Below are positions 1-35,857 of a stretch of 35,857 bases of DNA, piece after piece. A model generated the notes under the pieces. The model worked only from the letters and a program-made list of their open reading frames with translations. It had not been told where the DNA came from and ran no database searches. Origin of the DNA: Gammaproteobacteria bacterium (lineage in GTDB: Bacteria; Pseudomonadota; Gammaproteobacteria; GRL18); contig JALUZF010000070.1 in assembly GCA_027012135.1 (NCBI GenBank), forward strand, positions 1 to 35,857. The letters are read 5' to 3'. Numbering within the stretch: the stretch's first letter is position 1; the number at the start of each line of letters is the position of its first letter. Made by a program: the position numbers and the translations under genes.

Positions 1-747
1 TTCCTTAGCGGGTTGCTTTGTGGGTATATTTAATCCAATGAGTCTGCCCTGATTATTATAAACCAGTTTTGCAAATGTATATTTTTCATCTTTTACCTTT
101 TCTGCCAGAAGTTTGAATGTCCAGTAAGGAGTATCCTTAATAAGCTGATTCACTAGCCAGGCTGGAAGATTGCCTTCCGGATCTGTATGTTGTATCCAGG
201 TGATTTTGGTACCGGTTATATCTTCCTCAAGTTTGTAAGTTCCTACGCTTTTATTAACCCTGACAAGTTTAGACTGTTTGACTTTTTTACACTCTTTGGA
301 AGAATTATTTTTGCAATATTCTGCAGATGATGACGTTGTGATAGTAATAGCCTTTGAAGTGGGATCCTGTTTTAATATTGAATGAAAAATAAAATCTCGA
401 TTATCAAAAGGGAAAGGAACATAAATAATTTGATAATGATAGCGTTCGTTAAAGCTGATGTCTTTAAGTATAAATGAATCAATACAGCCATGAATCCAGT
501 CAGGAGAACTTTTTGCATCAAATAATACAGCCAGGATACTTCCCATCGAAGCATTAATATGAGTTGTTGCTTTAAATGTGGCAAACTTTGAATTTTTATG
601 CCTGTATATATAAACTTTGATGCCATCTTTATTCACTTTCAAAACATGATTTTCTTCATCCGTATCTGTCTCTGTTTCATTTGCCCATAAGGTACTTAAG
701 AACAAGATTGAACAGATAAAAAGAATAGTTTTGAAAGTAGTCTGCAT
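1..747 (-). CDS. START-domain (StAR-related lipid transfer-like) secreted protein, C-terminus cut by window edge
   Basis: The frame is open from an ATG at 745-747 to the window edge (249 codons, no stop), so the C-terminus is missing. The N-terminus is a signal peptide of about 22 residues (MQTTFKTILFICSILFL..., cleavage probably after LWA). The rest has the look of bacterial START-domain proteins: a motif like 'DGIKVYIYRH', then a helical 'SILAVLFDAKSSPDWIHGC' stretch, 'PFPFDNRDFIF', and near the end 'PEGNLPAWLVNQLIKDTPYW', which is typical of this family (hydrophobic ligand pocket, function usually unknown). The ribosome-binding site AAGGAG lies 11 nt upstream of the ATG. Base composition is clearly AT-richer than the genes from 2355 on. 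The upstream region, towards the LuxR gene at 990, is rich in dyads. Family assignment is moderately sure; the ligand is unknown. Confidence 0.75.
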   Translation of the reverse strand, partial: MQTTFKTILFICSILFLSTLWANETETDTDEENHVLKVNKDGIKVYIYRHKNSKFATFKATTHINASMGSILAVLFDAKSSPDWIHGCIDSFILKDISFNERYHYQIIYVPFPFDNRDFIFHSILKQDPTSKAITITTSSSAEYCKNNSSKECKKVKQSKLVRVNKSVGTYKLEEDITGTKITWIQHTDPEGNLPAWLVNQLIKDTPYWTFKLLAEKVKDEKYTFAKLVYNNQGRLIGLNIPTKQPAKE

Positions 748-926
748 AATATCTGCAACTCCTTCTGGTATAAGGAAGTTACCTTTACTTATTCAAAGGT
801 ATATTGAGATGTCTTACCGGGTTCTAATTTTATAAGAGCAAACGGATAGAGCATGTTCAAGACATCTCAGAGATAACTCCATATCTCTATAGTTAAGTAT
901 TTTACTAGGATATATAAAAAATAGAA

Positions 927-942
927 TCACCTGAACAGGTGA
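927..942. promoter_or_regulatory. 7-2-7 palindrome, possible LuxR/NarL-type operator (copy 1)
   Basis: TCACCTG-AA-CAGGTGA has perfectly complementary 7-bp arms with a 2-bp centre. A second copy starts 34 bp further on (961-976). Read on the minus strand, a 6-bp stem with a GTTC loop is followed by TTCTATTTTTT, so a role as terminator of the regulator gene is an alternative. Confidence 0.4.
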
Positions 943-960
943 AATTATTCACTAATTTTA

Positions 961-976
961 TCACCTGAACGGGTGA
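961..976. promoter_or_regulatory. 7-2-7 palindrome, possible LuxR/NarL-type operator (copy 2)
   Basis: TCACCTG-AA-CGGGTGA differs from the 927-942 copy at one position, which breaks one arm pair. It lies 14 bp past the stop codon of the LuxR-type gene and carries no T-run of its own on the minus strand. Confidence 0.35.
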
Positions 977-989
977 TGTTCTAAATGAA

Positions 990-2093
990 TTATTTTGTAG
1001 ATGTCCAGAGGTAGCTGGTAGTAATAAGTTTAACCAGCTCTATCTGATTGTTAACATTCATTTTACGGAAGATGTTTTTTAAATGAGTTTTAGCGGTATT
1101 AACAGTAATGTGTAGTTCTAACTCAGTATTTTTTAAATGGCAGCTTTTTGTCAAAGATGAAGCAACTTTAGCTTCAGAAGTTGTCAGGCCAAATATTTTT
1201 TTCAATACCTTTATGCTGCTATTTAACTCTATATCAGGATCTATTATAAAAATATTGGTCATATTTTTACATTGATATTGACTTTGAAAAGGAGTACGTC
1301 GGGTTTTAAATGGTTTTATATTAACCAGGTATGGTTTTGCTGAACTGTTTCTTGATAGCGTTGTTAAGTTTTCCTGGCTGCCATCTATATTTAAGTCAAT
1401 GACATCAGAAAGTAATTTTGAATTACTTATATTACCATGATAAATATAATTGTTGATAATAACCAACCCATCTTTCTTTTCCAGAAGTAATTTTGCATAA
1501 TTGTTAAGATAGAAAACCCTGCTGTCGGTATCAGCAATAATAGAGCCTACAGGCTGATGCTTCAGATAGTGCAATCCTGCTCTGATATATTTCTCATTTA
1601 AAGCATTTTTTTTGTGGATTTTAACTGCTCTGGCAATATGACTTTTTAGTCTGTTAATAATAGCTATATCTTCATCATTAAAGGGGGGTTCAGTAATTTT
1701 ACGATCAACGATAATAAACAAATCTTCAAATTGATCGATTGTAATGCATAAGGCCAAATGGTAAGCAATTAATTCAGCCTGGAAAACTTCCCGGTATATT
1801 AATGACGAACTGAAAATTTTATTATTAGATGGGTTAAAAATTTGTACTACAGCAGGATTGGACTGAGCTAAATTAATTCTGGGATCATCATTGGGCAAGT
1901 ATTTAAATAATACTTGCTGGAATTCTTTAGAAATACCGCAGGAAGCAGAATATCTGGATTTATTTATCTGACTATTTATCGAGAGAATTAAGACCGAATT
2001 GGCTTTTAAAGTTATAGCCAGTTTCTTACAAAAAACGTCCCAATCACGAACATTGATAATTCCTGAATAAAGCGTTTCAAGTAATTCTTCCAT
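990..2093 (-). CDS. LuxR/NarL-family HTH transcriptional regulator with PAS-like sensor region
   Basis: This is a 367-residue DNA-binding regulator. The C-terminal ~65 residues form a GerE/LuxR helix-turn-helix: 'FGLTTSEAKVASSLTKS', then 'ITVNTAKTHLKNIFRKMNV', which matches the T-x-E-A...VNTAKTHLKNIFxKxxV signature. The N-terminal two thirds have no sure family. Residues about 1-165 resemble the GAF-like sensor half of GAF-PAS-LuxR regulators, and 'KHQPVGSIIADTDSRVFYLNNYA' at about 178-200 is a typical PAS opening. There is no phosphoacceptor receiver domain, so a ligand rather than a kinase is the likely signal. The ATG at 2091-2093 has no clear Shine-Dalgarno. The gene is AT-rich like its START neighbour. 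It occupies the place downstream of pdxA where rsmA and apaH often follow in other gammaproteobacteria. Confidence 0.8.
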   Translation of the reverse strand: MEELLETLYSGIINVRDWDVFCKKLAITLKANSVLILSINSQINKSRYSASCGISKEFQQVLFKYLPNDDPRINLAQSNPAVVQIFNPSNNKIFSSSLIYREVFQAELIAYHLALCITIDQFEDLFIIVDRKITEPPFNDEDIAIINRLKSHIARAVKIHKKNALNEKYIRAGLHYLKHQPVGSIIADTDSRVFYLNNYAKLLLEKKDGLVIINNYIYHGNISNSKLLSDVIDLNIDGSQENLTTLSRNSSAKPYLVNIKPFKTRRTPFQSQYQCKNMTNIFIIDPDIELNSSIKVLKKIFGLTTSEAKVASSLTKSCHLKNTELELHITVNTAKTHLKNIFRKMNVNNQIELVKLITTSYLWTSTK

Positions 2094-2354
2094 GGTTTAA
2101 TCCGGATTGTGTTTAAAATTAAAGAACTTACACTTATTAATGAGTACCTGTTTGCTGAATAAGATGAATTATTAAGGGTTTATATGTTGATTTAGACTGA
2201 TAATAGTAGACTATAATACTAGGATACTTCGTTTAATACTATTGTATAAAATATTAAATTGTAAAGGGATAGTACTTAACTATTATAGTTTTTCCCTATC
2301 TGATGCGAGATGTAAAATGGTAATAGTCTGGGATATTCCAGTACGATGAATTAT

Positions 2355-3338
2355 TTATGTTTTATCAGAATTTACCATTTGCAGGGCAATCTGAATGGCA
2401 TAATGTAGACTGCCGGTATCGGCCTGGCCTGTGCCGGCCAGTTCCAGGGCGGTGCCGTGATCGACGGAGGTGCGAATAATGGGCAGGCCCAGGGAGATAT
2501 TGACGGCGCGGCCAAAGCCCTGGTATTTAAGTACCGGCAGGCCCTGATCGTGGTACATGGCCAGTACCGCATCGGCCTGTTGCAGATTCTTTCTGGCAAA
2601 CAGGGTATCGGCGGGTAAGGGGCCCGTCAGGTTCATGCCCTGGTCATTAAGCTGTTGCAATACTGGTATAATAGTGTCCAGCTCCTCGGTGCCCAGGTGA
2701 CCGTCTTCCCCGGCATGAGGGTTAAGACCGCACACCAGAATATGGGGCTTGCTGATCCCGAACCTGGTTTGCATGTCATGGTTTAAAATGCTTAATACCC
2801 GGGTCAGACTGTCCCGGGTAATGGCCTGAGCGACTTCTTTTAGCGGCAGATGGGTGGTGGCCAGAGCCACCCGCATTTCTTCAGTGGCCAGCATCATGAC
2901 CACTTTTTCAGTGCTGGTTTTATCGGCCAGATATTCGGTATGCCCGGTAAAGGGAATACCGGCGTTATTGATAATACCTTTATGGACAGGGCCGGTGACC
3001 AGGGCATCAAAACGGCCGTTGAGACAGCCGGTAACGGCTTCGTCCAGTGTTTTGAGCACATAGGCGGCATTATCCGGGTTGAGTATGCCGCATTCAGAGG
3101 GTTTAATGAGTTCAGTGGTCTGGTAATAGAGTCGCCCGGAGCCGGAAGGCTCGCTCTGGTTCTGATATTCAATGAGTTTAACAGGCAGGTTCAGCTGTCG
3201 GGCTCTGTGTTCTAAAAGCGTCGGATCGGCCAGGGCAATGAGCTGAAAATCATGGGGCAGCTGAGCGTACTGTATGCAGAGTTCGGGACCGATTCCGGCG
3301 GGTTCACCGGGTGTCAGGGCCAGTTGTGCCAGCGGCAT
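2355..3338 (-). CDS. pdxA: 4-hydroxythreonine-4-phosphate dehydrogenase PdxA
   Basis: PdxA oxidises 4-phosphohydroxy-L-threonine with NAD; the product feeds PdxJ in the DXP-dependent pyridoxal 5'-phosphate pathway in the cytoplasm. At 327 residues it is the normal family length. Diagnostic motifs are the N-terminal '[12 protein letters not shown]' (residues 8-19), 'TGHTEYLA' (His133), 'ATTHLPL' (His about 163), 'NPHAGEDG' (His about 208) and '[10 protein letters not shown]' (His about 263). The last three histidines are the expected divalent-metal ligands. The ATG overlaps the surA stop by one base (TGATG), so translation is probably coupled to surA. It is the last gene of the lptD-surA-pdxA operon. 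Confidence 0.96.
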
Positions 3339-4687
3339 CAGCCGTTGTCCAGGCGGATTTCAACATAGGCCTCATCGCGGATACGGCGATAAAAGGCTTC
3401 TTTCTGCTCGGCAATTTTACGCTGAGTGAGGATTTCGCGGGCTTTGTCCTTGAGCATTTCGTCGGCATCATCATGGGTACGCCGGCCCAGAACTTCAATA
3501 ATATGGTAGCCGAAACTGGTACGGATAACATTACTGATTTCACCGGGTTCCAGTTGGTTTAGGGCAGCTTCAAATTCAGGTACCATAGTGCCTTCCTTGA
3601 ACCAGCCCAGATCACCGCCTTTGGAGGCAGATGAAGTATCCTCAGAATAGGCCTTGGCCATAGTGGCAAAGTCTTCACCATTAATGATACGGTTGCGGAT
3701 CTGTCTTAGACGTTCTATAACCTGCTCATTATCATCGATAATACTGGGTTTAATCAGTATATGCCGGGCATGAGTCTGGGTGATCACATGGGAGCGGCCG
3801 CCTTTGGCATCCACCAGCTGGATAATATGAAAGCCGCTGGGACTGCGGATGGGATTGGATATTTCACCTTTTTTCATTTTACTGACCACTTCAGTAAAAA
3901 TAGAGGGCAGTTCACCGGCTTTACGCCAGCCCAGGTCACCGCCGTCCAGGGCATTCTGGCCATCGGATATGGACAGGGCCATTTCAGAAAAGTCTTTGCC
4001 GGCCCGCAGTTCCTTAACCACTTTTTCGGCTTTCTTCTCAGCCTGCTGAATGACTGCTGGTGATGCGCCTTCCGGGGTGGCAATCAGAATATGTTTAAGG
4101 TGATAGGCCTGTTCCAGGCCGCCCTGCTTGTCAATATTAAACAGAAAGTTTTCAACTTCCTGATCACTGACGGTCACCTTGTTGATAACATTACGCTGCA
4201 GCAGGCGCTTTAAAATGATCTGTTTTTTAATTTCATCCTGAAAACGTCTGAAGTCTATGCCCTGAGCGGCCAGCTGTTCGCGGAATTCACTGATGGACAT
4301 ATTATTTTGCGCCGCAATACGGGTAATGGCACGGTTTAAGGTGGTATCGTCCACTTTAATGCCGGTACGACGCGCCAGATCAAGCTGAATGCGATCCAGG
4401 ATCATACGCTCCAGTACCTGTTTACCCAGCACATTTGCAGGTGGCAGTTTAGCGCCTTTTTTCTGCAGGTTCCTGACCACATCACGGAATTCATGTTTCA
4501 GTTCAAGCTGAGTAATCACATCATCATTAACAACGGCAACAATATTATCCAGCGGCACAATTTCTTCAGCCAAAGTGGAAACAATGCTCAGGCAGAATAA
4601 CAGCAGGCTGAGAAAAGTAAGCAGAAGCGCCTTTTTATTCGTTGTATTTATTGTTGTATTTATATAAGGTCTTGCTGTAAATAACAT
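3338..4687 (-). CDS. surA: Periplasmic chaperone / peptidyl-prolyl isomerase SurA
   Basis: SurA escorts unfolded outer-membrane proteins, including LptD, through the periplasm to the BAM complex. The 449-residue product has a signal peptide with hydrophobic core '[20 protein letters not shown]' (about residues 21-40). The SurA N-terminal chaperone domain follows ('[15 protein letters not shown]', about 45-180). Two parvulin-type rotamase domains begin at '[13 protein letters not shown]' (about 195) and '[11 protein letters not shown]' (about 306), each ending in the G-F/Y-H-I-I motif. A C-terminal helix completes the chaperone module. The gene starts 26 bp after the lptD stop and overlaps pdxA by one base. 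The 15-20 residues before the hydrophobic core are slightly long for a signal peptide, so an internal start is possible. Confidence 0.95.
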
Positions 4688-4713
4688 TTATTTATCCTAT
4701 TGATTCCAGTCAA

Positions 4714-7575
4714 CTAATTGCTCCAGTCAACAAAGCCGGGAATATCATCAACCAGATTACTGCCGCCGCCAATAGACTGACCAACGCTGCCCAGTCCTTT
4801 AAACTGAATCTGCATCATGACGTAGTTATTGGAATCGGCATAATAATCTCTTTGATCCCGGCCTACTACTAAACGCAGGGCATAACAGCAGCTGTCATAT
4901 TCAACACCTACTTTGGCATCCAGGGTATAGCTGTCACGTTCATTGTTTGTCAGGCTGGCCTGCCAGTCGTATAACGAGTAATACCAGTGTGCAAGTGCAC
5001 GCCATTGAGGAAGAATTTTCCAGTAAATGGAAGCCTCTATTTGTTCATAATCCTGGGCACGATAGGAATAATCCAGGTTAGCAATATGGTATCGGTCAGA
5101 TTTGTACTGCAGACGATAACGGCTTTCATCGGTACGGCCACTATTATTGGGATCATAAAGTAGAGAGTAGGAGGTATACCAGTTACGGGCAAAACGGCTG
5201 GTTATTTCAGACGCTATAGCTGAACTTGAATTGGTATCCCTGTCTTCCTGAGCATTTGTTCTTAAGGGATTGCCATTTTGATCATAATAAAGACTGACAT
5301 TGCGATCTTCAAAATAATAAATCTGGCCAATCGATGCTGTTAAACGTTCTGTACCGGTATCACTATCCATCAGTCGACTGGTGACGGCAGCGGTAAGCTG
5401 ATTGGCATCCCCTAAACGATCAAAGCCATTAAAACGATTTTCTCTGAATAGCTGATTAAAGCTGAAGGTTGACAGGGAGGTATCAAAAATCGGGATATCA
5501 CTCTGATTCCTTTCCGGTACATATAAATAATACAGGCGGGGTTCCAGAGTCTGCTGCATGGGCAGATTAAACAGGGTCAAGTCGCGGTCAAAATATAGGC
5601 CGCTGTCCAGACTGAATATCGGTGCTACCCTGGAAGGGCTGTCATCATCCAGTAATGTTTTAGTTGTGTCGCTGGTGGAGCCAAAATATGTTATATCCTG
5701 ATCTTCATTATCCAGTTTATAGGTCACCATATCCAGGCTGACTTTAGGCGTAATAAAACTATAGGAATTCCTGAACGGCAGACTGATATTAGGGCTTATA
5801 TGAAAACGACTGCCTTCAACTCGCTCCGTATCAGGCAAATTGTCATAAGGATCTTCCCAGTTTTGTGCAAAGGTAACAAACTCGGAATTAAACCCGGCTC
5901 TTAAATCGACACCATAGGTCGTATAGTCATCATCAGCAGATAAGGTAATTTGCGGCAGGCGACTATAGGTATGATTGGCGGCACGTAATTCCTGATAACC
6001 CTGAGCTCTGGCCATAAAATTAAAGACATCACCGTTATAACGTACCAGACCTTCGCGTAGTAAATGTGTGACACTCTTATCTCTCAGATTATTACCGAAG
6101 TCTTCCAGGTAATAACGGTCAGTAACATAGTTGTAATCAACATTTCCGGACCAGCCGTTACCCCAGTTGGCCCGTTGCTGTAGGCTGAAGGCTCCGCGGT
6201 TTTTAGAAATATCTTTGGGTTCCTGCTTACCGTTAATAATCGGGTTGTTATTGATACCCTCTCTCTGAATAATTTCTGCGGTGTCTCTGCGGTCATCATA
6301 AGAACGGTCATTTAACCATTCGGCATATACTTCACCGGAATGATTTTCACTTAAATAACGGTATTCACCACCAAGCATTAAACCGCGGTCCGATAACACC
6401 CGGGGTGTTACGGTGGCATCCTGATCAGGGGCTATATTAAAATAATAGGGTGTGGCCATTTCAAAGCCGTTGCGATCGGAATTGCCAATAGTAGGCATCA
6501 GGAAACCGCTCTGACGTTCATTATTGAGCGGGAAGCGGATATAGGGCGTATAAGCGACCGGAACACCCTTAAAGCGCATAACGGCATGAGTGCCTTCACC
6601 ATATCCTTCTTCGGTATGCAGTTCCAGATCGCTGGCGCTTAATTCCCAGTCAGGATCACTGGTAGGACAGGTTGTATAGGTCGGGTTATCCAGGTTAATG
6701 GTACCGGGTTTAAAGCGGATATTGTCCGCTACACCATGAGCAGGACGGGTCGGCAGTTCATAGCTGGCATTGTCCAGACGGCCTTTACGTTCATCACTCT
6801 GATAGCGGGCGGTATCACCTTTAAAAATAATGCCCGGCTCGCTAATCACGACATTGCCTTTGGCGTCAAAAATCTGGGTAGTTTTATTATAACTGGCCTG
6901 ATCAGAGGTTAATTTCTGAATATTTTTGGTAATCACGACATTACCGCTGAAATCAATCTGATTGGAATCCGGTGAGACAGCCTCATCGGCTTCAATATTG
7001 GTACTTTCATCGGCCTGAGCCTGCATGGCCTTGCGGTCAATCTCAGCCATGGGCTGAACTGCACAGCTTGACCAGGTATTGACTTCACCTGGAGCCCGTG
7101 GTTTGTAGACCGGTTGAACAACTGCAATACCGCCACTGGGACCCACATTAGGATCGGAAAAATCCGGTTCCGGAAACTTCGGTTTCTGAACCACTTCAGC
7201 ATCCTGGGGTACGGGTAAAGGTATATGTGCACCGCTTACACGCGGTGCCAGCTGACCATTGGCAGCAGCACAGTTCCACTGGCCATTATCCATAGGCTGA
7301 CACTGCCAGCCATTGGCCTGATAATTTTCCGCCAGCACATTTTGAGATGCTACTAACACAGATAGAGACACAGACAGGGTCAGGAAAGGAACCGTGGTAC
7401 TGATTCGGACTGGAAAGCGGGCTGAAATTTTACCTGTAAACATTCCACGAATAATTGAGCTGAGCGGCCTGTAGCCTGACCCGTTACTTGAATTGTGCAA
7501 TATCTTGTCCGCCTGATTGCCAGCATCAGAATGCTGTTCTAAGTGTATTTGCCCGGATGCTTCCAGTTTATCCAT
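4714..7575 (-). CDS. lptD: LPS-assembly protein LptD (outer-membrane beta-barrel)
   Basis: LptD, with the lipoprotein LptE, inserts lipopolysaccharide into the outer leaflet of the outer membrane. The frame encodes 953 residues: a hydrophobic signal segment (about 57-82), a Cys-rich N-terminal linker (Cys92, Cys102, Cys171), an OstA/LptA-like beta-jellyroll (about 185-300) and a C-terminal barrel with many Asn/Tyr/Asp-rich strands. The vicinal cysteine pair 'DSCC' at about 895-896 matches the pair that forms the inter-domain disulfides in E. coli LptD. The long N-terminus before the signal segment suggests that Met45 (ATG at 7441-7443) is the real start, but neither start has a good ribosome-binding site, so the longest frame is given. 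surA follows 26 bp downstream. Confidence 0.94.
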   Translation of the reverse strand: MDKLEASGQIHLEQHSDAGNQADKILHNSSNGSGYRPLSSIIRGMFTGKISARFPVRISTTVPFLTLSVSLSVLVASQNVLAENYQANGWQCQPMDNGQWNCAAANGQLAPRVSGAHIPLPVPQDAEVVQKPKFPEPDFSDPNVGPSGGIAVVQPVYKPRAPGEVNTWSSCAVQPMAEIDRKAMQAQADESTNIEADEAVSPDSNQIDFSGNVVITKNIQKLTSDQASYNKTTQIFDAKGNVVISEPGIIFKGDTARYQSDERKGRLDNASYELPTRPAHGVADNIRFKPGTINLDNPTYTTCPTSDPDWELSASDLELHTEEGYGEGTHAVMRFKGVPVAYTPYIRFPLNNERQSGFLMPTIGNSDRNGFEMATPYYFNIAPDQDATVTPRVLSDRGLMLGGEYRYLSENHSGEVYAEWLNDRSYDDRRDTAEIIQREGINNNPIINGKQEPKDISKNRGAFSLQQRANWGNGWSGNVDYNYVTDRYYLEDFGNNLRDKSVTHLLREGLVRYNGDVFNFMARAQGYQELRAANHTYSRLPQITLSADDDYTTYGVDLRAGFNSEFVTFAQNWEDPYDNLPDTERVEGSRFHISPNISLPFRNSYSFITPKVSLDMVTYKLDNEDQDITYFGSTSDTTKTLLDDDSPSRVAPIFSLDSGLYFDRDLTLFNLPMQQTLEPRLYYLYVPERNQSDIPIFDTSLSTFSFNQLFRENRFNGFDRLGDANQLTAAVTSRLMDSDTGTERLTASIGQIYYFEDRNVSLYYDQNGNPLRTNAQEDRDTNSSSAIASEITSRFARNWYTSYSLLYDPNNSGRTDESRYRLQYKSDRYHIANLDYSYRAQDYEQIEASIYWKILPQWRALAHWYYSLYDWQASLTNNERDSYTLDAKVGVEYDSCCYALRLVVGRDQRDYYADSNNYVMMQIQFKGLGSVGQSIGGGSNLVDDIPGFVDWSN

Positions 7576-7708
7576 TTTTTGTTATTTCGTTTTATAATTA
7601 CGACAAGTGTTAAGCTATGTAAAACCGCCATTTTAGCACTGATAGTTAGAGTCTGTCGAACGGATTTTAAAGCTAAATAAATCCGTTGAATAGAGTAATT
7701 TATTCAGC

Positions 7709-8197
7709 TTAATAAGGTTTTTTAAATTCGGACTGTTCCCAGCTCTGAAAAACTTGCAGGGCTTTTTCCCGTACATCCGGCTCTTTAATGCGGGCCAGGG
7801 TGATGCTTTTCTGCTCATCGGGAAGACGGAGTTCCCTGAAAATAAACGCATCATCAAAGCCAATTTTGCTGGCATCCTCATAGGTGTTGGCATAGTAAAC
7901 TTTATCGATACGGGCCCAGTAAATGGCTGACAGGCACATGGGACAGGGCTGGCTGCTAGCGTACAGGGTGCAGCCAGTAAGGGCATAGCGGTTGATATTT
8001 CGGCAGGCATTACGAATGGCTTCTATCTCGGCATGAGCCGTTGGATCATTATTCCTGGTCACCTGGTTACTGCCCCGGCCAATGATCTGCCCGTCTTTTA
8101 TAATGACAGCACCAAATGGACCGCCGCAATGTTCAATGGAGGTCTGGGCCAGTTCAATGGCAGCCGTCATAAACTGTTGATGTAATGAGGTATTCAT
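7709..8197 (-). CDS. guaD: Guanine deaminase-like nucleoside/nucleobase deaminase (CDA superfamily)
   Basis: This is a zinc-dependent cytidine-deaminase-fold enzyme. The pattern 'NDPTAHAEIEAIRNAC' (His55, catalytic Glu57) followed by 'SSQPCPMCLSAIYWARIDKVYYA' (zinc ligands Cys85, Cys88) and 'GFDDAFIFREL' is that of the Bacillus GuaD type, which deaminates guanine to xanthine. TadA-type tRNA adenosine deaminases lack the 'GFDD.FI' part. The start chosen is the ATG at 8195-8197 (162 residues), which has AGGA 11 nt upstream; a longer frame to 8242 adds 15 residues that look unrelated to the family. The gene stands alone, divergent from the sigma54 activator at 8329. Substrate identity is inferred from motif resemblance only. 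Confidence 0.82.
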   Translation of the reverse strand: MNTSLHQQFMTAAIELAQTSIEHCGGPFGAVIIKDGQIIGRGSNQVTRNNDPTAHAEIEAIRNACRNINRYALTGCTLYASSQPCPMCLSAIYWARIDKVYYANTYEDASKIGFDDAFIFRELRLPDEQKSITLARIKEPDVREKALQVFQSWEQSEFKKPY

Positions 8198-8328
8198 GTT
8201 TTTACTAGTCCTGACCGGCTTTGCTGTCTTGATCTGAATCATTTTAACTTATTATAGTATTCTGCTATTATGTCAGCACTGAAAATTTTGTAAACCCGGT
8301 GCATTACCTTAAAATGTACCTGTCCTAA

Positions 8329-9321
8329 ATGAATACGGAAACAGCTATGATCGATTCCAGACAACACTACAATGAGCACCCGTCGCAGTTAATAGGTGAT
8401 TCTCCTGAACTGACTCGTGTAGTGTGGGCATCCAGAATTACTGCAGCCTCTGATGTTACGGTGTTAATTCAGGGTGAAAGCGGTAGTGGTAAGGAGCTGT
8501 TTGCCCGTGCTATTCATAACGACAGTCAGAGAAATGAACAGCCCATGGTGACAGTTAACTGTGCCGCCATTCCGGAAAACCTGGCTGAATCCATGCTGTT
8601 CGGACATCTTAAAGGTTCTTTTACCAGTGCCATTGCCGATCAGCAGGGGTATGTTCAGTCTGCGGACAAAGGTACCCTGTTTCTGGATGAGGTGGGTGAA
8701 CTGTCTTTGCCGGTTCAGGCCAAGTTATTACGTTTTCTGGAATCCTCGGAATGCGAAAAGGTAGGCTCTACGGTCACGGAAAAAGTGGATGTCCGGGTTA
8801 TTGCGGCCACCAACCGGGATTTGCGTGCAGAAATTAAAAAAGGCAATTTTCGGGAGGATCTGTTCTATCGTCTGCATGTTGTGCCACTGGAAATTCCGCC
8901 CCTGCGTGAACGCATCAGTGATTTAAAAGCCTTGCTTGAACATTTTACGCAAACTCTGGCACTACAATATCAGGTCGCTGCGCCTGATTATAGTAAAGCG
9001 GCCATAAAAGCCCTGAAAGAATACCACTGGCCGGGTAATGTCCGGGAACTGCGTAATCTGTGTGAGCGTATGACCATCCTGCTGGCCGGTCAGACTGTTG
9101 ATGTGGATAACCTTCCCGTTGAAATAAAAACGGCCAGGCAGGGCGGTAAAAATACTCTGGTTTCTTTACCGGAAAACGGCCTGTCTCTGGAAAAGCTGGA
9201 AATTGAACTGATTCAGCAGGCTCTGGAAAAAACTTCAGGCAACCGTACCCGCGCAGCGCGTTTACTGGGACTGACCCGGGATACCCTTTTGTACCGCCTG
9301 AAAAAATATTCCCTGACCTGA
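8329..9321 (+). CDS. Stand-alone sigma54-dependent transcriptional activator (AAA+ plus Fis-type HTH), no receiver domain
   Basis: This 330-residue bacterial enhancer-binding protein has only about 20 residues before the AAA+ domain. Walker A is 'GESGSGKE' (49-56), the Walker B-like segment is 'GTLFLDEVGEL', the sensor segment is 'RVIAATNRDLR', and 'YHWPGNVRELRNLCER' is the C-terminal AAA+ signature. A Fis-like HTH ends the protein ('SGNRTRAARLLGLTRDTLLYRLKKY'). The sigma54-contacting loop reads GSFTSA (96-101) instead of the consensus GAFTGA. With no receiver, GAF or PAS domain, it may be constitutive or controlled by a partner protein, as known for PspF. An alternative ATG at 8347 has a better-placed GGA. 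The target genes are not evident; the divergent deaminase gene is the nearest candidate. Confidence 0.9.
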   Translation: MNTETAMIDSRQHYNEHPSQLIGDSPELTRVVWASRITAASDVTVLIQGESGSGKELFARAIHNDSQRNEQPMVTVNCAAIPENLAESMLFGHLKGSFTSAIADQQGYVQSADKGTLFLDEVGELSLPVQAKLLRFLESSECEKVGSTVTEKVDVRVIAATNRDLRAEIKKGNFREDLFYRLHVVPLEIPPLRERISDLKALLEHFTQTLALQYQVAAPDYSKAAIKALKEYHWPGNVRELRNLCERMTILLAGQTVDVDNLPVEIKTARQGGKNTLVSLPENGLSLEKLEIELIQQALEKTSGNRTRAARLLGLTRDTLLYRLKKYSLT

Positions 9322-9330
9322 GATTTTACT

Positions 9331-9412
9331 CCTGGGAGTGCAGGCATCTCTGCCCGCGTAAATAACCCCAGACAGGGTTTTCTGGTATGGACAAGATGCC
9401 CGTTCTTCCAGG
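9331..9412. repeat. Palindromic intergenic element between convergent genes, likely bidirectional terminator
   Basis: An 18-bp left arm (9331-9348, beginning CCTGGGAG and ending GGCATC) pairs with a right arm (9395-9412, GATGCC...CCAGG) with four mismatches. An inner CCAGA...TCTGG dyad lies at about 9368-9385. It sits exactly between the stop codons of the sigma54 activator (+) and the GNAT gene (-). The GGCATC/GATGCC arms resemble dispersed palindromes I recall from many bacterial genomes. There is no long T-run, so the terminator role is inferred from position. Confidence 0.55.
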
Positions 9413-9444
9413 TTAATCATTATCCATTCTGGATTTTATTTTTT

Positions 9445-9885
9445 TCAGCTTAAGATAAAACAGTCTGTACTGGCCTTAAAGCCCAGTTTTTTACAGGCCG
9501 CTGTAGTCATTTCCTGCTGATAATCGCAGTGAACGACAGTTTTAAAGCAGCCGTACTCTTCCGCCAGTTTGGTGGCGTATTTTAATAACTCTATGGCTAT
9601 CTCACCATCATTATCCTTGCAGATCACATCTGTAATTAATGCACTGCTGCTACCTTCATGACTCATCTGCACAATAATAACTAAAGTCAGTGTCCCTGTC
9701 AGACCCTGTTCTGAACTGGCTACAATCTGAAAATAATTACTGTCTTCAAGAATGGACTGGTAAATGGTATTGGCATCATGGCCCTGCAGTGCCTGACCAT
9801 TATCAGCTTCAGGACTGTTGAGCAAAGCCAGGAGTGGCTTGAGATCATCACTGTTTGCTTTTCTTACAATAATATTTTCAGCCAT
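9445..9885 (-). CDS. GNAT-family N-acetyltransferase-like protein
   Basis: The product from the ATG at 9883-9885 has 146 residues and begins 'MAENIIVRKANSDDLKPLLALLN', a typical GNAT first strand and helix. 'TLTLVIIVQMSHEGSSSALITDVICKDN' gives the central strands, and 'AIELLKYATKLAEEYGCFKTVVHCD...AACKKLGF' gives the last helix-strand and the 'CKKLGF' end of the fold. The usual Q/R-x-x-G-x-G/A acetyl-CoA loop is weak (KDNDGEIAIEL), so activity is uncertain. The frame could be extended to 9951, but that would overlap lipB by 59 bases; the chosen start lies 7 nt after the lipB stop. It is the last gene of the long minus-strand cell-envelope/lipoate run. Substrate unknown. Confidence 0.7.
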   Translation of the reverse strand: MAENIIVRKANSDDLKPLLALLNSPEADNGQALQGHDANTIYQSILEDSNYFQIVASSEQGLTGTLTLVIIVQMSHEGSSSALITDVICKDNDGEIAIELLKYATKLAEEYGCFKTVVHCDYQQEMTTAACKKLGFKASTDCFILS

Positions 9886-9892
9886 AAAAATT

Positions 9893-10582
9893 TCAAAGTC
9901 CTTCTTTCCAGACAAGTGGCTTTTCAGGTACGCTCTTATCCGGTATGCCATAGCCGAGGTTTCTGGCCAGGTGGAAAGTCAGTTGTTGTTGCACCAGTTG
10001 AGGGTTTACCTTCTCAATATAGTCACAAAGCTGAACGACTTCAAGATTTTTATAACCGCAGGGATTGATCTGTTTAAAGGGGCTTAAATCCATATTCAGG
10101 TTAAGACTCAGGCCATGAAAACTGCAGCCTTTTTTAATGCGCAGACCCAGTGCTGCGATTTTGGCCTCGTTTATATAAACACCGGGAGCCTCCCTGCGGG
10201 CACAGGCCTGCAGGTCATATTCCGCCAGGGTATCAATAATGCTCTGTTCAATCTGGCTGACCAGGTGACGTACACCCATCCCCCGGCGTCTGATATCAAT
10301 CAGCAGGTAAGCAATTAACTGGCCGGGACCGTGATAGGTAACCTGACCGCCGCGGTCAATGGGGATAACCGGAATATCTGAAGAATACAGAATATGTTTT
10401 TTCTTGCCGTTCCGGCCCAGAGTAAATACTGGCGGATGTTCCAGCAGCCAGATTTCATCAGGGGTATCCGCATCGCGTTGCTCAGTAAAATCCAGCATGG
10501 CCTGCCAGATGGGTTGATAAGCCTGCAGTCCCAGGGTGCGGATTATTATAGTATCGGGTTCTGAAATGTGCGGTTCAGGCAA
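9893..10582 (-). CDS. lipB: Octanoyl-[ACP]:protein N-octanoyltransferase LipB
   Basis: LipB moves octanoate from acyl carrier protein to lipoyl domains of 2-oxoacid dehydrogenases and GcvH, the first step of lipoate synthesis before LipA. At 229 residues the length is usual. The signature '[13 protein letters not shown]' is at 77-89, '[19 protein letters not shown]' carries the catalytic Lys141, and 'INPCGY' carries the catalytic Cys175. The only start that leaves the N-terminus aligned with the family is a TTG at 10580-10582, three bases after the ybeD stop, with no evident Shine-Dalgarno; coupling to ybeD is likely. Gene order ybeD-lipB is conserved in gammaproteobacteria; lipA is not in this window. 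Confidence 0.95.
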
Positions 10583-10585
10583 GGA

Positions 10586-10885
10586 TTAAAGGGCCATTCT
10601 GGTATGTTCATAAGCATTAAGCTCATGATACAGATTATCCAGCTGTTCACGGCTGGTGGCGGTAAAGGTTACTGTGACCGCCAGGTATTTGCCATTGCGG
10701 CTGGGCCGGGTTTTGACATTGGCCGGATCGACATTAGCCACATGCTTCTGACAGACAGTAAGGACATAATCCGCATAATTATCAATGTCCTCACCCATTA
10801 CCTTAAGTGAAAACTCACAGGGAAAATGAAGCAGGTGATCCTTATCAATACTTTCATCATCGGGTTGCAGCGGCTTGTCAATCAT
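10586..10885 (-). CDS. ybeD: DUF493 / YbeD-family protein
   Basis: A 99-residue ACT-like-fold protein of the DUF493 (YbeD) family: 'HFPCEFSLKVMGEDIDNYADYVLTVC' near the N-terminus and 'RPSRNGKYLAVTVTFTATSREQLDNLYHELNAYEHTRMAL' at the end are diagnostic ('SxxGKYxSVTVTxxAxSxxQLDxLYxxL'). Its position between dacA/dat and lipB matches E. coli dacA-ybeD-lipB. Family members have been suggested to influence lipoate metabolism, but the biochemical role is not settled. The start has a good GAGG motif 6 nt upstream. Confidence 0.92.
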   Translation of the reverse strand: MIDKPLQPDDESIDKDHLLHFPCEFSLKVMGEDIDNYADYVLTVCQKHVANVDPANVKTRPSRNGKYLAVTVTFTATSREQLDNLYHELNAYEHTRMAL

Positions 10886-10915
10886 AGTTACCTCAGTAAT
10901 GGCTCAATAATCAGT

Positions 10916-11791
10916 TTATGACTCCGGCAGGGGGTGACCACTGCGCAGATGCTGTTTATAGTCCTGGTAGGAGCGATACATTTCCTGCCAGAGCGGACCG
11001 GGGCGGCCTCGACCAACGATTTTATCATTAAGCCGGGTGACCGGTAAAACCTCTTTGGTGGAACTGGTCAGCCAGATTTCATCGGCCTGCAGGAGTTCGG
11101 ACTCGCTGATGGGCTGTTCCTTTAGACAGATATTTTTATTACGGGCTATCTGTACCACCAGATCCCGGGTAACACCCGGTAATAGCATAGAGCTTTTAGG
11201 CGGGGTAATAATACACTGCTGCTGGACAATAAAAATATTACTGGCAGCTCCTTCAGTGGCATGGCCGTTACGAACCAGAATGGCTTCATCGGCATCCTGA
11301 TCCTGGGCCTGCTGGCGTAATAATACATTGGGCAGTAAAGAGATGGACTTAATATGACAGTTCAGCCAGCGGTTATCCGGCAGTGTAATGGCCTTAACAC
11401 CCTGTTTCACTTTTTCCTCAGAAACGGTTTTTAGCTCAGAAGTCATAATAACTACAGTGGGCTGTGACTGTTCAGGAAAGCGGTGATCTCGTGGGGCTAC
11501 ACCCCGGGTAATCTGCAGATACACAGACTGATCATCCAGTTGATTGCGTTCAATAACGGTAGCAATGGCTGTCTGCCATTGCTCCAGTGTTAATGGATTG
11601 TTAATGCGAATTTCTGACAGGTTGTTAGCCAGTCGCTGCAGGTGGTGCTTAAGGCGAAAGGGATGACCGCCATAGGCCGGAATCACTTCATAAATACCGT
11701 CACCAAAAATAAACCCCCGATCCAGTACGGAAATATGAGCCTCACTGAGCGCCACATAGTGGCCATTTAAATAAACCACAGGTTCAGACAA
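10916..11791 (-). CDS. dat: D-amino-acid aminotransferase (class IV PLP enzyme)
   Basis: A fold-type IV PLP aminotransferase of 291 residues. It opens 'VYLNGHYVALSEAHISVLDRGFIFGDGIYEVIP', typical of D-alanine aminotransferase/4-amino-4-deoxychorismate lyase/IlvE relatives. The PLP lysine lies in 'NCHIKSISLLPNVLLRQQA', and 'EAILVRNGHATEGAASNIFIV' plus 'EIWLTSSTKEVLPVTRL' are the phosphate-cup and specificity regions. Placement beside dacA, mrdA and rodA favours a Dat role, making D-Ala/D-Glu for peptidoglycan, over PabC or IlvE. The start is a TTG (11789-11791), supported by GGAG 9 nt upstream and a 6-nt gap from the dacA stop. Confidence 0.88.
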   Translation of the reverse strand: MSEPVVYLNGHYVALSEAHISVLDRGFIFGDGIYEVIPAYGGHPFRLKHHLQRLANNLSEIRINNPLTLEQWQTAIATVIERNQLDDQSVYLQITRGVAPRDHRFPEQSQPTVVIMTSELKTVSEEKVKQGVKAITLPDNRWLNCHIKSISLLPNVLLRQQAQDQDADEAILVRNGHATEGAASNIFIVQQQCIITPPKSSMLLPGVTRDLVVQIARNKNICLKEQPISESELLQADEIWLTSSTKEVLPVTRLNDKIVGRGRPGPLWQEMYRSYQDYKQHLRSGHPLPES

Positions 11792-11797
11792 GACAAC

Positions 11798-12946
11798 TTA
11801 CTCCAGCATCATTAAGGCACTGTCTTTAGCTTGCTGCCAGAGGCTGCCTTCGGGAATATCTTCCAGGGCAATCAATGGGGAACTGGCCAGTATCTTGCCG
11901 TCCAGTTTTATTTTAACTGAACCCAGTTTCTGACCTTTACTGACTGGTGCTTCCAGAGGCGTATTCATGGTCATGGCTGGTTTCAGGTTTTTATACTGTC
12001 CGCGCGGTATGATAACGGCGATATCATTTGCGACACCCACGGCCAGTTGTTCTTTACTGCCCTTGTAAATACGGATTTTTTTAAGGGTTTTCTGAGCGGG
12101 ATAAATAATATGGGATTCATAAAAACGGAACCCGAAATTAAGCAGTTTCTGAGTTTCCTGGGCACGGGCATTAGCACTGCTGGTACCCAGCACCACGGAA
12201 ATCAGGCGCATATTATTGCGTTTGGCTGAGGCCAGCAAACAATAACCGGCATCTTCCGTATGACCGGTTTTCATGCCGTCCACGCTTTTATCCCGCCATA
12301 ACAGGGTATTGCGGTTGGACTGTTTGATTTTATTGTAGGTGAAATCTTTGGTGGAATACCATTTGTAGTATTGAGGAAATCGTTTTATCAAAGCCCGGGC
12401 CAGAATGGCCAGATCTCTGGCGGTGGTTTTATGGGCCTTGTCAGGCAGACCGGTGCTGTTGACAAAATGGGTATTCTTCATCCCCAGTTCCTGGGCATGC
12501 TGGTTCATCAGAGCGGCAAAGGTGTCCTCACTGCCGGCAATATGTTCTGCCAGGGCCACAGAGGCGTCATTGCCGGACTGAATAATCATGCCCTGCAGCA
12601 GATCTTCCACAGATACCTTGCTGTTGACATTAATAAACATCCTCGAACCGGGGGTTTTCCAGGCTTTTTTGCTGACGGTAACCAGATCATCCAGCTTGAT
12701 ATTGCCTTCTTCCAGCTCAGAAAAAACCACAAAAGCCGTCATAACCTTGGTAATACTGGCAGGTGCAACAGGCATGTCGGCTTTTTTCCGGGCAATAATT
12801 TTACCGCTGTTGTAGTCCATCAGGATATAAGACTTAGCGGCAATATCCGGTGCCCTGGGAATAATTTTCGGGGCAGCCTGCAGAGTATTAATGGTAAAAA
12901 AAGAACACAGTAACAGGGTAAAAAAGTAAGTAAGAATCCGTTTCAT
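11798..12946 (-). CDS. dacA: D-alanyl-D-alanine carboxypeptidase (PBP5/6 type)
   Basis: A low-molecular-mass penicillin-binding protein that removes the terminal D-Ala of pentapeptide stems in the periplasm. The signal peptide is 'MKRILTYFFTLLLCSFFTINTLQA'. The active-site motifs are in order: 'PASITKVMTA' (SxxK), 'QSGNDASVALAEH' (SxN), 'DGMKTGHTEDAGYCL' (KTG). After the peptidase domain comes a beta-rich PBP5 C-terminal domain and an amphipathic end ('EGSLWQQAKDSALMMLE') that likely anchors it to the inner membrane. The start chosen is ATG 12944-12946 (382 residues); the longer frame to 12961 would need a TTG. An extended -10 element (TGTTATACT on the minus strand, 13015-13023) lies 70 bp upstream and could give dacA its own promoter inside the long run. 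Confidence 0.95.
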   Translation of the reverse strand: MKRILTYFFTLLLCSFFTINTLQAAPKIIPRAPDIAAKSYILMDYNSGKIIARKKADMPVAPASITKVMTAFVVFSELEEGNIKLDDLVTVSKKAWKTPGSRMFINVNSKVSVEDLLQGMIIQSGNDASVALAEHIAGSEDTFAALMNQHAQELGMKNTHFVNSTGLPDKAHKTTARDLAILARALIKRFPQYYKWYSTKDFTYNKIKQSNRNTLLWRDKSVDGMKTGHTEDAGYCLLASAKRNNMRLISVVLGTSSANARAQETQKLLNFGFRFYESHIIYPAQKTLKKIRIYKGSKEQLAVGVANDIAVIIPRGQYKNLKPAMTMNTPLEAPVSKGQKLGSVKIKLDGKILASSPLIALEDIPEGSLWQQAKDSALMMLE

Positions 12947-13014
12947 AAATTTGCAGCTCAAATATTCAGGTTAATGATTAATAAATGTCATTATGAGGTA
13001 GTTCTGGAACCTGC

Positions 13015-13023
13015 AGTATAACA
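13015..13023 (-). promoter_or_regulatory. Candidate extended -10 promoter upstream of dacA
   Basis: On the minus strand the sequence TGTTATACT fits an extended -10 (TGnTATAAT with one mismatch). It lies in the 195-bp gap between rlpA and dacA, the largest gap in the mreB-to-lipB run. No good -35 hexamer is visible. Confidence 0.35.
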
Positions 13024-13141
13024 GGCTTGTTTTGTAGTGAGTTGGAATTCTAACTTAAAAACCGGCAAATTAGAAAAACAATTACTCAATTCTAAATTAA
13101 TTGGGCAAAAAAAGTTTTAAAAGGTTCAAACTATTCAGGGA

Positions 13142-14005
13142 TTAATCAATAACCACGCTGGGAGCATTAAAACCCTTTTGGGTCAGGCGTTCAGTCAGAT
13201 TGTCTGCCTGTTCCACATTATCCAGGGGGCCGATGCGTACCCGGTAGAATTTCTGGCTGCCGTTGAGTGTACTGCTGACACTGGCAAGAGTGGAGCCAAG
13301 GGCATTATTTGCCCTGTTTTTCAGGGCATAGGCATTATGGGAACTGACAAAAGCCCCCAGCTGCAGAAAAATACCACTGATTTTTGGAACCGGTACTTTT
13401 GTTATGGTTTCAGACTGTGTATCCGCAACGGGCGCAGGGGCTGAGCGGGCGGTTCTGCTGTTGTTGTCCCAGTTATCCGGATCAATGGCCTCTACTTCCA
13501 CTAGTCCGGTACCGCTGCCTTTTATACCCAGTTTAATGGCCGCGGTATGGGATAAATCAATAATGCGGTTTTCATGAAATGGGCCCCGGTCATTCACTTT
13601 AACAATGACCTGGCGGCCGTTTTTCAGGTTAGTGACTTTGACATAAGTGGGTAAGGGCAGGGTTTTATGCGCGGCAGTCATACCGTGCATATCATAGGCT
13701 TCTCCGCTGGAGGTGCGTTTACCGTGAAACTTGCTGCCGTACCAGGAGGCAATCCCCCGTTCCTTATAGCCTCTGGCCGATTTCATAACATAATAGCGCT
13801 TGCCGAATACCACATAGGAGCCCGGATTACCGGATTTACTGCGCGGTTCTTTTTTGGGGACGGCATCCGGTATCCGGGAAACATCGCCCCAGGAAGAAGG
13901 CGGACCGTCCTTACTGCGGGTATAAATATCCGGTGAACTGCTGCATGCAGCCAGAACAAATGTGATGGTTATAATACTTATAGATCGCAGCAGGTGAAGA
14001 GACAT
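13142..14005 (-). CDS. rlpA: Septal-ring lytic transglycosylase / rare lipoprotein A (RlpA)
   Basis: A 287-residue outer-membrane lipoprotein. The signal ends in lipobox 'LAAC' (Cys21). The RlpA double-psi beta-barrel runs from about 85 to 175 with 'GIASWYGSKFHGKRTSSGEAYDM', 'TLPLPTYVKVTNL' and 'VKVNDRGPFHENRIIDLS', where the Asp of NDRGP is the usual catalytic position. A C-terminal SPOR domain follows (about 210-287, 'FLQLGAFVSSHNA', 'YRVRIGPLDNVEQA'), which binds denuded glycan strands at the division site. RlpA cleaves such glycans in Pseudomonas. It lies between mltB (23 bp upstream) and dacA. Confidence 0.94.
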   Translation of the reverse strand: MSLHLLRSISIITITFVLAACSSSPDIYTRSKDGPPSSWGDVSRIPDAVPKKEPRSKSGNPGSYVVFGKRYYVMKSARGYKERGIASWYGSKFHGKRTSSGEAYDMHGMTAAHKTLPLPTYVKVTNLKNGRQVIVKVNDRGPFHENRIIDLSHTAAIKLGIKGSGTGLVEVEAIDPDNWDNNSRTARSAPAPVADTQSETITKVPVPKISGIFLQLGAFVSSHNAYALKNRANNALGSTLASVSSTLNGSQKFYRVRIGPLDNVEQADNLTERLTQKGFNAPSVVID

Positions 14006-14027
14006 GGTTTTTACTCAAAAAATTTAA

Positions 14028-15071
14028 TTATTTATTCTTTTCAAACCCTTTCTTAATCTCCTGGCTTAACTGATAAACGGCCATGGAATACAGGGTGCTG
14101 TGGTTATAACGTGAGATTACATAAAAATTATTATAGCCGAGCCAGTATTCCATACCAGTTTTTTGTTTCAGAGCCAGCAGAACGGCTTTGGTTTTATCAC
14201 TGACAGACAGTTTACCTGTAACACCTTTGTGTTTAAAATCAGCTACCGTCAGTTTGGGTTTACAGCTGCGTTTACAGGCATCTTTGGGGCTCAGAACGCT
14301 GTCCTTGTTCAGGCTGATCTGATCCGCAACCGGCTGGTCTTTCTGCCAGCCGTGGCGTTTAAAATAATTGGCGACACTGCCAATGGCATCGGCTTCATTA
14401 CTCCAGATGTTCTTGATACCATCACCGTCAAAATCAATAGCATAGCTTTGATAACTGCTGGGAATAAACTGACCCATACCCATGGCACCTGCATAAGAAC
14501 CTTTCTTGCTTAAGGGATCAAAGCCCTGTTCCTTACTCATGAGCAGAAAATACTCCAGTTCACCGAGGAAAAACTGGCTGCGTTTGGGGTATTTAAAACC
14601 CAGAGTGGACAGGGCATCCATAACCCGGTAGCTGCCCTGCCGGGTGCCGTAAAATGTTTCCACACCGATAATGGCGACGATAATTTCCGGGGCGACACCA
14701 TAGACTTCATGGGCATAGTCTATAACCTGCTGGTTTTCTTTCCAGAACTTTATTCCATGTTTAATTCGCCGGGATTTAAGGAAGATATTGCGATATTCAT
14801 ACCAGGGCTTACTCTTTTCTGCCGGACGGCTGATGGCGTTAAGAATTTCCTGTTTGATCTTAATCTGGCTGAATAACTTTTCCAGCTCATCACGATTAAA
14901 GCCATGCTTGCTGACCATCTGATCAATAAAGTTCTGTACTTTGGTCTCTTTGACCAGGCTGCTGCTCCAGGCACTGCCAGACAGGCACAGCAGGCTAAAG
15001 AACAGCAGACTAAAAAACAATTGCCTAAATAAAGGGCTATTTAAAAAAGTATGCTGTATTCCGTTTCTCAT
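14028..15071 (-). CDS. mltB: Lytic murein transglycosylase B (MltB family)
   Basis: A family-3 lytic transglycosylase that cuts the MurNAc-GlcNAc bond forming 1,6-anhydro-MurNAc. The 347-residue product starts at ATG 15069-15071, which has GGA 7 nt upstream; another ATG lies four codons earlier (15083). The signal sequence 'LFFSLLFFSLLCLSGSAWS' has no lipobox cysteine at its end, so a periplasmic form is likely rather than the lipoprotein form of E. coli MltB. The catalytic segment is 'IIVAIIGVETFYGTRQGSY' (Glu in VET), followed by 'TLGFKYPKRSQFF', 'GSYAGAMGMGQFIPSSYQSYAIDFDGDG' and 'SVANYFKRHGW'. It follows rodA by 17 bp within the shape operon. Confidence 0.93.
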   Translation of the reverse strand: MRNGIQHTFLNSPLFRQLFFSLLFFSLLCLSGSAWSSSLVKETKVQNFIDQMVSKHGFNRDELEKLFSQIKIKQEILNAISRPAEKSKPWYEYRNIFLKSRRIKHGIKFWKENQQVIDYAHEVYGVAPEIIVAIIGVETFYGTRQGSYRVMDALSTLGFKYPKRSQFFLGELEYFLLMSKEQGFDPLSKKGSYAGAMGMGQFIPSSYQSYAIDFDGDGIKNIWSNEADAIGSVANYFKRHGWQKDQPVADQISLNKDSVLSPKDACKRSCKPKLTVADFKHKGVTGKLSVSDKTKAVLLALKQKTGMEYWLGYNNFYVISRYNHSTLYSMAVYQLSQEIKKGFEKNK

Positions 15072-15100
15072 AAAGTTTTCCATATTATTACTATGACTCG

Positions 15101-16207
15101 CTAATGGGCTAAAAGTTTTCGATGGGTATGAATGGCCATTAAAATACCAAATCCGGCCATTAATGTCACAATAGAAGTACCGCCGTAACTCACCAGCGGC
15201 AGGGGTACGCCCACAACGGGCAGAATACCGCTGACCATACCGATATTAACAAAAATATAAATCAGAAAAGTCAGTATCACACTGGCGCCCAGCAGCCGGG
15301 CATAGGTGCCGTGGGCATGGGTGGTAATGTAAATGCCGCGAAAGATAATAAACATATACAGGGTCAGTAAAATTAATACCCCGCTGAAACCAAATTCTTC
15401 GGCAAAAACAGAAAAGATAAAGTCAGTATGGCGTTCCGGTAAAAATTCCAGGTGAGACTGGGTGCCGTTAAGCCAGCCTTTGCCAAAGCTGCCGCCGGAA
15501 CCGATGGCTATTTTGGACTGGATAATATGATAGCCGCTGCCCAGAGGATCGGATTCTGGATTAAGCATGGTGAGTACCCGCTGGCGCTGGTAGTCACGCA
15601 TCAGAAATAACCACATAGGCACTGTAAAACTGATCCCGGCGATAATAAAACCGAGGATCAGGCGCCAGGACACACCGGACATAAAAATAACAAATAATCC
15701 GGCACTGCTGACCAGCAGAGATGTGCCCAGATCGGGCTGTTTGGCAATCAGCAATACCGGCACAATCAGAATGGCCAGGGCTGCAAAAATGCGCCGGTTG
15801 CCGGGCGGTATATTCCCGGCGGACAGAAACCAGGCAATCATCATGGGTACGGCCAGTTTCATCATTTCAGAAGGCTGAAAACGGAACAGCCCCAGATCCA
15901 GCCAGCGCCGGGCACCCAGCGCCTTGGTTCCCACCAGCAGGACAGCAATGAGCATAATGGTACCGAAAATAAACAGTACCGGAGACCAGCGGCGCATGGT
16001 ATCCGGGGAAATTTGGGCAATAGCCAGCATGACAGCAAACGCAACCCCAAGACGGATCCACTGGCGCTGCATCAGGGCGATATTTTCACCACCGGCACTG
16101 TAGAGGATCACCTGTCCTGCAGCTATCAGTGCCAGCAAAGCGAGCAGCAGTGTCAGGTCGATATGTATCCGAAAAAACAGGCCCTGCTGGGATGAGCGAT
16201 TAGCCAT
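15101..16207 (-). CDS. rodA: Rod-shape SEDS glycosyltransferase RodA
   Basis: RodA polymerises lipid II during cell elongation together with its transpeptidase partner PBP2. The 368-residue product has about ten hydrophobic segments. SEDS motifs include 'GARRWLDLGLFRFQPSEMMKLAVPM', 'AKQPDLGTSLLV', 'GSGYHIIQSKIAIGSGG' with 'KGWLNGTQSHLEFLPERHTDFIFSVFAEEFGF', and 'LPLVSYGGTSIVTLMAGFGIL'. The Asp of 'PERHTDFIF' lies in the conserved periplasmic loop. The start overlaps the mrdA stop by 8 bases, so the two partner enzymes are translated together. Confidence 0.97.
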   Translation of the reverse strand: MANRSSQQGLFFRIHIDLTLLLALLALIAAGQVILYSAGGENIALMQRQWIRLGVAFAVMLAIAQISPDTMRRWSPVLFIFGTIMLIAVLLVGTKALGARRWLDLGLFRFQPSEMMKLAVPMMIAWFLSAGNIPPGNRRIFAALAILIVPVLLIAKQPDLGTSLLVSSAGLFVIFMSGVSWRLILGFIIAGISFTVPMWLFLMRDYQRQRVLTMLNPESDPLGSGYHIIQSKIAIGSGGSFGKGWLNGTQSHLEFLPERHTDFIFSVFAEEFGFSGVLILLTLYMFIIFRGIYITTHAHGTYARLLGASVILTFLIYIFVNIGMVSGILPVVGVPLPLVSYGGTSIVTLMAGFGILMAIHTHRKLLAH

Positions 16208-18287
16208 GCGCGTATTCCTTGATTTGATGTGCCTGGATTAAGTTTTTATGACTCTGGTATTCTGGCTCGTTAAGGAATAGTGCTGTGTTGTTATGAGTCT
16301 GTTGAATACTGGGTATTGCTTTATTTATTACGGGCTGTTTATGGGCTGATGGCTCTTTATTAGCTGATGGCTTTTTACTAGCAGAAGACTTTTGCTTTGT
16401 TTGTGCAGCCTTTGTACGCGGAGCCTTAAGTTCTTCATCGCTAAACTGGCTCAGATAGGCCTCAATGACCTTACCGGCAATGGGGGCAGCAACGGAGCCG
16501 CCATGGCCGCCGTTTTCTACCACCACGGCAATGGCAATCCTGGGATTAGCAACGGGAGCAAAAGCCATAAACAGGGCATGATCCTTGAGTCGTTCTTCCA
16601 GGTCTTTTTCCTTATAAGAAGCATCCTGGGCCACGCTAAATACCTGGGCTGTTCCGGTTTTACCGGCGATTTTATAACGCATACCAGGCTTGTTTAAGCG
16701 TCGGGCCGTACCCCTGCGACCGTGGATGACTTCGGTCATGGCATGGTAAACCAGTTTCCAGTTAGATGGTCTGTTGACTTTAATCTCCCGTACCAGTTGT
16801 GGGGAAACCAGTCGGGGAATGGGATCGGACTTGCGTTTAATGGAATGCACCAATTGCGGCTGGTAGAGCTTTCCGCCATTAGCCAGAGTGGCAGTCGCCA
16901 GTGCCAGCTGCAGTGGTGTGACCAGTACATAGCCCTGACCAATGCCGGCAATCACCGTTTCGCCAGGGAACCAGACCTGGTTATGCACCCGTTTTTTCCA
17001 CTCCCTGGAGGGCATCAGTCCGCTGCGCTCACCTAGAATATCAATACCGGAACGCTGGCCGAAACCAAAATTGCTCATAAAGTCATGCATGCGGTCAATC
17101 CCCAGCTGAAAGGCCAGGTCGTAATAAAATACGTCACAGGATTCCACAATGGACTTGGTAATATCAGTTTTTCCATGCCCCCATTTTTTCCAGTCCCGAT
17201 ACTTGTGGGACTTGCCTTTGAGCTGATAATAACCGGGACAGAATATTTCATGATCCGGAGCAATCACATTAAGCTCCAGGCCGGCCAGAGTGAAAAACGG
17301 CTTGGTGGTTGAGCCAGGAGGATAACTGCCCAGAAGAGTGCGGTTATAAAGGGGCCGTTCCCAGGAAGTATTGAGTGCTTTGTAGGTTTTTGAATCAATA
17401 CCGTTAACAAACAGGTTGGCGTCATAATCAGGCATACTGAGCATAGCCAGTATATGACCGTTTTGTGGATCAATAGCTACCAGAGCACCCCGTTTGCCCT
17501 CAAAGGCTTCGGCGGCAACCTTCTGTAAATTAATGTCCAGATTAAGGTATAAATCATCTCCCGGTGTGGGATTACTGCGTTCCAGTACCCGTAATACCCG
17601 GCCGCGTACATTGGTTTCCACTTTCTGATAACCGACCTGACCGTGCAGCAGGGCTTCGTAGGATTTTTCAATGCCCAGTTTGCCGGTATGGTTGGTGCCG
17701 CTGTAATTGGTGACCGGCAGGGTTTTTAGTTCTTTTTCATTGATGCGCCCGACATAGCCGACCACATGGGAGGTTTCCCTGCCGTAAGGATAATAACGGG
17801 TTAACTGTGCCTGTATTTCCACACCGGGCAGGCGATGCAGGTTAACAGAGATAATCGCCACTTCTTCATCGGTCAGGCGAAAGCGCAGGGGTACACCCTC
17901 AAAACGGCGTTTGCGTTTAACCTCTTTTTTAAATTTTTTAATATCCACATCGCGGATTTCAATCAGAGTGGCCAGCTCTTCAATCAGCTTATCAATATCT
18001 CTGGTCTGTTCAGGAATGATCTGCAGGGTATAGGAGGGCAGGTTTTCCGCCAGAATAATACCATTGCGGTCATAAATCAGCCCCCGGGTGGGAGGGATTG
18101 CCTGTACGGAAACCCGGTTATTCTGCGACAGTGTAGTAAAGTGATCATGGTTAGTGATCTGCAGGTAAAACAGCCGTGCAGCCAGGATTCCGAACAGCAC
18201 AATGGTAAATACAATAGCCACAATACTGCGGTGCTGAAAAATCCGCAGTTCTATAAAATGGTCTTTAATAAGCTGTTTAGCGGCCAT
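16200..18287 (-). CDS. mrdA: Penicillin-binding protein 2 (elongation transpeptidase)
   Basis: This is the class B PBP that cross-links peptidoglycan in the elongasome. The 695-residue product has one N-terminal membrane segment ('SIVAIVFTIVLFGILAARLFYLQI', about 20-43) and a dimerisation/pedestal domain. The transpeptidase motifs are SxxK 'GSTTKPF' (Ser326), SxN-like 'SCD' and KTG 'AGKTGTAQVF'. It is longer than E. coli PBP2: after the catalytic domain (about residue 620) comes a hydrophilic tail of roughly 70 residues with a short imperfect repeat ('KKPSANKEPSAHKQP'). The ATG is 8 nt after the mreD stop, and the end overlaps rodA. Confidence 0.96.
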   Translation of the reverse strand: MAAKQLIKDHFIELRIFQHRSIVAIVFTIVLFGILAARLFYLQITNHDHFTTLSQNNRVSVQAIPPTRGLIYDRNGIILAENLPSYTLQIIPEQTRDIDKLIEELATLIEIRDVDIKKFKKEVKRKRRFEGVPLRFRLTDEEVAIISVNLHRLPGVEIQAQLTRYYPYGRETSHVVGYVGRINEKELKTLPVTNYSGTNHTGKLGIEKSYEALLHGQVGYQKVETNVRGRVLRVLERSNPTPGDDLYLNLDINLQKVAAEAFEGKRGALVAIDPQNGHILAMLSMPDYDANLFVNGIDSKTYKALNTSWERPLYNRTLLGSYPPGSTTKPFFTLAGLELNVIAPDHEIFCPGYYQLKGKSHKYRDWKKWGHGKTDITKSIVESCDVFYYDLAFQLGIDRMHDFMSNFGFGQRSGIDILGERSGLMPSREWKKRVHNQVWFPGETVIAGIGQGYVLVTPLQLALATATLANGGKLYQPQLVHSIKRKSDPIPRLVSPQLVREIKVNRPSNWKLVYHAMTEVIHGRRGTARRLNKPGMRYKIAGKTGTAQVFSVAQDASYKEKDLEERLKDHALFMAFAPVANPRIAIAVVVENGGHGGSVAAPIAGKVIEAYLSQFSDEELKAPRTKAAQTKQKSSASKKPSANKEPSAHKQPVINKAIPSIQQTHNNTALFLNEPEYQSHKNLIQAHQIKEYAHG

Positions 18288-18295
18288 AATTTAAA

Positions 18296-18787
18296 TCAGT
18301 TAACGCCGTATAAACGGCGGATAGCGCGCATCAGGAAAAATACCCAGGGCCATACCACCATACTGGTCAGTGAGGGCATCCAGTAAGACCAGTTACCTGG
18401 TGCATTGCCGGTTACACCGCTGATCCAGAGTACCAGCATCTGTGACAGGGCCACCAGTAGTAGAATAATCAGTGACTGCTGCAGCAGGGGATACAGGCGG
18501 ATCCGGATATGCAGTTTATACGCCAGATAAGCTACCACGGATAGTGTCAGGGCATGCAGGCCCAGGACGCTGCCCATATGAACATCCAGCAGAAAACCCA
18601 CCAGCCAGCCGGTAAAAACCCCGACCCGGTGCGGCAGAGCCAGGCACCAGTAGATCAGTAGCAGAGTCAGCCATTCCGGACGATATATTTGTAGTGTTTC
18701 AGGCAGGGGGATCATGGTCAGAATAAAGGCTACTCCAAAACTGAGCCAGATAATAATACCGCCATGGGCGGCCGGACGATTACTCAT
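18296..18787 (-). CDS. mreD: Rod-shape-determining membrane protein MreD
   Basis: A 163-residue inner-membrane protein with five or so hydrophobic helices: 'GGIIIWLSFGVAFILTMIPL', 'WLTLLLIYWCLALP', 'GVFTGWLVGFLLDVHMGSVLGLHALTLSVVAYL', 'QQSLIILLLVALSQMLVLWI'. 'RPEWLTLLLIYWCLALPHRVGVFTGWLVGFLLDV' is the MreD hallmark. The start is ATG 18785-18787, which overlaps the mreC stop (ATGAGTAA, 8 bases). The frame is open further upstream, but that sequence is mreC in another frame. MreD links MreC to the RodA/PBP2 machine. Confidence 0.94.
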   Translation of the reverse strand: MSNRPAAHGGIIIWLSFGVAFILTMIPLPETLQIYRPEWLTLLLIYWCLALPHRVGVFTGWLVGFLLDVHMGSVLGLHALTLSVVAYLAYKLHIRIRLYPLLQQSLIILLLVALSQMLVLWISGVTGNAPGNWSYWMPSLTSMVVWPWVFFLMRAIRRLYGVN

Positions 18788-19703
18788 GGCTAGCTCCAGC
18801 AGCTGATTTATCTGCTTTAGACCCGGAAGAGTTAGTTTGGTTCTCATCATCCTGCAGGGTTTCAGACAGCAATTGTGGCTTATGTTCCTGGGCCATGACC
18901 AGCAGGACTTCGCGACTCTGTTCCAGATGGGCTGATGCCTCGGCAATAATACGGGCAAAGGGCTGGCCGGGATCGCGTTTAATATTCACTACCGTGGCTA
19001 CCGGATAACCTTCCGGGAAACGCCCACCCAGTCCCGAGGTGATCAGCAGGTCGCCGATTTCAATATCGGCATTATTAGGCAGGTTTAGAATTTCCAGGTA
19101 ATTAGCTGCTCCGGTGCCGTACAGCACGGTTCTCAGGCCGTTGCGGTTCACCTGTACCGGAATGGCATGAGAGGGATCGGTTATCAGGATTGCACTGCTT
19201 GAGGCAATGCCGGGATTGATAACCTGGCCCATAATGCCGTAGGCATCCAGAATGGGCTGGCCGGCATAAATGCCGCTCTGCTGTCCTTTATTGATCACAA
19301 TCTGGCGTTTATAGGGATCCAGATCCACTGCAATGGTTTCAGCAATCAACATTTGATCACGAAGCTTGCGAGAGGACTTAAGCAGGGAGCGCAGACGGAT
19401 ATTTTCAGCCTGCAGGGAGGCAAATTTCTGTAACTGGGCTTTTAACAGCAGGTTTTCGGAACGCAGCTGCTGGTTTTCATTAATCAAATCCTGGTGAGAA
19501 GTAAACTGCTCACCAAGCCAGTTCCCCACATCGGTCGGGGTGCTGGCAATGGTCTGTAAGGGATAAAGCAGGACACTGACGGTACTTCTGACGCCATCGA
19601 GCATATGAGTACGATGATCAGCCGTCATAAGAATGATGGAAAAGATCATCACAAAGAGCAGACGGGCCAGATAGGAGGAATCTTCATCAAATAACTGTTT
19701 AAT
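18780..19703 (-). CDS. mreC: Rod-shape-determining protein MreC, probable ATT start codon
   Basis: MreC is the bitopic protein that joins MreB filaments to PBP2. Visible parts are a membrane helix ('LARLLFVMIFSIILMTADHRT'), a coiled coil ('LINENQQLRSENLLLKAQLQKF...LQAENIRLRSLL', about 75-115) and the beta-barrel core ('LDPYKRQIVINKGQQSGIYAGQPILDAYGIMGQV', 'TSGLGGRFPEGYPVATV'). The first ATG or GTG (19652) falls inside the membrane helix and would remove half of it. In frame upstream, after a TAA, lies ATT AAA CAG TTA with GGAG 8 nt before the ATT (19701-19703). It supplies the missing basic/hydrophobic start (KQLFDEDSSYLARLL), giving 307 residues. No ATG, GTG or TTG exists in that extension. 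Confidence 0.9.
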   Translation of the reverse strand: MKQLFDEDSSYLARLLFVMIFSIILMTADHRTHMLDGVRSTVSVLLYPLQTIASTPTDVGNWLGEQFTSHQDLINENQQLRSENLLLKAQLQKFASLQAENIRLRSLLKSSRKLRDQMLIAETIAVDLDPYKRQIVINKGQQSGIYAGQPILDAYGIMGQVINPGIASSSAILITDPSHAIPVQVNRNGLRTVLYGTGAANYLEILNLPNNADIEIGDLLITSGLGGRFPEGYPVATVVNIKRDPGQPFARIIAEASAHLEQSREVLLVMAQEHKPQLLSETLQDDENQTNSSGSKADKSAAGASHE

Positions 19704-19740
19704 GGTTATTGCTCCGGCGATTTATCTGGTTTAAGGGCTT

Positions 19741-20856
<1,116 letters not shown>

Positions 20857-20909
20857 TCAACATTTTAGAAATAATGTTAAAAAATGTCCAACTTTCATTT
20901 GTGAATGAC

Positions 20910-20935
20910 TGCTAAAATTACCATATTTATGGTAA
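20910..20935 (+). promoter_or_regulatory. gatC promoter: extended -10 with overlapping 8-2-8 palindrome
   Basis: TGCTAAAAT at 20910-20918 is an extended -10 facing gatC (start 20984). It runs directly into the perfect dyad TTACCATA-TT-TATGGTAA (20918-20935), which would cover the transcription start and could be an operator for gatC or for the divergent mreB. No clear -35 is seen. Confidence 0.45.
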
Positions 20936-20983
20936 CTTATGCATCTTAATTGCACCTTGAATTGAAGTAACGGGAGTAACTCA

Positions 20984-21274
20984 ATGTCCACACTGGATAA
21001 AAGTGATGTTGAAAAAATAGCATTTTTAGCAAGACTGGGTATCGATGAACAGGATATACCTGAATATGCCGCCAATCTGAGTAATATTCTGGATATGGTT
21101 GAACAGTTAAATTCGGTGGACACTGATAATGTAAAACCCATGGCCCACCCACTGGATGGTGTCCAGCGCCTGCGTCCTGATGAAGTGACCGAAACCAATG
21201 ACCGTGAAAACCTGATGGCTCATGCGCCCGAAACAGAAGCGGGCTTATTCCTGGTGCCCAGGGTTGTAGAATAG
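20984..21274 (+). CDS. gatC: Asp/Glu-tRNA(Asn/Gln) amidotransferase subunit C
   Basis: The small subunit (96 residues) that wraps around GatA and stabilises the GatCAB complex. Signature: 'DVEKIAFLARLGIDEQDIPEYAANLSNILDMVEQLNSVDTDNVKPMAHPL', ending in 'LRPDEVTETNDRENLMAHAPETEAGLFLVPRVVE'. GGGAG is placed 8 nt before the ATG. It is first in the gatC-gatA-gatB order, divergent from mreB, the arrangement seen in several other gammaproteobacteria. Confidence 0.97.
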   Translation: MSTLDKSDVEKIAFLARLGIDEQDIPEYAANLSNILDMVEQLNSVDTDNVKPMAHPLDGVQRLRPDEVTETNDRENLMAHAPETEAGLFLVPRVVE

Positions 21275-21304
21275 TTTCATTTTTTAGATAGACACCATCC
21301 GGGG

Positions 21305-21327
21305 AATGCAGACATTATGTCTGCATT
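21305..21327 (+). promoter_or_regulatory. Perfect hairpin in the gatC-gatA spacer
   Basis: AATGCAGACA and TGTCTGCATT form a 10-bp perfect stem around a TTA loop, 30 bp after gatC and 44 bp before gatA. It is not followed by a T-run, so it is more likely an mRNA-stability or processing structure than a terminator. Confidence 0.5.
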
Positions 21328-21370
21328 GTCTCAAAAATCAATGGCCTGTAAGTAAGGATTTAAGTAAAAC

Positions 21371-22825
21371 ATGCACAATAAAACCATTGCAGAATTAATA
21401 AACGGTCTGGATGCGGGAGAATTTTCCAGTGTTGAGCTGACCCAAAGTTACCTGGATCGAATTAGTTCTCTGGATCAACACTTAAACAGTTTTATTACAG
21501 TAACGTCTGAATGGGCGCTGGAACAGGCGCGACAGGCCGATTCCCAGCGTGCGGCCGGGCAGGCAGGTTTATTAAACGGTATTCCGCTGGCACAGAAAGA
21601 TATATTCTGTACTAAAGGTATTAAAACCTCCTGTGGCTCCAGAATGCTGGATCCTTTTATATCGCCGTATAATGCCACGGTGATTGAAAAGTTTAATGCC
21701 TCTGGTGCGGTAATGCTGGGTAAAACCAATATGGATGAATTTGCCATGGGGTCTTCTAATGAAACCTCCTGGTACGGTCCGGTTAAAAATCCCTGGGCTC
21801 TGGAGGCCGTACCCGGCGGTTCTTCTGGTGGTTCTGCGGCAGCAGTTGCAGCCCGTCTGACACCGGCGGCAACCGGTACGGACACCGGTGGCTCCATTCG
21901 TCAGCCGGCTTCTTTCTGCGGTGTTACCGGTTTAAAACCCACTTATGGCCGGGTTTCCCGTTACGGTATGATTGCCTTTGCCTCCAGTCTGGATCAGGCC
22001 GGTACCATAACCCGTACCGCTGAAGATGCGGCCCTGCTGTTAAAGGTCATGGCCGGGCTGGATCTGCGTGACTCCACCAGTGTGGATAAGGAAGTACCGG
22101 ATTATACAGAGTCTTTAAATAATGAACTGGACGGTTTAAAAATCGGCCTGCCCAGAGAGTATTTTTCTGAAGGGCTGGATGATGCGGTAGCTAAAGTCAT
22201 TGAAGATGCCATTAAGGAATACGAAAAAATGGGCGCGGTGGTCAGTGAAATCAGCCTGCCTAATAGTAAGCTGGCGGTACCCACCTACTATATTATTGCG
22301 CCCTCGGAGTGTTCTTCCAACCTGTCGCGTATGGACGGTGTGCGTTTCGGGCATCGCTGTGAAAATCCCAGGGATCTGAATGATCTGTATATCCGCTCCC
22401 GTGGTGAAGGTTTTGGGCCGGAGGTTAAGCGGCGTATTCTGGTGGGTACTTATGCCTTATCGGAAGGTTTTTATGATGCCTATTATGTTAAAGCCCAGAA
22501 AGCCCGTCGGCTGATCAGTAACGATTTTAATAACGCCTTTGAAAATGTAGATGTCATTATGGGACCTGCCGCCCCTTCAGCAGCCTTTAATATCGGTGAA
22601 CTGACGGATGATCCCATTACCATGTATCTGTCGGATATTTATACTATTGCGGTCAACCTGGCCGGTTTACCGGGCATGTCGATTCCGGCGGGGTTTGTGA
22701 ATAACCGTCCGGTAGGATTACAGTTAATCGGCAGACACTTTGATGAGGCGAAGCTGTTAAATATTGCGCACAAATTCCAGACGGTAACTGACTGGCATGC
22801 TCAGGGGCCGGGGCAGTTTGTCTGA
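21371..22825 (+). CDS. gatA: Asp/Glu-tRNA amidotransferase subunit A (amidase)
   Basis: The glutaminase/amidase subunit (484 residues) that releases ammonia from glutamine for transamidation of misacylated Glu-tRNA(Gln) or Asp-tRNA(Asn). The Ser-cisSer-Lys triad is visible: Lys76 in '[11 protein letters not shown]', Ser151 in '[15 protein letters not shown]', Ser175 in '[16 protein letters not shown]'. '[22 protein letters not shown]' and the C-terminal '[23 protein letters not shown]' are also typical of GatA. The presence of GatCAB suggests that the organism makes Gln-tRNA and/or Asn-tRNA indirectly. Confidence 0.98.
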
Positions 22826-22847
22826 TTAAAAGTTTGCATTATCTGAT

Positions 22848-22976
22848 CGTGCCTGACTGCAGGTACTGTCTTTCCGGGGACACTCAAGTACATCCATGTA
22901 TCGTTTTATGAAAACATCCATGTTTTCATAAACCCCGTAAACACAGCACCTGCAGCCAGTCACTCTACGGTGCTCT
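22848..22976. repeat. 129-bp dispersed palindromic element, copy 1
   Basis: Gap-free match to 27427-27555, with 12 differences over 129 positions by my count (about 91% identity). The element is a large dyad: an outer arm of about 30 bp (22850-22879 against 22933-22962, ending in CGGGG/CCCCG; five mismatches) encloses two small hairpins, TACAT-CC-ATGTA and ATGAAAACAT-CC-ATGTTTTCAT. It fills most of the 211-bp gatA-gatB spacer. No convincing gene is inside. It resembles REP/MITE-like intergenic palindromes; mobility is not shown. Confidence 0.85.
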
Positions 22977-23036
22977 GAGTTATGCTGATTAGAAATAACA
23001 GAATTAAATAAAACCAGAAAAAGGTAAAAAATTATT

Positions 23037-24470
23037 ATGCAATGGGAAGTTGTGATTGGTTTAGAAATCCACGTTCAGCTGGCGACCAAATCCAAAATAT
23101 TCTCCGGGGCTTCAACAGCCTATGGTGCAGAACCTAATACTCAGGCCTGTGCGGTTGATATGGGCCTGCCCGGCGTACTGCCGGTGTTCAATGGGGAAGC
23201 CTTAAGAAAATCAGTGATGTTCGGTCTGGCCATTGATGCTCAGATTAATGAGCGTTCAGTGTTTGACCGCAAGAATTATTTTTACCCCGATTCTCCCAAA
23301 GCCTATCAGATCAGCCAGTTATATTATCCTGTGGTCGGTAAGGGGTCGATAGATATTGATCTGGAAGATGGTTCAACTAAATGTATCGGGGTGACCCGGG
23401 CACATATGGAAGAAGATGCGGGTAAGTCTCTGCATGAAGATTTTCATGGTCAGACCGGCATTGATTTAAACCGGGCCGGTACCCCGCTGCTGGAAATTGT
23501 GTCAGAACCGGATATGCGCAGTGCCAAAGAAGCAGTAGCCTATATGCGTAAAATTCATTCTATTGTCCGTTACCTGGGAGTTTCTGACGGTAATATGCAG
23601 GAAGGTTCGTTCCGTTGTGATGCCAATGTCTCTCTGCGCCCTAAGGGTCAGGAAGAATTTGGTACCCGGACTGAATTAAAAAACATTAACTCCTTCCGCT
23701 TTGTGGAAAAAGCCATTAATGTTGAAATAGAACGGCAGATGGATATTCTGGAAAGTGGCGGCACGATTACCCAGGAAACCCGTCTGTATGATGCGGACAG
23801 GAATGAAACCCGCTCCATGCGCAGCAAGGAAGAAGCTAATGACTATCGTTACTTCCCCGATCCCGATCTGCTGCCGATTGTGATTTCCCAGGAAGAAATT
23901 GAACAGATACGCTCTACCCTGCCTGAGTTGCCGGATGCCAAGTGTAAACGTTTTGTCACACAACTGGGTTTATCGGAAAAAGATGCCCGAGCTCTGACTT
24001 CTGATCGGGAAATGGCTGATTATTTTGAACAGGTTCAGCAAAGTATTGATGATGCCAAAATGGCGGCTAACTGGCTGCTGGGTGAAGTGTCCGCCCGTCT
24101 GAATAAAAATGCCCTGGAAATTAAGGACAGCCCTGTCAATGCTGAAGCTTTAACGGGCCTGCTCAGACGTATTAAGGACAATACCATTTCCGGCAAAATT
24201 GCCAAGGATGTGTTTGAGGCGATGTGGGAAGAAGGCGGTGATGCGCACAGTATAATTGAAAGTAAGGGACTGAAGCAGATTACGGATACTTCTGCTATTG
24301 AAGCGATTATTGATGAAGTCATTGCCGCCAATCCTTCCCAGGTGGAAGAATTTAAGTCCGGTAAGGACAAGTTAATTGGTTTCTTTGTCGGTCAGGTTAT
24401 GAAAGCCTCCAAGGGCAAGGCTAATCCGGGGCAGGTTAACCAGATATTGCAGAAAAAATTAAAGTCCTGA
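23037..24470 (+). CDS. gatB: Asp/Glu-tRNA amidotransferase subunit B
   Basis: The tRNA-binding, kinase-like subunit (477 residues) that activates the misacylated glutamate/aspartate and receives ammonia from GatA. Starts '[26 protein letters not shown]'; '[12 protein letters not shown]', '[21 protein letters not shown]', '[12 protein letters not shown]'-type ('[17 protein letters not shown]') and '[35 protein letters not shown]' are hallmark blocks. The C-terminal YqeY-like helical domain ends in '[28 protein letters not shown]'. It is separated from gatA by the 129-bp palindromic element. Confidence 0.98.
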
Positions 24471-24491
24471 ATAAGGCCGGAATAATAAAAC

Positions 24492-25367
24492 ATGAGTAAA
24501 CCCGATCAATTACGCCGTTTTTTATTTGATAAAGCCAATATCCGTGGTGAAATCGTCCAGCTTAATGAGGTCTGGCAGACCATGGAGGCTAATCATCAGT
24601 ACCATCCGGTTATACGGGAGTATCTGGGTGAAGCCGTGGCAGCTGCGGTGTTATTATCAGCAACCATTAAGTTTGAAGGCTCTCTGACGATTCAGGCCAG
24701 TGGTGACGGGCCATTAAGTTTAATGGTGGTGGAGTGCCGTTCCAGTTTTGGTGTACGCGGAGTAGCCAAGTATAAGGAGCCGCTGCCTGAGCAGACTGAT
24801 ATAAAAACGCTGCTGGGTAAAAGTAATCTGATCATTACCATAGAACAGGCACTGACCAATGAACGCTACCAGGGCATTGTGGCCCTGGAGGGTAACAGCA
24901 TTGCCGAATTTCTGGAAGGTTATCTGCAGCATTCGGAGCAGCTGGAAACCCGGATTTTTCTGGCGGCGGATAAACAGGCCGTCGGCGGCCTGCTGCTGCA
25001 GCAATTACCGGGTAAAACTGAAGACGATGACAGCTGGGATCGGATAACCCACCTGGGCAGTACCATACAGAAAGAAGAATTACTGGAATTAAAGGCCACT
25101 GAAATTATCCACCGCCTGTATCACGAAGAAGATGTGCGCCTGTTTGATCCCGAACCGGTGCATTTTCAATGCAGTTGTTCCAGGGAAAAAGTCAGTAATA
25201 TGTTACGCTCCATCGGCGAAGAAGAAGCCGCCGGTATTATTAAGGAGCAGGGCAATATTTCCGTGGATTGTGAATTCTGCGGCACCACCTATGATTTTGA
25301 TGAAATCGACATTGCTGAAATCTATGCCAGCAATAATCCTGCCACGACCAGTACTACCCGCCATTGA
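24492..25367 (+). CDS. hslO: Redox-regulated chaperone Hsp33
   Basis: A cytoplasmic holdase activated by oxidation and unfolding stress. The 291-residue product has the N-terminal chaperone domain ('DQLRRFLFDKANIRGEIVQLNEVWQ', 'LSATIKFEGSLTIQASGDGPLSLMVVEC') and the C-terminal zinc switch: C-x-C in 'FQCSCSREKVSNML' and C-x2-C in 'VDCEFCGTTYDFDEIDI'. All four zinc cysteines are present, so redox sensing should be intact. It lies 21 bp after gatB and could be co-transcribed with it. Confidence 0.97.
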   Translation: MSKPDQLRRFLFDKANIRGEIVQLNEVWQTMEANHQYHPVIREYLGEAVAAAVLLSATIKFEGSLTIQASGDGPLSLMVVECRSSFGVRGVAKYKEPLPEQTDIKTLLGKSNLIITIEQALTNERYQGIVALEGNSIAEFLEGYLQHSEQLETRIFLAADKQAVGGLLLQQLPGKTEDDDSWDRITHLGSTIQKEELLELKATEIIHRLYHEEDVRLFDPEPVHFQCSCSREKVSNMLRSIGEEEAAGIIKEQGNISVDCEFCGTTYDFDEIDIAEIYASNNPATTSTTRH

Positions 25368-25444
25368 TAAGGGTATTTCCACTTATTCATTTTTTATTCT
25401 TATTTTCTGCCTCTCTGGATTGTCTGAATAGGCTAAAAGAGTCG

Positions 25445-26434
25445 TTAGTTTTTATCCACACTGGCTAAAATTAAATCCATTGCTGCACGGCTGTCCTTAA
25501 TTTTTTTCAGCAATACAAAAATATCTTCTGCCTGACTATAAGTCGGCATCAGCCATTTAACCCATAACTTGAGTCTGGGGGCAATATAACGTTCCTTAAG
25601 TTCGGTATTGGCACTCATTAAAGTATAAAACTGTTCAAGATAAGCCACAACCTGTGACCAGTTCAAACTAGCCTGAAGCTGATCTTCTGTAATATTTTCA
25701 ATATCCTGTTTGATCTGTAAGGCCAGATCAGGCATAACCATAGCACCCCGTCCAAGCATAACCGAATCGCACAAACTTCTTTGCCGGCATAAGTGATAGT
25801 CATCAGGCGACCAGATTTCACCATTGGCTATAACAGGAATATTAAGTGTTTCACTGACCGGAGCCAGGGCTTCCCAGTAGGCCGGTGGCCGGTAACCATC
25901 GGTTTTGGTGCGGGCATGAATAGTGACCCATTCAGCACCGCCATCTTCAATGGCCCGGGCATTATCCATGGTTAAAGACTGGTCTTCATAGCCCAGACGC
26001 ATTTTAGCCGTCACCGGGATACTGTCAGGAACGGCCCTGCGTACGGCTGAAACAATATGATAAATCCGTTCAGGGTATTTTAGTAAACTTGCCCCGCCGT
26101 CGCGTTTATTAACGGTTTTGGCCGGGCAGCCAAAATTCAGATCTATGCCCACACTGCCCAGTGCCGCTGCTTTGGCCGCATTTTCAGCCATAGCCTGTGG
26201 ATCACTGCCTAATAACTGTAAAAAAACCGGAATGCCGGAGTTAGTATGACTTATTTTTTGATTGTCCTGAGGTTTAAGTTCTGGAAAGCGGCGCATAAAA
26301 ACCCGTTGTGGAAACAGGGTGTCGGTCACCCGCAAAAATTCTGTTACACATAAATCAAAGCCGCCGATGGCGGTCAGAATTTCCCGGGCATAAGTATCGG
26401 TTAAGCCATCCATGGGGGCCAGTACAATTTTCAT
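25445..26434 (-). CDS. dusC: tRNA-dihydrouridine(16) synthase DusC
   Basis: An FMN enzyme (329 residues) that reduces uridine in the tRNA D-loop. Motifs: 'VLAPMDGLTDTYAREIL', 'QLLGSDPQAMAENAAKAAALGSVGIDLNFGCPAKTVN' with catalytic Cys103, 'VTAKMRLGYED', 'VTIHARTKTDGYRPPAYWEAL', 'IPVIANGEIWSPDDY' and 'DSVMLGRGAMVMPDL'. Sequence around 'DLCVTEFLRVTD' and the C-terminal half match DusC (U16) better than DusA or DusB. It converges on hslO across 77 bp and lies 19 bp downstream of the MoeB/ThiF-type gene. Confidence 0.93.
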   Translation of the reverse strand: MKIVLAPMDGLTDTYAREILTAIGGFDLCVTEFLRVTDTLFPQRVFMRRFPELKPQDNQKISHTNSGIPVFLQLLGSDPQAMAENAAKAAALGSVGIDLNFGCPAKTVNKRDGGASLLKYPERIYHIVSAVRRAVPDSIPVTAKMRLGYEDQSLTMDNARAIEDGGAEWVTIHARTKTDGYRPPAYWEALAPVSETLNIPVIANGEIWSPDDYHLCRQRSLCDSVMLGRGAMVMPDLALQIKQDIENITEDQLQASLNWSQVVAYLEQFYTLMSANTELKERYIAPRLKLWVKWLMPTYSQAEDIFVLLKKIKDSRAAMDLILASVDKN

Positions 26435-26453
26435 TTAGCTTATTCTGTGCTAT

Positions 26454-27203
26454 TTATAAAGCGGAGCAGACTGGACATTGAGGGTCTGCAGGCAGTTTCA
26501 TTTTACGCCAGTCCATAGTCCAGGCATCCAGTAATAACAGACTTGTATATAATGGCGTGCCGATACCAATAATAATTTTAAGTACTTCAGTGGCCTGCAT
26601 GCTACCGATAATTCCTACTACCGGAGCAAGAATACCGTTTTCCGAACAGGTGGTAGCTGTATCATCAGCATCGTCTTTATACAGGCAGCGATAACATGGG
26701 CCCTTTCCCTGGTTTGCAAATACAATGATCTGACCTTCCATACGAATAGCGGCTCCGGAAACCAGTGGGGTTTGCTGGTGCACACAAACATCATTAATTA
26801 AAAAACGGGAATCAAAATTATCGGTAGCGTCAACTACCACATCGGCCAGCTTAACCTGTTCAGCTAAAGTGTCTTTTTCCAGACGATGGGTGATAGTTGT
26901 GATCTGAATATCGGGATTAAGCTGATGTAATGTCTGGTATGCGGATTGTGCTTTATTCATACCAATACGCTGTGGATCACTATGAATAATCTGCCGCTGT
27001 AGATTGGATAAGTCAACATCATCAAAATCACAGAGTACAAGATGACCGACACCGGCTGTAGCAAGATACATGGCCACCGGTGAACCCAGCCCGCCCATGC
27101 CAATAATTAATACCCGGGCATCCAGTAGTTTTTCCTGTCCTTTAACATCGACATAGGGCAGCATAATCTGTCGGGAGTAGCGCAGCAGTTGATCATCATT
27201 CAT
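26454..27203 (-). CDS. moeB: MoeB/ThiF-family sulfur-carrier adenylyltransferase
   Basis: An E1-like enzyme that adenylates the C-terminal glycine of a ubiquitin-like sulfur carrier (MoaD for molybdopterin, ThiS for thiamine). The ATP loop 'GMGGLGSPVAMYL' is at 36-48, with 'CDFDDVDLSNLQRQIIH' and 'DATDNFDSRFLINDVCV' following. Four zinc cysteines are present (Cys170, Cys173, Cys243, Cys246), and Cys186 lies in 'TTCSENGILAPVVGIIG'. The length of 249 equals that of E. coli MoeB. MoeB and ThiF cannot be separated with certainty from sequence alone; there is no rhodanese domain. No molybdopterin or thiamine genes are adjacent to settle it. Confidence 0.88.
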   Translation of the reverse strand: MNDDQLLRYSRQIMLPYVDVKGQEKLLDARVLIIGMGGLGSPVAMYLATAGVGHLVLCDFDDVDLSNLQRQIIHSDPQRIGMNKAQSAYQTLHQLNPDIQITTITHRLEKDTLAEQVKLADVVVDATDNFDSRFLINDVCVHQQTPLVSGAAIRMEGQIIVFANQGKGPCYRCLYKDDADDTATTCSENGILAPVVGIIGSMQATEVLKIIIGIGTPLYTSLLLLDAWTMDWRKMKLPADPQCPVCSAL

Positions 27204-27251
27204 AGGTATATAATCTTTATGGTTCTTTAATAGAGAAGTGTTGGTATTTTA

Positions 27252-27294
27252 ACGGATATACAAAAAGCAGGATACTTTTTAATACTGTATCCGT
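27252..27294. promoter_or_regulatory. Nested inverted repeat upstream of the moeB-type gene
   Basis: ACGGATA (27252-27258) and TATCCGT (27288-27294) enclose AAAAAG and CTTTTT, giving a two-part hairpin. It lies about 50-90 bp upstream of the MoeB/ThiF-type start (minus strand). It may be part of its 5' leader or an operator. The rest of the 431-bp moeB-adk gap holds the 129-bp repeat, a small ATGGCT/AGCCAT dyad (27328-27345), the adk promoter, and AT-rich sequence without a gene. Confidence 0.35.
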
Positions 27295-27426
27295 TTATAT
27301 CTTTTACTATTATAAAAAAGGGTTGAAAATGGCTGCTAAAAGCCATAGAAATCTTTACTTTATAAAACTCTGAGTTAGAATGACATAATATAGCTTTTGA
27401 AATTGTAACTATTCAGCGTACCTGGC

Positions 27427-27555
27427 CGTGATTGTCTGCAGGTACTGTATTTCCGGGGACGCTCAAGTACATCCATGTATCGCTTTACGAAAACATCCAT
27501 GTTTTCATAAACCCCGTAAATACAGTACCTACAGCCAATCACTCTACTGTGCTCT
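27427..27555. repeat. 129-bp dispersed palindromic element, copy 2
   Basis: Same orientation and length as 22848-22976. The outer arms pair better here: 27429-27458 with 27512-27541, only three mismatches in 30. In particular the arm GGTACTGTATTT pairs perfectly with AAATACAGTACC, whereas copy 1 has two mispairs at the corresponding positions. Inner hairpins TACAT-CC-ATGTA and GAAAACAT-CC-ATGTTTTC are intact. Immediately downstream is the adk promoter. Confidence 0.85.
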
Positions 27556-27575
27556 AATTGAAGCTGAGTAGTTAC

Positions 27576-27603
27576 TTGAAATTTGTAACAAACCGGTTAT
27601 AAC
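27576..27603 (+). promoter_or_regulatory. Candidate sigma70 promoter of adk
   Basis: TTGAAA (27576-27581), 16-bp spacer, TATAAC (27598-27603). It lies 31 bp before the adk ATG (27635), giving a short leader, and just after the palindromic repeat. Confidence 0.6.
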
Positions 27604-27634
27604 AAACAGTTTATAAAGAATTAGTGAGAAAAAA

Positions 27635-29143
27635 ATGAGAATTGTTTTATTAGGCGCTCCAGGATCTGGTAAAGGTACACAGGCAAAATTACTGGTTGAA
27701 AAATACGGTATCCCGCAAATATCAACCGGTGACTTACTCAGGGCTGCAGTTAGAGATGAAACGGAATATGGTATAAAGGCTAAAGAAGCCATGGAGGCTG
27801 GAGAGCTGGTTTCAGATGAAATTGTGCTGGGTATTATAGAAGAGCGCCTTAAAGAACCGGATGCCTTATACGGCTTTATTCTGGACGGTTTTCCAAGAAA
27901 TATTCCCCAGGCTGAAGCGCTGGATAAAATGTTAAATTCTATTTACCAGCCCCTGGAAAAAACTATTCTTATTTATGTTGATTCAGATGATCTGATGCGC
28001 CGTTTAACGGGCCGAAGAACCTGTGCAGACTGTGGTCAAATGTATAATATCTATACCAATCCGCCCATGCTTTCCGATGTCTGTGACAAATGCGGCGGCA
28101 AACTTATTCAGCGTGCGGATGATAATGAAGATACTATCCGTCATCGCCTTAAAGTCTACAGTTCTCAAACAGAGCCGTTAATTTCCTATTATAAACAGCA
28201 AAGCAAAAATGTGGCGATTGATGGTACCGGCACAGTAGAAGAAATTTTTGAACGTATTACTAAAGTACTGGAACCTCTGGTTAAACCACGACTGGAAGAT
28301 AAATCTCAGGCAGAGGTTATTGAAGCTGAACCGGTAGAAGAAATTAAAGAAGAAACTACTGTGATAGAGAAGAAAGACAGGAAAAAAATAACCACTAAGA
28401 AGAAGGCTGTAAGTAAGAAGAAATCTGTTACTAAGAAAAAGGCAGCAAGCAAGAAGAAAGCAGCCTCCAAGAAGAAGGTCGTAAGTAAGAAAAAAGCGAC
28501 CAGCAAGAAGAAGGCAGTAAGCAAGAAGAAAGTAGCCACTAAGAAAAAGGTTGCAAGCAAGAAAAAAGTAGCGACTAAGAAGAAGGCTGCAAGCAAGAAA
28601 AAAGTAGCCACTAAGAAGAAGACAGTAAGTAAGAAAAAAGTAGCTGCTAAGAAAAAGGCAGTAAGTAAGAAAAAAGTAGCTGTTAAGAAAAAGGCAGTAA
28701 GTAAGAAGAAAGTTGCCACTAAGAAGAAGGCGGTAAGCAAGAAAAAAGTAGCGGCTAAGAAAAAAGTGGTAAGTAAGAAGAAAGTAGCGACTAAGAAGAA
28801 GGCGGTAAGCAAGAAAAAAGTAGCTGCTAAGAAGAAGGCGGTAAGCAAGAAAAAAGTAGCCACTAAGAAAAAGGCGGTAAGTAAGAAAAAAGTAGCTGCT
28901 AGGAAAAAGGTGGTAAGCAAGAAGAAAGCAGCCACTAAGAAAAAGGTGGTAAGCAAGAAAAAAGTAGCCACTAAGAAAAAGTCGGTAAGTAAGAAAAAAA
29001 TGGCCGCTAAGAAAAAGGCGATAAGCAAGAAAAAAGTAGTGGCTAAGAAAAAGGCCGTAAATAAAACGAAAGCCGTCACTAAGAAAAAAGCAGTAACTAA
29101 AAAGAAGACTGCATTTAGAAAAAAATCTAAAAAGAAGAGGTAA
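27635..29143 (+). CDS. adk: Adenylate kinase fused to a lysine-rich histone-H1-like repeat tail
   Basis: Residues 1-214 are a complete adenylate kinase (ATP + AMP = 2 ADP): P-loop 'GAPGSGKGT' (7-15), 'STGDLLRAAV', 'FILDGFPRNIPQAEAL', 'LTGRRTC', and a zinc-type LID with C-x2-C-x16-C-x2-C (Cys130, 133, 150, 153). Normal Adk would stop here. An acidic linker (about 219-245, rich in Glu) leads into 39 consecutive hexapeptides of the form KKK-x-x-(S/T/A) (255-488) and a basic end 'KKKTAFRKKSKKKR'. The frame is continuous and ends at a strong terminator, so it is one gene as sequenced. Lysine/alanine/valine repeats of this kind occur in H1-like proteins such as AlgP and Hc1 and bind DNA, RNA or other polyanions; a tail on Adk is not something I recognise as standard. 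The role of the tail is unknown. Confidence 0.93.
   Translation: MRIVLLGAPGSGKGTQAKLLVEKYGIPQISTGDLLRAAVRDETEYGIKAKEAMEAGELVSDEIVLGIIEERLKEPDALYGFILDGFPRNIPQAEALDKMLNSIYQPLEKTILIYVDSDDLMRRLTGRRTCADCGQMYNIYTNPPMLSDVCDKCGGKLIQRADDNEDTIRHRLKVYSSQTEPLISYYKQQSKNVAIDGTGTVEEIFERITKVLEPLVKPRLEDKSQAEVIEAEPVEEIKEETTVIEKKDRKKITTKKKAVSKKKSVTKKKAASKKKAASKKKVVSKKKATSKKKAVSKKKVATKKKVASKKKVATKKKAASKKKVATKKKTVSKKKVAAKKKAVSKKKVAVKKKAVSKKKVATKKKAVSKKKVAAKKKVVSKKKVATKKKAVSKKKVAAKKKAVSKKKVATKKKAVSKKKVAARKKVVSKKKAATKKKVVSKKKVATKKKSVSKKKMAAKKKAISKKKVVAKKKAVNKTKAVTKKKAVTKKKTAFRKKSKKKR
28397..29098 (+). repeat. 18/36-bp coding tandem repeat (39 units of 18 bp)
   Basis: 39 in-frame 18-bp units code for the KKKxx(S/T/A) hexapeptides; many group as 36-bp pairs (KKKAVS-KKKVAT and KKKAVS-KKKVAA types). 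The coding strand is strongly purine-rich. In 36 of the first 37 units the first lysine codon is AAG (one unit has AGG), while the second and third vary between AAA and AAG. The array is prone to length variation and misassembly. Confidence 0.9.
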
Positions 29144-29145
29144 GC

Positions 29146-29177
29146 ATTAAAAAAGGGGCGTAAGCCCCTTTTTTAAT
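29146..29177. terminator. Strong rho-independent terminator after adk
   Basis: A perfect 14-bp stem (left arm ATTAAAAAAGGGGC, right arm GCCCCTTTTTTAAT) closes a GTAA loop, starting 2 bp after the adk stop. Because A-run and T-run flank the GC core on both sides, it works on paper in both directions and also ends the minus-strand gene at 29210. Confidence 0.92.
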
Positions 29178-29209
29178 ATATCATAATGTTTGTAGAACAC
29201 TGAAAAAAT

Positions 29210-29452
29210 TTAAGCGCCAATATCACCCGGAGCTTCATCAACAGGAAACAGGGGATGATCATCCAGCCAGGCTTTCCATTGTGCATGATGAGTGACATCA
29301 ATACCTTCCTGTGCGGCCATAGTCTGTAGATGTTTCTGTAAATCGGACATAAGTTCTGAGTCCATAAGTTCAAAATGATTCTGGACATTGGCATGCAGAA
29401 TATTATAGATAAGTTTTAATTCGGTCAGAGAATAATCATTAAGGGTTTTCAT
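29210..29452 (-). CDS. Small acidic protein of unknown function
   Basis: An 80-residue protein (MKTLNDYSLTELKLIYNILH...) I do not recognise. It is soluble and mainly helical by eye, rich in Leu, His, Asp and Glu, without cysteines or a signal peptide; a tryptophan-rich 'QWKAWLDDHPLFPVDE' lies near the C-terminus. Codon use resembles neighbouring genes. The frame is bounded by the bidirectional terminator downstream and a divergent promoter region shared with the kinase upstream, which supports a real gene. The overlapping frame at 29173-29394 is a shadow. The Shine-Dalgarno is poor. Confidence 0.6.
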   Translation of the reverse strand: MKTLNDYSLTELKLIYNILHANVQNHFELMDSELMSDLQKHLQTMAAQEGIDVTHHAQWKAWLDDHPLFPVDEAPGDIGA

Positions 29453-29480
29453 GCGGCTTGTCTGTATTAGTCTGTGTTTG

Positions 29481-29510
29481 TTCAGAGCGGATTAGATGAG
29501 CGGTTATAAT
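29481..29510 (+). promoter_or_regulatory. Candidate promoter of the hybrid kinase operon
   Basis: TTCAGA (29481-29486), 18-bp spacer, consensus TATAAT (29505-29510). The start of transcription would fall near 29517, giving a leader of only about 23 nt before the TTG start. Confidence 0.55.
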
Positions 29511-29511
29511 A

Positions 29512-29530
29512 ACATACATTTGTCGTATGT
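29512..29530. promoter_or_regulatory. Dyad at the kinase transcription start
   Basis: ACATAC-N7-GTATGT, perfect 6-bp arms, just after the -10 and just before the GGGG ribosome-binding site (29534-29537). It could be an operator for the kinase/regulator pair. Confidence 0.4.
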
Positions 29531-29539
29531 AATGGGGTT

Positions 29540-32500
29540 TTGTATACTGAAGTGGATAACATTCAGGAAAAACCATTGCGTTCATCTATCCGTTTTAAAA
29601 TTATATTACTGACGGTTTTACCCATTGCCGTGATCTATTTGCTGATCTTTGGTTTTGGAGTCTATCAGATCCACCTGCATTCTATTAAGGATGTGGAAGA
29701 AGTCATGCGCCGTGTCACCCAGCAATATGCCGGGGTCTTTTCCGGCTATTTACGCGAGTCGGCACAAATTGCCCGTTCTACGGCTGCCATTATTGAGCAG
29801 AACCCCAATATCCCCGATCATCAGCTGTTTGCCCAGGTCAAATCCAATCTACGACATAACAGGATTGTTTACGGCAGTGCCATTGCCTTTGAACGTGATC
29901 CAGCATATGACAATGAACTGTTTGCTCCTTATGCTTATCGTATGGGACGCAGAATTCAGACTCTGGATATTGCCGATATTACCGATTATACCTCTGGACA
30001 CTGGCAGTGGTGGGATCAGGCAAAACTGTCCCGGCATCCAATCTGGACCGATCCTTATTTTGATAAGGGTGTAGGTAATATTATTATGGCTACCTATGCT
30101 GTCCCGTTTTTTTATCAACGCAAGTTCAGGGGGGTTGCAACAGTGGATGTTCAGCTGGAGATCCTGGAACAGAATGTAGATCAGCGGGTAGATACGGAGA
30201 TGGATATCATAATTATTACCCGCAAAGGGGATTATATTTACCATCCTGATCCTGCACAGATTATGACTAATTCCATCTATAAGGATGCAGAAAAATACCA
30301 TCGTCCCTTAATTAAGGAACTGGCGGATAAAATGACTTCCGGTCAGCGCGGTGTGATGAAGCTCAATGGCTGGGATACTGATACTCGCCAATGGGTTGCT
30401 TTTCATCCTATTGCCAGTACCCAGTGGAGTATTGCAGTCCGGGTACCGGAGGATGTGGTTCTGGCCAGGGTTCGTCATGAAGGCATTCGTATCGCCGTGG
30501 TTCTGCTGGTGTCTTTATTATTGATCCTGGTAACTGTCTGGCTGGTGATAGGAAAAATCACCCAGCCGTTGGCGCGTTTAACCGCCGGTGTAAAATCCGT
30601 TGCCGAAGGTAATCTGGATGCCGTGGTGGAAGTCAACAGCAATGATGAAATTGGTCTGCTGGCAGAAAGTTTTACCGATATGGCGGCCCGGCTGAATAAA
30701 CGGGAACAGGATATCCGTAAGGCTCGTTCGGAAGGTTTCAGTCGTATGGTACAGGGTCTTAAGGGGCGTTATTTCTATTTTACCCATGATAAAAGCGGCC
30801 AGATATCCTATGTCAGTCCATCAGTAGAAAAAATTCTAGGTTATACAGCGGATGAATTTCAGAATTTTTTCAGAGAATATGTAACGGACAACCCGATTAA
30901 TAAACAGGCAGCAGAATTGATCGAACGGACTTTCAGGGGCGAGCAGCAGGAAGCCTTTGAAATGGAGATCCGCAACCGAACCGGCGAAGCACTGCGTTTT
31001 GAAGTTATTGTGGTACCGGTTAAGGATGAAAAAGGTCGTATTATTGCCCTGGAAGGTATGGCCCATGATATTACTGAGCGGAAACGGGAGGAAGAAAAGT
31101 TCCGGGTACTGTTTGAAAGTTCATCCCAGGCAAACTTGCTGTGTTCCGATGACGGTATACAGGATTGTAATCATGCTTTTCTGGCTTTGTTCGGAATTAG
31201 AGACAAAAATGAGGTACTGGGTTCATATCTGTATTCCCTGGCTCAGCCAATTCAGCCGGATGGACGGGCGGCTTACGATATTATCAATGAGTTGATGGAA
31301 CAGGCTGGACAGAGTGGTTATCAGCAATACGAGCTGGTATTTGAACGCATGGATGGTGAAGCTTTTCCAGCAGAAATTATTCTGACTGCAGCGGTTATGA
31401 ATGATGAGCCGGTGTTTATTGCTATTTTACAGGATCTGACCGAAAGAAAGCTGACGGAACAGGCGATTATCGATGCCAAGGAAGCGGCAGAAGAAGCCAG
31501 TAAAACAAAAAGTGAATTTCTGTCTAATATGTCTCATGAATTAAGAACCCCCTTAAACGGGGTGCTGGGTTATGCCCAGATCCTGCAGAATGACCGGCAG
31601 GTAACAGCAGAGCAGATGGAAAGTCTGGATGCTATTAAAAGCTGCGGTCATCACCTGCTGACCCTGATTAATGATGTACTTGATCTGTCTAAAATTGAGT
31701 CGGGCAAAATGGAATTTAATATCAGCCCGGTGGATTTACGGGAACTGATTAAGGGGGTTTATGACATGGTCTCACCCCGGGTGGCTGCCAGAGGGCTGGA
31801 ACTTGTGTTGGAACTGCAGGATAGTCTGCCCAGAGGGATTAAAACCGATGCTACAAAATTAAGACAGGTATTGATCAATCTGCTGGGTAATGCCGTTAAA
31901 TTTACCCATAAAGGCAGCATAACACTCAAGGTGTTTGAACAGATGGATTTTCAGTCTGATAGCAGCCTGGAGCGGCGTATTCATTTTGTAGTAGAGGATA
32001 CCGGTATCGGCATCCCGAATGATAAGCAGCAAAGTGTTTTTGATGCCTTTCAACAGGCTAAAGAGGGTATTGATGCCGGGGGTACCGGTCTGGGACTGGC
32101 CATTAGTCAGCGTCTGGTCAGAGAAATGGGGGGAACCAGTATTAGCTTGCAGAGTGAATACGGCAAGGGCAGTGCCTTTGCATTCTCCCTGCCGCTGATA
32201 GAGGTCAGTGATGCTGAACTGACGGTGCCGGCTCTGGAAAATGATGATGATACGAGTATTCCCCATTTACCGGATAATGTGCAAATGAACGCTTTAATTG
32301 TAGATGACAGGGAAACCAATCGGGATATCCTTAAGCGTATTCTGCAGGCTGCCGGTTTTAAGGTTATTATTGCCGTTAATGGTCAGCAGGCCGTGGAACT
32401 GACTCTGAAACACCGCATTGCACTGGTGCTGATGGATATCAGAATGCCGGAAATGGACGGCATTACAGCTACCCGGACAATACGGGAACAGATCGGCCGG

Positions 32501-32956
32501 CAGGCACAGCCCTGGAATGTGGTCATAATTGCCGTGACGGCCAGTGTTTTTCCTGATGCCTCAGAAACCCTGCAGGAGGTTCAGATGGATGACTTTATCG
32601 CCAAACCCTTTAAAATTGCTCAGGTTTTCCGCAAAATAGAACAGCATACCGGATTAAAATTTATCTGGGAGACCAGGAAGGGCTCAGCAGAGCAGACCAC
32701 AGGCAATAGTGTAATAGCTATTGAACAGCACCTGGAGCAAAAGGATTTATTAACCCTGTTACAGCAGCTGCTGGAATCCAGTGAAGTCGGTGACATCAGG
32801 CAGATACAGAGTGTGTATAATAGCCTGCAGCATGTGGCAGAAATACCGGCTCATTTAAAACAACAGTTGTCTGGCAAGATCAAGGATTTTGATTTTACTG
32901 GTATTGCACACATCACAGAAGCCATCATTGCCGAACTTAAGGAAACAGACCAGTAA
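29540..32956 (+). CDS. Membrane-bound hybrid sensor histidine kinase (Cache-HAMP-PAS-PAS-HisKA-HATPase-REC)
   Basis: A 1138-residue two-component sensor. In order: membrane helix (about 18-44), periplasmic Cache-like sensor (about 45-312, with 'YVSPFF'-like 'YAVPFFYQRKFRGVATVDVQLEIL'), second helix (about 316-338), HAMP (about 338-392), two PAS domains (about 405-515 and 520-640), HisKA with phospho-His666 ('SNMSHELRTPLNG'), HATPase with N box 'QVLINLLGNAVKFT' and G boxes 'EDTGIGIP' and 'GGTGLGLAIS', and a receiver with phospho-Asp966 ('LMDIRMPEMDG'). About 100 residues follow without a conserved HPt histidine motif that I can see. The start is a TTG with GGGG just upstream; a GTG at 29552 is the alternative. 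The stop overlaps the response-regulator ATG (TAATG). Signal unknown. Confidence 0.92.
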   Translation: MYTEVDNIQEKPLRSSIRFKIILLTVLPIAVIYLLIFGFGVYQIHLHSIKDVEEVMRRVTQQYAGVFSGYLRESAQIARSTAAIIEQNPNIPDHQLFAQVKSNLRHNRIVYGSAIAFERDPAYDNELFAPYAYRMGRRIQTLDIADITDYTSGHWQWWDQAKLSRHPIWTDPYFDKGVGNIIMATYAVPFFYQRKFRGVATVDVQLEILEQNVDQRVDTEMDIIIITRKGDYIYHPDPAQIMTNSIYKDAEKYHRPLIKELADKMTSGQRGVMKLNGWDTDTRQWVAFHPIASTQWSIAVRVPEDVVLARVRHEGIRIAVVLLVSLLLILVTVWLVIGKITQPLARLTAGVKSVAEGNLDAVVEVNSNDEIGLLAESFTDMAARLNKREQDIRKARSEGFSRMVQGLKGRYFYFTHDKSGQISYVSPSVEKILGYTADEFQNFFREYVTDNPINKQAAELIERTFRGEQQEAFEMEIRNRTGEALRFEVIVVPVKDEKGRIIALEGMAHDITERKREEEKFRVLFESSSQANLLCSDDGIQDCNHAFLALFGIRDKNEVLGSYLYSLAQPIQPDGRAAYDIINELMEQAGQSGYQQYELVFERMDGEAFPAEIILTAAVMNDEPVFIAILQDLTERKLTEQAIIDAKEAAEEASKTKSEFLSNMSHELRTPLNGVLGYAQILQNDRQVTAEQMESLDAIKSCGHHLLTLINDVLDLSKIESGKMEFNISPVDLRELIKGVYDMVSPRVAARGLELVLELQDSLPRGIKTDATKLRQVLINLLGNAVKFTHKGSITLKVFEQMDFQSDSSLERRIHFVVEDTGIGIPNDKQQSVFDAFQQAKEGIDAGGTGLGLAISQRLVREMGGTSISLQSEYGKGSAFAFSLPLIEVSDAELTVPALENDDDTSIPHLPDNVQMNALIVDDRETNRDILKRILQAAGFKVIIAVNGQQAVELTLKHRIALVLMDIRMPEMDGITATRTIREQIGRQAQPWNVVIIAVTASVFPDASETLQEVQMDDFIAKPFKIAQVFRKIEQHTGLKFIWETRKGSAEQTTGNSVIAIEQHLEQKDLLTLLQQLLESSEVGDIRQIQSVYNSLQHVAEIPAHLKQQLSGKIKDFDFTGIAHITEAIIAELKETDQ

Positions 32957-34830
32957 TGCCTTCAAATAATGGGATCAGCCAGGAACAGGAAACTTTATTA
33001 CTGGTGGATGACAATCCAACCAATCTGCAGGTGCTTTATCAGACCCTGGAAGGCCGCGGTTATAAATTATTACTGGCCAAAAATGGTGAAGATGCGCTTA
33101 ATATTGCTCACAAGATTCAGCCGGCTCTGGTATTACTGGATATTATGATGCCCGGTATGGATGGCTATGAAGTTTGCCGTCAAATTAAGAATGATCCGGC
33201 TCTGGCTGATACTGTGGTTATTTTCCTGTCGGCTCTGGATGATGTTGAAGATAAGGTAAAAGGTTTTGCAGAGGGTGCGGTGGATTATGTGGCCAAACCT
33301 TTTCAGGCTGATGAGGTTATTGCCCGGGTTGAAACCCATATAAAAATCCGCCGGCTGGAACAGACCCTGGAGCAGAAAAACCGTCAGCTGGAAGAAGACA
33401 ATGCCATTATTCTGGAATCCATGGGCGAAGGTCTGCTGGGTGTAGATAAGCAGGGGCGGATCACCTTTGTCAATCCGGCAGGAGAAAAAATTACCGGCTG
33501 GACAGAAGCCGACATGGTGGGTAAGGATTTTCATGCTCTGTTAATGCATACCGATCCCCAGGAACAGCGTTATCCCCGGGAGAAAAATCCAGTATTGCTG
33601 ACGCTTCAGGATCACCAGGTAAGGCATAGTGATAGTGATATTTTCTGGAGCCGGGATGGACAGGTGCTGCCTGTGGAATTTACGGTGACAGCTATTAATG
33701 GAACCGTGGATATTAGCAGTGCCTGCGTGGTGTTCAAGGATATTTCTGAGCGCAAAGCGCGGGAACAGGCTCTAAATCAGGCCTTATCTACTGTTAAGGA
33801 GCTAAAGGAAAAACTGCAGGCTGAAAATGTCTATCTGCAGGAAGAAATTCGCACCGAACAGGATTATGGTGAAATCATCGGCCAGAGTGCTGCCCTGAAA
33901 AAGACCATGGAAGAAGCCCGCCAGGTGGCCATGACCGATACCACCGTTCTGATTAACGGTGAATCGGGTACCGGTAAGGAATCCATGGCGAGAGCCATTC
34001 ACCAGTTCAGTCCGCGCAAAGACCGGCCGTTGATTAAAGTTAACTGTGGCGCCATTCCCGAATCGCTGGTAGAAAGTGAATTATTCGGCCATATTAAAGG
34101 GGCTTTTACCAGTGCCGTTAGTGATCGCACCGGCCATTTTGAACTGGCGGACAAAGGCACCATTTTCCTGGATGAAATTGGTGAACTGTCTCTGGATGTG
34201 CAGGTAAAATTACTACGGGTTCTGCAGGAGCAGGAGATTCAGCGGGTTGGCAGTGGTGAAGTCATTGAAGTGGATGTCCGTATTATTGCTGCTACTAACC
34301 GGGATCTGAAACAGATGGTGGATGAAGGTAAATTCCGCATGGATTTATTTTACCGTCTGAATGTTTTTCCCTTAACTGTCCCTCCCTTAAGAGAACGCAA
34401 ATCCGATATCCCCCTGTTGCTGGCAAAATTTCTGTCACGCCTGTCCCAAAAACTGGGTAAGCCGCTTAAAGGGGTTTCTGAAGTGAGTATGGAACTGCTT
34501 ATGGATTATGACTGGCCGGGTAATATTCGGGAACTACAGAATGTCATTGAACGTTCCGCCATTCTGGCCCGCAGTGATGTTATTGATATTGATGATGCCC
34601 TGGTACCGGTGACCTGCAGTAAATTGGTTATGGAACATGACAACGATAATGAAACCACCCAAGCTCGCTTTAAAACCCTGGCTGAAAATGAAAAAGATTA
34701 TATTATCTCAGTGCTGGAAAAACTGAACTGGGTGATTGGCGGTAAAAAAGGCGCTGCGGAAGTACTGGATATTCCTTCAAGCACTTTGCGCTCAAGAATG
34801 AAAAAACTGGGTATTGAGAGACCGGAATAA
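32956..34830 (+). CDS. Sigma54-dependent response regulator (REC-PAS-AAA+-Fis HTH)
   Basis: A 624-residue response regulator, the likely output partner of the overlapping kinase. Receiver: 'LLLVDDNPTN', phospho-Asp62 in 'LVLLDIMMPGMDG', Lys in 'VAKPF'. A coiled linker and a PAS domain (about 148-275, 'ESMGEGLLGVDKQGRITFVNPAGEKITG') sit between the receiver and the AAA+ domain, which is less usual than the NtrC layout. AAA+: Walker A 'GESGTGKE' (335-342), GAFTSA loop (382-387) in place of GAFTGA, 'GTIFLDEIGEL', 'RIIAATNRDLK', 'YDWPGNIRELQNVIERS'. The Fis-type HTH ends the protein ('GGKKGAAEVLDIPSSTLRSRMKKLGI'). Target promoters are not evident in the window. Confidence 0.94.
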   Translation: MPSNNGISQEQETLLLVDDNPTNLQVLYQTLEGRGYKLLLAKNGEDALNIAHKIQPALVLLDIMMPGMDGYEVCRQIKNDPALADTVVIFLSALDDVEDKVKGFAEGAVDYVAKPFQADEVIARVETHIKIRRLEQTLEQKNRQLEEDNAIILESMGEGLLGVDKQGRITFVNPAGEKITGWTEADMVGKDFHALLMHTDPQEQRYPREKNPVLLTLQDHQVRHSDSDIFWSRDGQVLPVEFTVTAINGTVDISSACVVFKDISERKAREQALNQALSTVKELKEKLQAENVYLQEEIRTEQDYGEIIGQSAALKKTMEEARQVAMTDTTVLINGESGTGKESMARAIHQFSPRKDRPLIKVNCGAIPESLVESELFGHIKGAFTSAVSDRTGHFELADKGTIFLDEIGELSLDVQVKLLRVLQEQEIQRVGSGEVIEVDVRIIAATNRDLKQMVDEGKFRMDLFYRLNVFPLTVPPLRERKSDIPLLLAKFLSRLSQKLGKPLKGVSEVSMELLMDYDWPGNIRELQNVIERSAILARSDVIDIDDALVPVTCSKLVMEHDNDNETTQARFKTLAENEKDYIISVLEKLNWVIGGKKGAAEVLDIPSSTLRSRMKKLGIERPE

Positions 34831-34870
34831 AGGGATAAAAACAGATAAAAAGGAAATTTGGCGAGTGTAC

Positions 34871-34887
34871 CCCACGCAGAGCGTGGG
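34871..34887. repeat. REP-like hairpin (CCCACGC-AGA-GCGTGGG)
   Basis: Perfect 7-bp arms around AGA, 41 bp after the response-regulator stop, with flanks GTAC and AAC. Palindromes of the form TTCCCACGC...GCGTGGGAA are widespread short dispersed repeats in bacteria. Position between convergent genes also fits a transcription-stop or mRNA-end role. Confidence 0.65.
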
Positions 34888-34905
34888 AACAGAAATTATT
34901 ATCAA

Positions 34906-35091
34906 TTAAGCCATTTTATTGGTATGAGGTCTGGATGAATCACTGCCTAGAACAACCAGGAGTGCACCTGCAATAAAGCCGATAATAACATTAACCCAGT
35001 TAAAGTCATTATTCCATACAAACTGGTCAATCAGTGAGCAGGCAATAGCAAAAAAAGTAGCTGTCGTCAGTAAGGTTATAATTTTCTTCAT
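34906..35091 (-). CDS. Small membrane protein (61 residues)
   Basis: A short protein of unknown function with two hydrophobic segments: 'IITLLTTATFFAIACSLI' (about 4-21) and 'WVNVIIGFIAGALLVVLG' (about 32-49), then a polar tail 'SDSSRPHTNKMA'. A GGAGAG ribosome-binding site lies 5 nt before the ATG, which is better than most genes here and supports a real gene. The 'AIAC' could be read as a weak lipobox, but a two-helix hairpin protein is as likely. Confidence 0.6.
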   Translation of the reverse strand: MKKIITLLTTATFFAIACSLIDQFVWNNDFNWVNVIIGFIAGALLVVLGSDSSRPHTNKMA

Positions 35092-35407
35092 TGTTCTCTC
35101 CGCGTACTTACATTTTCAAAGAGCTTTTTTAAAAAGTTCTAAAATGTGTAAGTCTAAAGATATTTTATATTTATGCTTTAATCTTAATTTCTGTATTTAT
35201 TGTAACGCTGTCAAAAAATAAAAGATGTAGGGATCTTCTGAAGTTTTTGTAAATATCGGCTTATTTTTTGTAAGACTTTTTGTAAAATTTTTTATCGCCT
35301 TATCCTTAATTTCGGGAATATCATAACTGTTTTTCGTGGCATATTTATGACAGAATGGGAGGCTTATTAACTTTCCGCTCTGCGAATAAAGTAAAAAGTA
35401 AAGGCAC
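35092..35407. other. AT-rich divergent intergenic region
   Basis: This stretch separates the small membrane protein (-) from the RDD gene (+). It is AT-rich and has three near copies of TTTTTGTAA (about 35244-35285). A 74-codon minus-strand frame (35197-35421) crosses it, but it overlaps the RDD start and has no ribosome-binding site, so I treat it as non-coding. No clear promoter could be fixed. Confidence 0.4.
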
Positions 35408-35857
35408 ATGCTTGATACCATTAAAAAAATAGAAACCCCTGAAGGGGTGGAGCTGCCGCTTACCTGTGCCGGTTTTTATGTCCGCAGTATCGCCTGGCTA
35501 CTGGATGCCCTGATCCAGGGAGTGCTGCTGTTTCTGCTGGGGATTGCACTGCCTTCTCTGGGTGATTTCGGTATGGGCCTGTTCCTGATTGCCGTCTTTA
35601 TTATTAACTGGTTTTACCCGGTGTTATTTGAAATTTATATGCACGGCCAGACGCCGGGCAAAAAGGTAATGAAAATTCAGGTTCTGCTGATGGATGGTAC
35701 GCTGGTGAACTGGGGCGCATCCATGCTCAGAAACCTGCTTAGAACCGTGGATTTCCTGCCGTTTTTTTATATTCTGGGTTTTATTTCCATGCTCTTTAGC
35801 AAGGACTTCAGACGACTGGGGGATCTGGCCGCAGACTCCATTGTGGTGTATAAACGC
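35408..35857 (+). CDS. RDD-family membrane protein, C-terminus cut by window edge
   Basis: Open from ATG 35408 (AAGG 5 nt upstream) to the window edge, 150 codons without a stop. The RDD pattern is clear: 'GFYVRSIAWLLDALIQGVLLFLLGIAL' (the R and D of the first helix), a second helix 'GLFLIAVFIINWFYPVLFEIYMHGQTPGKKVMKIQVL', then 'SMLRNLLRTVDFLPFFYILGFISMLFSKDFRRLGDLAADSIVV'. The family is of mostly unknown, possibly transport-related, function; in gammaproteobacteria such genes often sit beside stage II sporulation-type/DUF genes of the same operon, which would lie outside this window. Confidence 0.88.
   Translation, partial: MLDTIKKIETPEGVELPLTCAGFYVRSIAWLLDALIQGVLLFLLGIALPSLGDFGMGLFLIAVFIINWFYPVLFEIYMHGQTPGKKVMKIQVLLMDGTLVNWGASMLRNLLRTVDFLPFFYILGFISMLFSKDFRRLGDLAADSIVVYKR

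Follow-up and report, generated by a model that had tools for sequence, protein, structure and literature searches.

What is the long palindromic sequence that lies between gatA and gatB, and does it act on the genes beside it? The window, by which we mean the whole stretch of 35,857 nucleotides of gammaproteobacterial DNA that was analysed, holds this sequence twice, at 22848-22976 in the gatA-gatB spacer (copy 1) and at 27427-27555 upstream of adk (copy 2). The initial annotation had described two gap-free copies of about 91% identity, each a long dyad enclosing two hairpins, and both descriptions were confirmed. An ungapped alignment places 117 identical bases and 12 mismatches over the 129 positions (90.7%), and the folds of both strands, compared with shuffled sequences, give in each copy a long dyad around two hairpins with CATCCATG cores. 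The predicted energies are -49.0 kcal/mol (plus strand) and -60.6 kcal/mol (minus strand) for copy 1 and -49.8 and -60.8 kcal/mol for copy 2; z-scores over the four folds (two copies, two strands) range from -7.5 to -10.1, with none of 200 shuffles equally stable in any fold, which bears out the large structure that had been proposed for the gatA-gatB spacer. The arms of copy 2, 31 nt long, are 90% complementary.

The repeat is dispersed and its presence varies between relatives

A BLAST search with copy 1 finds 57 matches in its own genome, so the repeat is not due to chance, and a core profile identifies at least 45 distinct cores there, a lower bound that comes from the part of the matched loci to which the profile was applied. 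Among 57 genomes searched with copy 1, matches occur in 20, all in one family: all 6 genomes of the genus, the own genome among them, and 14 of 16 genomes of the sister genus g4 have matches; none of 2 genomes from two further genera of the family and none of 33 from other families of the class do. A search of a plasmid collection in distant mode returned no match.

We compared orthologous gatA-gatB spacers, as the initial annotation had suggested, and found that among the 17 of 24 family genomes in which the spacer was assessable the core is present in 6 and absent in 11. The occupied spacers do not all hold the same insertion: the cores of G000 and G003 apparently derive from one insertion, G001 and G005 carry two other elements in opposite directions, and G009 and G021 carry yet another element with similar right flanks, the arms of which have diverged yet are still complementary by eye. 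A restriction to two copies together with an unvarying presence among close relatives had been expected to speak against a dispersed mobile repeat; neither was found, and that part of the earlier interpretation stands.

Copy 2 has empty sites as well. Nine of the 24 loci upstream of adk, the window's own among them, were inspected, and in two, from genomes of the same genus (G001 and G003), the insert is missing and the flanks can be aligned by eye. The insert follows a block that is conserved across the family, ACTTTACTTTATAAAACTCTGAGTTAGAATGACATAATA, and precedes the adk start, which places copy 2 probably in the adk leader. The block itself (window 27340-27396) is promoter-like, with copy 2 inserted just after it, and is probably the adk promoter.

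The annotated 129 bp form the inner part of a longer element

The repeat is real, but the 129 bp are not its unit. When the copies were compared together with their flanks, similarity was seen to run outward to GTAACTATTCAGTGTA...TACACTGAATAGTTAC, directly outside which 8 bases are repeated; since these ends and the duplication fall outside 27427-27555, the annotated interval is only the interior of a longer element. The features assigned in the window are as follows.

22826..22999 (approximate), minus strand: copy 1 of the MITE, between gatA and gatB, with GGA on the minus strand; ends set by reference to copy 2 and to the G003 insertion, apparently its orthologue
22875..22938, minus strand: TwoAYGGAY-like core of copy 1, two hairpins; core profile match, with the RF01731 match over 22842-22970
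22906..22931, minus strand: hairpin 1 of copy 1, with a stem of 11 bp and UGGA at the loop of the minus-strand RNA; from sequence and fold
22889..22900, minus strand: hairpin 2 of copy 1, ANGGAN-type loop UACAUGGAUGUA in minus-strand RNA; from sequence, fold and loop conservation
27397..27404, no strand: left target-site duplication TTGAAATT of copy 2; not present as a pair where G001 and G003 lack the insert
27405..27575, minus strand: copy 2 of the MITE, 171 bp long and upstream of adk, with GGA on the minus strand; end repeats with 15/16 and 12/16 matches, duplication 8/8
27454..27517, minus strand: TwoAYGGAY-like core of copy 2; core profile match
27576..27583, no strand: right target-site duplication TTGAAATT flanking copy 2

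The element ends are 16-20 bp long (GTAACTATTCAGTGTA), those of copy 2 being of the GTAACTATTCAG type, and the end pattern matches 69 times compared with 2 for a control pattern. From the own-genome loci examined, we assembled a systematic set of 51 end-bounded elements of 62-252 bp, a few of which, for example at 239-252 bp, probably result from ends that were wrongly paired. For the 50 elements with both flanks, an 8-bp target duplication is perfect in 14 and matches in at least 7 of 8 positions in 24, whereas mismatched pairs, the left flank of one element with the right flank of another, give 0.7%; exact duplications of other lengths occur in 0 to 3 of the 50 per length, and no such length stands out. 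Copy 1 is not among the systematically detected elements: it has degenerate terminal repeats, which is why its ends are approximate, and no clear target duplication; it is a worn relative and may be a relic.

Size forms range from 62 to 218 bp, with forms of ∼170 bp like the window copies, deletion forms of ∼160 bp, minimal forms of 62-74 bp, and a form of ∼217 bp with one additional hairpin and a third GGA (CACNNGGATAAG). A second family, of 140-173 bp, has identical GTAAC ends and 8-bp duplications around a different interior that lacks the GGA core (L155, L156, L157, L160, L162, L163 and L150:3860-4032); core-less elements with these ends of any size make up 16 of the 51. Terminal inverted repeats, a duplication of fixed length, many copies with empty sites, and the lack of a transposase of its own (the longest stop-free stretch in either window copy is 57 codons) all describe a miniature inverted-repeat transposable element (MITE), and we are nearly certain that the family is a non-autonomous MITE of the IS66 type.

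IS66-family elements with matching ends occur in related genomes

A search of the own assembly turned up no IS66 transposase, which counts against the IS66 link. Matches to PF03050 occur in 13 of the 24 family genomes, and we examined 30 loci in these. One, in a genome of the same genus (L194 in G005), is an IS66-family element of 1731 bp with ends GTAACTGCTCAGCGTAATTT...AAATTACGCTGAGCAGTTAC that match those of the MITE; it encodes one transposase of 483 aa (PF03050, E 2.5e-41; NF033517, E 2.1e-81), the sole transposase frame among its frames of at least 100 aa, and its target duplication cannot be read because the contig stops one base past the element. In the sister genus, L175 (G017) is an element of 1721 bp with matching ends, a perfect 8-base duplication ATAAAATG and a frame of 472 aa that is 72% identical to the L194 transposase. 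L176 (G014) is a broken insertion sequence with matching ends and a broken frame; its lack of a duplication also counts against the link. Ends of the IS66 family begin with GTAA, and the partner elements presumably resemble the ISBst12 subgroup of the family. As judged from these ends, an IS66-type transposase would mobilise the MITE. The 8-bp duplication is as described for ISPpa5a and ISPpa7 in the parts of PMC3281130 consulted, but the partner elements, at ∼1.7 kb, are smaller than the 2.7-2.8 kb in the table of that paper and differ in having, in L194, the single transposase frame.

A RAYT-type transposase, which had been put forward as a possible partner, finds no counterpart here. The sole Y1 transposase found in the own genome (C76:28701) has neither a core nor a matching end in its 3.3-kb locus, and we found no link to REP elements, which are paired with a Y1 transposase with matching ends. 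We also rejected an autonomous candidate in the own genome, C242:2161-5031, where outward end motifs lie 2.9 kb apart; the interval contains an ordinary-looking frame of 116 aa, which we take to be HIT-like, a frame of 718 aa and two separate small MITEs. As a separate observation, one g4 genome (G015, 4.9 Mb in about 10 contigs) has 68 IS66 transposase matches, many of them partial or with stops.

The cargo resembles the TwoAYGGAY RNA

At the Rfam cut-offs, the whole window gives no match. At a relaxed threshold, copy 1 gives on its minus strand a full-length match to RF01731 (TwoAYGGAY); its 32 bits (E 0.0012) fall short of the 43-bit cut-off, and copy 2 (L004) has no RF01731 match at cut-off; the window copies are therefore not filed as members of RF01731. 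Two of 20 loci scanned do have matches at cut-off, a sister copy in the own genome (L009, 44.7 bits) and L040 (53.2 and 43.9 bits), and 18 have none. The structure that defines TwoAYGGAY, a longer closed stem around two hairpins that have AYGGAY-type loops, is present, on the minus strand in the window copies. Across the class, RF01731 matches are found in 18 of 274 genomes sampled, 13 of them over the cut-off, and several genomes have matches in many places. TwoAYGGAY was listed in 2010 as a probable RNA, probably not cis-regulatory and without an assigned role (PMC2864571), and in 2014 was proposed to bind CsrA (PMC4333381); the parts of the TwoAYGGAY literature consulted mention no role as cargo of a mobile element, in which the present copies differ.

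The pairing is maintained as copies diverge. In an alignment of 40 copies, drawn from loci L001-L057 after 16 had been dropped by hand (truncated copies, forms with insertions or deletions, weak matches) and with L049 giving no match at the limit, 41 predicted pairs are supported, 31 of them by at least one compensated double change. The median self-complementarity of the arms is 0.83 in the own genome, 0.88 in the genus and 0.83 in g4, and arm identity from copy to copy is 0.81, 0.69 and 0.44, respectively (0.29 for random 24-mers); core identity is 0.94, 0.91 and 0.82. Template switching during replication corrects palindromes, and such correction could account for part of the arm pairing.

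The wobble pairs lean toward one strand: with the structure of the GGA strand there are 79 G-U compared with 14 A-C pairs, and with the structure of the other strand the skew falls to 36 versus 22 in the same direction. We rejected the difference in folding energy as an argument for which strand is the RNA, since shuffled sequences show most of the advantage of the GGA strand (-5.3, compared with -7.1 observed), which reflects composition.

The hairpin loops are of the type bound by CsrA

RsmE recognises an ANGGAN loop, with contacts to the A and the GGA while the N are free (PMC7652899, consulted in part). We counted departures from the majority base in 112 short cores of 140. Over the six positions A,N,G,G,A,N of the hairpin 2 loop, these number 0,16,0,0,0,25 in 70 genus copies and 0,9,0,1,0,7 in 42 g4 copies (Fisher P values of 3e-22 and 1e-7, respectively, for copies that share descent and so are not independent). 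Over A,N,G,G,A of hairpin 1, they number 1,10,3,0,0 in the genus (where 5 to 8 copies are gapped) and 0,9,1,1,1 in g4. Both ANGGAN loops are present in 99 of the 112 cores by a test at fixed offsets, which overlooks loops in deletion forms; in five own-genome cores that it scored as loop-less, hairpin 1 is deleted and loop 2 is intact in the alignment. A tally of distinct sequences beside the loops reads the same fixed offsets and was set aside for that reason.

The two GGA hairpins lie ∼24 nt apart within the long outer stem. Of the 112 cores, 6 contain the exact CsrA SELEX consensus, which is RUACARGGAUGU in the parts of PMC7652899 consulted; 41 contain RUACANGGAUGU and 76 contain ACANGGA twice. 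Most of the SELEX ligands described there have at most 4 contiguous pairs, and the 11-bp stem of hairpin 1 counts against CsrA binding in this respect. A csrA gene is present in 22 of 24 family genomes, once in the own genome, where the translation holds a VHREEI segment expected to contain R44, a residue whose role is given in PMC7652899. The cargo module is TwoAYGGAY-like and, in our judgement, probably CsrA-binding.

Like small RNAs of the CsrB/RsmZ type, the element has GGA in hairpin loops at more than one site; the difference is that here there are dispersed mobile copies with two loops each, and there one sRNA gene with many. RsmZ (RF00166) gave no match over cut-off and one below it in the 24 family genomes, a result that says little on the presence of a Csr sRNA since neither E. 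coli nor Pseudomonas was among the control genomes that were matched.

The core is associated with more than one carrier

With IS66-type ends scored at no more than 3 mismatches in 12 within 90 nt, both ends flank 31 of 45 own-genome cores; the counts are 28 of 50 for the remaining genomes of the genus and 18 of 45 for g4. The g4 genomes are split: in G010 and G015 at least one end is found at 22 of 22 cores, and in nine others (G008, G012, G013, G014, G016, G018, G019, G021 and G022) ends are found at 0 of 16. In other families of the class, only one of 40 loci has an end-like 12-mer near the TwoAYGGAY copy, and on one side only. These counts indicate that one and the same core is carried by elements of more than one kind.

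Two further observations concern the surroundings of cores. A TwoAYGGAY copy in G208 (L268 (L223), 165-393) stands between different inverted ends (CTGCTGTCCYGTTAACTT), of which a second copy (L267) has only the left. In g4 genomes, seven pairs of cores in opposite directions lie less than 400 bp apart with the GGA strands all diverging (L040, L041, L042, L043, L045, L058 and L349); similar pairs were seen by eye in the gatA-gatB spacer of G001/G005 and at L254 and L255.

Gene context and strand

Core-bearing MITEs are rarer in divergent gaps than core-less MITEs with the same ends, in small numbers. Among elements with a duplication of at least 5/8, 3 of 21 core-bearing MITEs lie in divergent gaps compared with 6 of 9 core-less ones (P = 0.008); without the duplication filter the counts are 3 of 27 and 7 of 11 (P = 0.002). 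Of all 140 cores, 77 lie between co-directional genes, and where two genes stand in tandem, the GGA strand lies in the sense direction at 48 cores and antisense at 29 (P = 0.04; 19 to 9 in the own genome, P = 0.09). These tests drop edge and distant cases (29 of 140 cores in the tandem-pair test, 13 of 51 elements in the divergent-gap test) and use simple open frames as gene calls, with frames below 150 aa that overlap an element ignored in the core-context count; no core lies inside a frame longer than 150 aa. An orientation count of 16 to 4, obtained for end-bounded elements with a looser gene caller, is superseded by the 48 to 29.

At both gatA-gatB and adk, the sense transcript carries the UCCA strand and the GGA strand is antisense, so any effect of the window copies is expected to be confined to transcripts that run the opposite way. 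For the gatAB mRNA, copy 1 is a stable stem without GGA loops. The initial annotation had suggested that the structure may affect the processing of this mRNA; such an effect is possible, but this is the least supported part of that interpretation because the strand likely to be functional is antisense to gatA-gatB.

Alternative explanations and implications

We think it probable that the repeat is an IS66-type MITE that carries a TwoAYGGAY-like structured RNA as cargo, with paired hairpins for CsrA. An IS66-type transposase acting on the shared ends would move the MITE; where the GGA strand is transcribed, the hairpin pair would bind a CsrA dimer, a bound copy would serve as a cis CsrA handle on its transcript, and the copies together would titrate CsrA. 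Against this explanation count, besides the long stem of hairpin 1, the position of both window copies under the Rfam cut-off, the 18 of 20 loci without a match, the antisense GGA strand at both sites and the weakness of the sense bias in tandem pairs. All of the evidence for mobility would fit equally a purely selfish IS66-type MITE, in which the interior is a structural passenger with hairpins that shield element or host from passing transcription, the loop sequence is a founder effect after recent amplification and CsrA has no part. The spread of core-less MITEs with the same ends (16 of 51), the weak orientation bias and the likeness of the own-genome copies (core 0.94, arms 0.81) agree with such a selfish element. 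However, a founder effect should not leave both N of ANGGAN free with the A and GGA fixed, the core is conserved across two genera (identity 0.82 in g4) while the arms drop to 0.44, and the same core occurs without IS66-type ends (0 of 16 cores in nine g4 genomes, and in other families of the class); we therefore regard an element with no CsrA role as unlikely.

We regard it as more improbable still that the repeat is chiefly an element of mRNA processing or stability like Correia or ERIC, in which RNase III cuts the stem or an RNase E site is exposed and neighbouring genes such as gatA and gatB are uncoupled. The very stable fold on both strands and the 77 of 140 cores that lie between co-directional genes speak for such an element, and PMC10969869 describes how transcripts with Correia elements are cut by RNase III and reports an RNase E effect for ERIC. 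By that description, rather than by alignment, ERIC and Correia are also alike in being short intergenic MITEs with strongly folding transcripts; they differ in that the consulted parts of PMC10969869 mention no CsrA-type cargo (the words CsrA and IS66 occur 0 times there). Processing alone leaves unexplained the fixed A and GGA in the loops and the lean of the wobble pairs to one strand, and it does not exclude the TwoAYGGAY-like cargo on an IS66-type MITE, with which it is compatible.

We found no earlier report of a TwoAYGGAY-like cargo on a MITE in the open-licence literature searched; the one paper there that names both CsrA and MITEs does not connect the two. With TwoAYGGAY as cargo of a recognisable mobile element, the empty sites and the core-less sister MITEs provide natural controls, and the CsrA proposal becomes directly testable. 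It also suggests how transposition could rewire a post-transcriptional regulon. As a tentative extension, which we hold to be rather doubtful, the dozens of paired CsrA-binding hairpins per genome might form a CsrA network spread by transposons, at once a distributed sponge and a source of new CsrA-controlled transcripts, with TwoAYGGAY elsewhere in the gammaproteobacteria as the same cargo on other carriers.

A separate observation concerns adk itself: its frame in the window, 502 aa in all, runs into a long Lys/Ala-rich tail of 18-bp repeats (28270-29143), and the open frames of its orthologues across the family range from 211 to 619 aa.
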